Below the pieces are notes generated by a model. It was not told the DNA's origin. It was given only the letters and a program-made list of their open reading frames with translations, and ran no database searches. 64,000 nucleotides of DNA, taken from contig JAQXJR010000001.1 in NCBI GenBank assembly GCA_029009055.1, forward strand, positions 80,712 to 144,711. The letters run 5' to 3'. Position numbers and translations under genes: made by a program. Source of the DNA: Eubacteriales bacterium. Lineage in GTDB: Bacteria; Bacillota; Clostridia; Peptostreptococcales; Anaerovoracaceae. Below, piece after piece: positions 1 through 64,000 of this stretch; positions within the stretch are counted from its first letter, which is position 1, and every line of letters begins with the position of its first letter.

Positions 1-147
1 GTTGCTACCCATGTTTATGACATCGATCCTCATCTCGGACTTCAGGATGCCTGTCCATCTCTTATTCAGCATGTACCTGGCACCTAGCGGGGACCTAGGA
101 TCATAGCCCCATGTATTGGAATCACCTAAACATATAAGTGAGCGCAT
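1..147 (-). CDS. SGNH/GDSL-type hydrolase, N-terminal part only (runs off the window edge)
   Basis: Not in the ORF track. The minus strand from 147 reads MRSLICLGDSNTWGYDPRSPLGARYMLNKRWTGILKSEMRIDVINMGSN; GDSNTWGYDP is a typical SGNH block I. GGGAGG lies just upstream of the ATG. Confidence 0.75.
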   Translation of the reverse strand, partial: MRSLICLGDSNTWGYDPRSPLGARYMLNKRWTGILKSEMRIDVINMGSN

Positions 148-490
148 TTCTTCCTCCCATCTCGCCAGCTGTCTGGCGGTGATCATTCTTCTTCACCCTG
201 GGCCGAAGCCCATATTTGTCTATATTTTATCACTATTCGGGATGGAAGTCATTGACCGGGGTGGTTTTTATGCCAAGAACTTATCAGCCAGTCTCAGCTT
301 CCTTAACGTTTGTGATATTCACATTCTTTACCTGTTTATCGAAGCCTAATTCTTCAGCTCGGATAAGCCTCAACAGTTTTGCGGTAGCTTTAACAATAAC
401 TTTTCATCGTATTACTTGATTCCACCAAGGCTTAAGCTCAGCCAAATCACCCTAACAAAGCTGGTTTTAGACCATTTATGCATTAACTTC

Positions 491-1930
491 TCAAAAGGCA
501 AACAAATCATCCAATGTTACCTGATTTTGGATACGACTGCTATATTTATTAGCCCTGACACCGTAAGTAGTAATCATGGTAAGCTGAAGTGACGCCTTGG
601 ACTGTGTCATACGTCTGAATGAATCCACCTTATTCCTTAAACTTGCATCATACGCTTTATCAATCACATATTCATTGATAGAAAATTTCATCTCACAGAG
701 ATTTATCACTCTGTCTCTGCGTTCTATCAGAAGATCGATCTGAGCGCCTGGAATGCTAAGTTCACCATCACCTCTGGTGTACCAGACGGACTCTTCTGAA
801 AGAACTCCTGATATCCCCAGTTTATGCTTGATCTGCGCAATATGATCCTTGCACAGCTGTTCGAAGGTCAACCCCAACCATGCCCTCCGCGAAGGATTAT
901 CTATAGAATTGCTCCAGTAATGCGCATCCTTACCATAATTATCTTTGATATATCGAAAATAAAATGCTGTATAATAATCTGCTAGCTGATATAGAGCGTC
1001 CTTCTTCTTCCGACCATAAAAATTGGACACCCGGATAAAGCCGGACGCTATGAGATCTTCCAACATCGAAGTCATCGTTCCATTAGATGGCAGCCCGGTT
1101 CTCTCTATGATTTCCCCTCTTGTAAGCCCGCCGCTCCTGGTACTCAGCGCCTCTACAATCTTGATACAGTTATCACTGCGTGCAAACAGTGTCCTGTATA
1201 GATGCGCGAATTCATCCCATAGCTCGCCTTTGTCTCTGAAAAAGAGTCTGTCGATATTTTGGCTGAAGGATTCTTCACTGCTCAGAAGACTGAGGTAATA
1301 TGGGATGCCGCCCACGATCATATAGCACTCAGCTATGTCCATTCTGGACCAGTGGATATCAATCGACTCGAGATATTGTTCAGTTTCGCAAAGTGTGAAA
1401 GGCTTAAGATACAGCCTGCAGGTCTGCCTGTTGAACAGTCCGCCTTTATTATCAACCAGATGCTTACTCATCCAGGAGGTGGCAGAGCCGCACACAATAA
1501 AAAAAAGATTATTACGAGAGGAACCCCAGTCATTCCAAAACCATTCAAACGCTGGAAGAAAATCGGATCTAGGTGTATCCAACCAAGGCATTTCGTCTAT
1601 AAATACAATCTGTTTTTCATTAGTATCCAACGACTCGAGATAATCCCTGAGATATTCAAACGCTTCGCTCCATGACCTTGGAATGCTACACGTTTTCCCA
1701 GACTTCCTTCTGATCTCCTTAGCGAAGTTTCCTAATTGGAATGCGAGGTTCTGCTTGTATGCGCCAGTTATCTTGAAAGCAAAACCATCATCAAAATATT
1801 CATTAATTAGAAATGTTTTCCCGACCCTCCGTCTTCCATACACTATTACAAGCTGCGCTGTTTTTCTTTTCATGCAGGCACCAAGCCGCCTGCATTCATC
1901 CTGTCGACCTAATATTTTGTCGAGGCTCAT
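491..1930 (-). CDS. AAA-type ATP-binding protein (archaeal-ATPase/DUF234-like)
   Basis: Walker A GRRRVGKT, Walker B-like IVFIDEMPW, C-terminal nuclease-like region (EMKF). Start moved to MSLDKILGRQDE because GGAGGG precedes that ATG. Confidence 0.8.
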   Translation of the reverse strand: MSLDKILGRQDECRRLGACMKRKTAQLVIVYGRRRVGKTFLINEYFDDGFAFKITGAYKQNLAFQLGNFAKEIRRKSGKTCSIPRSWSEAFEYLRDYLESLDTNEKQIVFIDEMPWLDTPRSDFLPAFEWFWNDWGSSRNNLFFIVCGSATSWMSKHLVDNKGGLFNRQTCRLYLKPFTLCETEQYLESIDIHWSRMDIAECYMIVGGIPYYLSLLSSEESFSQNIDRLFFRDKGELWDEFAHLYRTLFARSDNCIKIVEALSTRSGGLTRGEIIERTGLPSNGTMTSMLEDLIASGFIRVSNFYGRKKKDALYQLADYYTAFYFRYIKDNYGKDAHYWSNSIDNPSRRAWLGLTFEQLCKDHIAQIKHKLGISGVLSEESVWYTRGDGELSIPGAQIDLLIERRDRVINLCEMKFSINEYVIDKAYDASLRNKVDSFRRMTQSKASLQLTMITTYGVRANKYSSRIQNQVTLDDLFAF

Positions 1931-2118
1931 GGCTTTACCCTCCTTATCCATATATCAATCATCATAATCAGTCTAAATCTCGTTTTATTTTATACTTTTG
2001 GCCGCATATTAGCAACTGCTGATAAATACGATGAATCCCCTCCCCTGGCGTTTAGAACTGGAAAATGAGCGTAGCAATGCCCAAAATAAAAAACCTCGAG
2101 ATGTTGAAATCTCAAGGG

Positions 2119-2199
2119 TTATTTAGCGGAGACCAGCTCCACTCGTTTCAATTTTCTTTCCAAAAGTCTGTCAGCGACACTCTTCTTATAGTTGTCCAT
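2119..2199 (-). pseudogene. N-terminal remnant of a DUF4143-type AAA ATPase
   Basis: 26-codon ORF MDNYKKSVADRLLERKLKRVELVSAK* resembles the start of AAA/DUF4143 proteins (YKKRIxDxLLExxL...) but stops before the P-loop and is followed by a hairpin. Confidence 0.4.
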
Positions 2200-2507
2200 A
2201 AATATAACATCCTCGTTACTATTAGTTTATAGTCAAATGAAAATCTTTATTCGGTTATTTGACAGTAATATTTTCAGTTATTTGGCAGAAATAATGTTTT
2301 ACATTCGCCCGCCAGCATCATATACAACATCAGCTATCTATCCATGCTCATTATGCTATACTCTTCTAGTAATTGTTTTCGCGGAAATCAATTATACCAC
2401 AGAGCGAACTCCTCGGAGCCCGCTCTGTGGCTCGCTGATCGCTGGGATAGGACTCCAGGACTTCTCACCCAATTCGTGGGTTCTCACCCATATCCGAAAC
2501 ATAAAAA

Positions 2508-2540
2508 AACGGATACCCGACTGGGCATCCGAATTTTTTC
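2508..2540. terminator. Probable intrinsic terminator (A-run / hairpin / T-run)
   Basis: aaaaaaacggatacccgactgggcatccgaatttttt; CGGATnCCC..GGGCATCCG stem. Confidence 0.65.
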
Positions 2541-2611
2541 TGGCGGAGGACATGGCGGTAGACTGCAACCGGCCCGCCATCGCTCAGGCTCGGCGAGTCG
2601 GGCAGTCCTCG
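2541..2611 (-). other. tRNA-like remnant sharing the tRNA-Ser 3' end
   Basis: TGGCGGAGGACATGG (2541-2555) is identical to 2766-2780 at the tRNA-Ser 3' end. Minus-strand CGAGGAC..GTCCTCCGCCA can form an acceptor-like stem, but the arms are not canonical. Confidence 0.4.
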
Positions 2612-2739
2612 CATGAGACCTTCCATGCCTCTGCCTTCGTTCGCTGATCTCACTCGCCAATCGGCAGGATAGGGCTTCAGGACTCTTCACCCTACAAGGC
2701 CCGTGGGTTCTCACCCAGTCCTCTCGCCAAAGAAAAAGG

Positions 2740-2761
2740 CGCTAGCTTTCGCTAGCGCCTG
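2740..2761 (-). terminator. Terminator of tRNA-Ser
   Basis: ggcgctagctttcgctagcgcc perfect stem directly 3' of the tRNA. Confidence 0.7.
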
Positions 2762-2765
2762 GCTT

Positions 2766-2853
2766 TGGCGGAGGACATGGGACTCGAACCCACGGGGCTG
2801 TTACACCTTACTCGCATTCCAAGCGAGCTCCTTAGCCACTCGGTCAATCCTCC
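2766..2853 (-). tRNA. tRNA-Ser(GGA)
   Basis: Minus strand GGAGGATTGACCGAGTGGCTAAGGAGCTCGCTTGGAATGCGAGTAAGG...GGGTTCGAGTCCCATGTCCTCCGCCA; anticodon loop TTGGAAT; variable arm and encoded CCA. Confidence 0.95.
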
Positions 2854-3087
2854 TCGTTTTGCAACTCTGATATTTTACACTATAAAAAACGATAATGCAA
2901 GTCCAAATTTAATATTTCCTGCCAGGTCACCCAGAAGCCGGCCATTAAAGCCGGCCCCTGGCCTTTGGCGAACGATTCATAATTTTAAGATATCAAAACC
3001 CAGGAAAACACTTCCAACGCCGGGCAGCTGTAAAAACCTCCTGAGGCATATAGCATATCTCTTTGCTAAAAGTTCCCACCTAAGGGC

Positions 3088-4566
3088 TTATTTCACCAGC
3101 ACTTCCTCGACCGTGCGCTCCATATCCGTCTTAGCGATGACGCCCGTATGAAGGATTGGCTTAGACTCCAGACCATCCATAGCGGACGGGATCTTCACGC
3201 CTGTAGCCTTATGCAGCTCCTCTATATAATCGAAGGCATTCGGCTCCTCCTCGAGGCCGATGGAGAGGGAAACGCTGTCGGCGAACTTATAAGCGCTGGC
3301 GGTAGAAGCCAGGACAGTCCTCGTCATATCGCCTGTCTCCTTGCGATAATCCTCGTATACTTTATATGCAACGGCCGTATGCGTGTCGATAAGGTAATTA
3401 TAGTCGTTATACATAGCGCCGATAGTCCTGTCCGTATCAGCCACATCAGCGTAGCCGCCGTAGAACACGCCCATAGCGTCCTTAATCTTCGGAGACACCT
3501 CGTAGCGGCCCTCAGTCCTCAGCTGGCCCATCAGCCCCTTAATCTCAGCGCCGTTTCCACCGTTCAGGTGATAGAGCAGCCTCTCGAGATTGCTGGAGAT
3601 GAGGATGTCCATGGACGGCGAATTCGTCGTGTAGAACTGCCTCTTAGCGTTGTAAACGCCTGTCGCGAAGAAGTCGGTCAAGACCTTATTCTTATTGGAC
3701 GCGCAGATGAAGCGGTTCACAGGGATGCCCATGTTCTTAGCGTAGTAAGCGGCGAGGATGTTACCGAAGTTTCCTGTCGGCACGACGATGTTAATAGGAT
3801 CGCCGTCGTTTATCTCGTGGCGCTCAACCAGTTTAATGTATGACCAAACATAGTAAGCTACCTGAGGCACCAGGCGGCCGATGTTTATGGAGTTGGCCGA
3901 TGACAGGCGCGCGCCCTTCGCCTCGAGCTCGTTCCTGAACGCGTTATCCGCGAATATATTCTTCACGCCGGTCTGGGCGTCGTCGAAGTTTCCCTTAATA
4001 GCAAAGACGTGTGTGTTGGCTCCCTGCTGGGTTATCATCTGGCGCTTCTGCACGTCGCTCACGCCTGTCTCCGGGTAGAAAACTATGATCTCAGTCCCCG
4101 GAACATCCGCGAATCCTTCCAGCGCGGCCTTACCTGTGTCTCCGGATGTGGCTGTGAGGATGCAGATCTTCGCGTCTTCCTTCTCCTTCTTTACCGCCGT
4201 CGTCAGCAGGTACGGCAGGATGGAAAGCGCCATGTCCTTAAATGCTGCTGTCTTCCCGTGGTAAAGCTCGATTATGTCAGCGTCGCCCGCCTTCACGACC
4301 GGCGCCACGTCCTTCTCGTCGAATTTCTCGTCGTAAGCGTGGTCCACGCAGTAATCTATCTCTTCCTGAGTGTAATCATCGAAGAATGCGCCGATAACTC
4401 CCCTGGCCACGTCCTGGTAAGGCTTACCGACCATGTCAGCGACCTTAAAAGGCAGAGCCGGGATGTGGTCCGGCACGTAGAGCCCGCCGTCCGGCGCTAT
4501 GCCCTGGATTATAGCCTGAGCTGAGTTCAGTTCCTTCTCGTCTCCCCTGGTACTCCTGAATTTCAT
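3088..4566 (-). CDS. thrC: Threonine synthase
   Basis: MKFRSTRGDEKELNSAQAIIQGIAPDGGLYVP; PLP motif GKTAAFKDMAL; ATSGDTGKAALEGF. Confidence 0.95.
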   Translation of the reverse strand: MKFRSTRGDEKELNSAQAIIQGIAPDGGLYVPDHIPALPFKVADMVGKPYQDVARGVIGAFFDDYTQEEIDYCVDHAYDEKFDEKDVAPVVKAGDADIIELYHGKTAAFKDMALSILPYLLTTAVKKEKEDAKICILTATSGDTGKAALEGFADVPGTEIIVFYPETGVSDVQKRQMITQQGANTHVFAIKGNFDDAQTGVKNIFADNAFRNELEAKGARLSSANSINIGRLVPQVAYYVWSYIKLVERHEINDGDPINIVVPTGNFGNILAAYYAKNMGIPVNRFICASNKNKVLTDFFATGVYNAKRQFYTTNSPSMDILISSNLERLLYHLNGGNGAEIKGLMGQLRTEGRYEVSPKIKDAMGVFYGGYADVADTDRTIGAMYNDYNYLIDTHTAVAYKVYEDYRKETGDMTRTVLASTASAYKFADSVSLSIGLEEEPNAFDYIEELHKATGVKIPSAMDGLESKPILHTGVIAKTDMERTVEEVLVK

Positions 4567-4840
4567 CTTATTCCCCTATTCCCTCTGAATAATATAGCGA
4601 TGTCTAATTTCGTCCGCGGCTTCCGTCCGTATCCATTCCCCTCAGCAAAGCCTCCCTGCCCTGCTTCCGTCCCGGATCCGCTCCAGATAGCGGATAAATA
4701 GTGGATAAATCGCGGAAACAAATCTCACAAACATGAAAAAAATGCTTTACAACATTCTTCTTGCAGTATATAATAACGATTGTTCGATTTCAAGAAGGAC
4801 TTAGACTTCTGAGGGTCGATAAATAAATTTCAGAAAAAGC

Positions 4841-4869
4841 TTGACAGATGAACTTCTTCTGACTATAAT
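4841..4869 (+). promoter_or_regulatory. Consensus sigma70/A promoter of tRNA-Glu
   Basis: TTGACA (4841-4846), 17 nt, TATAAT (4864-4869), upstream of the tRNA at 4881. Confidence 0.85.
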
Positions 4870-4880
4870 GTTATTCACAT

Positions 4881-4955
4881 GCTGCCTTGGTCAAGCGGTT
4901 AAGACGTAGCCCTCTCACGGCTGAATCATGGGTTCGATTCCCGTAGGCAGTACCA
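4881..4955 (+). tRNA. tRNA-Glu(CTC)
   Basis: GCTGCCTTGGTCAAGCGGTTAAGACGTAGCCCTCTCACGGCTGAATCATGGGTTCGATTCCCGTAGGCAGTACCA; anticodon loop CTCTCAC. Confidence 0.95.
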
Positions 4956-5183
4956 AATTTGAAAGCCTTGTAAACGCTGATTTTTCAACGGTTACAAGGT
5001 TTTTTCATTTTAAACCTCAGTGTCGCATTGACCGAAAAAAGGTGGAAAAACATGATATAAAAGTGGCGACCCAGGGAGCTACTATTTTTAATACCATGCA
5101 GCATCATCTGCTCAGCTTATATTCAAACGCTTTTGAGCTTTAATATACTTTTAATGATAACTGCTGCTTCCCTTGATATTACA

Positions 5184-5315
5184 CCAATCCCCGTTCAGTA
5201 ACATCCAAATTATGCGCTAATCCCCGTTCGTGTAACTCAATATATAACGCTAATCCCCGTTCATTCACATTGAATTTTGTCACGATTCCCCTGTTTTCTT
5301 TATACAACAGCAATA
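5184..5315. repeat. Tandem repeat, four units of exactly 33 bp
   Basis: Units at 5184, 5217, 5250 and 5283; cores CCAATCCCCGTTC, CTAATCCCCGTTC, CTAATCCCCGTTC, CGATTCCCCTGTT. Confidence 0.8.
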
Positions 5316-5800
5316 TCGATGATGTGCCTGGAATTTGACCGCACATGATAGCCTGCCAGTGACATCAACATGCGTATCTTAAGAGGTATTTGCTGCCGTT
5401 GTAACAATAATGCCATATGAGCTGCCATATATTACAATTTATAACAAATCTCTCGAAACCGGGGCAATTGTTTACAAAACTTCTCTTGGCGGAGCCGGGA
5501 ACTGGCCGTATGACTTTGCTAGATCATCCGGCAGAAAGGGAAAATTCTGAATAATCAATTAAACTATGATTATACGGGCATATTCAATGTATTTCATATA
5601 GCAAAGTTTTAGATGATTTCGGATCTATCCGAGCGAGAGACAAGTTAGTTTACATAATCCGATTTTTTGTAACAAATCTGGACCTAAATGAAGAATAAAT
5701 CACAAATCGTAAATTTCCAGCAGAAAACGCATCGAAAGTTTACAGGCAAGAAATTAATCATGAAAGATAGGCCAATCCATCTACTCTCTGCCAACTAAAA

Positions 5801-5835
5801 AAGCGGCGCCCCGGGTTTCCACCCAAGGCGCCGTT
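5801..5835 (-). terminator. Terminator downstream of the acyl-CoA synthetase
   Basis: AAGCGGCGCCCCGGGTTTCCACCCAAGGCGCCGTTT inverted repeat. Confidence 0.7.
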
Positions 5836-5877
5836 TATATTATGCGAAAATTCACCGTCAGCTCGAATCGCTAGGTT

Positions 5878-7596
5878 CTATTTCTCTTCCGCCTGCTCTG
5901 CCCTCTTCTCACGGGCTTTACGCTCCTCTTCCTCTATCTTCTGGATCTCTATGAAGCGCTTCACCTTCTGAGTGCTGGTCTTCACCATAGGCTCATCCGT
6001 GACGATTACGCGCTTTATACGCTTATAAGCAGGAACTGTGTCGTTTATCTTATCTATGTCAGCCTGTACAGCCTGCTCTATCTCATCATGGGACTTACCG
6101 GCGAAAGCCTCCTTATCATAGACTATCTTCGCGGTGACTACTATATCACGGCCTTCGACCTCATTATCCAGTCCGACCACGATGTTCTCCGCCACATAAG
6201 GGATCTTACCGATCTCCTCCTCAAGCTCCTCAGGGAAGACGTTCTTACCGTTTCTAAGCACGATGACGTTCTTCTTACGGCCTGTAATATAAAGGAAGCC
6301 ATCCTTATCTATGTAGCCCAGGTCTCCGGTGTAGAACCAGCCGTCCCTCAGGACTTCCTCTGTATCCTCCTCGTCGTTATAATAGCCCTTCATGACAGTA
6401 TCGCCGCGGATGATGATCTCGCCGACACCGTTTTGGTCAGGGTCGGAGATATCGACATGGATGCCCTCGAGAGGCTGGCCGACAGAACCCTCGCGCCTGG
6501 ACTCTACCCTCTCAGACGTGACTACCGGAGAAGTCTCAGTGAGGCCGTAGCCCTGCAGGCAGACGACGCCGAAATCATTAAGGGCTTTAATTACCTCAGG
6601 ATCCGCCGCTGAAGCGCCTAAAACCACCAGCCTGAGCTTTCCGCCCAGAGCGTCGACTATTCCACGGAAAACGCGCCTTCTCACATCTATTTTCGCGAAA
6701 TTGAGGCCCCTAGTCACCTTCCTCATGGCATTCACATAGCCCGTCAGATGGTTCTTATCCAGGGTCTTCATGATCCTCTTATAAATAGACTCTATGAGGA
6801 GAGGCACACCGAACATGCCGGAGACACCATACTCCTTCAGGTTTTGCTGTATGTGCTTAAGGCCGTCGCAAAATGTCGTGCGGGAGCCCCCTGCCAGGAA
6901 ATACCACTGACCCGTAGACCCGTATGTGTGATGGTACGGGAGCAAAGCGATGCTGGTCTCGTCATCTCCGAAGTACACGGCGTTCCTCATGGCTGTTACG
7001 TCCGCCGCTATGTTCCTCTGAGACAGCATTACGATCTTAGAAAGAGCCGTCGTCCCGGACGTGAAGATCAGGAATGATACCCTGTCAGGATCGATCACCA
7101 CATCCGCCATCTTATTAACCCCCTGCCGCCTCAGGCTCCTGCCCTCTTCTATGAGGTCATCTATGCCCGTCTCCTGGCAGTCATAAACAGGGAAAGCATC
7201 CTTAATATTCGTCTTGCCGGACTCCACAGCCTGCTTCACGAAAGCCGCCTGCTTCTTATCGTAGAATATGACCGCAGCCTGGCAGCGCTCTAGCGAAAGC
7301 TCCAGCTCGTCATACTTAAGGTCCTTATCTAAAGGAACGGAAACGGCGCCCATGAGCTGAGCCGCGACATTAGCCTCGAACCAGCCGTAGCTGTTCTTAC
7401 CGTAAAGCGCGATCTTAGAATCGCTGTAGCCCCTGTCTATAAGGGCCTCACCCAGGAAGCTGACCTCATCCGCGTATTCACGGTATGTGACATCCCGGTA
7501 CTTCTCCTTTGCTATTTTAATAGTAAAAGCCACATTATCAGGGTAATTCTCCACCGCCCTATCCATGAGCTGTTTTAAATCGTTAAGCTTCTCCAA
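5878..7596 (-). CDS. AMP-binding long-chain acyl-CoA synthetase family protein
   Basis: FTSGTTALSKIVMLSQRN, GYGLTETSPV, YTGDLGYIDKDGFLYITGRKKN motifs; TTG start directly after the upstream stop codon. Confidence 0.9.
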   Translation of the reverse strand: MEKLNDLKQLMDRAVENYPDNVAFTIKIAKEKYRDVTYREYADEVSFLGEALIDRGYSDSKIALYGKNSYGWFEANVAAQLMGAVSVPLDKDLKYDELELSLERCQAAVIFYDKKQAAFVKQAVESGKTNIKDAFPVYDCQETGIDDLIEEGRSLRRQGVNKMADVVIDPDRVSFLIFTSGTTALSKIVMLSQRNIAADVTAMRNAVYFGDDETSIALLPYHHTYGSTGQWYFLAGGSRTTFCDGLKHIQQNLKEYGVSGMFGVPLLIESIYKRIMKTLDKNHLTGYVNAMRKVTRGLNFAKIDVRRRVFRGIVDALGGKLRLVVLGASAADPEVIKALNDFGVVCLQGYGLTETSPVVTSERVESRREGSVGQPLEGIHVDISDPDQNGVGEIIIRGDTVMKGYYNDEEDTEEVLRDGWFYTGDLGYIDKDGFLYITGRKKNVIVLRNGKNVFPEELEEEIGKIPYVAENIVVGLDNEVEGRDIVVTAKIVYDKEAFAGKSHDEIEQAVQADIDKINDTVPAYKRIKRVIVTDEPMVKTSTQKVKRFIEIQKIEEEERKAREKRAEQAEEK

Positions 7597-7791
7597 TTAA
7601 TTATCCTCCAACTTCTCCAGGTAAGCCTCGTGCTCGGCCTCAGACATGCAGACGGGACCGATCGGCGTATCGTAAAACTTCCGCCTGGTCAGGTCGCGCG
7701 CCAGCTCTTCCCCCGCCGAAACATCATCCTCAGCTTTATTCATTTCCCCGGATACCGATTCATTCTCTTCCATAATTTTATTATATTGCAA
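7597..7791 (-). CDS. Small conserved-looking protein, translationally coupled to the acyl-CoA synthetase
   Basis: 64-aa ORF whose stop abuts the next start; GGAGG near the junction. Confidence 0.5.
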   Translation of the reverse strand: MQYNKIMEENESVSGEMNKAEDDVSAGEELARDLTRRKFYDTPIGPVCMSEAEHEAYLEKLEDN

Positions 7792-8034
7792 AACCGCCCT
7801 TACGGCATATTTTAGTTTCTAACTTTACCAAATTATATACTTTTTTCGCCGCTTGTACAGGGCAGGTGACAAAAGCCGGTTTTCGTTATACAATAGTATT
7901 TTAGCGTAATTCAGGCTTTTCAGCTCGCTAAGCGCGCGTTTTCGCGGAATACAGCAGAAGAAAATTAGTTAAAAAATTTTATTTAAACATTATACACGGA
8001 ATATATAATAACAACAACACATAGGAGAACATAT

Positions 8035-9750
8035 ATGGCATTCGACGGAATAGTCACTGAGGCAGCGGCGAGGGAGATATCTGAAGCCATCTGCCTGGGT
8101 AAGGTCGACAGGATAAACCAACCTTCTAAGGAGGAGCTGGTCCTGATCATCCACACCAGAAACGGGAATAAGAGGCTGCTCCTGTCCGCTGACAGCGCCT
8201 CGGCCTCAGCCAGGCTGACAGAGGAGAATCCGGAGAACCCGGCTGAGCCTTACCCATTCTGCATGCTCATGAGGAAGCACCTGAGGGGAGCCAGAGTCGT
8301 GAGCGTGGAACAGAAAGATTCAGAACGAATAATAGAGATAGTGTTCGAGACCTTGACAGAGCTCGGCTTCACGGCCAGGAAGAGGCTGATAGTCGAGATC
8401 ATGGGTAAACACAGTAATATCACCCTGGTCGACAGCGAGACAGGTAAGATAATAGACAGCATTAAGAGGATAACGCCGGACATGGACAGGGTCAGACAGA
8501 TTCTGCCGGGCCTTACATATAACTACCCTCCTGCCCAGGATAAGATACCATATAAGGAAGCTACGGCGGAGGACCTGAACCGGGCGGGAGAGACCGGCCG
8601 GGAGGTCCTGAAACACATAGGAGGCCTGTCGCCTGCTGCCGCGGCCGAAATAGCAGGAGCTGAAAACAGAAAGGCTTTGTTCGATGATGTGAGGGAGAGT
8701 ATAGAGAATCTGACGTTCTGCCCCCGCGTTTACTCTGACGCCGCCGGAAAGCCTGTGGAGTTCCACGTCATGCCGCTCAGTGAGTATGAGGATTCTCACC
8801 AGGTCCTGACATTCGACACTTTAAGCCACGCCGCGGAGTATTTTTTCAGTAAGAGGCAGTCGACGAACCGCACTCAGCAGAGGGTGAACGAGCTTTCCCG
8901 CGCTGTTAAGACCAAGCTGGATAAACTTTATCTTAAGAGTAAGAGGCTGCGCGAGGATATACTTAAGGCTGAGAATTCTGACGACCTCAGGCTGTATGGA
9001 GAGCTGCTCACGGCAGGGATCTCCCAGCTGAAGCAGGGCATGACGACCGCCAGAGTGCTCAATTATTACACCGGCGAGATGGTCGATATACCTATGGATC
9101 CCCGCCTGTCCCCGGCGAAAAACGCCCAGAGATATTTTAAGAGATACGGCAAGGCCATGACGGCTATAAAAGAGAAATCGACTTTGCTGGAAGGAAATGA
9201 GGCGCAGATAGAGTATCTGGAGTCCGTGCTTTCTCATATAGAGAATTCGGATTCTGTGTCAGCTGTGGACGAGATCAGAAACGAGCTGGAGGATACGGGC
9301 TATCTCCGCCGCCGGGGTAAGAGGAAGCGCCAGGATAATTACGCTAAGAAGCGGGGTAAGCGCTACCGGGCCACGCCTCGCGAATTCACGACTTCCGACG
9401 GTTTTAAGGTCTTGGTCGGGAAGAATAATAAGGAGAACGATGCCCTCACATTCGACATAGCGGCTAAGACTGACTATTGGCTGCACACGAAGGATATACC
9501 AGGTTCTCATGTCGTGATCAGGACGGAAGGCCGGGAGCCTAGTGAGACGGCGATCCGGGAAGCTGCCGGCATAGCCGCTTTCTACAGCAAAGCCAGATCC
9601 TCGGGTAATGTCCCGGTGGATTATGTGAAGATCCGCTTCGTTAAAAAGCCGAATGGCGCCCTGCCGGGCAAGGTCATATTCACGAACAACCGCACGGTTT
9701 ACGTAGACCCGCTGGACCCGGAAAATATAGAGAAGCCAGAAGATAAATAG
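8035..9750 (+). CDS. rqcH: NFACT family protein (RqcH / fibronectin-binding-like)
   Basis: MAFDGIVTEAAAREISE..KVDRINQPSKEELVL; C-terminal NFACT-R TDYWLHTKDIPGSHVVIRTEGREPSE; RBS ggaga. Confidence 0.92.
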   Translation: MAFDGIVTEAAAREISEAICLGKVDRINQPSKEELVLIIHTRNGNKRLLLSADSASASARLTEENPENPAEPYPFCMLMRKHLRGARVVSVEQKDSERIIEIVFETLTELGFTARKRLIVEIMGKHSNITLVDSETGKIIDSIKRITPDMDRVRQILPGLTYNYPPAQDKIPYKEATAEDLNRAGETGREVLKHIGGLSPAAAAEIAGAENRKALFDDVRESIENLTFCPRVYSDAAGKPVEFHVMPLSEYEDSHQVLTFDTLSHAAEYFFSKRQSTNRTQQRVNELSRAVKTKLDKLYLKSKRLREDILKAENSDDLRLYGELLTAGISQLKQGMTTARVLNYYTGEMVDIPMDPRLSPAKNAQRYFKRYGKAMTAIKEKSTLLEGNEAQIEYLESVLSHIENSDSVSAVDEIRNELEDTGYLRRRGKRKRQDNYAKKRGKRYRATPREFTTSDGFKVLVGKNNKENDALTFDIAAKTDYWLHTKDIPGSHVVIRTEGREPSETAIREAAGIAAFYSKARSSGNVPVDYVKIRFVKKPNGALPGKVIFTNNRTVYVDPLDPENIEKPEDK

Positions 9751-9804
9751 TCCTATTATTTCACAAATACCGCAATATGATCAGGTTCGTATGGCTCATC
9801 CGCG

Positions 9805-9989
9805 TATATTAGAAGGAGTGGCTGAGCGGTTCCGCAGGGGCAGTTGCGGTCATCAGCAAAACGCGCAAAAACGAAAGAAACCCCATGGCATCGTTCGAGC
9901 ATCTATAGATGCGAGTTTGCCATGGGGAATGTTTTTGCGAGTAAGCGATGACTGCCTGCCCCGAGGACTTAGCGCAGCCACTCTTTTTT
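9805..9989 (+). ncRNA. Highly structured ncRNA candidate (6S-RNA-like long hairpin)
   Basis: TATATT at 9805-9810, then 9816-9983 folds on itself: GAGTGGCTG/CAGCCACTC, GGGGCAG/CTGCCCC, GCGGTCATC/GATGACTGC, CGCAAAAAC/GTTTTTGCG, CCCCATGGCA/TGCCATGGGG; ends in CTCTTTTTT. No ORF. Confidence 0.65.
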
Positions 9990-10009
9990 CAATTTTACAC
10001 GAAGCGAGA

Positions 10010-10762
10010 TCAAGACCTGAGCTTCTCGCGTATGCCCAGCATCTTCATGTCCGTCTGAGCTATGGTCTCAGCGCAGTCCTTCAGGTCCTCCGCGATCTCA
10101 GCCGCCTTATCTTCCGGTATATCCTTCTTATAGCGCATCCTGTGCTCTAAGGACGCCCAGAAATCCATAGCGACAGTCCTGATCTGGATCTCCACCCTCA
10201 TAGGTCTCTTCTCGTCTGAGAAGAATACCGGTACCTCGACTATCATATGGTAACTCCTGTATCCGTTCTCCTTAGGGTGCTTTATGTAATCCTTCACCTC
10301 TATTAACGTTATGTCGTCCTGTTGGACCAGCATCCTCGCGACCTTATAGATATCATCTATGAAAGAGCAGATGACCCTGACGCCCGCTACGTCGTTCAGG
10401 TTAGCCTCTATGGATTCCAGGGATATAGGGTCTCCCTGTCTTACAAGCTTCTTATAAATGCTCTCCGGGGATTTAAGCCTGGATTTAATGCTGTTTATAG
10501 GATTGCTGTCGTGAGAAGCCAGGGACAGCTCATCGTTCAGAACTTCAAGCTTCGTCCGGATCTCCTTAATAGCCGACTCGTACCTCATCATGAGGATCTT
10601 AAAATCATCGGCGCTGTCCTCTATGTGACGGATGACTTCCGGGTCGCTCCTGTCTATGTATTCCGGCAGCTCGTGTCTATCCACTTCTCTTCGCATCTCA
10701 GCCATTAAGGCTTCCGCGCCGTATCCCGTTACACTTCCCGCATTCTCAGAATCATAATTCAT
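10010..10762 (-). CDS. Small alarmone (ppGpp) synthetase, RelA/SpoT synthetase domain
   Basis: 250 aa; DPISLESIEANLNDVAGVRVICSFIDDIYKVARML, KENGYRSYHMIVEVPV, VEIQIRTVAMDFWASLEHRMRYKK. Confidence 0.92.
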   Translation of the reverse strand: MNYDSENAGSVTGYGAEALMAEMRREVDRHELPEYIDRSDPEVIRHIEDSADDFKILMMRYESAIKEIRTKLEVLNDELSLASHDSNPINSIKSRLKSPESIYKKLVRQGDPISLESIEANLNDVAGVRVICSFIDDIYKVARMLVQQDDITLIEVKDYIKHPKENGYRSYHMIVEVPVFFSDEKRPMRVEIQIRTVAMDFWASLEHRMRYKKDIPEDKAAEIAEDLKDCAETIAQTDMKMLGIREKLRS

Positions 10763-11015
10763 TTCTAAAATGCCCTCCTGTAGCTGTAACTATCTTACAC
10801 CACCCGCGCCTATTATAGGTGTATACTTCACGCGATATTCCGAATATGCCGCGCCCTCGGTCTGCCTCATGCCTAAGGTAAGCGTTTAAGCCCTGAATAA
10901 TGGCGGTAACTCCCTTTATTTTCCTCCAGCAAAGCAGTACCGCTTGTTTTCCCCGAACATCGGCTGTAGATTCATCCTGCCGAGCGGACCCGCGGCTTAG
11001 TGAAAGGAGGAAACC

Positions 11016-11171
11016 ATGAACGCCAGATGTTCTATTTGTGGAAAAGCAGAGGATGTATTCGCCTTTAAGAAAGGCTTCATATGCAGGCGCTGCCTGGATG
11101 ATATTAAGGGGCATGACCATAAAACCGTTGAAAACAGGCGGCTTTCAGATCATCTCACACACTGCTCCTAA
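11016..11171 (+). CDS. 51-aa zinc-ribbon-like small protein
   Basis: Below the track cutoff. MNARCSICGKAEDVFAFKKGFICRRCLDDIKGHDHKTVENRRLSDHLTHCS; two CxxC knuckles; AAAGGAGG RBS. Confidence 0.7.
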   Translation: MNARCSICGKAEDVFAFKKGFICRRCLDDIKGHDHKTVENRRLSDHLTHCS

Positions 11172-11225
11172 ATATCGTCAGGTTGTCGTAGACCAAGCCG
11201 GGTCTTAAGGCCGCAACCTATCCAC

Positions 11226-12158
11226 CTACCTGACCTGGCCGCTCCTGAGTTTCTCCAGGATCTCCCGGAACTTCTCAGGCGGGTCCGCGCGGAATTCCAT
11301 ATATTCACCCGTGACAGGGTGAACGAAGCCCAGGACAGCCGCGTGGAGCATCTGACCGTTAAGGCCGAACGGCTGGTCTTTAGACCCATATACAGTGTCG
11401 CCCAGCAGGGGGTGTTTCCTGTAAGCCATGTGCACGCGGATCTGGTGAGTCCTGCCTGTTTCCAGCCTGCATTCTATCAATGTGAATTTACCGAAGCGTT
11501 CCAGGACGCGGTAATGAGTCACGGCCCGCTTGGCGCCTATCCCGTTTACGGCTCTTCTCAGCCTGTTGTTCGGGTCGCGCCCTATAGGAACATCTATGAC
11601 ACCCTCGTCTTCTTTGATATTATCTCTAACTATAGCCAGATACCTTCTGGTTATAGAATGCTCGAAAAGCTGCCTGGACAGGCTGACATGAGCGTTATCG
11701 TTCTTTGCTATCATAAGAAGACCGCTCGTATCCTTATCTATCCTGTGGACTATGCCCGGGCGAACCACACCGTTTATAGAAGACAGCCTATCGCCGCAAT
11801 GGTACATTATAGCATTTACCAATGTGCCGGTGAGATTCCCGACTGCCGGGTGGACCACCATGCCAGCGGGCTTGTTCACTACCAGGACATCATCATCCTC
11901 ATAAACTATGTCCAGAGGGATGTTTTCCGGCTCCACGTCTAAAGTTTCCGGCTCAGGAACATCTATCCTGACCAGGTCGCCTTCCTTAGCCTTAAGCTTC
12001 CTCGAAGAGCAGGGAGCGCCATTCACAGTCACCGCCCCGTCCTCGAACAGCTTCTGTATCCTGGACCTGGATACGCTGTCATCTGTCTTAGAAGCTATGA
12101 CCTTATCGAGCCTGTCGCCCGCGTCTTCAGCTGAAATTATGAATGATAAAGTATCTAT
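11226..12158 (-). CDS. RluA/RluD family 23S rRNA pseudouridine synthase
   Basis: S4 domain then GIVHRIDKDTSGLLMIAKN and GRTHQIRVHM. No ATG/GTG/TTG/CTG between the lspA stop and the conserved N-terminus; ATA at 12158 sits 7 nt after GGAGG. Confidence 0.9.
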   Translation of the reverse strand: MDTLSFIISAEDAGDRLDKVIASKTDDSVSRSRIQKLFEDGAVTVNGAPCSSRKLKAKEGDLVRIDVPEPETLDVEPENIPLDIVYEDDDVLVVNKPAGMVVHPAVGNLTGTLVNAIMYHCGDRLSSINGVVRPGIVHRIDKDTSGLLMIAKNDNAHVSLSRQLFEHSITRRYLAIVRDNIKEDEGVIDVPIGRDPNNRLRRAVNGIGAKRAVTHYRVLERFGKFTLIECRLETGRTHQIRVHMAYRKHPLLGDTVYGSKDQPFGLNGQMLHAAVLGFVHPVTGEYMEFRADPPEKFREILEKLRSGQVR

Positions 12159-12177
12159 ATCTATTCCTCCGAATGAA

Positions 12178-12642
12178 CTAGCGCCTGAATCTTCCTGATT
12201 CCGTGATCTTCTCGCCGAAGAGTATGTAGACCACCAGAAGGGCGCAGCCGGCGCAGACAGCGATATCCGCCACATTGAACACAGGCGGGAATATGCTGAA
12301 CGAGAACATGTCAGTAACACTGCCGAATATGACCCTGTCTATCAGGTTGGAGAAGCCTCCACCTATGATCATGATCAGGGCGTATTTCGCCAGCTTATTC
12401 GTATACCTGCTTTTCAGGATGAAAATAAGGGCAGCCGCCATAATGGCAGCCGGAACGCCTATAAGAAAAGCCTTATTATCGGCGAACATGCCGAAGGCAG
12501 CCCCCGGGTTCCTGACGTAGGCCAGCTTGAAGAAACTTCCGATGACGCTTATGGTATCTCCGGGCATCATGTTAGCGCGGACAGCGATCTTCACCAACTG
12601 ATCCACGGCTATGACTGCAGCTAAAATCAATAAATATGCCAT
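12178..12642 (-). CDS. lspA: Lipoprotein signal peptidase II
   Basis: AVDQLVKIAV, LAYVRNPGAAFGM, GGFSNLIDRVIFGSVTDMF, FNVADIAV. Confidence 0.95.
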   Translation of the reverse strand: MAYLLILAAVIAVDQLVKIAVRANMMPGDTISVIGSFFKLAYVRNPGAAFGMFADNKAFLIGVPAAIMAAALIFILKSRYTNKLAKYALIMIIGGGFSNLIDRVIFGSVTDMFSFSIFPPVFNVADIAVCAGCALLVVYILFGEKITESGRFRR

Positions 12643-12681
12643 ATCAACAAACAACGAGGCACCGGGCGCGCCTCGCTAATA

Positions 12682-13587
12682 TTACTCCTTAATGTTCCAA
12701 TCTCGGCGGGAGAAGAGCTTCGTCTCATTCATAGTGTCTCTCTCGCTGTCTTTACTATGATCCAGCTCTATATAAGCGGATAACGGGTCCTCGGAAGCTT
12801 TCTCCTCCCGAGGCTTTATGTCTGTGTTAATGAACTCCGAAAGATCCGGCTCAGAGAGATACGGCTTCTCTGTCGGTGTTTGGTATATGAGAGTGTTTCT
12901 CGTGACAGGCTCCTCTTTCTTAGCTTCTGGCTTCGTTTCCGGATGCTCTTCCGGCTGCTGAGCTTCGGCTGCCGGCTGTGGCTTGACCTGAGCGTCTGCT
13001 TCTGCCTGAGCTGCCTGGGCAGCCTCTTCAGCCGCCTTCTTCCTCTCCAGCTCGGCTTCAGCCTGCTGGACGCGCTTTACGAATGGCACCTTATCCTGGC
13101 TTCCGGCAGCTTCCGGGAAGTCCCTCCTAAGTTCAGACATGAGCTCGCTAGTGTTATCGTCCAGCTCCTCTATCTGATCCTCCAGCATCTTCCTGTAACT
13201 GGCGCGGAACTGCTCCAGCTGATCACGGAGACCCTTTGCTTCATTATTGATATTCACGGTGGAATCCGCCGCGTTACGCTTTATCTCCTCGGCCTCGGCC
13301 CTCGCCTTATTTATGATCATCTCCGCCTTCTGCTCCGCGGACGCTGAGATGTCGTTCATGATACGTCTGGCTTCGTCTATAGTGTCCTTCTTATTGACAT
13401 CGTTACCCTTCTCTTTATCGAGGGCGAGTTTCAGCTCTCCTACGCGCTTCTGCATGAGGACGTTCTGGTTAGCCATGGCTTTATAATCTATGGCGATCCT
13501 GTCCAGGAACTCGTCTACCTCACGCTTATTATAGCCCTTCATCTGGTAAGAGAATTTCTTATTGTTAATATCATCTATAGTAAGCAT
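12682..13587 (-). CDS. divIVA: DivIVA domain protein
   Basis: MLTIDDINNKKFSYQMKGYNKREVDEFLDRI N-terminus plus coiled coil. Confidence 0.9.
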   Translation of the reverse strand: MLTIDDINNKKFSYQMKGYNKREVDEFLDRIAIDYKAMANQNVLMQKRVGELKLALDKEKGNDVNKKDTIDEARRIMNDISASAEQKAEMIINKARAEAEEIKRNAADSTVNINNEAKGLRDQLEQFRASYRKMLEDQIEELDDNTSELMSELRRDFPEAAGSQDKVPFVKRVQQAEAELERKKAAEEAAQAAQAEADAQVKPQPAAEAQQPEEHPETKPEAKKEEPVTRNTLIYQTPTEKPYLSEPDLSEFINTDIKPREEKASEDPLSAYIELDHSKDSERDTMNETKLFSRRDWNIKE

Positions 13588-13639
13588 TATCAACCTTTCT
13601 GTACCGTGAGATGAAACTGAGTCAGCCGGCTACCTCCGA

Positions 13640-14200
13640 TTACCTCCAAGGGTGGAAATCCGAAGGGTCCTTAGCGTCTGTGTTCGGATAGCTGAACTCT
13701 GTCCTGTCGCTCACGCCCTGACCGCCTGCTATATCCACGTTCTCCGGCGCGAAGACGAATATGTTATTCGCTACCTTCTGTACATTACCGTTCAAAGCGT
13801 ATGTAGCGCCGCTCAGGAAATCGAAGATCTTATGAGCCAGGTTAGACTCCAGCTTCTCGAGATTTATGATGATAGGCTTGCGCGCCTTAAGGCTGTCCAC
13901 GAGCTTAGGGCACTCATCGAAAGACTTCGGCTCTATGAGGACGAGCTTGAAAGCGCTAGTGTCCTGAGTTACAGCGAAATTTCTCGCCGCAGGCTGCGGC
14001 TTAGGTCTCTGCGGAGCCTGAGGCTGTGGAGCCGGTCTCTGCGGTCTGTCCATCCTAGGTTCCGGAACCTGAGGGCGCTTAGGCCTGCTCTCACTGAGTT
14101 TCTCCTTCTCTACCTTAACTTCATCCTTAGTGATATCTTCTTCCTCGTCATCTACAGTTTCGATACCGATCAGACCCTTTAATGAATCGCTGAATGACAT
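13640..14200 (-). CDS. sepF: Cell division protein SepF
   Basis: FKLVLIEPKSFDECPKLVDSLKARKPIIINLEKLESNLAHKIFDFLSGATYALNG; next to yggS and divIVA. Confidence 0.93.
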   Translation of the reverse strand: MSFSDSLKGLIGIETVDDEEEDITKDEVKVEKEKLSESRPKRPQVPEPRMDRPQRPAPQPQAPQRPKPQPAARNFAVTQDTSAFKLVLIEPKSFDECPKLVDSLKARKPIIINLEKLESNLAHKIFDFLSGATYALNGNVQKVANNIFVFAPENVDIAGGQGVSDRTEFSYPNTDAKDPSDFHPWR

Positions 14201-14294
14201 ATTATCCTCCTGTTTATCGAGCTATCCGGCCATCCACACGCGCGGCGCCTGAGCTCATGTATTATCAGCAGCTTACGGCTTTATTTCTCTCGCT

Positions 14295-15002
14295 TTATTT
14301 CTCTTCGCTTCTATAATCTCTCGCCCCGAATATGGCTGTTCCGACTCTTATCATGTTGGAGCCTTCTTCCACAGCCTGGACGAAATCGTTAGTCATGCCC
14401 ATAGATAACCATTGGAAATCTATATTTCCGTCAGGGCCCTTCTCAGCGTAAGAATCGTATAATTTCTTCATCTTAGCAAAGTAAGGTCTGGCGTTTTCAG
14501 GATCTTCCTCGTACGGGGCTACGCACATGAGTCCTTTTACGCGGACGTTAGGGCATGTCTCCGCTATATCCTGTATCAAAGCGTCAGCGTCATCATATTC
14601 CACGCCGAATTTACTTTCTTCGTCTCCTATATTCACCTGTATCAGTATGTCCATGACCAGGCCCGCCTGGGAGGCACGCTTATTGATTTCCTTTGCTAGA
14701 TGAAGGCTGTCGACAGAGTGGATCATGCAGACCTTATCTATGACCGACTTCACCTTATTGGTCTGCAGGTGGCCTATCAGGTGCCATCTGACCGGCTTAA
14801 CATCATCGTATTTCCTTAATATCTCCTGGACCTTATTCTCGCCTATGTCCGTGACGCCGGCGTCTATGGCCTCGTTCATCTCATCGGCCTCGTGCAGCTT
14901 AGTCACAGCTACCAGAAGAACGTCTTCCGGCTTCCTACCCGACTTCTCCGCCGCCTTAGCCTTAAGCTCGTTTACATATTCTATGTTAGATCTTATCGAC
15001 AT
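14295..15002 (-). CDS. yggS: YggS family PLP-binding protein
   Basis: VLLVAVTKLH, DIGENKVQEILRKYDDVKPVRWHLIGHLQTNKVK. Confidence 0.95.
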   Translation of the reverse strand: MSIRSNIEYVNELKAKAAEKSGRKPEDVLLVAVTKLHEADEMNEAIDAGVTDIGENKVQEILRKYDDVKPVRWHLIGHLQTNKVKSVIDKVCMIHSVDSLHLAKEINKRASQAGLVMDILIQVNIGDEESKFGVEYDDADALIQDIAETCPNVRVKGLMCVAPYEEDPENARPYFAKMKKLYDSYAEKGPDGNIDFQWLSMGMTNDFVQAVEEGSNMIRVGTAIFGARDYRSEEK

Positions 15003-15037
15003 TAATACCCCTCTTCCCTTAGTCCCCGGTTTCAGGA

Positions 15038-16009
15038 TCAGGGATTTCGCTCTATGACATCGTATACCTTAACCGTGCTCACCAGATTTCCCTTAGCGTC
15101 CGTGAACTGCGTGCTCGAAACTGTGGATGTGCTCCCATCTGAATCCAGGATGTTAACAGGAACGAATTTATACGAGCCTGTCTTAGTCCGGACGTAGACG
15201 CCTTTCTGGCCCTTCACAGTCTCTATGCTCGAGTTCTTAATCAGGATGCCGGTGGAGTCTGAAGTTATGAGCCTGACGCTCGTCGCCCTCAATTTAGCGA
15301 AATCCTTTAAGTAGTAGTTCGTCTTTATTATAAGCCGTACAGAATCGCCGTCCGCCTTCTTATACATTATATTTCCGATTATGGACGTGGATCCTACCTT
15401 AACGGTTATATCTGTGTCTTCCTTATATCTGTCGGCGTGGGAATCATCCACGAAGCAGACTATGTACCAGTTAGACCGGTCAGCGATCTTAAATACCGGG
15501 TCGCCGCCGGCTGTAGTGTTCCGCTTCAAATTTACCGGCGCGCCCTTACCTATGTCCTGATAGAACGTTCTGTCCTTAGACTTCATATTATCAGGCGTGA
15601 GCTGGGACTCGTATCCGTCAGCGCTGTATGAAAGCACACCCTCGCTCTTAGTTATGTAGTCAGAAGTATCGACTCTCTGCCCGCCTTTAACGTTATCACG
15701 GATCTGCGAGAAACTGGAGCTTCCGGAACCCTCGTCGGTCCCGGACACATCCATGACGCATGTACCCTTCCTGATGAGGTCGCCCTCGTCCAGAGCATTC
15801 TCTATATTCCCCGTCTTATTAGAGAAATACACTTTCTCATCCCTGACGAAGTATCCCGTGACATCATCATAAGTCTTAAGCTCCCCATAGCGGGCTATAT
15901 ATGTCGGCTTCAGGAAACCTGTCACCTGAGGAAATAAATACAGGACAGAGAAAAGTACGAGCACCACGGCGATATATATAAAGAGCGGACTCTTTCTTCG
16001 TTTTTCCAT
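15038..16009 (-). CDS. HlyD/biotinyl-lipoyl-like membrane-anchored protein
   Basis: Single N-terminal TM segment followed by HlyD-like beta-rich region; position after yggS. Confidence 0.6.
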   Translation of the reverse strand: MEKRRKSPLFIYIAVVLVLFSVLYLFPQVTGFLKPTYIARYGELKTYDDVTGYFVRDEKVYFSNKTGNIENALDEGDLIRKGTCVMDVSGTDEGSGSSSFSQIRDNVKGGQRVDTSDYITKSEGVLSYSADGYESQLTPDNMKSKDRTFYQDIGKGAPVNLKRNTTAGGDPVFKIADRSNWYIVCFVDDSHADRYKEDTDITVKVGSTSIIGNIMYKKADGDSVRLIIKTNYYLKDFAKLRATSVRLITSDSTGILIKNSSIETVKGQKGVYVRTKTGSYKFVPVNILDSDGSTSTVSSTQFTDAKGNLVSTVKVYDVIERNP

Positions 16010-16037
16010 GTGTTGATAACCTCTGTTATATAAGATT

Positions 16038-16838
16038 TTACAACATACGAGCTACTTTTTCCATTATTTCTCGCTCTGCCTTTGTGAGTTTCCTGTGATT
16101 CTTAAGGAATTCCCTGAACAGATCCGGCCTGTTCTTAGCAGTGATCTCGAGAGACTTCTCGAACTGCCATAGCGCGACCTTACCGTGATCGCCGCTGAGC
16201 AGGACTTCAGGCACATTCATGCCTTCATATTCTACCGGCCTCACATACTGTGGGTATTCGAGCAAACCGGAATATATGGATTCCTCCAAGGCAGCGTCTA
16301 CACTCCTGAGAACGCCCGGTATCAGCCTGGTAACAGCGTCTATAAGGACCATAGCCGGGAGCTCGCCGCCGGTCAAGACATAATCTCCTATGGATATCTC
16401 TTCGGCGTTCCAGTAATCCAGGACTCTCTGGTCTACTCCTTCATAGTGACCGCAAAGTATAACTATTTCTTCCTCTTTCGAGAGTTCTTCGAGCTTAGCC
16501 TGTGAAAGTTTCTTCCCCCTCGGGGACATATAGATGACTTTCTTCTTATCGGCGCCTACGGATCTTAAAGCGCCGAACAGGGGCGCCGGCTCCATCAGCC
16601 TGCCCGCTCCCCCTCCGACCGGCTTATCGTCCACGCTACCGGACTTTCTCACCGCGAAATCCCTGATGTTCACGAGGCGCAGGCTGAGGAGCCCTCTGGC
16701 CTGAGCTCGACCCAGCATGCTGGTCTGAAGCGGGGCGAACATCTCCGGGAACAGGGTCAGTACGTCGAAGCTCAGGCCAGGCTTACGTCCTTCGTCAGCT
16801 TCTACAGCCTTATTCATTTCTTCGAAATTATCTTCCAT
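16038..16838 (-). CDS. trmD: tRNA (guanine37-N1)-methyltransferase
   Basis: FDVLTLFPEMF, GGGAGRLMEPAPLF, LCGHYEGVDQRVLDYWNAEEISIGDYVLTGGE. Confidence 0.97.
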   Translation of the reverse strand: MEDNFEEMNKAVEADEGRKPGLSFDVLTLFPEMFAPLQTSMLGRAQARGLLSLRLVNIRDFAVRKSGSVDDKPVGGGAGRLMEPAPLFGALRSVGADKKKVIYMSPRGKKLSQAKLEELSKEEEIVILCGHYEGVDQRVLDYWNAEEISIGDYVLTGGELPAMVLIDAVTRLIPGVLRSVDAALEESIYSGLLEYPQYVRPVEYEGMNVPEVLLSGDHGKVALWQFEKSLEITAKNRPDLFREFLKNHRKLTKAEREIMEKVARML

Positions 16839-16841
16839 TTA

Positions 16842-17357
16842 TCACTCCGCCTGATCTATCATGCCCGGGATCAGCTCCACGTTAATAACGCGCGCGTCAG
16901 CGTCTATCCCCTTAAGGAAGGTCTTAACGCCCGGGATCATGCATTCGCCGCCCTGATCCAATTTCACGACGTATATATCCTGCGGCCTGTCCGTGAGCAC
17001 GTCCTTAAGCACGCCGATCCTGGCGCCGCCCGAGATGTCAGATATATCGTGGACTTCCATGCCTATGAGGTCGCGGATGTAGAATGTCCCCTTAGGAAGC
17101 TCCCTGAGGTCGGCAGCGTCCATATAGACGTCTTTGCCGCGGAGGGCTTCCGCGCCGTCACGGTCATTTACCTCCTCTGCCTTCAGGACTACCGTGTTTC
17201 CCTTTGCTCGGGAACGCTCGACATGATACTCAGCCCCGCCTATGAACACCTTCTTAAGCCTCTTATAAGGGTCTTCCTGCTCGGAATAGTTGAGGATCTT
17301 AAGCTCGCCCTTAAGGCCTACGACTGTAACTACTTTACCAATTAAAATTCTATCCAT
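16842..17357 (-). CDS. rimM: 16S rRNA processing protein RimM
   Basis: ILIGKVVTVVGLKGELKI; C-terminal PRC-barrel; in trmD-rimM-khpA-rpsP order. Confidence 0.95.
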   Translation of the reverse strand: MDRILIGKVVTVVGLKGELKILNYSEQEDPYKRLKKVFIGGAEYHVERSRAKGNTVVLKAEEVNDRDGAEALRGKDVYMDAADLRELPKGTFYIRDLIGMEVHDISDISGGARIGVLKDVLTDRPQDIYVVKLDQGGECMIPGVKTFLKGIDADARVINVELIPGMIDQAE

Positions 17358-17468
17358 ACTGCCCCGCCATGTACCATGGCCATAGGCCCGGACCCCGCCC
17401 GGACCCCGCGTTAAAAGAAAAGCGCGTAAAAGCCGGCTGATGCCAAGCCCCTACGCGCCCGTAAAAAT

Positions 17469-17747
17469 TTATTCCTCGCCGCTCTCGCTTTCTTCAGAGA
17501 GTTCCTCTTCGGAAACAATGTCAACACTCACTCTGGTATTTTCTCTCATAGCTGACGCGGTGGCGACAGTTCTGAGGGCGCGGGCTATCCGCCCATGCCT
17601 CCCGATGACTCTTCCCATATCGTCCCCGGCAACTACGAGCTGGATGACATTCTCGTGTCTCTTAGCGTCTTCGGTCTCTGTCACCCTTACTCTGTCCGGT
17701 TCGTTAACAAGGGATCTGGCGATGAATTCAACTACTTTAGTTGTCAT
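17469..17747 (-). CDS. khpA: KH-domain RNA-binding protein
   Basis: VVEFIARSLV..GRVIGRHGRIARALRTV (GxxG loop). Confidence 0.92.
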   Translation of the reverse strand: MTTKVVEFIARSLVNEPDRVRVTETEDAKRHENVIQLVVAGDDMGRVIGRHGRIARALRTVATASAMRENTRVSVDIVSEEELSEESESGEE

Positions 17748-17764
17748 CATTTTCACCGCTTCCC

Positions 17765-18010
17765 TTATTTTTCGATTACACCTGACTTCTTCATAAGAGC
17801 TCTTACAGTATCAGAAAGCTGAGCGCCGTTAGCGATCCACTTCTTAGCCTCTTCTCCGTCGATCTTGATTACAGGAGGCTCTGTCATAGGGTCATAATAA
17901 CCGAGCTCCTCGATGAATCTGCCGTTTCTGGCATTTCTGGAATCTGCTACTACGATTCTGTAGAAAGGCTTCTTATGTGCTCCCATTCTCTTAAGTCTGA
18001 TCTTTACCAT
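17765..18010 (-). CDS. rpsP: 30S ribosomal protein S16
   Basis: [41 protein letters not shown]. Confidence 0.98.
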
Positions 18011-18134
18011 TGTTTTCCTCCAAATGATTTCCTGATTGTAAGATTATATATTTTATTATTATTTCAAATAACAAACAGATTTATATGTGCCGGTTCCTCC
18101 AGCAAAGCGTTCCCGCCTCGTTCAGCCGGCTGTT

Positions 18135-19475
18135 TTAGAAGAGACCCTTCATCATCCGGTTCCTCTTCATGGCTCCAGGGTTGGAAAATTTCTTCATCAT
18201 CTTCCTGGCTTCGTCATATTTCTTAATTAGTGAGTTTATCTCGCTCACACTTCTTCCGCAGCCTGCCGCTATCCTCTTCCTCCTGCTGGCGTTAAGGATG
18301 GTAGGGTCGTTTCTCTCCTCCTTAGTCATGGAGTAGATTATGGATTCCATCTTATGGATCTCAGCCTCGCCCTGGTCGAAGTCCATGTCGTTAAGCTGGG
18401 AGGCGCTGATGCCAGGTATCATGCGAATGAGCTTCTCGAGTCCGCCCATCTTCCTGAGCTGCTGCATCTGCTCCAGGAAGTCGTCCAGCGTGAACCGATT
18501 CTTCCTGATCTTCTCTTCCAGCTCCATGGCCTGCTGGTCATCATAGGCCTGCTCGGCTGTTTCTATCAGGGAGAGCACGTCTCCCATGCCCAGGATCCTG
18601 TTAGCCATCCTGTCAGGCTGGAATGGTTCGAGAGCATCGTATTTCTCGCCTGTTCCCATGAAGAGTATAGGCTTTCCGGTGACCTTCTTAACGGACAGGG
18701 CCGCGCCTCCTCTGGCGTCGCCGTCCATCTTAGTCAGGATCATGCCGTCGAAACCGAGCTGCTCGTTAAATCCCTGCGCTGCGTTAACAGCGTCCTGACC
18801 GGTGAGCGCGTCGAGCACCAGGAGCACCGTGTGAGGCTTAATGGCATTCCTCATGTCCTTAAGCTCGTCCATGAGCGGCTGGTCTATCTGAAGACGGCCT
18901 GCCGTATCGACTATGAGGACATTAAAGCCCTTAAGCTCAGCCTCTCTCCTGGCGTCCTGAGCGATCTTAACGGCGTCTTTAACGCCGCGCTCCGTCCAGA
19001 CAGGAGTGTTTACAGCCTTACCTACGACTTCCAGCTGATCTATGGCCGCCGGTCTGTATATATCGCAGGCAGCCAGCATAGGCTTCTTACCGCACTGCTT
19101 CAGGTAGTTAGCCAGCTTACCCGCTGTCGTGGTCTTACCAGTTCCCTGGAGACCCACGAGCATGATGACCGTGAACCCGGATGAGGCGTATGTCAGCTTA
19201 GCTCCCTGACCTCCGAGCAGCTCCGTGAGCTTCCCGTCTACGATCTTAATTACCTGCTGAGCCGGCGTCAGACTCTGCATGACTTCCTCGCCCATGCAGG
19301 CTTCCTTAGTCTCCTTAACGAAGTCCTTAACTACCTTATAGTTAACATCGGCTTCCAGAAGAGCGAGCTTAACGTCGTGCATCGCTGTGTCGATATCCTT
19401 CTCTGTCAGGACACCCTTACCCTTAATATTCTTAAATGTATTCTGAAGTTTCTCTGAAAGACTCTCAAAAGCCAT
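18135..19475 (-). CDS. ffh: Signal recognition particle protein
   Basis: GLQGTGKTTTAGKLA, DTAGRLQIDQPLMDEL, M domain GMGDVLSLIE. Confidence 0.98.
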   Translation of the reverse strand: MAFESLSEKLQNTFKNIKGKGVLTEKDIDTAMHDVKLALLEADVNYKVVKDFVKETKEACMGEEVMQSLTPAQQVIKIVDGKLTELLGGQGAKLTYASSGFTVIMLVGLQGTGKTTTAGKLANYLKQCGKKPMLAACDIYRPAAIDQLEVVGKAVNTPVWTERGVKDAVKIAQDARREAELKGFNVLIVDTAGRLQIDQPLMDELKDMRNAIKPHTVLLVLDALTGQDAVNAAQGFNEQLGFDGMILTKMDGDARGGAALSVKKVTGKPILFMGTGEKYDALEPFQPDRMANRILGMGDVLSLIETAEQAYDDQQAMELEEKIRKNRFTLDDFLEQMQQLRKMGGLEKLIRMIPGISASQLNDMDFDQGEAEIHKMESIIYSMTKEERNDPTILNASRRKRIAAGCGRSVSEINSLIKKYDEARKMMKKFSNPGAMKRNRMMKGLF

Positions 19476-19483
19476 ATTCTGCC

Positions 19484-19858
19484 TTACTCCCCGCTTAACC
19501 GGCTCACTTTCTCCTTAAGCCCGTTAAGTCCATTAAGAACGGTATCCCTGTTTTCGCCGCCTTCCGTCTCGCGGACGAGTTTCTCTATATTCTCTATATC
19601 AGAGATCATAGAGGCTGTTTCCTCTTCCCGCCGCAGATACTGTCTGACGAGGCCCAGCTTCCGCTCGTAGCCCGCCATCTGTTTCTCGGCAGCCTTAAGT
19701 GAATCATAGACCGCCGCCCTGGAGACTCCGGTGACTCCAGCGATCTCGGATAGCGACATATCGTCATCGTGATACATCTCCAGCACCTGCCTCTTCTTCT
19801 CCGTGAGAAGCTCTCCGTAGAAATCGTAGAGGAGGCTGTTTTCAACTATATCATTCAT
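19484..19858 (-). CDS. ylxM: YlxM-like HTH protein
   Basis: YGELLTEKKRQVLEMYHDDDMSLSEIAGVTGVSRAAVYDSLKAAEK, upstream of ffh. Confidence 0.92.
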   Translation of the reverse strand: MNDIVENSLLYDFYGELLTEKKRQVLEMYHDDDMSLSEIAGVTGVSRAAVYDSLKAAEKQMAGYERKLGLVRQYLRREEETASMISDIENIEKLVRETEGGENRDTVLNGLNGLKEKVSRLSGE

Positions 19859-19925
19859 GCCTTATCCGACCGCCTAACATCTGTAAAGTAAAAATACTTA
19901 ACACAACGGACCTTATCTTACAATA

Positions 19926-19963
19926 AAAAAGCGCCTGTGTCAACACGACAGACGCTATTTTTC
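19926..19963 (-). terminator. Terminator downstream of glmS
   Basis: aaaaaagcgcctgtgtcaacacgacagacgctattttt inverted repeat. Confidence 0.65.
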
Positions 19964-19999
19964 TCAATATTTCAGCGGTTTTCCCGTTTATGCCCGCTA

Positions 20000-21838
20000 T
20001 TATTCCACGGTAACAGACTTAGCCAGGTTCCTCGGCTTATCGACGTCGAGTCCCTTAGCTACGCTCACATAATAAGCAAAGAGCTGCAGTGGTATTATAG
20101 CTACGCTGGTCGCGAACAGAGGGTCGGTCTTCGGCGCGTATATGGTGAAGTCTGCAGTATCCTCTATGTTATAGTGGCCGTATGTCGTGAGGCCCATGAG
20201 ATAGCCGCCTCTGGACTTAACTTCCACCATATTTGACAATGTCTTCTCATAGAGGTCCGGCTGAGTCAGGATGCCCACTACCAGGGTGCCTTCCTCTATA
20301 AGGCTGATGGTCCCGTGCTTAAGCTCTCCCGCCGGATACGCTTCTGAGTGTATGTAGCTTATCTCCTTCAGCTTCAGGCTTCCTTCCAGACCTATGGCGT
20401 AGTCTATGCCGCGGCCGATGAAGAACACGTTCTTAGCCACAGCATACTTAGCTGCGAACCACTGGATCCTCTCCTTATCCTCCAGAGCCTTCTCTATCTT
20501 CTCCGGCAAGGCTTCGAGCTCGTTTATGAGTTCCTCGTACCTGTCGTCATCTATGCTGCCGAGTACGGAAGCGAGTTCTACAGCCAGTATGTAGCCGCAT
20601 GCGAGCTGGGTGCTGTATGCCTTAGTCGTAGCCACAGCTATCTCAGGACCGGCGAACGTATACATGACATGATCAGCTTCCCTGGCAATGGATGAACCTA
20701 CCACGTTAACGATAGCGAGAGTCGTGAGCCCCAGTGTCTTCGCCTTTCTCAGGGCCGCCAGGCTGTCAGCCGTCTCTCCGCTCTGGCTTATCACGATGAA
20801 CAGTGACTTAGCGTTTATCGGAGATTTCCTATATCTGAACTCAGACGCTATATCAGTGATGACAGGAATTCCCGCCAGCTCTTCTATGACGTACTTCAGA
20901 GCCACACCGACGTGGTTGGCAGAGCCGCATCCTATGATCATCACTTGCTCGAACTTCTTAAGAGTCTCCTCGTCCAGAGCGACTTCGCTCAGGTCTATCC
21001 TACCTTCCTTAACATAAGCTGAGATAGTGTCCTTCATGGCCTTTGGCTGCTCATGGATCTCCTTCATCATGAAGTGCTCGAAGCCGCCCTTCTCAGCAGC
21101 GCTCTCGTCCATATCCACAGTGACGAGTTCCTTATCTATCTCTTCCCTATCGATGTTATAGAACTTTACTCCGTCATCTGTGAGCTTAGCGATCTCCAGG
21201 TTTCCTATGTAGTAGACCTGGCGGGTATATTTCAATATAGCCGGTATGTCAGAGGCTATGAACATCTCGCCATCGCCCTGACCTATGATCATAGGGCTGT
21301 CTTTACGAGCTGCGTAGATCTCGCCTGGGCAGTCCTTAAAGATGATCTCTAAGGCATAGGAGCCTCTGATCCTCATCATGGCTCTGGATATGGCATCCAC
21401 AGGGCCCTCGCCGTACTTCTTATAGTAATGTTCTATAAGGTTTATGGCTATCTCTGTATCTGTCTCGGAATAGAACGTATAGCCATTTCTCGAAAGTTTC
21501 TCCCTGAGCTCCTGGTAGTTCTCTATGATCCCGTTATGTACGCCTACGACCATGCCGTCCATGCTGACATGAGGGTGGGCGTTAAGCTCTGATGGTTCGC
21601 CGTGAGTAGCCCATCTCGTGTGGCCTATGCCCAGAGAACCTTTAACAGATAGACCGTCATTAGTCTTCTCCTTGAGAACTTTAAGTCTGCCCTTTGCTTT
21701 AACTATGACAGGATCGCCATCCCCGTCCCTTACAGCGAGACCGGCAGAGTCATATCCCCTGTATTCCAGTTTAGAAAGCCCGTCCAGCAGCACAGGAGCC
21801 GCCTGGCGCTTCCCCACATAACCTACTATACCACACAT
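20000..21838 (-). CDS. glmS: Glutamine-fructose-6-phosphate aminotransferase
   Basis: MCGIVGYVGKRQAAPVLLDGLSKLEYRGYDSAG, SIS domains, C-terminal DKPRNLAKSVTVE. Confidence 0.98.
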   Translation of the reverse strand: MCGIVGYVGKRQAAPVLLDGLSKLEYRGYDSAGLAVRDGDGDPVIVKAKGRLKVLKEKTNDGLSVKGSLGIGHTRWATHGEPSELNAHPHVSMDGMVVGVHNGIIENYQELREKLSRNGYTFYSETDTEIAINLIEHYYKKYGEGPVDAISRAMMRIRGSYALEIIFKDCPGEIYAARKDSPMIIGQGDGEMFIASDIPAILKYTRQVYYIGNLEIAKLTDDGVKFYNIDREEIDKELVTVDMDESAAEKGGFEHFMMKEIHEQPKAMKDTISAYVKEGRIDLSEVALDEETLKKFEQVMIIGCGSANHVGVALKYVIEELAGIPVITDIASEFRYRKSPINAKSLFIVISQSGETADSLAALRKAKTLGLTTLAIVNVVGSSIAREADHVMYTFAGPEIAVATTKAYSTQLACGYILAVELASVLGSIDDDRYEELINELEALPEKIEKALEDKERIQWFAAKYAVAKNVFFIGRGIDYAIGLEGSLKLKEISYIHSEAYPAGELKHGTISLIEEGTLVVGILTQPDLYEKTLSNMVEVKSRGGYLMGLTTYGHYNIEDTADFTIYAPKTDPLFATSVAIIPLQLFAYYVSVAKGLDVDKPRNLAKSVTVE

Positions 21839-21843
21839 ATTAT

Positions 21844-24072
21844 TTACTCCCTTTCAGTTGCGTTCTGCATGTTCTCAGCGGCTATCTCCTCCTGATCTAT
21901 GTCAGGGTCGACATCGAGAGTGAAGTCCAGAGGCTGGTCTGAAACAGCCAGGTCCACTATCCTCTCCGCCGCCTTACCGTCAGCCTTCACCAGAAATGCT
22001 TTCCTGAAGTTGTTCTGGGTCACTGAAACAGCGTATTTTCCAATAGATATATAATTTTCCAATTCTTCCTGGTTAGAGAAGATCTCGCCCGGTAGCTCGT
22101 TCTTATAATCTATATATGTAACGTCCCCCTGCTTACCGCCGTCCGGGCAGTAGAAGGAAACAGGCTTCTCCTCGAGGACAGCCGCGTAAACAGCCGGCGA
22201 ATAGTCTGATATGACAGCGTCGGAAACCGATATGGCTTCCTCCGGCGTGAAATCAGCCAGGGAAATAACATTTTCATGATTTCCCTTAGGAATGAACCTG
22301 GAAGCGAAACCGCTCTTAACAGCTTCTTCCCTTCCTATGAACGTCCCCCTACCGGATCCCGATATGTAGCTGGTATCCGGGCAAACAGCGAATATCTGGC
22401 CGTCACCCAGCTTCTCCGAAAGCTTATCGTAATCAGGCGGGTATGGGTTCAGCCCCTCATCAGCGCTCCAGGAGTTGGCGCCGAACTTCCTCGATACGGC
22501 GCTTATATCCTCGTCACGCTCAGCCGCCGCCGGTATATAGAGGAAGACCTGCTTACCCTCTAATTCAGGGTGAGCCTCTAAAATCCTCTGTCTGGCATCC
22601 GCAACTTTCTCTGTGTCGAAATAGTCATCGCTATCAGCGCTTCCTGTCACAGCGATCCTGGAAGGATCCACACGCATGGCCTTTGCGTAAATATCCTTCA
22701 TGCGATACGAGCTCACGGCCAGCATATCATAATCCCTGTGATAGAGGGCGTCCACGTAAGGAAGGACGTAAGGCTCATCGCCGCATATCTTCCTGAAAGC
22801 CGCGATCCCGTGCCAGAGCTGGATGAACCGCTGGCCTTCGCGCTTCCTATATTTCTTCAGCAAAGCCACAGGCGAGTCCATGACGACTGTCTTACTGTGG
22901 AATATGAGGTCTATAGCCTTCTCTCTAGTCTCGTCGTCCCAAGGCTCGCCCGCTGCCAGCACGGCCTTCTCGCCCGGCATCAGGTCATAGACCCTCTTAA
23001 GCCCGGCGTTCAGCTCACTTCCGGTCGTTACGAAAAGCGTCCTATCGACGATTTCCCCGGTCTCAGCCAGCTTCTTAAGCTCGAGCTCGCGCTTCCTGGT
23101 CTCTTTATATCCTTCGCCGAATACCTTAAGCTCGTCCTTAAGATAGAGTTCCTCCGCCTTAGCTAAGTTCTCCTCTGTCCTAGGCTCGACATAAATGACT
23201 GTATTTTTTAATCTTAAAATAAAGTCTCCGAAGTCTCTATATCCATAGATAGACCCGTCTCCGAAACCGGCACCCTCGCCGTTATAAAGCTTAAGGTTCA
23301 CCTTAGCGGAGTTCACCATCTCTGCCATGAACCTGATCTCAGAATCCATCCTGACTTTAACGGTCACAGAGAACATCTGACCGGTTATGAAAGGCTCAGA
23401 CGCGAATCCCCTGACATCATCGCCCGGGTAAGGCTCCATAGTGAGAGCGTAATCGTGCCTGTCCGGCGTCTTATCTATGTCATCGTCCTTACTCGTGCCC
23501 GCGTTTATGACGGAAGCGTTAACTCCTATGAGCATGCTGACAGCGTCCAACCGGCACTGACCCTCGAATGTCAGCGTCCCGGCTTCCTTATCGTATGTCA
23601 CGGACTCTATCCTGAACATGTTCTTATCACGGGCTTCCAAGACGGGATAACCGTTATAGGAATATACTCCCTTCTTCATGGTCCCGTCCACGAAGGCGGA
23701 GTCGCCGTATTTCAGGTAGAAGAGATACATTTTCTCGTACTGATCGAAGTCCTCGGATTCCGCGAGAAGCTTATCATCTATGGACATAGCCATCTCTGTC
23801 AGCCTGATCAGGTACCTTTCTATCGCCTTATCAGACCTCTTCCTCCTGGCCTTAATAAGCTGAACGGAAGAAAGGCCATCCGTGTCTTCATTCTCATCGT
23901 CTATAAACGATTCGTCTCCGCAGGCCCCGTCTATATCCCCGAGCTTAGCCGCCTTAAGCTTCTCGAGCAAAGAAATCTGCTCTTTCTCACTCAGTGTTAT
24001 TTCCGGCTGTTCAGGCTTCGGCATATCATCTATGCTGCCATATCTGTCGATAATGTCTACCAGTCCGTTCAT
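21844..24072 (-). CDS. CDP-glycerol:glycerophosphate glycerophosphotransferase family protein
   Basis: C-terminal RFIQLWHGIAAFRK..AVTGSADSDDYF and AISVSDAVISDYSPAVYAAVLEEKPVSFY, TagB/TagF-like. Confidence 0.8.
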   Translation of the reverse strand: MNGLVDIIDRYGSIDDMPKPEQPEITLSEKEQISLLEKLKAAKLGDIDGACGDESFIDDENEDTDGLSSVQLIKARRKRSDKAIERYLIRLTEMAMSIDDKLLAESEDFDQYEKMYLFYLKYGDSAFVDGTMKKGVYSYNGYPVLEARDKNMFRIESVTYDKEAGTLTFEGQCRLDAVSMLIGVNASVINAGTSKDDDIDKTPDRHDYALTMEPYPGDDVRGFASEPFITGQMFSVTVKVRMDSEIRFMAEMVNSAKVNLKLYNGEGAGFGDGSIYGYRDFGDFILRLKNTVIYVEPRTEENLAKAEELYLKDELKVFGEGYKETRKRELELKKLAETGEIVDRTLFVTTGSELNAGLKRVYDLMPGEKAVLAAGEPWDDETREKAIDLIFHSKTVVMDSPVALLKKYRKREGQRFIQLWHGIAAFRKICGDEPYVLPYVDALYHRDYDMLAVSSYRMKDIYAKAMRVDPSRIAVTGSADSDDYFDTEKVADARQRILEAHPELEGKQVFLYIPAAAERDEDISAVSRKFGANSWSADEGLNPYPPDYDKLSEKLGDGQIFAVCPDTSYISGSGRGTFIGREEAVKSGFASRFIPKGNHENVISLADFTPEEAISVSDAVISDYSPAVYAAVLEEKPVSFYCPDGGKQGDVTYIDYKNELPGEIFSNQEELENYISIGKYAVSVTQNNFRKAFLVKADGKAAERIVDLAVSDQPLDFTLDVDPDIDQEEIAAENMQNATERE

Positions 24073-24085
24073 GTTTCTCCTTACG

Positions 24086-25312
24086 TTACTTTCTTATATC
24101 TGAAAGGTACATGACCTTCATATTCGTACCGGTCAGCAGCTTATTCACTTCATCCAGTGTGCTGTCTGACTGAGGTCTTAAGGCTGCCATGCCCGATAGC
24201 AAAGACGAAATGAGGCTTTCATCGTCCGATCTCTTCAGGTCGTAGACCTTCACGCCCTTAAGTCCCTGCTCATCCTTAATCTCAGCAACGGCTGCGTCGT
24301 AGTCCTCTATCTCATCTATGAGGCCGTTTTCCACGCCCTGCTTAGCCGTGTATATGCGGCCGTCAGCCAGGCGGCGGACCTTCTTCTCCGACATGCCGCG
24401 ACCCTTCGCTACTACCCCTACGAACCTATCATAGGAATCGTCGATAAGACCCTGCATGATCTCCTTTTGCTCATCGGTGAGCTCTGAGGCAGGATCTCCC
24501 ATGGTCTTATTCTTACCGGAGCTTATTATATTCACCTTCACGCCCAGCTTCTTCAGCAAGCCTGTCACGTCGTATATGTAGCCGGTCCTGACTCCGATGG
24601 AGCCTACCCAGCACTCTTCGTCAGCGTAGATCATGTTTGATGCCATAGCGATATAGTAGCCGCCGGACGCAGCCTCCGACTTCATGTAAGCGAAGACAGG
24701 ACGGCCGGTCTCTGTCTTATAATCCATGAGAGCCTTATAGACCTGCGATGTGGCGTAGGCGTCGCCGCCAGGCGAGTTTATATTGAGAAGTATAGCCTTA
24801 TTATGACCGTCTTTTTTCATATCGTTAATACGCGATATTATCCAATCCTGGTCGTATGAAGATGTCCCGAAGCTCGAAGCTTCAGACGTTATCTCCCCAT
24901 CTATGTGGAGCTGGCCTATGTAGTCGTCGTTCATCTTAAGGGTAGAGCCAGTACCCAGCGTCACGGTGTCTCCGCTGACATCAGGCTTACCTGAATCCTT
25001 ACCCAGCGCTATGCCGACTATGAAGATGATGGCGACTATAATAAGGAAAATAGTTACGCCCTTATGCCTTCTGATAGCGGCAGCAAAGCCTTTCCGGGCG
25101 GATCCTCCCTGAGCTTCCTGCTTCCAATGCTCCTGGTCCGGCCGGCCGGAAGGACCCGGCTGCGATGGGCCAGGCTGCCCCGCGTATCCCTGATTTCCGG
25201 TCTGCCCCGAATTCCCCGCCGCGGACGGCACATTCCTGCCCTGCTCCTGGTCCAGACCCGGAAGCTGTCCCGGCTTTCTATTCATTTCATTATTATCGCG
25301 GTCATTATTCAT
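24086..25312 (-). CDS. sppA: Signal peptide peptidase SppA (S49 family)
   Basis: NINSPGGDAYATSQVYKAL, SEAASGGYYIAMASNMIYADEECWVGSIGV. Confidence 0.92.
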   Translation of the reverse strand: MNNDRDNNEMNRKPGQLPGLDQEQGRNVPSAAGNSGQTGNQGYAGQPGPSQPGPSGRPDQEHWKQEAQGGSARKGFAAAIRRHKGVTIFLIIVAIIFIVGIALGKDSGKPDVSGDTVTLGTGSTLKMNDDYIGQLHIDGEITSEASSFGTSSYDQDWIISRINDMKKDGHNKAILLNINSPGGDAYATSQVYKALMDYKTETGRPVFAYMKSEAASGGYYIAMASNMIYADEECWVGSIGVRTGYIYDVTGLLKKLGVKVNIISSGKNKTMGDPASELTDEQKEIMQGLIDDSYDRFVGVVAKGRGMSEKKVRRLADGRIYTAKQGVENGLIDEIEDYDAAVAEIKDEQGLKGVKVYDLKRSDDESLISSLLSGMAALRPQSDSTLDEVNKLLTGTNMKVMYLSDIRK

Positions 25313-25346
25313 ATAAAACTCCCGTGCGGTTCACGAACGCTCTGAC

Positions 25347-26594
25347 TTATTTAGAGGACGCTTGCTTAGTAGAAGAAGACGATGATGACGAAGAGTCTGA
25401 TGTCGACTTCTTCTTAGTCGATTTCTTCTTATTGCTCTTAAATCCGTTTATAGTCGTTTCGTCTGACGCGTTATACATGTCAGAGTTCGTATCTATAGCC
25501 GCCATATTTCCGGCGACAGATGTTATGTAATTCGAGATCTCCTGGCAGGAATCAGATACCTGATAATCCTTCTGCCCGAAAGCCTGCCTATGCAGCTTCT
25601 TCGTGTTGGCAGCCAGGTCGCTCGGGAACACGTACGATATGCCGTTTATATATCCCGTGTGGACCTCATAAGGGAAGCCTATGCTGCCGTTGAATTTATA
25701 CTTAGTGACCTTCTGAGCGAGTGCCATGATATCGTCATCAGACAGGTTAGTCTCACACTGGCTGGTCCCTAACTTCATGACAGCCGCCAGCTCTGAGACA
25801 CTGGCCTTCTTAAGCTTATTAGTGACCTTCTGGATAACGACCCTCATCCTGTTCGTGCGCTTGAAGTCGTCTCCTACACCCTTTCTGATACGACCGTAGG
25901 AAACAGCCTGGCATCCCGTCAGGGTCTGCTTTCCCGGTTTCTTCACCAGCTTATACTGGCTGCGTTTCCTTCCGATTATATGAGCGGTCTCCCTCGTATA
26001 TTTATTAAGCTGATATATCTCGGACTGGTCGACATTCACTTCGATTCCGCCCAGTTCGTCCACGACGTCAGCCACCAGCTTGAAGTTGAATATGACATAC
26101 TTCTTTATATTCAGATCCATAGCCTGGTTAAGGGACTTAAGCGTAGTGGCCGGACTGTCTCCTAAGGCCATGGCGCTGTTTATCTTACTGTATGTAGACG
26201 TATCGCCTATCTTAAGATATGTGTCTCTGAATACTGAGATCAGGTTCACCTTACCCGTGCTTTCCTGGATGCTGACTATGACTATACAGTCAGTATTGCT
26301 GGCGTTCAGGGTCTTCTTACTCATGTCCCTGGCGTCTACTCCCAGGAGGACTATATTGGCGTAGCCGTTAACGTCCACGATAGAGAGCTTCTTCTCATCT
26401 ATCTCCGTGCGCTTAACCTTATGAATCTGGCTCTTCAGGTAATCCTTCATAGCCATATATCCCGTAGCGCCCGTGGCGACTATGAGGGCTAGTACCAGGC
26501 AGAGCACCTTCTGCCAGGTCTTGAACCTGGATTTCTTCTTTTTGATTGGGTTGCCTTCCTCATCGTAGAGTTTCTTATATTTCTTGCTTCGCAT
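25347..26594 (-). CDS. LytR-CpsA-Psr family wall-polymer ligase
   Basis: ANIVLLGVDARD, SVFRDTYLKI, YVIFNFKLVADVVDELGGIEVNV, GRIRKGVGDDFKRTNRMRVVI. Confidence 0.92.
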   Translation of the reverse strand: MRSKKYKKLYDEEGNPIKKKKSRFKTWQKVLCLVLALIVATGATGYMAMKDYLKSQIHKVKRTEIDEKKLSIVDVNGYANIVLLGVDARDMSKKTLNASNTDCIVIVSIQESTGKVNLISVFRDTYLKIGDTSTYSKINSAMALGDSPATTLKSLNQAMDLNIKKYVIFNFKLVADVVDELGGIEVNVDQSEIYQLNKYTRETAHIIGRKRSQYKLVKKPGKQTLTGCQAVSYGRIRKGVGDDFKRTNRMRVVIQKVTNKLKKASVSELAAVMKLGTSQCETNLSDDDIMALAQKVTKYKFNGSIGFPYEVHTGYINGISYVFPSDLAANTKKLHRQAFGQKDYQVSDSCQEISNYITSVAGNMAAIDTNSDMYNASDETTINGFKSNKKKSTKKKSTSDSSSSSSSSTKQASSK

Positions 26595-26728
26595 AACCGG
26601 CTCCTTCTCATGTGCCGGGCCCCGGAGGACCCTGGCGCCTTATGCTGTCTTTAGCGGAAACTTATATATTCGTGGAACGCGGTATGCCGCATTTCCCTTT
26701 GCTAAATAAAATAATGAAAGAACGCGCC

Positions 26729-27607
26729 CTAGAACAGTCTCTCGCGGCTCTTCTTCCTTCTTCTCATTATGTCTTCCTCTTCTACCATCTTATTATAGAA
26801 GTCGACAGCCTGGTCTATGTCGCCGTCGAAGCGGATACTGCCCTTACGCATGACTATGCCGCGGGTGCAGAATTCCTGAGCTACTTTAGTAGAATGGGTC
26901 ACGAACAGGAACGTCACCTCGTTATTGGCTATGAGTTCCTTTACCTTCTTAAGGCACTTCTTCCTGAACGATACGTCTCCCACGCTCAGGGCCTCATCTA
27001 CTATGAGGATCTCAGGATCTATGTTTACGTTTATAGCGAAACCGAGCCTGGCTTTCATTCCGGATGAATATGTCCTTACCGGCTGGTCCATGTAATCTCC
27101 GAGCTCAGCGAAGGCTTCCACTACCGGCTCCAGCTTCTTCACTTCTTCCGGCTTCATGCCCATGAGCTGGCCTCTGAAATATATGTTCTCCCTGCCCGTG
27201 AACTCAGGGTCGAAACCGGCTGTGAGCTCGAGAAGAGCGCTGACGCGACCCTTGACCTCTACCTTACCTACTGTCGGGTATGTTACGCCCGTCACCATCT
27301 TCAGCAGTGTAGACTTACCGGCTCCGTTCCTTCCGAACAGGGCTACGGCTTCTCCCCTATGGATCTTAGCGGAGAAATTATTTATGGCGTTGCTGGTCTT
27401 ACACTGGATCCTCTTATTGAATACAGCCTTCAGCCTCTGCCTGTCATCCTTAAATAGTTTATATGTTTTCGTTATATGCTTAAACTCTATGACCACAGTC
27501 TCATCGGAGATCTCGACGTTCTCGTGAGCCTTACGGACTGACCTGGTGCCGTCCGCCGCCTGAGCCAGGGTCGTAGCGTTCTTTCTTTTCTTATCTTTAT
27601 TATCCAT
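26729..27607 (-). CDS. ABC transporter ATP-binding protein (teichoic acid/polysaccharide export, TagH-like)
   Basis: GRNGAGKSTLLKMVTGVTYPTVGKVEVKGRVSALLELTAGFDPEFTGREN, YSSGMKARLGFAI. Confidence 0.93.
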   Translation of the reverse strand: MDNKDKKRKNATTLAQAADGTRSVRKAHENVEISDETVVIEFKHITKTYKLFKDDRQRLKAVFNKRIQCKTSNAINNFSAKIHRGEAVALFGRNGAGKSTLLKMVTGVTYPTVGKVEVKGRVSALLELTAGFDPEFTGRENIYFRGQLMGMKPEEVKKLEPVVEAFAELGDYMDQPVRTYSSGMKARLGFAINVNIDPEILIVDEALSVGDVSFRKKCLKKVKELIANNEVTFLFVTHSTKVAQEFCTRGIVMRKGSIRFDGDIDQAVDFYNKMVEEEDIMRRRKKSRERLF

Positions 27608-27617
27608 ATATGTGACC

Positions 27618-28424
27618 TTACAGTACGTCAGGGATGTCCTTCACCAGCTTCTTATATGCCCAGCAGGCCATGATGGTCATGATCACGAGCAGTATGCAGT
27701 AGTTCCTTAACTGGTGCGGGAACTCCCAGAACCACTTATGATATATGAGGGTGTATCTGAAACCGTTGCAGATGATGGTTACAGGGTTTATCATCAGGAC
27801 CCTTCTGATCCAGATGTTGCTGATATCCGTAGCGTCATACACAATTCCGGAAAGCCAGAAAAGGGCTGTCGTAAGGGACTTAACTAAGTTCAGGAAGTCC
27901 ACGCTTATGGATGACAGCATGCTGGAGAATATAGCCCACATGTTGAAGAACAGGAGCATCATCAGCATGTAAAGCGGCAGCTGCAGCCAGTATATGCTTG
28001 GTGGGTATCCCATGACGCAGAATATGACCAGCATGATGGCTATCAGTATGCAGTTTACCAGGAAGGCGGATAAGTTCACGAAAGAAGGTATAGTATCTAC
28101 CGGGAACTTTATCCTGAGCACCAGGTATTTATACCGCCTTATGGCGCCGGCTCCTATAGTTATGGCGTCCTTCATGTAGAACCATGGTATCATGCCGGAT
28201 ATGAACCAGAGGAACCACGGGTAGCCCGCGACAGGCTTACCATGCCTTAAACCGATAGAGAAAGCGAACCAGTACACGAAAATCGTGATGCCCGGCTTTA
28301 TTAGAGCCCAGGCCCAGCCGAACGCGGCTCCCCTATATGTTTTTACTATATCAGTCCTGGCCAGCTTAGCTATCTGCCTGCGGCCGTTGATATGGTCACT
28401 GAGTATTTCTTTAAATGTATTCAA
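27618..28424 (-). CDS. ABC-2 type polysaccharide/teichoic acid export permease (TagG-like)
   Basis: DIVKTYRGAAFGWAWALIKPGITIFVYWFAFSIGLRHGKP; adjacent to the TagH-like ATPase. Confidence 0.92.
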   Translation of the reverse strand: MNTFKEILSDHINGRRQIAKLARTDIVKTYRGAAFGWAWALIKPGITIFVYWFAFSIGLRHGKPVAGYPWFLWFISGMIPWFYMKDAITIGAGAIRRYKYLVLRIKFPVDTIPSFVNLSAFLVNCILIAIMLVIFCVMGYPPSIYWLQLPLYMLMMLLFFNMWAIFSSMLSSISVDFLNLVKSLTTALFWLSGIVYDATDISNIWIRRVLMINPVTIICNGFRYTLIYHKWFWEFPHQLRNYCILLVIMTIMACWAYKKLVKDIPDVL

Positions 28425-28572
28425 AATTTTCCTCCGAGGGGCGGAAATGGAGCTGATATTCGAAAAAAGCCCTTAATTCCTTAAAACTTATTCAGAAAAT
28501 GTCATGGACATACCATTACAAATAAGGAATTTTATCATATCGAGCCGGCATTTTCAAGCTGACCGCCCTTCG

Positions 28573-29265
28573 TCACTCGCCCACCTCCTTCAGGAGCGCT
28601 TCTCCTATGACCATATCCGATTGATACGTGATCTTAATATTGGTCTCTTCTCCCATGATCAGGCTTATCTCGTCTCCTGCCAGCAGGAAGACTTTCACCG
28701 CGTCCGTCATGACGCTCTTCTGCTCTTCTGTGAGCTTCTCATATATGTTCCTGAACCTAAGCGCCCGGAAGCTTTGCGGCGTCTGCGTTCTGTAAAGCTC
28801 AGACCTATCAGGGATCTGCGATACAGTAGCTCCGTCTTTGCTAACTACTATGGTATCTGTCGAAGGTACGACCGTGTCAGCCACGAGACCCGACCTGGCA
28901 ACACGTATATTCTCCTCTATCACGCGCTCTGTCACGAATGGCCTCGCCCCGTCATGAGTCACGACCACGGTCTCCTCGTCCATGCCATATTTCTCATCTA
29001 TATGGTTTATGGCATTCAGCAAAGACCCGTTCCTGTCTTCTCCCCCTGGGACGACGTCCACGTCCGGTCCCAGTAAAGCCTGTGTCTTCCCGACCCAGCC
29101 ATCCGGCGCTGTCACGACTACTTTATCTATGTTCCCGCAAAGCCCGAACTTAGACACGGTCCTCTGGATTATGGTCTCGCCTCCTAGCTTGAGGAACTGT
29201 TTCGGCATATCGCCGTTTCCCATCCTCCGTCCGATGCCGCCGCTTAGCACTACCCCGAATATCAT
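28573..29265 (-). CDS. IspD/TarI family cytidylyltransferase
   Basis: IFGVVLSGGIGRRMGNGDMPKQFLKLGG, VVTHDGARPFVTERVI, YRTQTPQSF; wall-polymer context favours TarI. AGGAGG before MIFGV. Confidence 0.88.
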   Translation of the reverse strand: MIFGVVLSGGIGRRMGNGDMPKQFLKLGGETIIQRTVSKFGLCGNIDKVVVTAPDGWVGKTQALLGPDVDVVPGGEDRNGSLLNAINHIDEKYGMDEETVVVTHDGARPFVTERVIEENIRVARSGLVADTVVPSTDTIVVSKDGATVSQIPDRSELYRTQTPQSFRALRFRNIYEKLTEEQKSVMTDAVKVFLLAGDEISLIMGEETNIKITYQSDMVIGEALLKEVGE

Positions 29266-29376
29266 AGACGCCTCCTGACTCACAAAACACTTAAATATTA
29301 ATATTATACCTTTTATATGTGAAACTTTGTGAGGTTATAGTAAAATATAAGTCAATAGTAAAGGAGATAATAATAA

Positions 29377-30030
29377 ATGAATAAGCTGATATTAGCGTCC
29401 GGGTCGCCGAGGAGACGGGAGATCCTGGAGAAGAATGGATATAAGCCGGAGATAATGAAGATGGATGTGGATGAGACCCTGCCGGAGGGGATATCCTTCC
29501 GTGACGCTGTCATGTTCCTATCGCTTAAGAAGGGGCTCGCAGCTGAGGAAGCTCTGAAGTCCGCTGATACGAACGCGAGCACCGATGCTGCCCGCCCGGA
29601 TCTCAGCGATTCTAACGCGAGCGCTGCTGACGCGAGCTCGGGCGACCGTTTTCTCATTCTGTCCGCTGATACCGTAGTATATAAGGACGGCATACTGGGG
29701 AAGCCTCACGACGATGACGAGGCGTTCGACATGCTGGCCAGAATCAGGAATACCAGTCATTACGTGGCGACAGGAGTCACCCTTCTCTCTTCAGACAGGA
29801 AGATCAGAAGGACTCTTTGCGATGTTACGGAAGTAATCTGCGGTGATTATACAGATGAGTGGATCCGCGAATACATAGCCACAGGAGAACCTGCGGATAA
29901 GGCGGGAGCCTACGCCATCCAGGGCGGCTTCGGAGTTAACATAGATCACTTCGATGGCGACTACGAGAACGTGGTCGGTCTGCCATTCTACAGGATAAAA
30001 GAAACGCTGGAAGGGTTCTTCGCGGAATAA
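29377..30030 (+). CDS. maf: Maf nucleotide pyrophosphatase
   Basis: LILASGSPRRREILEKNGY, LSADTVVYKDGILGKPHDDDEAFDML. Confidence 0.93.
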   Translation: MNKLILASGSPRRREILEKNGYKPEIMKMDVDETLPEGISFRDAVMFLSLKKGLAAEEALKSADTNASTDAARPDLSDSNASAADASSGDRFLILSADTVVYKDGILGKPHDDDEAFDMLARIRNTSHYVATGVTLLSSDRKIRRTLCDVTEVICGDYTDEWIREYIATGEPADKAGAYAIQGGFGVNIDHFDGDYENVVGLPFYRIKETLEGFFAE

Positions 30031-30055
30031 AGCCGATAGAATAGATTTATAGACG

Positions 30056-30104
30056 CTAAAAGGGATACCGCCGAGGCTTAACTGCCTCGTGATACCCCTT
30101 TTAT
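30056..30104. terminator. Bidirectional terminator between convergent maf and dehydrogenase genes
   Basis: aaaagggataccgccgaggcttaactgcctcgtgatacccctttt. Confidence 0.8.
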
Positions 30105-30129
30105 TATTTTCTAAATGTTATCCGAAGCC

Positions 30130-31071
30130 CTACAGTATCACGTTCTGCTGGTTTCCTTCTATATATTTCTTCGCGTTATCGAAGACGATCTTAGCCCTCT
30201 TCACCATGGCCTGATCGGAAGCGAAGGCCACATGCGGAGTAAGAACGGTGTGCTTAGCTGTGAGCAGAGGATGGTCAGCTGGAATAGGAGGCTCCATCTC
30301 GAATACATCTACGCAGGCTCCCCTGATAGCGTCAGAGTTGAGGGCGTCCGCTAAGGCCTGGCTGTCTACGATAGGTCCTCTGGCCAGATTTATGAGGACA
30401 GCGTTCTTCTTCATCATGCCTATGCGGTCAGCGTTTATCAGTCCCTTAGTCTCAGCGTTAGAAGGAATGTGGATTGAAACGACATCGCTCTCCTTCATGA
30501 GCTCGTCCAGGCCGACATATGTCACGCCCGGGAGGTCTTTCACCGTGCGGCTGTAAGCTAAGACCCTGCAGCCGAAGGCATTCGCTATCTCAGCGACTTT
30601 GCTCCCTATAGCGCCCGTTCCGATGACGCCGAATGTCAGACCCTCGAGTTCAGGACCGATGAGCCCGTCCTTAGTCCCGCCGTTTCTTACAGCCTCATCG
30701 CAGGCAGCTATGTTCCTGTTCAGCGATATCAGCATGCCGAAAACGAGTTCGCTCACAGCAGCCGTGGAGTAGCCGGCGCAGTTGCTGACCTTAAGGCCCG
30801 CTTCCTTAGCCGCGTCCAGGTCCACATGATCCACGCCCGTGAACGCTACGTCCAGGAATTTACAATCTTCCATGCCGCGGATAGCCTCCCCCGACAAAGG
30901 CTGATTGGCTATAGCCACGATCTCGGCGCCCTTTGCTCTTTCTATCTTCTCAGCGTCGGAATCCGCCCTGGCTCCGAAATACTCTACTTCCACGCCCGGC
31001 AGCATCTCCTCGGCCATATTCATTATCTCGTCCTCCGGAACCCCGAGCGGCTCCAAAATCACCATCTTCAT
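30130..31071 (-). CDS. D-isomer specific 2-hydroxyacid dehydrogenase
   Basis: GVIGTGAIGSKVAEIANAFGCRVLAYSRT, NLARGPIVDSQALADAL. Confidence 0.92.
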   Translation of the reverse strand: MKMVILEPLGVPEDEIMNMAEEMLPGVEVEYFGARADSDAEKIERAKGAEIVAIANQPLSGEAIRGMEDCKFLDVAFTGVDHVDLDAAKEAGLKVSNCAGYSTAAVSELVFGMLISLNRNIAACDEAVRNGGTKDGLIGPELEGLTFGVIGTGAIGSKVAEIANAFGCRVLAYSRTVKDLPGVTYVGLDELMKESDVVSIHIPSNAETKGLINADRIGMMKKNAVLINLARGPIVDSQALADALNSDAIRGACVDVFEMEPPIPADHPLLTAKHTVLTPHVAFASDQAMVKRAKIVFDNAKKYIEGNQQNVIL

Positions 31072-31165
31072 ATCTCGTACCCTCCTTCTGGTTTTTCCTT
31101 CCTCCATTTTAGCAAATCCCGCCCGCGCCGCCACATTCTATGCGCGATTTTCAGCAAAAATACAA

Positions 31166-31192
31166 AAAAGACCGGCAGCTTACGCCGCCGGC
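31166..31192 (-). terminator. Terminator downstream of etfA
   Basis: aaaaaagaccggcagcttacgccgccggc. Confidence 0.7.
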
Positions 31193-31247
31193 AATATCAC
31201 GCAGCCCCGAAATAGGGGGGACTCGCGCGTTCATGCTTTATAAAGGA

Positions 31248-32363
31248 CTATGCCTCTTCTGGATGAGCCTCGTTAAAGAGTTCCTCAGCCTTATCCCATT
31301 CAGCGATGATCTGTGGGATGACCTTATAGAGGTCTCCTACGATACCGAAGTCCGCAACTTCGAAGATAGGAGCGTCAGGATCCTTATTGATAGCTACGAT
31401 GATGTCAGAGTTCTGCATTCCAGCCAGGTGCTGAATAGCTCCGGAAATACCGCAAGCGAAGTAAACCTTAGGCTTTACAGTTGTTCCTGTCTGTCCTACC
31501 TGGTGTGACTGATCGATCCATCCGGAATCTACAGCGGCACGGGAAGCTCCAACTACTCCGCCGACCTTATCAGCGAATTCCTGGATGAGCTTGAATCCGG
31601 AAGCGTCTCCGAGTCCACGTCCACCGGAGCAGATGATATCAGCGTCTGTCAGGGATACCATTTCCTTAGCGGATCTAACGATATCTACGATCTTAGTTCT
31701 GATGTCATCCTCTGTGAGGTTAACGTTCAGCTTAGTAACCTTACCTGTCTTACCAGCTTCTCTCTCGAGCTTCTGCATAACGCCAGGTCTTACTGTAGCC
31801 ATCTGAGGTCTCGTAGTCGGGCAGATGATAGTAGCCATCAGGTTACCACCGAATGCAGGACGAGTCATCTTCAGACCCTTATCTGTGCTGTTAGGGTCGA
31901 GGTTGCTCGTGTTAAGAGTCGTCTTCTCGTTAGCGAACTTAATGTACTTAGCGAGGCTTACGTCCAGGTGTGTGCAGTCTGCTGTAAGTCCTGCGTTAGC
32001 TCTGGCCGCGATACGTGGGGCCAGGTCTCTTCCTACGTGAGTAGCTCCGTAGAGTACGATCTCAGGCTTAACTTCCTGGATAGCGTCGCTTATTACCTTA
32101 CAATAAGCGTCTGTTGTGTAGTTCTTAAGAAGCGGGTCAGCGAGTACATAAACCTCGTCAGCGCCATACTCGAAGCACTCAGGAGCCAGGTCAGCCACAC
32201 TGTCGTCACCAACGAGAACAGCGATAAGCTTCTCGTCAGAACCGATATCCTCAGCCAGTCTCTTACCTTCGCCGATAAGTTCGAGTGCTACGTTCATGAG
32301 TTTACCGTCACGAGACTCGGCATAAACCCAGATGTTTTTGTAATCCTCAAAATTAACTGCCAT
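31248..32363 (-). CDS. etfA: Electron transfer flavoprotein alpha subunit
   Basis: [74 protein letters not shown]. Confidence 0.97.
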
Positions 32364-32379
32364 GTCTAACCTCCCCTAA

Positions 32380-33180
32380 CTAAATAACCTGCTTATACTT
32401 AAGACCGATCAGCAGATTGTCAGCCATTTCTTTCTCTGTGTCTCCCTCAACGGTTACACCCTTGCCCTTTGGCTTCGGTGTGAATGAACGGAATACGTTA
32501 GTCGGGGAAGCTTTAAGACCTACTGTAGTCTTATCTACCTGTACATCATCAGCGTTAACGACTTCGATCTTAGAATCAGGATCAGCGAAGATTCCGCCGA
32601 TGCTCATGTATCTCGGTGTGTTCAGTTCCTTAATGCATGTCAGCATGCATGGTGTATGAACTTCTACTACTTCATAGCCATCTTCGAGCTGTCTCTGAAC
32701 TGTGAATGTCTTCCTGTCCTCAGAGAGCTCGTACTCCTGAACATATGTTACCTGTGGGATACCCAGCTTCTCAGCGATCTGAGGTCCTACCTGAGCTGTA
32801 TCTCCATCGATAGCCTGACGTCCTCCGATGAGTACATCGAAGTCTCCGGCATACTTAATAGCTGCTGCTACAGCGTTAGAAGTAGCCCATGTATCTGATC
32901 CGCCTACCGCTCTGTCTGAGAGGAGGATTCCTCTGTCAGCGCCCATAGCGATAGCTTCTCTGAGCAGATCCTTAGCCTGAGGAGGTCCCATGCTGACTAC
33001 AGTAACTGTTACGTCGTCATACTTATCCTTAATCTCCAGAGCCATCTCCAGAGCGTTAGCGTCGTCCGGGTTCAGGATGCTAGGAACACCATCTCTGATA
33101 AGTGTACCGGTTTCAGGATTGATTCTGATAACGTTAGTATCAGGAACCTGTTTAGCGCACACGATAATCTTATATGCCAT
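32380..33180 (-). CDS. etfB: Electron transfer flavoprotein beta subunit
   Basis: MAYKIIVCAKQVPDTNVIRI, ALEMALEIKDKY, GRQAIDGDTAQVGPQIAEKLGIPQVTYV. Confidence 0.97.
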   Translation of the reverse strand: MAYKIIVCAKQVPDTNVIRINPETGTLIRDGVPSILNPDDANALEMALEIKDKYDDVTVTVVSMGPPQAKDLLREAIAMGADRGILLSDRAVGGSDTWATSNAVAAAIKYAGDFDVLIGGRQAIDGDTAQVGPQIAEKLGIPQVTYVQEYELSEDRKTFTVQRQLEDGYEVVEVHTPCMLTCIKELNTPRYMSIGGIFADPDSKIEVVNADDVQVDKTTVGLKASPTNVFRSFTPKPKGKGVTVEGDTEKEMADNLLIGLKYKQVI

Positions 33181-33201
33181 TTTCCATTTCCTCCTTCAAG
33201 C

Positions 33202-34344
33202 TTATTTACCAAGAACGTTAGCTGCGATGACCATCTTCTGAACTTCTGAAGTTCCTTCATAGATCTCTGTGATCTTCGCGTCTCTCATCATTCTCTCTAC
33301 AGGGTAGTCAGCTGTGTAACCATAACCACCGTGCAGCTGAACTGCCTTAGTCGTTACATACATAGCTGTCTCTGCAGCGGCAAGCTTACCCATAGCAGCG
33401 GATACAGCGTAGTTGTTTCCAGCGTCTTCATCACATGCTGCTTTATAAACGAGGTATCTGGCAGCTTCGATCTTCGTAGCCATAGTAGCGACTTCGAATC
33501 TCAGAGCCTCCATCTGTGAAAGCTTCATTCCGAACTGCTTTCTCTGGTTCATGTATTCAACTGTCTTAGCCAGAGCGCCTTCAGCGATTCCCAGTGCCTG
33601 GGAAGCGATTCCGATACGTCCGCCGTCCAGTGTGGACAGGGCTACGTTGAATCCCTTATTCAGCTTACCTAAGAGTCTGTCCTTAGGGATCCTGCAGTTC
33701 TGGAAGATAAGCTCTGTAGTTGAGGAGGCATGGATACCCATCTTATCCTCTGTCTTTCCGATAGAGAATCCAGGGTCGCCCTTTTCAACGATGAATGAGG
33801 AAATTCCGTGATTTCCCTTAGACTTATCTGTCATAGCCATAACCACGAATGTGTCAGCGTATCCACCGTTAGTGATGAAGCACTTAGATCCGTCGAGGAT
33901 CCACTCATCTCCATCGAGAGTAGCTCTGGTCTGCTGTCCGGCAGCGTCTGTTCCAGCGCCCGGCTCTGTGAGTCCGAACGCGCCGAGTTTCTTTCCTGAA
34001 AGAAGGTCAGGCAGGTACTTCATCTTCTGCTCTTCTGTACCATACTTATAGATAGGCCAGCAGCAAAGAGATGTATGAGCAGATACGATTACAGCTGTAG
34101 AAGCGCATACCTTAGCGAGCTCTTCTACTGTGATAGCGTATGAAAGCTCGTCTCCGCCAGCTCCGCCGTACTTAGTAGGGAATGGAATGCCCATCATACC
34201 GTATTTAGCCATCTTCTCAACTGTCTCGACAGGGAATCTGTGCTCCTTATCGATGTCTTTCGCGATCGGCTCAACTTCGGTAGCGGCAAACTCACTTACC
34301 ATCTTCCTTACGAATTCCTGTTCCTTCGTTAGTTGAAAGTCCAT
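33202..34344 (-). CDS. Acyl-CoA dehydrogenase (butyryl-CoA type)
   Basis: MDFQLTKEQEFVRKMVSEFAATEVEPIA, GAFGLTEPGAGTDAAGQQTRA, QLHGGYGYTADYPVERMMRDAKITEIYEGTSEVQ. Confidence 0.96.
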   Translation of the reverse strand: MDFQLTKEQEFVRKMVSEFAATEVEPIAKDIDKEHRFPVETVEKMAKYGMMGIPFPTKYGGAGGDELSYAITVEELAKVCASTAVIVSAHTSLCCWPIYKYGTEEQKMKYLPDLLSGKKLGAFGLTEPGAGTDAAGQQTRATLDGDEWILDGSKCFITNGGYADTFVVMAMTDKSKGNHGISSFIVEKGDPGFSIGKTEDKMGIHASSTTELIFQNCRIPKDRLLGKLNKGFNVALSTLDGGRIGIASQALGIAEGALAKTVEYMNQRKQFGMKLSQMEALRFEVATMATKIEAARYLVYKAACDEDAGNNYAVSAAMGKLAAAETAMYVTTKAVQLHGGYGYTADYPVERMMRDAKITEIYEGTSEVQKMVIAANVLGK

Positions 34345-34591
34345 GTAAAAGCCTCCTTAACTAATATATTATACAAATCATTTTACAGCCACGTATCGAA
34401 TACTTACGCAAAGCAAATCATTACGGCACTGCTTGTTTGCACTAAGCTGACAATAGGTTGTGAAAACTGTGTCAAACTTACTATCTATAAGTAAAGCACA
34501 AATAGTGATTTTTCGCAAGTCATTTCACCCTGTTTCGGGGGTCTAAAAAGTGCATTTTTAAAAGTATACAAAAAATCGCCAAACCATTCTG

Positions 34592-35788
34592 TTAAGCCGG
34601 TTCTCCGTCCGGCCCAATTGTCACGATTTCTTCAGATTTCACGGCGTTTCCTATGAGTTCATCTACGTCCAGATCCTTCTCCGACTCCATGATCCTGTCG
34701 AAGTCAGGTTTAGTAGTCGGATGTTTCGGCAGGAAGACCGTGCAGCAGTCTTCATATGGTTCTATAGATGTTTCGTACGTTCCTATCTTCTGGGCCCTAT
34801 CCATGATCTCCACCTTATCCATGGCTATGAGCGGCCTCATGACAGGCATGCTGACGCATCCGTCCGTAACGACCAGAGCTTCAGCTGTCTGACTGGCCAC
34901 CTGGCCCAGGTCCTCACCTGTGATCAGCATCTGACACTTATTTCTCTTTGCTATACGCTCAGCTATCCTCATCATGAAGCAGCGGACGTGGAGTGTGGTC
35001 TCATTCTCAGGGCAATGCTTCACTATCTCCTCCTGGATAGGAAGGAGGTTTATTATGTGCATCTTAATGGATCCGGAATAGGAAGCTACTATGCTGACCA
35101 GTTTCTTCACCTTCTCCAGAGCCCTCTCGCTCGTGTAAGGGTATGAATGGAAGTGGATGACCTCTATCTGCATGCCGCGCTTAGCCATCATCCAGGCAGC
35201 CACAGGGCTGTCTATGCCGCCGGAGAAAAGCACGAGCCCCTTACCTGCCGTTCCCATAGGAAGGCCTCCCAGGCCCTCTATCTTCTTCTCGTATATGAAC
35301 GTCTCATCATGCCTTAAGTCAACGAAAAGCCTGACGTCAGGGTCATGGACATCTACCTTAAGGACTTTGCAGTCTATTAAGACCTTAGCTCCTATCTTCC
35401 TCGCTATGTCAGGCGACTTCACAGGGAAATTCTTATCGGCGCGCTTAGCTTCCACCTTAAACGTCTTAACGCCGCGCTCCTTAATGAGCTTATTCATGTA
35501 CTCTACAGCCGTCTCGCCTATCTTATCCATGTCGCTCTCGCACTCGACAGCCTGGCTGATGGACGCTACTCCGAACACCCTGGTTACCCTCTCTTCTATC
35601 TGGATGACAGGTATATTCTTCGGGCTCCTGACATAGATTAGACCCTCCTTACGATAGATTTCCACATCCTCGAACATGGACAAGGCCTGCTTTATCCTCT
35701 TAACGAGCATCCTCTCGAAATACGGCTTATTTCCACCCTTAAGCGCCACTTCCCCGCAGCGCACTATAAATATATTTTTCTCGTTCAT
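34592..35788 (-). CDS. thiI: tRNA 4-thiouridine synthase
   Basis: THUMP domain; GLVLFSGGIDSPVAAWMMAKRGMQIEVIHFHSYPYTSERALEKVKKL; EDCCTVFLPKHPTTKP. Confidence 0.97.
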   Translation of the reverse strand: MNEKNIFIVRCGEVALKGGNKPYFERMLVKRIKQALSMFEDVEIYRKEGLIYVRSPKNIPVIQIEERVTRVFGVASISQAVECESDMDKIGETAVEYMNKLIKERGVKTFKVEAKRADKNFPVKSPDIARKIGAKVLIDCKVLKVDVHDPDVRLFVDLRHDETFIYEKKIEGLGGLPMGTAGKGLVLFSGGIDSPVAAWMMAKRGMQIEVIHFHSYPYTSERALEKVKKLVSIVASYSGSIKMHIINLLPIQEEIVKHCPENETTLHVRCFMMRIAERIAKRNKCQMLITGEDLGQVASQTAEALVVTDGCVSMPVMRPLIAMDKVEIMDRAQKIGTYETSIEPYEDCCTVFLPKHPTTKPDFDRIMESEKDLDVDELIGNAVKSEEIVTIGPDGEPA

Positions 35789-35803
35789 TATTACTTTCCC
35801 GCT

Positions 35804-36952
35804 CTATTTAAACATGCCCAGATCTCTGAACCTCTTAACGTCCCGGATCAGCTTATCTAAGACGAACTCCATCTGTTCGACCGTGTTATATCTGCTGAAG
35901 CTGAACCTGATGGCTCCCTCAATCTCTTCGTCAGACTTACCCATGGCCTTAAGAACGTGGCTGCCGCCCTTACCGTTGGAGGCGCATGCTGATCCCGTAG
36001 AGATGAATATGCCGTCCTGCTCCAGCATATGGAGCAAGACCTCGCCTCTGGTCCCTAGGAATGAGACGTTCAGCACGGAGGCTATGCCGTCATCCGGGCT
36101 GTTTATTACTACGTCTTTAATATTATCCTTTATTCCCTTAAGGAGGAACTCATGTACCTCAGCCATCTTAGCCTCGTTCTCATCGAGAAAATCATAAGCC
36201 AGCCTCGTGGCTTCGCCCAGACCGGCTATGCCTGGCACGTTCTCCGTTCCCGACCTGAAGTGCCTCTCCTGTCCGCCTCCGACTATGAGAGCCGGTATCC
36301 TGGCGTTCTTCCTCATTACCATGGCTCCGACCCCCTTAGGTCCGTGGATCTTATGGGCGCTCATGGTGTAGAAATCAGCGTTAAGGTCGCTCAGTCTTAC
36401 CTTACCATAAGCCTGGACAGCGTCCGAGTGGAACAGGGCGCCCTTTGCGTGGGCTATATCTCCGATCTCGTTCACCGGCATCACTGTACCGACCTCGTTA
36501 TTCACGGTCATGACAGAGACCAGGGCCGTATTCTCGTCCACAGCTTCTCTCAGGGCATCCATATCGATCCCGCACTCACCGTCAACCGGAATCTCGCAAA
36601 TCTCGAAACCGAACTGTTTCAGGACGTCAGCCGCTTCCATGATAGCGTGGTGCTCGACCGCTGATATCACGATCTTTTTACGCTCATGCCTCTTAGCTCT
36701 GGCAGCCCCGAACAGCACGGTGTTATCCCCTTCTGTGCCGCCGGAATTGAAGTAAAGCTCATCAGGCTTGCAGCCGAAAGCGTCCGCCACCCTCTTCCTG
36801 GCGTCCTTAACGAATTTCTCAGAATCCATACCCAGATGGTGGAGAGAAGACGGGTTACCGAAGTGATTCCTCATCACATCATCCATGACGTCCGTTACTT
36901 CATCCGCCTGCCTGGTCGTGGAGCTGTTATCTATGTAAATTATTTTATCCAT
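35804..36952 (-). CDS. Cysteine desulfurase
   Basis: IYIDNSSTTRQ, SVMTVNNEVGTVMPVNEI, FYTMSAHKIHGPKGVGAMV, ISTGSACASNGKGGSHVLKAMG; start moved to MDKIIYIDN. Confidence 0.95.
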   Translation of the reverse strand: MDKIIYIDNSSTTRQADEVTDVMDDVMRNHFGNPSSLHHLGMDSEKFVKDARKRVADAFGCKPDELYFNSGGTEGDNTVLFGAARAKRHERKKIVISAVEHHAIMEAADVLKQFGFEICEIPVDGECGIDMDALREAVDENTALVSVMTVNNEVGTVMPVNEIGDIAHAKGALFHSDAVQAYGKVRLSDLNADFYTMSAHKIHGPKGVGAMVMRKNARIPALIVGGGQERHFRSGTENVPGIAGLGEATRLAYDFLDENEAKMAEVHEFLLKGIKDNIKDVVINSPDDGIASVLNVSFLGTRGEVLLHMLEQDGIFISTGSACASNGKGGSHVLKAMGKSDEEIEGAIRFSFSRYNTVEQMEFVLDKLIRDVKRFRDLGMFK

Positions 36953-37098
36953 AGCAGATCTCCTCCGCTCATTATCCCGCAAAGCCATCCTGCCCCGCCT
37001 GCCTCCGGCCCGGAGGGAGTGACCGGCAAATGACTTTGCTATATGTCCTATAAAAAATATGCGGACAGCTCCCGCCGCCCGCACTTAATGAATCGTAG

Positions 37099-38667
37099 TT
37101 ATTTAGCGTAGTCCACAGCCTTAGTCTCACGGACGACGTTTACCTTAATCTGGCCAGGATACTCCAGCTCAGACTCTATCTTCTTAGAAACATCGTGAGC
37201 GAGCAGCGGCATCTCGTCATCGCTTACGGTCTCAGGGTTCACTATGATCCTGATCTCGCGGCCTGCCTGGATGGCGTATGAGTTCTCTACGCCCGGAGTC
37301 GTGTTCGCGATCTCCTCCAGTTTCTCCAGACGCTTAACATATACGTCCAGCGTCTCGCGTCTCGCGCCCGGTCTGGCAGCGGACAGAGCGTCAGCGGCAG
37401 CTACGAGAACGGCCTCCATGCTCTTAGGCTCGTGGTCTCCGTGGTGGGCGGCTACAGCGTTTATGACAGCCTCTGATTCCTTATATTTCTTCAAGACCTC
37501 TATGCCGATCTCGACGTGTGTTCCCTCGTACTCGTGGTCGAGAGCCTTACCTATGTCGTGGAGGAGTCCGGCTCTCTTAGCCAGCCTTACGTTCAAGCCG
37601 AGCTCGCCGGCCATTAGGCCTGCCAGGTGGGCTACTTCTATAGAATGATTGAGAACGTTCTGACCATATGATGTTCTGTAGTGGAGTCTTCCCAGGAGCT
37701 TAACGAGCTCAGGATGCAGGTTGTTTATGCCTGTCTCCAGTGTAGCCTGTTCTCCCTCTTCGCGGATGGTGCGGGCCACTTCCTTCTTAGCCTTCTCGAC
37801 CATTTCCTCTATCTTAGCCGGGTGGATACGTCCGTCTACGATGAGCTTCTCCAGGGCCAGTCTCGCGACTTCTCTTCTTACAGGGTCGAAGCCGGATACT
37901 ATAACAGCTTCAGGCGTGTCATCTATGATGAGGTCTACGCCGGTCAGAGTCTCGATCGCTCTGATGTTCCTTCCCTCGCGGCCGATGATCCGTCCCTTCA
38001 TCTCATCGTTAGGGAGGTTTACTACAGAAAGCGTGGTCTCGGCGGAGTGGTCGGCGGCGCATCTCTGGATGGCTCCGGTGATAATCTCCTTAGCCTCTCT
38101 CTCAGCGTTCTCCTTAGCCTCTGTCTCTATCTGCTTCACCATGATACCCGCGTCGTGGCGGACTTCCTTCTCTATGCTGTCGAGCAGAAGCTGCTTAGCG
38201 TCTTCAGCCGTGAGTCCTGATACTCTCTCCAGCTCTTCCTGGCGCTTAGCCGCGATAGCTTCTATCTCCTTCTTCTTATCGTCTATCTGCTTCTCTTTCT
38301 GCGATATCTTCTCTTCTCTTCTATCCAGGGATTCGAGCTTACGGTCTACAGACTCTTCCTTCTGCAGCATCCTCTTCTCGGAACGCTGGACCTCAGCCCT
38401 GCGCTCTCTGACCTCGCGGTCCACGCTGCTGCGGAGCTTATGAGCCTCGTCCTTAGCTTCGATCTGGATCTCTCGTTTAATAGTTTCTGCCTTACTCTGG
38501 GCTTCAGAAATTATGTTCTGAGCCTGAACCTTAGCGCTTCCTGTGGTTCTCTCGGTTGCCTTCTTACATGCGTTATATCCGAGGAGAGCTCCCAGAACCA
38601 GGCAGATAACCGCTGTTATCAGCACAGCGGCTATTATTACAGCCGTACTTTGCATGAGCACCTCCAT
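37099..38667 (-). CDS. rny: Ribonuclease Y
   Basis: N-terminal TM, coiled coil, KH ([31 protein letters not shown]), HD ([24 protein letters not shown]). Confidence 0.97.
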
Positions 38668-38935
38668 ATTTTAAATCTTATGTTCGTAACACAAACGCGC
38701 TAAATGAGCGCCTCTTTCCGGTAAAAACATATATAACTTAATGGCTAAAAAACCTTAAAGAATATTCCGTAAATATGGAAAAAGAATTGAATTGTGTAAA
38801 CATCACGAAATTAACATACTTTATTATTATACGTTTCAGCACGCTAACGTGTCAAGATTTATTGCGCCTGCCCATCTTGCATACATAGCAAAGACGACCC
38901 TGCTGCATTCTCGTCCCACGATTCCAACTAAAAAG

Positions 38936-38970
38936 GAGGACAACTTTCGCTATCCCCCTTGAAATCCGTT
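38936..38970 (-). terminator. Terminator of minD; also a partial copy of a dispersed stem-loop repeat
   Basis: Minus AAGGGGGATAGCGAAAGTTGTCCTCCTTTTT: long stem with GAAA loop and U-run. Confidence 0.75.
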
Positions 38971-38992
38971 ATATACCAATTATCTTAAAATA

Positions 38993-39721
38993 CTACTTCT
39001 CGTCAGCTTCCAGTTTCCCGGCGATCGTGTCAAAATTCCCGCTGATATATGTATCCCTCTTCAGCACGATAGGAATCCCGACTTCCGTAGAAATCATGAT
39101 ATTATCGTCATCCTGGATTATGCCCAGGATCTCCGGCCTCAGCATAGGAACTATCTCGTGGAGCTTAGGAATATAGCCGCCATTCATGTGCTCAGGCTTC
39201 AGCCTGTTTATGACCACATACCTATCGTAGATGCCCAGACCCATGAGCGCCCTGTCCACAGCGTCAGCGTCTCTTAATGAAGCGTAATCAGCCGTAGTTA
39301 CTATTACAGCTGTATCAGCTCCCGCCGCGGATATGACGAAACCATCCTCTATTCCGGCAGGCGCGTCTACAATTACTATATCGAAAGCTTCCTTAAGTTT
39401 ATCGCAGAGGACCTTAGCGTGGAGAGGGGTTATGTCCTGGCCGAACTTCTCCGGAGAAGCGCCCATGACATATAAGGCGTCGAAGCGGCGGTCTCTCACC
39501 AGGGCCTGTTTAATCCTGCACATGCCCTTCATGACGTCATAAGCGTCGAATACCACATCGTTCTGGATCCCCATATAAAGGTCGACGTTCCTAAGCCCCA
39601 TGTCCATATCTACTATGCAGACGCTCCTGCCCATAAGGGCGAACGTAGCGCCGAGATTCACAGCGAACATGGTCTTACCGGTTCCGCCTTTACCTGATGC
39701 AACCAGAAACACCTTACCCAT
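38993..39721 (-). CDS. minD: MinD/ParA-family ATPase
   Basis: MGKVFLVASGKGGTGKTMFAVNLGATFALMGRSVCIVDMDMGLRNVDLYMG. Confidence 0.85.
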   Translation of the reverse strand: MGKVFLVASGKGGTGKTMFAVNLGATFALMGRSVCIVDMDMGLRNVDLYMGIQNDVVFDAYDVMKGMCRIKQALVRDRRFDALYVMGASPEKFGQDITPLHAKVLCDKLKEAFDIVIVDAPAGIEDGFVISAAGADTAVIVTTADYASLRDADAVDRALMGLGIYDRYVVINRLKPEHMNGGYIPKLHEIVPMLRPEILGIIQDDDNIMISTEVGIPIVLKRDTYISGNFDTIAGKLEADEK

Positions 39722-39749
39722 CGTTTCCTCCAACAATTATTCTATAAAC

Positions 39750-40460
39750 TCAATTCATATACGATTCGCCGCCGGACCCGCCCGCTATCAGGCCTTCAGC
39801 CCTCATGCTCACATATTTCCCGTCGCCTATGACCAGGTGGTCCAGGACATCTATACCCAACATAGACCCGCATCTAACCAGTCTGTTCGTCGTCTCCACG
39901 TCAGCCTCGCTCGGCTGAGGATCCCCACTTGGGTGGTTATGCACGAAAATTATGCTGGCGGCGCTCTTCCTCACAGCGTTCTTAAAAGCTTCTCTCGGGT
40001 GCACCATGGCGCTGGAAAGCCCGCCCACGGAAATATCGTCCACGAATATGACTTCGCCCTTAGTATTTATCAGAAGGCTTTTAAAATATTCCTTCTTCTC
40101 ATAGCGAAGTTTCTCCATGAACATATCAGCGACGCTCCGGCTGGAATCAGCCAGCATCCTCGGGCTCCTGGGCGTGTAAGCCATACGCCGGCCTAATTCC
40201 GCAGCTGCCAAGATAGCGACAGCCTTAGAAAGACCTATGCCGTCTATCCCCATGAGATCGCTTATATCCATGGACCCGAGCTCAGAAAGCCCGTCATCCA
40301 TTAACGCCAGCACCTCTTCCGCTAAATTTAGAGATGATTTCTTCCCCGAACCCGTATGTATGAGCACAGCCAGAAGCTCAGCGTCTGAAAGACAGCCTAT
40401 GCCTCCCGCCCTGGCCTTCTCCAGCGGCCTCTCACACTCCGGTAAAGATTTAATTTTCAT
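39750..40460 (-). CDS. radC: RadC/JAB-domain DNA repair protein
   Basis: HhH then GLSSAMVHPREAFKNAVRKSAASIIFVHNHPSGDPQPSEADVETTNRL. Confidence 0.95.
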   Translation of the reverse strand: MKIKSLPECERPLEKARAGGIGCLSDAELLAVLIHTGSGKKSSLNLAEEVLALMDDGLSELGSMDISDLMGIDGIGLSKAVAILAAAELGRRMAYTPRSPRMLADSSRSVADMFMEKLRYEKKEYFKSLLINTKGEVIFVDDISVGGLSSAMVHPREAFKNAVRKSAASIIFVHNHPSGDPQPSEADVETTNRLVRCGSMLGIDVLDHLVIGDGKYVSMRAEGLIAGGSGGESYMN

Positions 40461-40607
40461 AGCAGCCTCCAATAGAGGCGGCTTCCCATCATCTCACACG
40501 TAGAAAAATTATAGCATAGAAAAACCCGACCTACAAGGAAGCCCTAAGGCTCAGAGAGCCCTGACGAAATCGCTTTGCAAGGTCATCCCGGCCCGGATCC
40601 GTCCTGG

Positions 40608-41879
40608 CTATATGGTATGTATAACGAGTCCGCTCGCGAGTTTCGGCTCGAACCATGTCGACTTAGGCGGCACCTGACGGCCATCATCAGCCACATCCAT
40701 GACTTCGCCCATGCTGACAGGGAATACGGAGAATGAGACTCCGCCCGTCTTATCGGCCATCTGCTCCAGCACTTCGTCTCCCGCTACGCCTCCGACGAAA
40801 TCTATGCGGTCTGATGTCCTCGGGTCGTCGATCCCCAGGATCGACCCGATTATGTATTTCTGGATCAAGGCCACATCCAGGGATTCCACAGGGTCTTCGG
40901 GGATCAGCTCCTCCGGTACTTTCACGTTATACCAATTACCGTCCACGTACATAGAGAAGACGTGCTTCCCCGCAGGCAGGTGCTCTGGGTCCAATGAGTC
41001 GTCCCAGTCATCCACGCCGAAGCCGGCTTCTCTCACCTTATCTATGAGTTCTGCTGGAGTCAAGCCGTTCAGGTCCTTCACGTATCTGTTATAAGCAAAG
41101 CAGTTCAGGTCGCTTTCCGGGAAGAGGCCGACCATGAAATAGTCTGATTCCAGCGACCTGTCATCTCCTTCCTCCGGATGCTCAGGAAGTCCTGCCTCAC
41201 GGCGGCGCTTCTCAGCCACCCTGCATGAAGCCTCGCACCTGTGATGACCGTCAGCAATGTAGAGAGAGTCCTTCTCGCTGAGCAGCCTGATGAGCTCCTT
41301 AGAAACAGACTCGTTTCTCACGACCCAAAGCTGGTGGCGGACTCCTGTATCCGCTACCAGATCATTATCCGGCTTTTCGTTAGTCAGATAACCTTCCACA
41401 AGGGCCGTGATCCTCAGATCATCCCTGTAAGTCAGGAAGACGAGGCCTGTGTCGGCAGAAACCCTATCGATATGAACGGCTCTGTCCCTCTCCTTCGCGG
41501 CGCGGGTCAGCTCGTGACGCTTCACGATACCCTTCGCTACGTCGTTAGTATTCACACAGCAAATAATTCCGGTCTGGACGAGTTCCTCTATGGACTCTCT
41601 GTAGATGTAGATATAAGGCTTCTCGTCTCTTACCAGCTGACCGTTCTCCATGAGAGCGTCCAGATTGGACTTCGCTTTAGCGTAGACTTCGTCTGTGTAA
41701 TCGTTCTCCCTGTCCGGCACGTCTATCTCCGACCTCACGACATGCAGGAAAGACAGCGGTTTCCTAGCGCCCTCCTCCAGCGCTTCTTCCTCTGATACCA
41801 CATCGTATGGAAGCGATATGATGTCCTTATCCAGGCCCTCGGCAGGCCTTACTCCTCTAAACGCCTTAATATCCGCCAT
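40608..41879 (-). CDS. DUF1015 family protein
   Basis: MADIKAFRGVRPAEGLDKDIISLPYDVVSEEEA, LYIADGHHRCEAS. Confidence 0.9.
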   Translation of the reverse strand: MADIKAFRGVRPAEGLDKDIISLPYDVVSEEEALEEGARKPLSFLHVVRSEIDVPDRENDYTDEVYAKAKSNLDALMENGQLVRDEKPYIYIYRESIEELVQTGIICCVNTNDVAKGIVKRHELTRAAKERDRAVHIDRVSADTGLVFLTYRDDLRITALVEGYLTNEKPDNDLVADTGVRHQLWVVRNESVSKELIRLLSEKDSLYIADGHHRCEASCRVAEKRRREAGLPEHPEEGDDRSLESDYFMVGLFPESDLNCFAYNRYVKDLNGLTPAELIDKVREAGFGVDDWDDSLDPEHLPAGKHVFSMYVDGNWYNVKVPEELIPEDPVESLDVALIQKYIIGSILGIDDPRTSDRIDFVGGVAGDEVLEQMADKTGGVSFSVFPVSMGEVMDVADDGRQVPPKSTWFEPKLASGLVIHTI

Positions 41880-41883
41880 TTCA

Positions 41884-43014
41884 CTATTCCCCCATTTTAT
41901 TCATTAAAGTGTTGGCAACCTGTTCTATGTTCATGGAAGTAGTGTCTACCTCCACAGCATCCTCAGCTTTACGCAGCGGATTGAGCTCGCGGTGCGTATC
42001 TCTGTAATCGCGTTCCTCTATGTCCTCCAGTATCTCGTCGTAATTTACATCTTCACCCTTAGCCTTAAGCTCGTCGAACCGCCTCTTAGCGCGCTCTTCC
42101 GGGGAAGCCGTCAGGAAGAATTTATATTTCGCGTCCTTAAATACGTTCGTGCCTATGTCGCGGCCGTCCATGACGACGCTCTTCTTCATGCCGATATTTC
42201 TCTGCATGTCCACGAGCTTGGTCCTTACGGCAGAAAGGCTCGCCACCTTAGAAGCCATGGCTGATACTTCCTGGGTCCTGATCTTAGAGCTTACGTCTAC
42301 GCCGTCCAGCATGACGACTCCGTTATCGAAATCTATGTCTGTTCCGTCCAGCATGCTCTTCATAGCTTGATCATCAGACGGGTCTATGCCGTAGATCATG
42401 GCCTTATATCCTACAGACCTGTACATTGCGCCCGTGTCTATATAATCTATGCCTAATTTCTTAGCGACCAGTTTAGCTATGGTGCTCTTACCGGCTCCGC
42501 CAGGTCCGTCTATGGCTATCTGGTATACATCCTCACGGCTGCAAGCCTCGTCAGGCCTCTCATCCCTCGCCTGCAGCTTAGCCACTTCTCTGGCGAAATT
42601 ATCGGCATCGTTGAATCTGAGATAGACGGACGCGAATCTGATGTAAGCTACCTGGTCTATGGTCTTAAGCTCTTCCATTACCATTTCGCCTACGAGGCCG
42701 CTCTTAACTTCCTTCTCCATCAGGTTATTAAGCTTCCTCTCTATGCGCTCTACCATAGAATCTATAGCGTCCATAGAGACAGGCCTCTTCTCGCACGCTC
42801 TGACTATGCCGCTCTTAAGCTTAGCCCTGTCGAAAGCTTCCCGTCTTCCGTCTCTCTTAATGATCATGACCACAGGCTCTTCCACCTTCTCATAAGTCGT
42901 GAACCTGCGGCGGCAGTTCTCGCACTCGCGTCTCCTGCGTATCTCGTAACCATCCTCAGTCGGCCTAGAATCTATAACTTTCGTGTCTTCGTGATCGCAA
43001 TAAGGACACTTCAT
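41884..43014 (-). CDS. Fusion protein: NrdR transcriptional repressor + cytidylate kinase (Cmk)
   Basis: One ORF: MKCPYCDHEDTKVIDSRPTEDGYEIRRRRECENCRRRFTTYEKVE + ATP-cone, then VYQIAIDGPGGAGKSTIAKLVAKKLGIDYIDTGAMYRSVGYKA to the end of Cmk. AGAGGAG RBS at the NrdR ATG. Confidence 0.93.
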   Translation of the reverse strand: MKCPYCDHEDTKVIDSRPTEDGYEIRRRRECENCRRRFTTYEKVEEPVVMIIKRDGRREAFDRAKLKSGIVRACEKRPVSMDAIDSMVERIERKLNNLMEKEVKSGLVGEMVMEELKTIDQVAYIRFASVYLRFNDADNFAREVAKLQARDERPDEACSREDVYQIAIDGPGGAGKSTIAKLVAKKLGIDYIDTGAMYRSVGYKAMIYGIDPSDDQAMKSMLDGTDIDFDNGVVMLDGVDVSSKIRTQEVSAMASKVASLSAVRTKLVDMQRNIGMKKSVVMDGRDIGTNVFKDAKYKFFLTASPEERAKRRFDELKAKGEDVNYDEILEDIEERDYRDTHRELNPLRKAEDAVEVDTTSMNIEQVANTLMNKMGE

Positions 43015-43235
43015 CGTATTCTCCTCTGCTTTAATAGAATCTGCCGGCGCTTCTATAACCTGACATGTGTCTAAAGTTTTCCGGCGCCTGCTCATACTTT
43101 TCGAATTTACCTTATTCTACCATAAATAATCAGTATGGGCCGCAAAATCTGATATTTTATCGAAAGCCATAAGCTTAGTCCCAGGGCGATGGAGTCGAAA
43201 CTGACGGTAAGGCTTTGCCGCGGGCAAAAAATGAA

Positions 43236-43276
43236 CAAGGAGAGGCGCCCGGCCAAACCTGCCGGGGACCTCTCCC
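43236..43276 (-). terminator. Inverted repeat/terminator candidate
   Basis: GGAGAGGcgCCCGGCcaaacctGCCGGGgACCTCTCC. Confidence 0.6.
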
Positions 43277-43358
43277 TGAACTTCGACTATGTATGATACA
43301 CAGTCCCATGTAACACTGCTATATAGATTTTACTTACATACCATATTATTAGCCATAA

Positions 43359-44558
43359 TTAGCCAACGAACGGCGCCAGGACGAACTTAAAGATGATAGT
43401 CGTTAGAGCAGCGAAGTACTGTACGGATACGCAAGCCGCGTATCTGGAGAAGAACTTGCTCTTTCCAGTCATCCAATGAAGCGCTGCAGGAGCGATGAAG
43501 GCGAAGATGATTCCTACCGGGATCAGTACTTCGAGCTTTGGGCAGTACGCTACGAGAGCCAGGATACATAATGTGCTCTCGAATGTGAAAGCGTATCCCT
43601 TTTCCTGATATCTCGGTCCCCAGATGATCATGCCGACTGCTGTTACGAAGAAGATCATGAAGATAGCCTTCGGGAGCAGGAGTCCGAACAGACCGCCGTT
43701 AGGATTGAAGATCCAGGATACGATAGCTCCGAGGATGTAACCGAAGCCAGCCCAGCTAGAACCCCAGAACCAGAGTTCAGCCATATCAGCGAATGATCTC
43801 GTTACTACGAGGTGGCCAGCGCCGCCCAGTACGTCAGCGTGTGGATCAGCTTCTACCGCAGGAGCCGGATCATCAGGATCTTCCATCATCCAAGGAAGTC
43901 TCTTAAAGATCTCCATGAAGATCCATGTGCATGTAGGCATTGCGATACCGAAAGCAGCGAATGTAGGGATACCGAGAGGTATCATTACATGGTTCATCAG
44001 CATCTGAGAGCCCCATACAGGGAAGAAGATGGATGGAATAAGACCTGTTAAGAATTTCTTGATATTAGGCTTTCCGAAGTTCAGGATAGCCACAGGGAAT
44101 ACGGATACGAGCGGAGTGAAAGTCGTGATCCATCCTGTCCATCCAACGATATGTCTCCAGAAGATGTTAGCCAGGAACATAGCGAGGAACTGGCCGCATA
44201 CCAGCCATACCCATTTATCCTCGAATGCTTCTCCGGCAACTCCTGTTCCCTTAAGAGGTGAATTTGTCTTCTCCAGGAAATAGCCGATCCATCCACCGAT
44301 AAGCATGAATAAGCAGCTTACTGTATCAGTGAGGAATGAACCTTCACCAGAATCAGAGAATGAATAAATGATATCCCATACTGAGAATGCCTTATCGGCG
44401 CCGCCAGTCTGATTTCCGATCATGGTGAAAAGGTTTGCCTGTGTTATCTCGTTAAGTTTTACGAGTCCAGGAGCTATCTGCTCCATCATCCACATTACCA
44501 ACCACGCTATAAAAATAACTGCCAGGGCTGGTACTATAAATTTCTTTCTTTTTTCCAT
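43359..44558 (-). CDS. Multi-pass integral membrane protein, putative transporter of unassigned family
   Basis: 399 aa with many hydrophobic segments; no family motif recognised by eye. Confidence 0.7.
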   Translation of the reverse strand: MEKRKKFIVPALAVIFIAWLVMWMMEQIAPGLVKLNEITQANLFTMIGNQTGGADKAFSVWDIIYSFSDSGEGSFLTDTVSCLFMLIGGWIGYFLEKTNSPLKGTGVAGEAFEDKWVWLVCGQFLAMFLANIFWRHIVGWTGWITTFTPLVSVFPVAILNFGKPNIKKFLTGLIPSIFFPVWGSQMLMNHVMIPLGIPTFAAFGIAMPTCTWIFMEIFKRLPWMMEDPDDPAPAVEADPHADVLGGAGHLVVTRSFADMAELWFWGSSWAGFGYILGAIVSWIFNPNGGLFGLLLPKAIFMIFFVTAVGMIIWGPRYQEKGYAFTFESTLCILALVAYCPKLEVLIPVGIIFAFIAPAALHWMTGKSKFFSRYAACVSVQYFAALTTIIFKFVLAPFVG

Positions 44559-44673
44559 TTTAAAACCCTTTTAGATAATCATTAACATCACAACAACAAA
44601 ATTATTCGTTTAGATCGCAAGTAATGATAGCAGTGTGATTCTTCCGGTAACGTATAATGAAGTCATACATGTA

Positions 44674-45330
44674 TCACACGGGCTTAAATGGATTCACAGC
44701 CTCAGACTTATCATAGTACACGACGTCATCCCCGATAAGGTGGCTGACGCCATCCCGCACGTCTATGATCTGTACGGCGCAGTTATCAGGTACTCCTCCA
44801 TGCCAGAAATCTGTCGTATCTTTATAGACAGACTGCATGAGACACCTCATAGCGAAGCCATGGGTCGAAAGCAGAATGGTAGAATCTTTCAAGTCCTCAC
44901 GATGTATGAGCTCGTTATAGAATTCTCCGGTCCTTTCGACCACGTCTCTGATACTCTCCCCATCTTCAGCGGGAACGAAATCATATGGATCTGTATAAAA
45001 TTTATTAAAGTTCTCTTTATTAGGAATATTGAAATTCGCCGGAGACAGGCTCAGGCATTCCCATTCTCCCCAATACATCTCCTTCAGTCGATCTTCTGTT
45101 TCAATGACAGGACTTTCAGCATCATTATATTTCAGAATGATCTCTGCCGTTTCATAAGCCCTCTTCAGCGGGCTGGAGATGACTTTATCGAATTTTATAT
45201 CAGCCATCTTCTTCGCGGTTATCTGCGCGAGTTTTCTGCCTTTACTGTTAAGCGGAATGTCCACCCAACCGTCGACTATCCCACTTATATTCGCGTTAGT
45301 TTCGCCATGTCTTATTATGTATATCTTCAT
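44674..45330 (-). CDS. Histidine phosphatase family protein
   Basis: MKIYIIRHGETNANISGIVDGWVDIPLNSKG (RHGET), EDGESIRDVVERTGEF, LLSTHGFAMRCL. Confidence 0.93.
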   Translation of the reverse strand: MKIYIIRHGETNANISGIVDGWVDIPLNSKGRKLAQITAKKMADIKFDKVISSPLKRAYETAEIILKYNDAESPVIETEDRLKEMYWGEWECLSLSPANFNIPNKENFNKFYTDPYDFVPAEDGESIRDVVERTGEFYNELIHREDLKDSTILLSTHGFAMRCLMQSVYKDTTDFWHGGVPDNCAVQIIDVRDGVSHLIGDDVVYYDKSEAVNPFKPV

Positions 45331-45476
45331 ACTAATTACCACTTATTACGTAGAGCAGTAATTTTATTTTCAATTTGCAAAGGGAACCATAGAGCAACTA
45401 ATTTCTAATCACCTATGATTCCCTTTAACGCATCAGATACTAATATCTGACAAAACCACTGATGATAAAGCTATGA

Positions 45477-46418
45477 TTAGTGATTCTTCCAGAACTTCTT
45501 ACCAGTAAGAAGACCGAGCCAGTAATCATATCTAGGATCGTTCCACAGGTGCTGCAGTCTAGCAACCTTAGGTCCATACCACTGCATGAAGTCGTTATCA
45601 ACATCAGAGAACAGATACTGCTGCAGTGACCAGTAAGCCCACTTAATATCTGTAGCGATCTTAAAGAGCTTGATCCTAGCGAAGAGTTTCTCATCGAACT
45701 CACCGTAGTTATAGATCTTAGTCATCTCTACATCCATAGCCTCTGGGAAGAAGTTAACTGTTGAGTAGAGTCCGAGGTCGCAAGCAGGGTCGTTCATGGA
45801 AGCATACTCGAAGTCGATGAGCTTAAGGTCATCCTTCTCCTCGTTATACATCATGTTGTTCGTCCAGAAATCGTTATGGCATGGTGCTAAAGGAGCGCCG
45901 ACCTTATCCATAGCTTCCTCGATCTGATCCATCATAGTGAGCATTCTCTCATGCCATGCTGGCAGATAATCTCCCTTTAAAGCTCTTTCTACCATGTCTC
46001 TGTTCTGATCGAAAATAGACTGCTCGAGAGGGATCTTAGTATCTGTCACATGATGGAACTCTCTGATAGCTTCGATAGATCTCTTAAAAATCTTATAATC
46101 GTAAACGTCTCCGAATGTTACCTGACGGTATCCATCCAGCCACTTAACGATCTCAACACCCGTGTCAGGATAGTAGTAGCAAGCTTCTGGTCCGGACTTA
46201 GACTCGGACGCTATAACGTTAGCAGCGTGGCAAGCGTCACGGTCGATGAAGTCTGTTCCAGCTCCCGGAACCTTCAGGAAGAAATTCTCTCCATCTACAG
46301 TTACCTTAAAGTTAGGGTTAGTGATTCCTCCTGCGATAGGCTTATAGGATACGTCCTTACCCTTCCAATCTTCTACTCTAGCGACAGCTTCTTCAACAGT
46401 AGTAGGTTTAACAGCCAT
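45477..46418 (-). CDS. Choline kinase/APH-family phosphotransferase
   Basis: AGGITNPNFKVTVDGENFFLKVPG, LAPCHNDFWTNNMMYNEEKDDLKLIDFEYASMNDPACDLG. Confidence 0.88.
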   Translation of the reverse strand: MAVKPTTVEEAVARVEDWKGKDVSYKPIAGGITNPNFKVTVDGENFFLKVPGAGTDFIDRDACHAANVIASESKSGPEACYYYPDTGVEIVKWLDGYRQVTFGDVYDYKIFKRSIEAIREFHHVTDTKIPLEQSIFDQNRDMVERALKGDYLPAWHERMLTMMDQIEEAMDKVGAPLAPCHNDFWTNNMMYNEEKDDLKLIDFEYASMNDPACDLGLYSTVNFFPEAMDVEMTKIYNYGEFDEKLFARIKLFKIATDIKWAYWSLQQYLFSDVDNDFMQWYGPKVARLQHLWNDPRYDYWLGLLTGKKFWKNH

Positions 46419-46579
46419 TTCAAAACCTCCGTTATTATTCTGAAATAAACAGACTTTTCATCCTGCCTCCTGCCTGGAGGCAGGATAGAATAACAATAAA
46501 AAGTTGATCAATATGTATAGAGCTGCAAACTCATATGGCTGATACGATTCAGCCATTTATCTCATAATGATTGATAAGC

Positions 46580-47827
46580 TTACGCGAATACGCTGATATC
46601 GATTCCATAAACCTTAGCGAGCATAGCTACATAGCCTTCGTAAGTCTTATTCATCTCTGTGATGCTTACGTGCTCCTTAGCCTGGTGTGCCTGTGGCTCT
46701 TCACCGCCGGAATATCCGATAGTAGGGATTCCGTGCTCAGCCTGTGTGCATCCACCGTCTGTACCGAACAGCCAGTACTTAACAGCAGGATCCTGTCCCA
46801 GGTCATGCAGAGCTTCCAGTGACTTAACTACGTATGGATCGTCCTTACCTGTATCCCAAGCTGGATGAGCCTTCTTAACGTCTGTCGTGTAGCCCGTGTA
46901 TGAAGTCTCTGTGTAAACTCTAGGCTCTACTGTAGCCTTAAACTCAGGAATCTCCTTCTTAATCTCAGCGAACATGTCTTCGAACTCCTTAACGAGCTCG
47001 TCGATAGTCTGGGATGTAGCGTATCTTCTATCAACAGAGATCTCGCAGATATCTGGGATAACGCTGAGGTTTCCACCAGGAGAAGCTGTGATATTAGTAA
47101 CTGTGATGTTAGAAACTCCTGTCTTCTCGTCTGTTACGAGGTTGATTCCTTCATGCTTGAACAGTCTGTCGAGTACTGGGACCATGAGCTGGATAGCGTT
47201 GATTCCCTGCTCAGGAGCTGATGAATGAGCTACCTTACCATATGTTCTAACTACGAGCTCTACCTTACCTCTCTGTCCTACGACTACGTCGTTGGAAGAA
47301 GGCTCACCGAGGTAAACCAGGTCCACCTTAATGTTGTGCTCTGGAACTGTATGATTGAAGAAGTACTCCATACCGAACATCTCAGCAGGCTCTTCCTGAA
47401 CTACTCCTAAGAAGTACAGATCTCCAGGGAGCTTATTTCCCTTATCGATGTACTCTTCCTTAATAGTCTTCATAGCCATGCACTGTGCTGAGAGTCCGCC
47501 CTTCATGTCGCAGATTCCACGTCCATAGAGCAGGTCGCCTTCTACTGTCGGTGTGTAAGGCTCATATGGCTTCCAAGCGTCCAGGCTTCCTTCATGAACA
47601 GCGTCCATATGTCCGTTAAGAAGAATGTTAGGTCCCTTACCTTCTCCCGGGATCTTAGCTACTACATTTCCAGCGCCGTCACGGAATACATCGATTCCCA
47701 GACCTTCGAAGAAGTCGATCAGGAAATCAGCCATAGGCTTCTCTTCACATGTCAGTGTCTTTAAGGAAATGACCTTCTTCATGAATTCAAGATAATCATT
47801 CTTACGTTCTTCTACAGTTTTTAACAT
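46580..47827 (-). CDS. M20 family metallo-hydrolase (YgeY/ArgE/DapE-like)
   Basis: ILLNGHMDAVHEGSLDAW, LLYGRGICDMKGGLSAQCMAM, VVQEEPAE. Confidence 0.9.
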   Translation of the reverse strand: MLKTVEERKNDYLEFMKKVISLKTLTCEEKPMADFLIDFFEGLGIDVFRDGAGNVVAKIPGEGKGPNILLNGHMDAVHEGSLDAWKPYEPYTPTVEGDLLYGRGICDMKGGLSAQCMAMKTIKEEYIDKGNKLPGDLYFLGVVQEEPAEMFGMEYFFNHTVPEHNIKVDLVYLGEPSSNDVVVGQRGKVELVVRTYGKVAHSSAPEQGINAIQLMVPVLDRLFKHEGINLVTDEKTGVSNITVTNITASPGGNLSVIPDICEISVDRRYATSQTIDELVKEFEDMFAEIKKEIPEFKATVEPRVYTETSYTGYTTDVKKAHPAWDTGKDDPYVVKSLEALHDLGQDPAVKYWLFGTDGGCTQAEHGIPTIGYSGGEEPQAHQAKEHVSITEMNKTYEGYVAMLAKVYGIDISVFA

Positions 47828-47947
47828 TACACTATCTCTTTTCTTATTAAGTTCGCTCCGAACTGTTTAGAGCTTTTCATATGTAATAAACTGACATATA
47901 TTCATTTCAGCATGTAAAAAGCCATGAAAAAGAACTATAATGACCCA

Positions 47948-48907
47948 CTACTTAGCGAGTGTTTCAATATAGCTATCCCACTTTTCTTCCTTCATATACT
48001 GGAGACCGAGCTGCGCTCTGTCGTTACCATAATCCCAGTAAACAGCAGGATCCTTACCGTTAGCCATCTGAACCAGTGACCAGATCGACCAGTACTCGCA
48101 GTAAACGAATCTGTCTACCATTACACGAGCGACCTGTTCCTCTGTAGGTTCACCGAAGTAAGCCTTAAGCAGAACATCTGTCATCTCATCAGTAAGAAGG
48201 TCCTCTGTGATTATTCCGGCAACATCAGAGTAAATATCGCCAACGCCGCCATATTCCCAATCGATCAGGGTCATATCATTTCCGTCCCACATCCAGTTCT
48301 CAGCTAATGTGTCGGCATGGATAGGCCCGATGATCGGTGGATTCTTCTTATTTATTTCATCGATCTTAAGAACAGTATCATAGATCTCGTCCCAACCTTC
48401 GAAACGCTCCTCATATTTCTTATCTTCGAGGATCTTCGCGTAATCCTTAATTCCCTGGACATGATCCATCGTTCCCTGGAACTTCATTCCGCAGTTGTGG
48501 AGTCTCTTCAGCACGCCTGCTGCCGCCTCTACGACTGCCTTATCATTCTGGAAGTCTTCCAGATGCATAGTCGGCTTCTCCACGAAATTCGTAACTTCAC
48601 ATCCGGATCTGGTATCGAAGTAATAAACCTCAGGCGCTATCCCTAACATGGAAGCGGCGATGCAGTTATGCTTCTCACCTGCTCTATTGATGTATTCACC
48701 AGTTCCGGCGCCGCCCATACGGAGCACTACCTTATGTCCGTCAGCGAGCGTAACCTTGAAGCTCTTATTCGTCAGTCCACCCTGCAGAACTTCGATATCC
48801 TGAGTCTTCTCTCCTAAGATCTTCTCTGTTAAGTCAACGAGTTCCATGAATTTAGAAATCTCATCAGCTCTCAGGATGGACCAGAAATTCTTCTTGTCGT
48901 CAGCCAT
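47948..48907 (-). CDS. Choline kinase/APH-family phosphotransferase, second copy
   Basis: VLQGGLTNKSFKVTLADGHKVVLRMGGAGTGEYINRAGEKHN, GPIHADTLAENWMWDGNDMTLIDWEYGGVGDIYSDVAG. Confidence 0.88.
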   Translation of the reverse strand: MADDKKNFWSILRADEISKFMELVDLTEKILGEKTQDIEVLQGGLTNKSFKVTLADGHKVVLRMGGAGTGEYINRAGEKHNCIAASMLGIAPEVYYFDTRSGCEVTNFVEKPTMHLEDFQNDKAVVEAAAGVLKRLHNCGMKFQGTMDHVQGIKDYAKILEDKKYEERFEGWDEIYDTVLKIDEINKKNPPIIGPIHADTLAENWMWDGNDMTLIDWEYGGVGDIYSDVAGIITEDLLTDEMTDVLLKAYFGEPTEEQVARVMVDRFVYCEYWSIWSLVQMANGKDPAVYWDYGNDRAQLGLQYMKEEKWDSYIETLAK

Positions 48908-49412
48908 ACTCTTCACTCTTCTCCTTTCATTGCCATAGCCTTTCAAGCATCTGAAACATGCTGAGCCGTAGGCAAATAAAAATAATAAATGTTTAATGCT
49001 GAAGTGAATATAAAATGATACTTCGCATGCTCATACAAAGCATCAAATAGTAAACCTATTATTTAACCATTATTATTAGCTACATTTACTATATTAAAAG
49101 CAAGGCAACATCAACCGATCCTACATGGTACCGCTGTTATTCGAACGATTTATAGATAGTCCGCTCTTAATACATCTCTTCCGGATGCATCTCATGTTTC
49201 TATTTTAGTACTTTAAAATTTAATATCAATATTTATTGGTTATTTTTAGTGTTAAATTTATTCTATGCATTTGTAAAAAACGTGTAATTCCCATAAATTA
49301 TTGACTAAAATCGTCAATATTTTGAAATATCTGAACATTCGACTCGGCGTGATATACGTCTACGCGTCCCCACGAAAGCGGACGCTACATGCCGATATTT
49401 CTTTGCAAATGA

Positions 49413-50093
<681 letters not shown>

Positions 50094-50095
50094 AC

Positions 50096-50252
50096 TGTCA
50101 AAATGTGTACTTTATGAGAATGGACTCTCACGCGGCGCCGACTCTTTTATTACATAGAATTTACGGGAGAAATCGTTCAAATAATATGTAATAGACTAAA
50201 ATAATTTGGTAGAATAAAAGAAATTCAATGTTGTCAAAATGTACACTTTTTG
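50096..50252. repeat. Pair of TGTCAAAATGT(GT)AC sequences between recombinase and antitoxin genes (candidate recombinase sites)
   Basis: TGTCAAAATGTGTACTTT (50096) and TGTCAAAATGTACACTTTTTGA (50232); identical 11-mer, 136 bp apart, with near-palindromic GTAC centre. Confidence 0.45.
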
Positions 50253-50356
50253 AAAATCTATTCGAAGGTTGAGGTTCCAACGATGGCGCCACTAGCAGCT
50301 CCCGGTGGAATATCTGCCCTCGGACAGAAAAGTGCCAGATTTAAGGGGAGAAAACC

Positions 50357-50548
50357 ATGAAAATAGACACTAACACTATGATTTCTATTTCTGAAGTAAA
50401 TCAGAACTTTTCCAAGGTCGCCCGCATGGTAGACCAGTACGGATCAGCAGTAATATTAAAAAATAACGCCCCTAAATATGTGGTATTAGACTTCAACCAG
50501 GCTGAGTCCCTTCAGAAAGCTGAGGAAGGCGAGGATCCCGAGGATTAA
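50357..50548 (+). CDS. Phd/YefM-family antitoxin-like protein with no adjacent toxin
   Basis: MISISEVNQNFSKVARMVDQYGSAVILKNNAPKYVVLDFNQAE; RBS gggag. Confidence 0.8.
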   Translation: MKIDTNTMISISEVNQNFSKVARMVDQYGSAVILKNNAPKYVVLDFNQAESLQKAEEGEDPED

Positions 50549-50563
50549 CAAAACGCTTTAAAA

Positions 50564-50610
50564 GTCAAAAACCGCGAATTCCGGGTCCGCGGTTTCCGAT
50601 TTTGTTTGGT
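50564..50610 (+). terminator. Terminator downstream of the antitoxin gene
   Basis: aaaaaccgcgaattccgggtccgcggtttccgattttgtttggttttttgg. Confidence 0.65.
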
Positions 50611-50831
50611 TTTTTGGTGAACTGAAAGCAATCCAACCCAGATCAACGGGGCATTGTTAATCTATATTTATCCTAGCATTTATTGGTTAAGTTTACAATA
50701 ACAAATCGTAAAGTTTGTGTATATTCTATACTAATTATTTTGTGCATAAACAAAAACAATACCTGCATGCGCGCCTGAGCTGATGATATATTTGCTCGGT
50801 CATGGCTCGAACACAGGAGGCAAAAACAGAA

Positions 50832-50880
50832 AAAAGAGAGCTGCCTTCGAGGTCTTACGGCCCCGGGGCAGCTCTTATTC
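50832..50880 (-). terminator. Terminator downstream of the trigger-factor-like gene
   Basis: agagctgccttcgaggtcttacggccccggggcagctctt inverted repeat. Confidence 0.7.
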
Positions 50881-50901
50881 GTTTCATAACATATCTAAAG
50901 C

Positions 50902-52425
50902 TTACTTAGTCTTAGCCTTAGCGCTCTTATAAATATTATCCTCTACCTTCTCCAGCATCATCTGATCTCTGAATCCGTTCTCCTCAGCGTACTTCTCCAG
51001 AGTCTCACCATACTGGCTCTTAAACTCAGACTCTGTCATGCCGGAGCTCTTAAGAAGGTCAGCCAGCTTCTTCTTATACTCCTTATCGGAGAGCTTTATG
51101 TTCTCTTCCTTTGCTATGGAGTAAAGGATCATCTTCTGCTTTACCACGCTCTTAGCGTATGTCTTAGCCTCGGACTTAAACTGCTTCTCTGTTACTCCCA
51201 TGTAGCTCTTCAGGAATGTCTTCCACTCCATACCGTATGACTTAGCCATGCTCTTATACTGATCTGTGATACGGTCAATCTCTGTGTCGATCTGAGCGTC
51301 AGGATATTTCTTAACCTTAGATGACTCTACGACCTGGCTCCAAAGAGTGTTCTTAACTGTAGTAGCGTTAGTGTTTTCCTGCTCCTTAACAAGCTCAGCC
51401 TTCACGGATGCCTCGTAGTCCTTCTTATTATCGTACTTAGAATTATCCTTTATGAAGTTTATGTCGTACTTAGGCGTTACAGTTACCTGCTTGGAGAGGA
51501 TAGTAACGACGAACTTTACCTTCTTACCCCGGAGTTTCTTCGTGGAGTAATCCTTAGGGAACTTAAGGTTCAGCGTTACCTTACTCCCGACCTTCTTACC
51601 GATGAGGCCGTCTTCGAAGCCATCGATCATGGTGCCGCTTCCTACTGTGAGTGGGTAGCTGTCCGATGAGCCTCTGTCGAATGTCTTACCGTTTATCGTG
51701 CCCTTAAAAGCGATCGTGATGGAGTCGCCCTTCTTCACGGTTCCGGTCTTAACAGTCTTAGTGGACTGCTTCGCCTTAACTCTGCTCTCTATCTCTGCCT
51801 GGACTTCCTTATCCGTGACTGTGACTTTCTGCTTAGTGTATGTCAAGCCCTTATATTTACCTACTGTGACATAGTTCTTAAGATTCAGCCACTTATAAGT
51901 GTTTCCGTCCTTATGCGCGACTACAGCAAAGCAGATACATGCCGCTACTGCTACGCAGGCGATGATGATACCTGTAATGGCCTTCTTACTGAGTTTCTTC
52001 TTCTCAGGAACAGGCGCGGCAGCTTCCTTCTCGGCCTTCTTAGATTTCTTATGCTTCTTCTCTGCTGCAGGCTTCTCTTCAGTTTCCTCAGCCTCTTCCT
52101 TCTCGGTCTCAGGCTCCTCGGCAGGCTCCTCAGCTTTCTCTTCTTCAGCAGTGGCTTCCTCAGCCTCGGTTTCCTCCGGAGTTTCAGTCTCTTCAGCTTC
52201 AGCCTCTTCAGGTGCCTCTGCCTCTTCTGTCTCTTCAGATTCAGCAGCTTCCTCCTGCGGCTCGTCAGCCTCAGTCTCTTCAGCGGCTTCTTCCGCCTCA
52301 ACCGGAGTTTCTTCCTCTTCCTGAGTTTCTGTCTCCTCAACCGCTGTCTCCTCGACCTCAGACGCTTCCTTATTTTCGTCCTCAACCGCGGAGTTTAAAT
52401 TCTTCTCGTCTTCATTAATACTCAT
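50902..52425 (-). CDS. Membrane-anchored trigger-factor-like protein (FKBP-type PPIase + TF C-terminal-like) with long acidic N-terminal region
   Basis: ~125 aa E/A/T-rich region, K-rich stretch, TM AITGIIIACVAVAACICFAVVA, FKBP-like GDSITIAFKGTINGKTFDRGSSDSYPLTVGSGTMIDGFEDGLIGKKVG, helical C-terminus. Confidence 0.85.
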   Translation of the reverse strand: MSINEDEKNLNSAVEDENKEASEVEETAVEETETQEEEETPVEAEEAAEETEADEPQEEAAESEETEEAEAPEEAEAEETETPEETEAEEATAEEEKAEEPAEEPETEKEEAEETEEKPAAEKKHKKSKKAEKEAAAPVPEKKKLSKKAITGIIIACVAVAACICFAVVAHKDGNTYKWLNLKNYVTVGKYKGLTYTKQKVTVTDKEVQAEIESRVKAKQSTKTVKTGTVKKGDSITIAFKGTINGKTFDRGSSDSYPLTVGSGTMIDGFEDGLIGKKVGSKVTLNLKFPKDYSTKKLRGKKVKFVVTILSKQVTVTPKYDINFIKDNSKYDNKKDYEASVKAELVKEQENTNATTVKNTLWSQVVESSKVKKYPDAQIDTEIDRITDQYKSMAKSYGMEWKTFLKSYMGVTEKQFKSEAKTYAKSVVKQKMILYSIAKEENIKLSDKEYKKKLADLLKSSGMTESEFKSQYGETLEKYAEENGFRDQMMLEKVEDNIYKSAKAKTK

Positions 52426-52652
52426 TAGTTTGTCTCCCTAAAGCGATAATACGATGATTTAAATCTTATCATCGAAAATGAGTTTTTTCAACGAAAGGCA
52501 CCCGTTTTCACATATTTACCACAAAAATTCATTTTTTATCCAACTTTATTTATCTGGCCCCCGCCCGGGGAAAATCGCAGGTTTAACGGCTTTGCTGCAT
52601 GAAAAACCGCGTATTCATCGAGCAAAGCCTGCCTTCGCACATGCCTCCGGCA

Positions 52653-53441
52653 TCACCACTGGCTCAGATCCGCCAGCACATCGTCGAAAGCGTAGTTCAG
52701 GTATCTCTTATCGTGGCAGTCGCTGGAGATGATGACATTGCAACCCAGCCTATCTATCTCCGCGAGAAGTGGGAGCGAAGGGTAAGGCGCCGTGCGGTAA
52801 CCCTTAGCCATAGCCCCGGTATTTACTTCGAAAACAGGCTTCTTAAACGGGTTCGTGGATACGAGTTCATCTATAGCGTACAGGGCTGCTTGTCTGTAGT
52901 TCTCATTATCCTCATCGAACTCCCTACTGCCCTCATTGAATTTCATCACCAGATCGAAATGCGCTATGATGTCGCAGTCCATGTCTCTAAGCAGGTTAGC
53001 TTCCTGGCTGTAATAACACTCGTAGTAGCGCTCCCAGCTGCCGCCGAATTTTCGCTCCACCGTGTCGTTCACGATCTCCTCTGTATCGTCCACAGCGTAG
53101 AAGCCGTCGTCCAGCTTCAGGTAATGGTTCGCGCCGATGACGAAATCGTAATCGTAACCATCGTCCTCGCTGTAGTGATCTCGCTCCAGGCCCAGTTTTA
53201 TATCTATCTGCCCGCTGTACTTATCCTTAAGCCGCAGGATCTCATCCCTATACGCCTTCGTGCCATCAGGGCTCATGCAGGATTCCTTATCGAATTCAAC
53301 ATAACTATGGCCGGAAAAGCCGAGCGCCGTGAAACCCAGCTCTAAAGCCCTCCGGATCATTTCTTCCGGCGTGTCTTTACCATCGCAGTATGTGGAATGT
53401 GTGTGATAGTTAGAAAGGCCGTCTCTATTGATTATGTACAT
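52653..53441 (-). CDS. hisK: PHP-family histidinol-phosphatase
   Basis: NYHTHSTYCDGKDTPEEMIRRALELGFTALGFSGHS; adjacent to the his operon. Confidence 0.88.
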   Translation of the reverse strand: MYIINRDGLSNYHTHSTYCDGKDTPEEMIRRALELGFTALGFSGHSYVEFDKESCMSPDGTKAYRDEILRLKDKYSGQIDIKLGLERDHYSEDDGYDYDFVIGANHYLKLDDGFYAVDDTEEIVNDTVERKFGGSWERYYECYYSQEANLLRDMDCDIIAHFDLVMKFNEGSREFDEDNENYRQAALYAIDELVSTNPFKKPVFEVNTGAMAKGYRTAPYPSLPLLAEIDRLGCNVIISSDCHDKRYLNYAFDDVLADLSQW

Positions 53442-53464
53442 TTACCTTAAATCCCCCTTTTACC

Positions 53465-53515
53465 CGAAAAAAGCTGCCTCTAAAGGTCATATACCGACCC
53501 CCGAGGCAGCCTATA
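53465..53515 (-). terminator. Terminator between hisI and hisK
   Basis: Minus GGCTGCCTCGGGGGTCGG..GAGGCAGCTTTTTT. Confidence 0.8.
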
Positions 53516-53581
53516 AATCTAAAAATATACGGTCATGTGTCGAAGCCGGCTGCCTGTCAGCTCCGCTCGCCCGCGTTCTGA

Positions 53582-54025
53582 TCAGTCAACCAACTCTTCT
53601 GTTATATCTCCGGCGCTTTTACCTTCGGCCTTCATCCTCTTCTTAAGCTCCGCCATGAGCTCATCCGTAGGCACGTCAGCTAAAGCCGCGCTCTTATCGA
53701 CATCCCCGACTAACGGGTATTCGAAGCAGGAATCCGTCCCCATATGGCAGGCCGGACCGTCCTTATTCACGATCACGACCAGGGCGTCCCTGTCGCAGTC
53801 AGCTATGATGCTGACCACATGCTGGAAATTCCCGGACGTCTCGCCCTTCCTCCACAGCACCTTCCTGTGCCTGGACCAGAAGCAGGTCTTACCCTCCTTC
53901 AGCGTGATATCCAGGCTCTCCCTGTTCATATAAGCGACAGTCAGTACCCTCTTAGATGTAGCGTCCTGCACTATGGCCGGGATGAGCCCCCTGTCGTCGA
54001 AAACCAGTTCGTCGATATCGATCAT
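53582..54025 (-). CDS. hisI: Phosphoribosyl-AMP cyclohydrolase (HisI only, no HisE domain)
   Basis: RVLTVAYMNRESLDITLKEGKTCFWSRHRKVLWRKGETSGNFQHV; start moved to MIDIDELV. Confidence 0.95.
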   Translation of the reverse strand: MIDIDELVFDDRGLIPAIVQDATSKRVLTVAYMNRESLDITLKEGKTCFWSRHRKVLWRKGETSGNFQHVVSIIADCDRDALVVIVNKDGPACHMGTDSCFEYPLVGDVDKSAALADVPTDELMAELKKRMKAEGKSAGDITEELVD

Positions 54026-54138
54026 ATCTTTCTCCCAGCAAAAGGATCCCGGCGCGCTCGGCTCTGCCGCGAGCTGCTCACGCTGCACCGGCGCCCGGAG
54101 GCGCCCAGCTCGTGCTCCCTTTGCAAATTCAACAAAAA

Positions 54139-54897
54139 TTAAAGTCTTACGTTTATGCCGGCTTCTGCCATGCTCTTCTTCAGGTCAGGTATGGTCACCT
54201 CGCCGAAGTGGAATATGGATGCCGCGAGCCCAGCGTCTATGTCAGGTATGGCCTTAAACAGGTCTATGAAGTCCTGGATGCCGCCGGCTCCTCCCGAGGC
54301 GATGACAGGTATATCCACTGCGTCCTCTACCCTCTTAAGCAGCTCTATGTCGAATCCGGTCTTCACGCCGTCTGTGTCCATGCTGTTAACCACGAGTTCG
54401 CCGGCGCCCGATCTAACGCCGTTCTTTATCCACTCTATGGCGTCCATTCCCGTGTCCTCGCGGCCACCGTTCTTAAATACGTGGAATTCACCGTCTACGC
54501 GCTTTACATCGACGGAAAGCGTCACGCACTGACTGCCGTAGATCTCAGCCGCCCTTCCGATAAGGCTCGGATCCTTAATGGCTCCTGAGTTCACGGACAC
54601 CTTATCGGCGCCGCAGTCCAGCACGCGCTTGAAATCGTCGACAGTGTTTATGCCGCCTCCGACCGTGAGCGGGATGAATATGGTGGACGCAACTTCACGA
54701 AGCGTATCTGTGAACAGCTTACGTCCCTCGGCTGACGCCGTTATATCGTAGAAAACCAGCTCGTCAGCGCCGTTCTCGCTGTAGTAGCGTCCGAGCTCCA
54801 CAGGGGAGTTTACATCCGCCAGACCCTTAAAATTAACACCTTTAACTACCCTGCCGTTCTTAACGTCCAGGCATGGAATTATTCTTTTCGTAATCAT
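54139..54897 (-). CDS. hisF: Imidazole glycerol phosphate synthase subunit HisF
   Basis: MITKRIIPCLDVKNGRVVKGVNFKGL. Confidence 0.98.
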   Translation of the reverse strand: MITKRIIPCLDVKNGRVVKGVNFKGLADVNSPVELGRYYSENGADELVFYDITASAEGRKLFTDTLREVASTIFIPLTVGGGINTVDDFKRVLDCGADKVSVNSGAIKDPSLIGRAAEIYGSQCVTLSVDVKRVDGEFHVFKNGGREDTGMDAIEWIKNGVRSGAGELVVNSMDTDGVKTGFDIELLKRVEDAVDIPVIASGGAGGIQDFIDLFKAIPDIDAGLAASIFHFGEVTIPDLKKSMAEAGINVRL

Positions 54898-54906
54898 CTC
54901 TAAATC

Positions 54907-55629
54907 TTATTTAGAAAATTTCTCCAGAACTTCTGAGAGGTCGAGGGCTCCTGTGTAGAGCGCGCGGCCGATGATAGCTCCATCGACACCGATGTCGTTA
55001 AGCTTCTCGAGGTCTTCCATATCTGATATGCCGCCGGACGCGATGATATCCACGTATCCGCCGTAATCAGCTACGAGCTTCTTATAAAGCTCGACGTTCG
55101 TTCCCTCCATAGCTCCATCCTTACCGATGTCTGTGCAGATAATAGTGCTTACACCGTCGTCGATCAGGTTCTGGAACATATCGTCCACAGTCTTCTCAGT
55201 AACGTTAGTCCAGCCGTCTATGGCCACCTTAACGCCTGTGATGTCGACGCCGACAGCTACACTCTTACCGTGCTTCTTTATCATTCTAGCCGTAAATTCA
55301 GGATCCTTAACAGCCATGGTACCGATGATGACTCTGAGAGCCCCCATCATGGCATAGTTAACGATGATCTCCTCGTTTCTGATGCCCCCTCCGATCTCTA
55401 CCTTAAGTCCTGTTCCTTCTATGATTTCCTTTATGGCCTTAAGGTTAGGCTGAGATCCTCCGATAGCTCCGTCCAGGTCGACTACGTGGAGATACTCCGC
55501 GCCGGCTTCCTCGAACTCATGAGCTACCTCTAAAGGGTCTTCGCCATAGACTGTCATCTGGTTATAATCGCCCTTAAGCAGACGAACCACTTCTCCGCCA
55601 CGCAGATCAATTGCCGGAAAAATTTTCAT
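54907..55629 (-). CDS. hisA: ProFAR isomerase HisA
   Basis: MKIFPAIDLRGGEVVRLLKGDYNQMTVYGEDPLEVA. Confidence 0.98.
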   Translation of the reverse strand: MKIFPAIDLRGGEVVRLLKGDYNQMTVYGEDPLEVAHEFEEAGAEYLHVVDLDGAIGGSQPNLKAIKEIIEGTGLKVEIGGGIRNEEIIVNYAMMGALRVIIGTMAVKDPEFTARMIKKHGKSVAVGVDITGVKVAIDGWTNVTEKTVDDMFQNLIDDGVSTIICTDIGKDGAMEGTNVELYKKLVADYGGYVDIIASGGISDMEDLEKLNDIGVDGAIIGRALYTGALDLSEVLEKFSK

Positions 55630-55639
55630 AAATAACCCC

Positions 55640-56257
55640 CTAAATTTCGCAAAAAGCTCTAAGAATATTCATACCTACCTCTCCACTCTTCTCAGGGTGG
55701 AACTGCAGGCCGAAAACATTTTCATTCTGTACGGCAGCTGTAACAGGCTGTCCGTACTCCGTCGAGGCTATCGTGCTCTCATCGCATTCCGACGCGTAGT
55801 AGGAATGGACGAAATAAACGAAGCTGCCCTCATCAATATACTTAAATATCGGGCTCTTCTCCTTCCCTTCCGGGAACTTAAGATAATTCCACCCGATATG
55901 CGGTATCTTATAATTATCCGGGACATAGCCCCTGAGTGGGACCACGCTTCCCTTCACGAGTCCGAGTCCCTCGTGCTCTCCGAACTCCAGGCTCTTATCG
56001 AACAGGAGCTGCATGCCGAGACATATGCCCATTAAAGGCTTCCCGGCTTTAGCGGCATCCTTCACTGCCTGATCCAGGCCTGTGGCCTTAAGTTTCTCCG
56101 CCGCGTCAGCGAAAGCGCCGACACCCGGCAGGATGACTCTGTCCGCATTCCTGATCTTCTCAGCGTCGCCCGTCAATTCAACTTCCTGCCCTATCATTCC
56201 GAATGAGCTGTAAAGTGAAAAGATGTTACCGACGCCATAATCAACTATCGCGATCAT
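55640..56257 (-). CDS. hisH: Imidazole glycerol phosphate synthase subunit HisH
   Basis: MIAIVDYGVGNIFSLYSSF, MGICLGMQLLF, FGLQFHPEKSG; TAGGAGG RBS. Confidence 0.97.
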   Translation of the reverse strand: MIAIVDYGVGNIFSLYSSFGMIGQEVELTGDAEKIRNADRVILPGVGAFADAAEKLKATGLDQAVKDAAKAGKPLMGICLGMQLLFDKSLEFGEHEGLGLVKGSVVPLRGYVPDNYKIPHIGWNYLKFPEGKEKSPIFKYIDEGSFVYFVHSYYASECDESTIASTEYGQPVTAAVQNENVFGLQFHPEKSGEVGMNILRAFCEI

Positions 56258-56267
56258 GGTAATCCTC

Positions 56268-56861
56268 CTATAAGACCCCCTTAGTAGAAGGGATCTCATC
56301 CGCATGTTTTTCATCTATGGCTGTGGCGTGGCCCATGACCCTGCCGAAAGCCTTAAACATGGCTTCGATGATATGGTGCGTGTTCTCCCCGGAGAATTCC
56401 TTAAAGTGCACGGCCATCTCCGCGTGCCTTACGAATCCCAGGAAAAACTCTTTCACTAATTCGGTGTCGAAGTCTCCGACCTTAGCCTGAGGCATGGTGA
56501 CATCGAATCCAAGCGCTGCTCTTCCGGATACATCTACAGCGCAGAGCATTAACGTTTCGTCCATCGGCAGGACTATATCGGCGTACCTGTAGATCCCGGC
56601 TCTGTCGTCCAGCGCCTGCCTGAACGCGTCGCCCAGGGCTATACCGATATCTTCCACGGAATGATGATAATCCACATCTATGTCCCCGTTACATGTGAGA
56701 TCCAGGTCGAAGCGGCCGTGACCGGCGAAGAGCTCCAGCATATGGTTCATGAAACCGCATCCTGTCTCGATAGAATAATCACCCTTACCATCCAGGTCCA
56801 GGGTCAGGGAGATCTCAGTCTCCGCTGTATTTCTTACTATCTCGACTCTTCTCATGATCAC
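56268..56861 (-). CDS. hisB: Imidazoleglycerol-phosphate dehydratase
   Basis: TGCGFMNHMLELFAGHGRFDLDLTCNGDIDVDYHHSVEDIGIALG. Confidence 0.98.
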   Translation of the reverse strand: MIMRRVEIVRNTAETEISLTLDLDGKGDYSIETGCGFMNHMLELFAGHGRFDLDLTCNGDIDVDYHHSVEDIGIALGDAFRQALDDRAGIYRYADIVLPMDETLMLCAVDVSGRAALGFDVTMPQAKVGDFDTELVKEFFLGFVRHAEMAVHFKEFSGENTHHIIEAMFKAFGRVMGHATAIDEKHADEIPSTKGVL

Positions 56862-57925
56862 TCACCCTGCTTTCCGAGTATCTCCTTAACGGTATCGATA
56901 AAAATGGACATATCTTCCCTTTTACCAATAGTTATTCTATTGTAATTACTTATGCGTTCATTGTCAAAGTGTCTGACGAGGATTTTTCTATCTTTTAACT
57001 GTGTATACAGACTTTCTCCCGATATATCCGGGGAAGAAGCGAATATAAAGTTCGTTTTCGAAGGAATGACATAGAATCCAAGTTTTTTCAGTTCTTCTGT
57101 CGTCCACTCCCTGGTCTCGGCGATCTTCTTACAGTTCTCCATGTAATAATCATCCTCTTCCAGAGCTGTGATGCCTATCTCAGCTGTAGTCCTGTTCACG
57201 CTGTAAGGGTTCATGGAGAACTTAAGCTTCTCCAGGTCCTTAATGAGCCCCTCCGAAGCCACAGCGAATCCCAGTCTCGCTCCCGCCAGGCTCCTGGATT
57301 TAGAGTATGTGCAGCAGACGATCAGGTTATCGTATTCCTTAGTCAGAGGGATATAGCTGGTGCCGCCGAAATCGGCGTAAGCCTGGTCTATAAGGACGAC
57401 ATGGTCGCTGTTGCTCTCTATGATCTTCCTGATGTCGGATGTCAGAAGCTCCAGTCCCGTAGGCGCGTTTGGATCTGCTATGACTACCATCTTCCCTGTG
57501 TTCAGGTAGTCATTCACGTCTATTGTGAAGTCGTCTTTAAGCTTCTTCGTCTCGAAAGGCTGGCCTATGAAGCCGGCGAACACGTCGTAGAAACCGTAAG
57601 TTATGTCCGGGAATACCAGGCCGTCCTGACCGAATGCCATGAAGGACACATACAAGATGTCGTCAGACCCATTAGCGCAGAAGACGTTAGTCGGCTCCAC
57701 ACCATATCTCTTTGCTAGAGCCTGCTTGAGAGCCCTCAGGTCAGGGTCAGGGTACAGCCTCAGCCTCTTCGCGTTCTCAGGGTCGCAAGCCTTAGCCCGT
57801 GTCAAAGGCCCCGGCGGATACGGAGACTCATTCGTGTTCAGCTTTATATACTCGCCCGCCTTAGGCTGCTCGCCCGGCGTGTACTCCTGAAAATCCTTAA
57901 ACTTCTCATTCAGAAACTTACTCAT
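56858..57925 (-). CDS. hisC: Histidinol-phosphate aminotransferase
   Basis: YIKLNTNESPYPPGP, IADPNAPTG, YSKSRSLAGARLGFAVAS. Confidence 0.96.
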   Translation of the reverse strand: MSKFLNEKFKDFQEYTPGEQPKAGEYIKLNTNESPYPPGPLTRAKACDPENAKRLRLYPDPDLRALKQALAKRYGVEPTNVFCANGSDDILYVSFMAFGQDGLVFPDITYGFYDVFAGFIGQPFETKKLKDDFTIDVNDYLNTGKMVVIADPNAPTGLELLTSDIRKIIESNSDHVVLIDQAYADFGGTSYIPLTKEYDNLIVCCTYSKSRSLAGARLGFAVASEGLIKDLEKLKFSMNPYSVNRTTAEIGITALEEDDYYMENCKKIAETREWTTEELKKLGFYVIPSKTNFIFASSPDISGESLYTQLKDRKILVRHFDNERISNYNRITIGKREDMSIFIDTVKEILGKQGE

Positions 57926-58569
57926 TTACTCTCTCCCTTACCCCAGAGCTCAGCCGCGAGTGCGTCGCGGAGAGCCACTATCTCTTCTGTCTTGAACTGG
58001 AATGACGCTTTATTAGCTATGAGCCTGGCGCTGATCTGGACTATGGTCTCTACGACTTCCAGGTCGTTCTCCCTGAGCGTCGTTCCCGTCTCGACTATAT
58101 CGACTATAACGTCCGACAGGCCTACTATCGGGGCCAGCTCTATGGATCCGTGCAGCTCTATTATGTCTATGTCGCGGTTCTCGCCGTCGAAGTATGTCCT
58201 GGCTATGTTAGGGAACTTCGTCGCCACGCGCAAAGTCCTTTCTGAGTTTTCGTGCCAGCCCTTCGGCGCGGCTTCTGCCATGCGGCATTTACCGATCCCC
58301 AGGTCCATGAGCTCGTAGACATCCGGCTCGTGCTCCAGTATTATGTCTTCCCCAGCTATGCCGACGTCAGCCGCGCCCCTTTCAACGTATATGGTGACGT
58401 CTGACGGCTTTACCTGGAAAAACCTTATTTTCTTATCTTCATTAACTAAGACCAGCTTCCTGTTATCGTCGGAAGGCTCTTCGTAGCCGTAGCCGGACTT
58501 CCTGAGCAGGTCATTTACTTTCTTACCCAGTCTCCCCTTAGGCAGGGCTATGTTTATCCACTTATCCAA
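57922..58569 (-). CDS. hisG: ATP phosphoribosyltransferase, short form
   Basis: INIALPKGRLGKKVNDLLRKSGY, ADVGIAGEDIILE, GLSDVIVDIVETGTTLRENDL; paired with hisZ. Confidence 0.97.
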   Translation of the reverse strand: MDKWINIALPKGRLGKKVNDLLRKSGYGYEEPSDDNRKLVLVNEDKKIRFFQVKPSDVTIYVERGAADVGIAGEDIILEHEPDVYELMDLGIGKCRMAEAAPKGWHENSERTLRVATKFPNIARTYFDGENRDIDIIELHGSIELAPIVGLSDVIVDIVETGTTLRENDLEVVETIVQISARLIANKASFQFKTEEIVALRDALAAELWGKGESK

Positions 58570-59671
58570 TTCTCTCAGCCTCCCCGTCTTTCATTCTGTA
58601 CAGGTTCTTATACCTGAGCTTCTCCGGGACGGACCTCTCGACGGCGACATCCATGTCGCCGGAAAGCTTTGCTGCTGCCCTGGTCACATCCGCGGGATCG
58701 TCGTTCTCCCCGTATAGGAGCACGGTATCGATGTCGAAGCCCGGATCCTCGCTCTTCAGGTATTCCAGGTTATCGAGGTAGACGGCGAATCCTATGGCGC
58801 CGCCCTTCTTATCCATCCTCTTCATGAGCTTATTATAGCTGCCGCCGGAAAGTATGCTCTTAGGAACGCCCTCTATGAAGCCCTTAAACAAGATGCCGCT
58901 GTAGTAGTTCATGTCGTTTACTATGGAGAAATCTATCTTCACGTTATACGGAGTCGGGTCGGCGTCCAGGACTCCTATGACGGTCTCCAGCTCTTTCAGG
59001 CTCTCGCGGCCGGCTTCGCTGAAGTCTATGCTTTCCAAGCCCTTCAGCACTTCGTCCGGGGCTCCGTACGTGTTTATGATCGTGTTTACGTCATCGACCA
59101 CACGCGCCGGGATATCGTTCTCCTCAGCCGCAAGCGTGACGCCGGCCATGTTCTTCTGGCCTATGCATTTAATTATCGTCTCCTTCGCCTGGTCGTCTAT
59201 GTCCCTCAAGATGTCGAGGATCATGCCCATGTGGGAGATCTCGAGGACATAATCCTTACCGATGGTCTCGAGCGACTCTGCAGCAAGCTTCGTGACTTCC
59301 GCCACCTGGTATGTGTCTATGTCGCCCAGGCATTCCAGCCCGGTCTGGGTCATCTCTTTCTGGGCGCCGGACGGCTTCACCGCCCTGTATATGTTCTCGT
59401 TATAGAATATCTTCTCAGCGAAATTCGGTCTGTATCTATAGTTCTTCACTATGGAAAGCGTGAGGTCCGGCTTCAGGGCCATCATCCGCCCGGTCCCGTC
59501 GCTGAAGGCTATTATGCTGTCAGACGCGACGAAATCCTTATTTCTCAGGTACAGTTCGTATTCCTCGAATTTCCCCATCTTATATCTCGAATAGCCGTAT
59601 CTCCTGTACAAGGCCTGGAGAGACAGCATAGCGTCTTCTTCTTCGCTTATCTTATTTCTGTCTATCTTCAT
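58562..59671 (-). CDS. hisZ: ATP phosphoribosyltransferase regulatory subunit
   Basis: HisRS-like fold: RMMALKPDLTLSIVKNYR, FYNENIYRAVKPSGAQKEMTQTGLECLG. Confidence 0.93.
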   Translation of the reverse strand: MKIDRNKISEEEDAMLSLQALYRRYGYSRYKMGKFEEYELYLRNKDFVASDSIIAFSDGTGRMMALKPDLTLSIVKNYRYRPNFAEKIFYNENIYRAVKPSGAQKEMTQTGLECLGDIDTYQVAEVTKLAAESLETIGKDYVLEISHMGMILDILRDIDDQAKETIIKCIGQKNMAGVTLAAEENDIPARVVDDVNTIINTYGAPDEVLKGLESIDFSEAGRESLKELETVIGVLDADPTPYNVKIDFSIVNDMNYYSGILFKGFIEGVPKSILSGGSYNKLMKRMDKKGGAIGFAVYLDNLEYLKSEDPGFDIDTVLLYGENDDPADVTRAAAKLSGDMDVAVERSVPEKLRYKNLYRMKDGEAERIG

Positions 59672-59683
59672 TTCTCTTCCTCA

Positions 59684-59749
59684 CTACCTCTTACGTTCGG
59701 GCCGGATCGGCATTGCCATCCATTCAATTACCCAGCAAAGCCGCGTCAT
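59684..59749 (-). CDS. Short upstream ORF in the his leader (21 aa)
   Basis: MTRLCWVIEWMAMPIRPERKR*, preceded by GGAG and ending 12 nt before hisZ. Confidence 0.35.
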   Translation of the reverse strand: MTRLCWVIEWMAMPIRPERKR

Positions 59750-59887
59750 TGCTTTTTCTCCGAACAAATGAACATTTTACCACTAAAAGCCGGCCTTGTC
59801 TCTGCCCGGCGTGGCGCTTTTCTGTCCAATCAACCACATTTCGCAGCGGCATTTTCGTTTCAAAGCATAATTTCGTTGCACTTTATC

Positions 59888-59916
59888 AGTTTATCACGTT
59901 AAATCGATAAAATCAA
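59888..59916 (-). promoter_or_regulatory. Candidate his operon promoter
   Basis: Minus TTGATT-17 nt-TAAACT about 210 nt upstream of hisZ. Confidence 0.5.
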
Positions 59917-60796
59917 CAGTACTTACTCCATTATAAATGTAAATTTTACGTGTGACATCGACTCCATGATCAAACCCTCGGAATACATTTGTAAAATCTC
60001 ATCTCAAATCAGTGTAATTTTGCTAAATTAGCAAAAAAGTCCAGTTCTTCACGGATCGATGGAGGACAAAAAATCGAATGGATCTCAAGTCGTAGACTTC
60101 TAGGTTTGTAATCTTTTTCACCCCCAAATCAGCAAATAAGTCACAAAATGTAAATATTCATGTCCATTCACCGATATTAATTACAAGGCAGTTACCCCAC
60201 CGGACAATACCCACTTCACTTTCCAAACTTTCGAGGTGGCAACAGCACAACCACTTGCACACTTAGCTATGACTCACATCAACTGATAACCGCTTGATTG
60301 TATATGATCCAAGGGGACATTAAGAAAATTTCGGCGAAAATACTCCATAAATTCTTAAAGTTAGAAAGATACTAGCTTTCGAGCTATTTATTTCTAAATA
60401 GCCTTCGCCTAAGTATTAGAATCGCTGGCGGAATCGTGGCTAGCATGCGAACCGCTATAGAAATGTGCTTTGATACAAACGAAAAGTGGGTGTGATGCGC
60501 ATAAACATACATAACAACCCAGATATATACGTAGACGACAAGGTCATGTCGGCTTTGCTGGTGAAAAGAAGAGAGGATCTACACATCATTTAGAAAAATT
60601 ATGTCTGCGATTCATATTCATTCTAAGATTAAGAAAATAACAACCAATATCGCCGTTTTTTTCTAAATGAGTTATCGAGGACAGCTTTCCACAGCAAAGC
60701 GATTCCGCTAAGCAAAGCTAAGCAAAGCAAGCCTAGCAAGCCACTCTCAGTAAAATCATGTCCGCAAACCACTAGAAAAGGATAACTGCTTTCGCC

Positions 60797-60821
60797 ATCC
60801 CCCAGAAATCCGTGAAGAACC
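60797..60821 (-). repeat. Dispersed 25-bp stem-loop-associated repeat, copy 1
   Basis: Reverse complement is GGTTCTTCACGGATTTCTGGGGGAT, identical to 63860-63884. Confidence 0.85.
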
Positions 60822-60827
60822 AAATAA

Positions 60828-60853
60828 AAGCCGGGGACCCAGCCCCGGCTAAA
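60828..60853 (-). terminator. Terminator downstream of the Cys-rich membrane protein gene
   Basis: AGCCGGGGacccaGCCCCGGCT perfect stem, T-rich flank on minus strand. Confidence 0.8.
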
Positions 60854-60859
60854 ATCGTG

Positions 60860-61189
60860 TTATTTAGTAAAATCAACGTGTTCGACGTTATCAGGCGTCG
60901 ACGGATCCGAAACGCCCATCTTCAGCTTCTCCAGCTCGCAAGCCTTATCGTGGACCATCTTCGTGACCTCGCCGCGCTCGCCCGTCTTCACGTTACTGTT
61001 GAAACCGAAACAAACGGCGGAAATCGGGCACTCGCTGCAAGCCATCATGTTATTTTCGCGCTCCACACTGTCCGGAGCCGAAGCCTCCTCCGTATTCTTA
61101 GCGCCCAGCATGCCGGCAACCGCGGCAATCACGCCAATCAGAACGCCGGCGACGATAATATACCCAATATGACTGAGAAAATACTCCAT
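60860..61189 (-). CDS. Small membrane-anchored Cys-containing protein of unknown function
   Basis: N-terminal TM (IGYIIVAGVLIGVIAAVAGML) then ACSECPISAVCFG cluster. Confidence 0.65.
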   Translation of the reverse strand: MEYFLSHIGYIIVAGVLIGVIAAVAGMLGAKNTEEASAPDSVERENNMMACSECPISAVCFGFNSNVKTGERGEVTKMVHDKACELEKLKMGVSDPSTPDNVEHVDFTK

Positions 61190-61278
61190 TTATCTCACCC
61201 TTTCGAAATATTCTGAATTTCCCCAAACACTACGGTGAGGAAACACCAATCCCCAAACTCAGCGGCCGAAGCCCTTAC

Positions 61279-62154
61279 TCACCCTTTCGTCCCGCGGCGG
61301 AATCCGTAGATCCTGTAGCAGAAATATATAGCGCCGACCAGCTCAGCCAGCGTGATGAACATCGTTACACGTATATTATACCCCTTGTTGAAGATCTCAG
61401 ACAGACCGTAGAGCGATATAAAATTATTCACAGCATGGATAGCGATCGTAAGCCAGAGAGAATCGTACATTTCATATAGGAAGCACATCATGAGGCCCAT
61501 GATAGCCGCCGCCAGAGCCTGCTCCCAAGTCGTGTGCATGGCAGCCCAGAGCATTGACGCGAATATAGCCGCCGGAGCCCAGCCGAGCCTGGTCTTAAGC
61601 CCATTATAAAGCAAGCCGCGAATCAGCATCTCCTCGGCGAGAGGCGCCAAGATCACGAACAGGGCGAACACCAGGGCGATATTACCACCCTCTATCATTG
61701 ATTGAATGGCGGAAGACGAAGCCGCGCGCGCCCCAGGTATAAACCGCGAAATCCAGCCCGGAACTTCCGACGTCACGTCCATGGTGAGAAAAACGACCAG
61801 AACTGCCATGACAGCTTCCAGCGCGCCGACTGACTCGCCAGCTCTGCCACCTCGCCCAGCAAATCTCCCACGTGCGCCTCTATCGCTCCGCGCGCCATCG
61901 TATTCAGCCGGCAAAGTCCCGAATGACCGCGGATCACTCCCTAGAAGCCCGTGGTAGCGGAAAGCGAAAAAGCAGATCACTATCGTCGCTATCTGCTGGA
62001 GCGCGTTTAATAATAATGTCTCATTAGCCGTCAACGTAAAAGAAGAGCCGGTCATAATGCCGGCTCCCCATGAAATCACGATCCGCACCGTGAAGGCGCA
62101 GATCAGATAATATATGACGGCTGACGAAGGTGCAAGCTTATGATGTTCTCTCAT
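61279..62154 (-). CDS. CPBP family intramembrane (glutamic) endopeptidase
   Basis: FVILAPLAEEMLIRGLLYNGLKTR (EExxxR), SMLWAAMHTTWEQALAA, IHAVNNF. Confidence 0.93.
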   Translation of the reverse strand: MREHHKLAPSSAVIYYLICAFTVRIVISWGAGIMTGSSFTLTANETLLLNALQQIATIVICFFAFRYHGLLGSDPRSFGTLPAEYDGARSDRGARGRFAGRGGRAGESVGALEAVMAVLVVFLTMDVTSEVPGWISRFIPGARAASSSAIQSMIEGGNIALVFALFVILAPLAEEMLIRGLLYNGLKTRLGWAPAAIFASMLWAAMHTTWEQALAAAIMGLMMCFLYEMYDSLWLTIAIHAVNNFISLYGLSEIFNKGYNIRVTMFITLAELVGAIYFCYRIYGFRRGTKG

Positions 62155-62261
62155 TTCGTCCAAGCCTTTTTATTTAAATCAATCAAGCAGCCTCTCAACT
62201 GAGCAGCGCCATTACCGAGCTGCCATATTTCCTGAGCGGCGCCGTTAACGAGCGAAGTCCT

Positions 62262-63692
62262 TTACTGAACCGTGCTCTCGCTCTGGCTCCCGTGAGCCTG
62301 GTGAGCCTGAGCCGCGTTAGCCTTCTGGCTGTGCGGATCGTTCTCCCATACACGCTCAGCGATCGGAGACCACTCAGCAGCATAGGCTTTGCACTTAGCA
62401 CAGAGGTGTTCAGCTGACTCCGGTGACTCGAGGTCTGTAGACTTAGCCCCCGTCTCCTTCACGAGCTTAGGCAGCACGTCCGGGTTCTCCAGCATCGGAC
62501 AAGGCTTATACATATTATCATTAAACGGCTGATTGTTATGGTAAGCCATGAATATAGGTGACTGCAGGATCTCCAGCAGCGTGTTCTTCCTGATGTTAGC
62601 GTTAGAGTAGTGGATGAATACGCATGGCTCAGCGTCGCCGTTAGCGTTAATGTGGAAGTAGTTCCTTCCGCCAGCGATGCAGCCGCCTACGTACGGACCG
62701 TCGTTCTGGAAGTCGAAGCAGAAGAAGCCCTTACCATCTGTCATGTTTCTGACCTTTCTCAGTCTGTCGATCATGTACAGCCTCTGCTGCATAGTCGGCA
62801 TCAGATCCGGGGAAGCGTCCATTCCGACAGGCATGAGGTGGAAGTACATAGTGAACTGAACTCCCTTCTCGATCTCCATGTCGATGAACTCGTCAGATGT
62901 TACGAGCTCGCAGTTAGCTCTCGTGTAAGCGATAGATGTTCCGAACAGGCATCCATGCTGCTTCAAAAGATCCATAGCGTGCATTACCTTATTATATGTG
63001 CCTTCGCCTCTTCTGGAGTCGTTAGTCATCTCGAAGCCCTCGAGGCTGATAGCCAGGTAGAGGTTTCCTACTCTTACGAGGTCCTCGCAGAATTTCTCGT
63101 CTACCAGAGTACCGTTCGTGAATGATACGAAAGCGCACTCAGGGTTCATCTCAGCCAGCTTTATCAGGTCATTCTTACGAACGAGAGGCTCGCCGCCTGT
63201 GAACATGTAGTAGAAGATTCCCAGTTCCTTACCCTGCTGGATGAGGTCGTTCATCTCTTCCAGAGTCAGGTTCATCTTATTGCCGTACTCAGCTGCCCAG
63301 CATCCTGTGCAGTGGAGGTTGCAGGCTGATGTTGGGTCCATCAGGATCAGCCAAGGAACGTTGCAGTTATACTTAACCCTGTTCTCGTTTATCACCTTAG
63401 TTCCGCAGAACATAGCCTCATAGAGGAAGTTCAGGACGAACTGCTTGAGAACGTTCTTATCTGTATTGTCTATTACTCTGTTGATGTACTTGGATAAAGC
63501 GCTGTTCTGATCCTCCAGGAGCACTCTGAACTTATCCATGTCGACGCCCTTATTCAGGCTGTCCACATACTTAGCGATGAGGCCGTACAGATCCATGATC
63601 GCCTGCTGTCTGTTCTTCTGAAGTTTTCCGTAAGCAACATCGAATGCCTTAGAAAATGCCGCTCTTCCAACCTTATGTGCTATATCTCCCAT
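62262..63692 (-). CDS. Radical SAM protein with SPASM-like Cys-rich C-terminus
   Basis: PTSACNLHCTGCWAAEYG (CxxxCxxC), FTGGEPLVRK, NANGDAEPCVFIHYSN, CAKCKAY. Confidence 0.92.
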   Translation of the reverse strand: MGDIAHKVGRAAFSKAFDVAYGKLQKNRQQAIMDLYGLIAKYVDSLNKGVDMDKFRVLLEDQNSALSKYINRVIDNTDKNVLKQFVLNFLYEAMFCGTKVINENRVKYNCNVPWLILMDPTSACNLHCTGCWAAEYGNKMNLTLEEMNDLIQQGKELGIFYYMFTGGEPLVRKNDLIKLAEMNPECAFVSFTNGTLVDEKFCEDLVRVGNLYLAISLEGFEMTNDSRRGEGTYNKVMHAMDLLKQHGCLFGTSIAYTRANCELVTSDEFIDMEIEKGVQFTMYFHLMPVGMDASPDLMPTMQQRLYMIDRLRKVRNMTDGKGFFCFDFQNDGPYVGGCIAGGRNYFHINANGDAEPCVFIHYSNANIRKNTLLEILQSPIFMAYHNNQPFNDNMYKPCPMLENPDVLPKLVKETGAKSTDLESPESAEHLCAKCKAYAAEWSPIAERVWENDPHSQKANAAQAHQAHGSQSESTVQ

Positions 63693-63859
63693 TAAATCCA
63701 ACCCTTTCATGCGCCCTGGGCGCCACCCGGCTACATGCCGGAGCAATTGTATACTTAATTAATTATTGATTATTATATCGATATTTACGCTAAATGAAAG
63801 TTACAACTTTCCCGGTATGTCTAAAAATCCCGAAAAAGCCGGCATCTCACGAAATTTTC

Positions 63860-63884
63860 GGTTCTTCACGGATTTCTGGGGGAT
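63860..63884 (+). repeat. Dispersed 25-bp stem-loop-associated repeat, copy 2
   Basis: GGTTCTTCACGGATTTCTGGGGGAT followed by GGATAGTTGATGACTATCC hairpin. Confidence 0.85.
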
Positions 63885-64000
63885 AGTTGATGACTATCCC
63901 TCATTTTGTTTTTTCTGTCTCACTGCCGGCAGCGAGGAATATCTCACGAGTGTGAAGAAGTATTCATCATTTCGGTACCCATATCCTATTCTCTTCGCTA

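Follow-up and report, generated by a model that had tools for sequence, protein, structure and literature searches.

The described systems closest to the gene cluster reported here are the Eut systems, whose ethanolamine ammonia-lyase (EutBC) is the likely downstream enzyme of the cluster, and the pathways in which a kinase of the APH family, its presumed substrate being an amino alcohol, is combined with a phospho-lyase of the class III PLP enzymes (Veiga-da-Cunha 2012, as cited in PMC8154272). The predicted Aut microcompartment (PMC6620236) is of this second type, and for the hydrolase of the cluster the closest named M20 group is the YgeY family. The cluster has no EutH, shell or EutBC genes, the last of which define an Eut operon, and its hydrolase, kinases and phosphatase, which would act before ethanolamine is reached, are additions to what the Eut systems contain. 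It also differs from the kinase/phospho-lyase pathways: an amide hydrolase is absent from them, and the host of the cluster lacks the phospho-lyase.

The window, which is the whole stretch of 64,000 nucleotides that was analysed, contains five consecutive minus-strand genes that are all present, intact and in the order first described, according to the ORF list and Pfam (Table 1). The original prediction assigned them to two choline-kinase-like phosphotransferases, an M20 hydrolase, a histidine phosphatase and a membrane protein; Pfam confirms the four enzymes, and the transporter-like gene indeed stands outside the named families, since neither the protein nor its profile matches anything in Pfam, NCBIfam or PDB sequences. 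The gaps between the genes, given before as roughly 60-160 bp, are in fact 115, 146, 161 and 120 bp. The preferred start of kinA is the ATG at 48907, which has AAAGGAG upstream (a TTG at 48946 is the alternative), and that of the phosphatase is the ATG at 45330. The terminator-like hairpin lies 3' of the membrane gene and closes the cluster, but two internal hairpins, one between M20 and kinB and one between kinB and the phosphatase gene, mean that a single transcript for the five genes, though likely, is not assured. These two internal hairpins may be processing or stability elements. Rfam gave no riboswitch at the gathering score within the window, none in the upstream region of the cluster, and no hit of any kind at the cluster itself.

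Table 1. Genes and transcript signals of the cluster and its flank, in window coordinates.
Feature	Position	Strand	Evidence
kinA, choline/ethanolamine-kinase-like phosphotransferase, 319 aa	47948..48907	-	Pfam Choline_kinase 3e-16
M20-family metallohydrolase (YgeY/DapE-ArgE branch, below the YgeY cut-off), 415 aa	46580..47827	-	Pfam Peptidase_M20 and M20_dimer
kinB, second choline/ethanolamine-kinase-like phosphotransferase, 313 aa	45477..46418	-	Pfam Choline_kinase 1e-24
Histidine phosphatase (branch 1), 218 aa	44674..45330	-	Pfam His_Phos_1 1e-43
Membrane protein, 399 aa, putative transporter, unnamed family	43359..44558	-	about 11 hydrophobic segments
Serine recombinase (resolvase family), divergent, in the inserted block	49461..50093	+	Pfam Resolvase 5e-30
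Intrinsic-terminator-like hairpin with T-rich tail, block end	43235..43278 (approximate)	-	-34.8 kcal/mol, z -5.8
Strong hairpin in the kinB-phosphatase gap, without clear T run	45375..45427 (approximate)	-	z -5.0 for the gap
Strong hairpin CCTGCCTCC...GGAGGCAGG in the M20-kinB gap, without T run	46458..46488 (approximate)	-	z -4.3 for the gap

Each enzyme itself comes from a known family, and its catalytic residues, read directly from the sequence, are intact. kinA and kinB belong to PF01633 (Choline_kinase), with 60.0 and 87.7 bits against a curated cut-off of 29, and keep the motifs HxDxxxxN and IDWEY/IDFEY; their best NCBIfam match, the guanitoxin kinase GntI (NF041256), gives 101.8 and 127.1 bits and falls short of the cut-off of 357. 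The M20 enzyme combines Peptidase_M20 and M20_dimer domains (Pfam, 1e-24), retains the metal ligands H/D/EE/E/H and scores 287.2 bits against the YgeY selenium-linked hydrolase model (NF009555), below its cut-off of 321. The phosphatase has RHGE and the distal H, and its best NCBIfam match is the CobC alpha-ribazole phosphatase (TIGR03162), at 110.3 bits with a cut-off of 162.9.

We read the cluster, with a probability of roughly one half, as a horizontally acquired module that breaks down an amino alcohol bound in an amide or ureide, N-acyl or N-carbamoyl ethanolamine being the most likely kind of substrate. Import of the small amide would fall to the membrane protein with its duplicated 5+5-helix plan, and kinB would phosphorylate the hydroxyl of the amide, so that the compound is retained in the cell. 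The M20 enzyme would then split the amide or carbamoyl bond, yielding phosphoethanolamine (or ethanolamine) and the acyl part, and the histidine phosphatase would free ethanolamine, which the ammonia-lyases of the host could convert to acetaldehyde and ammonia; kinA may be able to phosphorylate the free amino alcohol. In this scheme we infer the substrate, the direction of transport, the order of phosphorylation and hydrolysis, and the roles of kinA and the phosphatase. Two EutBC sets occur in the genome. One belongs to a full eut microcompartment operon, which shares a contig with the cluster at a distance of 67 kb; the other, an EutB-EutC pair outside that operon, is accompanied by an EutVW-like sensor/regulator on another contig (locus L178, contig C35, 4037-9111).

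When 84,980 species genomes were scanned for kinB homologues, five close ones (57-61%, L093-L097) and 75 proteobacterial loci (31-36%) were found. An orthologous M20 gene adjoins kinB in four of the five; these M20s are 46-48% identical to that of the window and form one clade with it (98/98), apart from the YgeY-like M20 of relatives, and the corresponding kinBs likewise group with that of the window (100/100). One locus from Lachnospiraceae (L095) reads kinB-M20-eutA-eutB-eutC, with EutB and EutC above their NCBIfam cut-offs, EutA just under, and no phosphatase gene nearby. A second, from Lachnospira of the same family (L094), comprises a phospho-lyase-type enzyme, an ABC transporter, Amt, kinB, M20 and DeoR; the first of these is a class III PLP enzyme, encoded upstream, whose best PDB match is the ethanolamine-phosphate phospho-lyase 6tor (1e-103). 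In the two termite-gut Spirochaetaceae (L096, L097) the order is M20-membrane family-kinB. L096 carries two tandem kinB genes (9992-10939 and 11015-11871), so that the module there again has two kinases. The genes that recur together in Firmicutes and Spirochaetes are kinB, M20 and the membrane family only. kinA was not found beside the kinB-M20 pairs elsewhere; like the histidine phosphatase, it is a local addition outside the conserved core. Judged from sequence, the adjacency of kinB and M20, recurrent in Lachnospiraceae and Spirochaetaceae and with a kinase/M20-superfamily pairing in Proteobacteria, is more than chance, and kinB is a core gene of a conserved module. The conservation of gene neighbourhood raised by the original prediction is accordingly borne out for kinB-M20 (four loci) and the membrane family (two), but not for kinA and the histidine phosphatase. 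A search of relatives with the M20 enzyme alone had returned general YgeY/DapE-like genes.

A parallel exists in an ABC-DeoR-Zn hydrolase-two kinases-(HisN-type phosphatase)-(EutBC) operon of Proteobacteria, for example on Agrobacterium pAt and Shinella pShin-03, whose kinB is 35-36% identical to that of the window. The operon is distributed in Rhizobiales, Pseudomonas and Methylobacterium, its existing annotation is limited to 'choline kinase', 'Zn-dependent hydrolase' and 'histidinol-phosphatase', and we found no functional description of it in the searchable papers. A carbamoylase of the M20 superfamily and a second kinase stand beside the kinB homologue at 73 of the 75 loci, DeoR at 69, a HisN-type phosphatase at 39 and EutB/C at 16. 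The HisN-type phosphatase is present at all 16 loci with EutB/C and at 23 of the 59 others (Fisher 5e-6, relatedness not corrected). Thus a kinase and a phosphatase side by side, thought unusual in the original prediction, are not an unusual pairing. The predicted route of import, phosphorylation, hydrolysis and dephosphorylation fits, and the parallel operon has like parts; the substrate and step order of the route are the conjectural portion. Like this operon, the window holds an M20-superfamily amide/ureide hydrolase beside two choline-kinase-family enzymes, one of the kinB subfamily, together with a phosphatase and a transporter. The differences are nevertheless substantial: an unnamed membrane family replaces the ABC transporter; the proteobacterial hydrolase belongs to the hydantoinase/carbamoylase (TIGR01879) branch, a different M20 subfamily with no significant BLAST similarity to that of the window; and the proteobacterial phosphatase is IMPase-type, of another superfamily than the histidine phosphatase. 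kinB and both proteobacterial module kinases form one clade (support 100/98), and kinA is not an orthologue of the second of them. Clear homology between the Firmicute and proteobacterial versions is confined to the kinases, and the match is in composition and not in descent. In five proteobacterial kinBs (L085, L086, L109, L122 and L123), M or F replaces the His of the HxD loop (CMND/CFND), D and N being kept; the second module kinase keeps this His where the reading is complete, and the two kinases may work as a pair. More tentatively, and with some doubt, we consider that there may be an undescribed multi-phylum pathway for amide- or ureide-linked amino alcohols, with import by the transporter family that Pfam and NCBIfam lack, phosphorylation, M20 cleavage of phosphorylated amides, and dephosphorylation or a phospho-lyase step feeding ethanolamine metabolism.

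Ethanolamine ammonia-lyase requires unphosphorylated ethanolamine. We prefer the order phosphorylation, cleavage, dephosphorylation because the phosphatase accompanies EutBC and because a phospho-lyase-type gene occurs in the Lachnospira locus, where EutBC is absent. Several observations count against our main reading. Of the five genomes that carry a close kinB (MAGs, their completeness unstated), only one has EutB; the host genome yielded no orthologue of the phospho-lyase; neither an M20 nor a transporter gene adjoins the close kinB of L093; and between the Firmicute and proteobacterial versions the hydrolases differ in M20 subfamily and the phosphatases in superfamily. The main difficulty for the preferred order is L095, where kinB and EutABC occur without a nearby phosphatase gene, and this keeps alive a second, rather unlikely reading in which the acyl half is the substrate of the kinases. 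Here the M20 enzyme would split an amide of ethanolamine and a hydroxy acid (or a ureido polyol), the hydroxy acid would be phosphorylated and enter sugar-acid metabolism, and ethanolamine would pass directly to the ammonia-lyase, as the direct coupling of kinB-M20 to EutABC in L095 would suggest. DeoR regulators, which usually sense phosphorylated sugars, accompany the module, and the presence of two kinases also agrees with this second reading. Against this stand the membership of both kinases in the choline/ethanolamine kinase family, the position of kinA near eut-linked kinases, and the phospho-lyase-type gene of L094, which points to phosphoethanolamine.

In the kinase tree, kinA sits on a long branch and groups with eut-operon-linked, Lic-type and FAD-oxidoreductase-linked kinases. 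Its grouping with the Lic-type kinases, which occur in relatives, lends something to the idea of a Lic-like role for both kinases of the cluster, the production of phosphoethanolamine or phosphocholine for surface or lipid head groups, with the M20 enzyme and the transporter supplying the amino alcohol. We consider such salvage improbable, given that neither the surroundings of the cluster nor the genes seen next to the kinB-M20 pairs include a cytidylyltransferase or a LicB/LicD-type gene, and that the links to ammonia-lyase and phospho-lyase are catabolic. A neighbourhood search of relatives with the kinases alone gave Lic and eut-linked kinases and not the present cluster. Kinases resembling kinA lie near FAD-dependent oxidoreductase genes at three loci (L087, L088 and L089; Roseobacteraceae and Shinella plasmids), two of which have a DeoR regulator, and may represent a further uncharacterised amino-alcohol pathway.

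The membrane protein has about 1+5+5 hydrophobic segments, and an hhalign comparison of the two halves (99.9%, E 1e-30, 153 columns) shows that they are homologous, which indicates an internal duplication; a plan of duplicated halves is common among secondary transporters. AlphaFold2, run from an alignment of three rows only, gave a mean pLDDT of 42. The family is rare: among 395 genomes drawn from the order 7 have it, and among 399 drawn from the phylum 6 do, the present genome being counted each time. No match was found in 16 other genomes of the genus, and neither the search of genome contigs with the membrane protein alone nor the viral contig search gave a relative. At 15 other loci the family adjoins genes for amide or ureide hydrolases, of hydantoinase-like/M20, formamidase, amidase, nitrilase, asparaginase and Ntn amide hydrolase kinds. 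It is found with a PucR regulator, a hydantoinase-like amidohydrolase and an M20 at four loci (L009, L010, L080 and L081), with a formamidase pair at L082, with an Ntn-type amide hydrolase at L083, with a YtcJ-like amidohydrolase at L012, with a ureide/5-oxoproline-like set at L011, with an amidase, nitrilase or asparaginase at L013, L014 and L090-L092 (Rhodococcus, Prescottella, Paenarthrobacter and Phyllobacterium plasmids), and with an M20 in the two spirochaetes. Some of these neighbours owe their names to inspection of the translations; Pfam served to check genes of L080, L082 and L083, and plasmid names follow the records. This company suggests a putative transporter of small amides or ureides, whose substrate and direction we infer. 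In the tree, the membrane protein of the window lies on another branch than those of the spirochaetes, so that the family probably joined the kinB-M20 pair twice; the window protein is long-branched and this is not certain.

The five genes and the serine recombinase gene make up a block of about 7.8 kb (about 43.1-50.9 kb) that separates tig from nrdR-cmk. The block is absent from all seven sister species readable across the region, where tig adjoins nrdR(-cmk) with gaps below 0.5 kb, which indicates a species-specific insertion; no serine recombinase gene was found between tig and nrdR in these seven. The G+C content of the cluster (0.44-0.48, against 0.48-0.56 for most neighbours) is a mild sign of transfer and weak evidence, and its codon usage showed nothing distinctive. 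The lone recombinase may have carried the block in. Next to the insertion, a single ORF of 403 aa (41884-43095, minus strand) encodes NrdR fused to cytidylate kinase; matches spanning both occur in several species of the genus, and in others the two are adjacent separate genes.

An insertion with a recombinase gene, kinases of the APH superfamily and GntI as best NCBIfam relative, though far below its cut-off, might also describe a detoxification or self-protection cassette, in which an antibiotic or toxin of amide type is inactivated by the kinases and the amidohydrolase and exported by the membrane protein. This is very improbable in view of the link between the kinB-M20 pair and EutABC and of the nutrient-type operons with PucR regulators in which homologues of the membrane protein occur. 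M20 enzymes include formylaminopyrimidine deformylase, and weak NCBIfam similarity to ThiK and CobC would allow salvage of the thiamin pyrimidine or of the cobalamin lower ligand by an M20 deformylase with thiamine-kinase-like and CobC-like enzymes, but we give this scarcely any weight, as all scores are below cut-off, no riboswitch was found in the window at the gathering score or in the upstream region, and the neighbours elsewhere are eut genes.

The cluster matches no described system that we found, as the original prediction had supposed. For the gene combination, the ethanolamine link and the transporter family, and for the operon, no description was found in the searchable literature, outside which most subscription journals lie. 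The kinB-M20-EutABC locus makes the question of the substrate directly testable. If our reading is true, the membrane family now annotated as 'hypothetical protein' would have a predicted role in amide or ureide uptake, the proteobacterial kinase/hydrolase operon would gain a function in place of its generic annotation, and gut and plant-associated bacteria would possess an unrecognised feeder step into ethanolamine metabolism.
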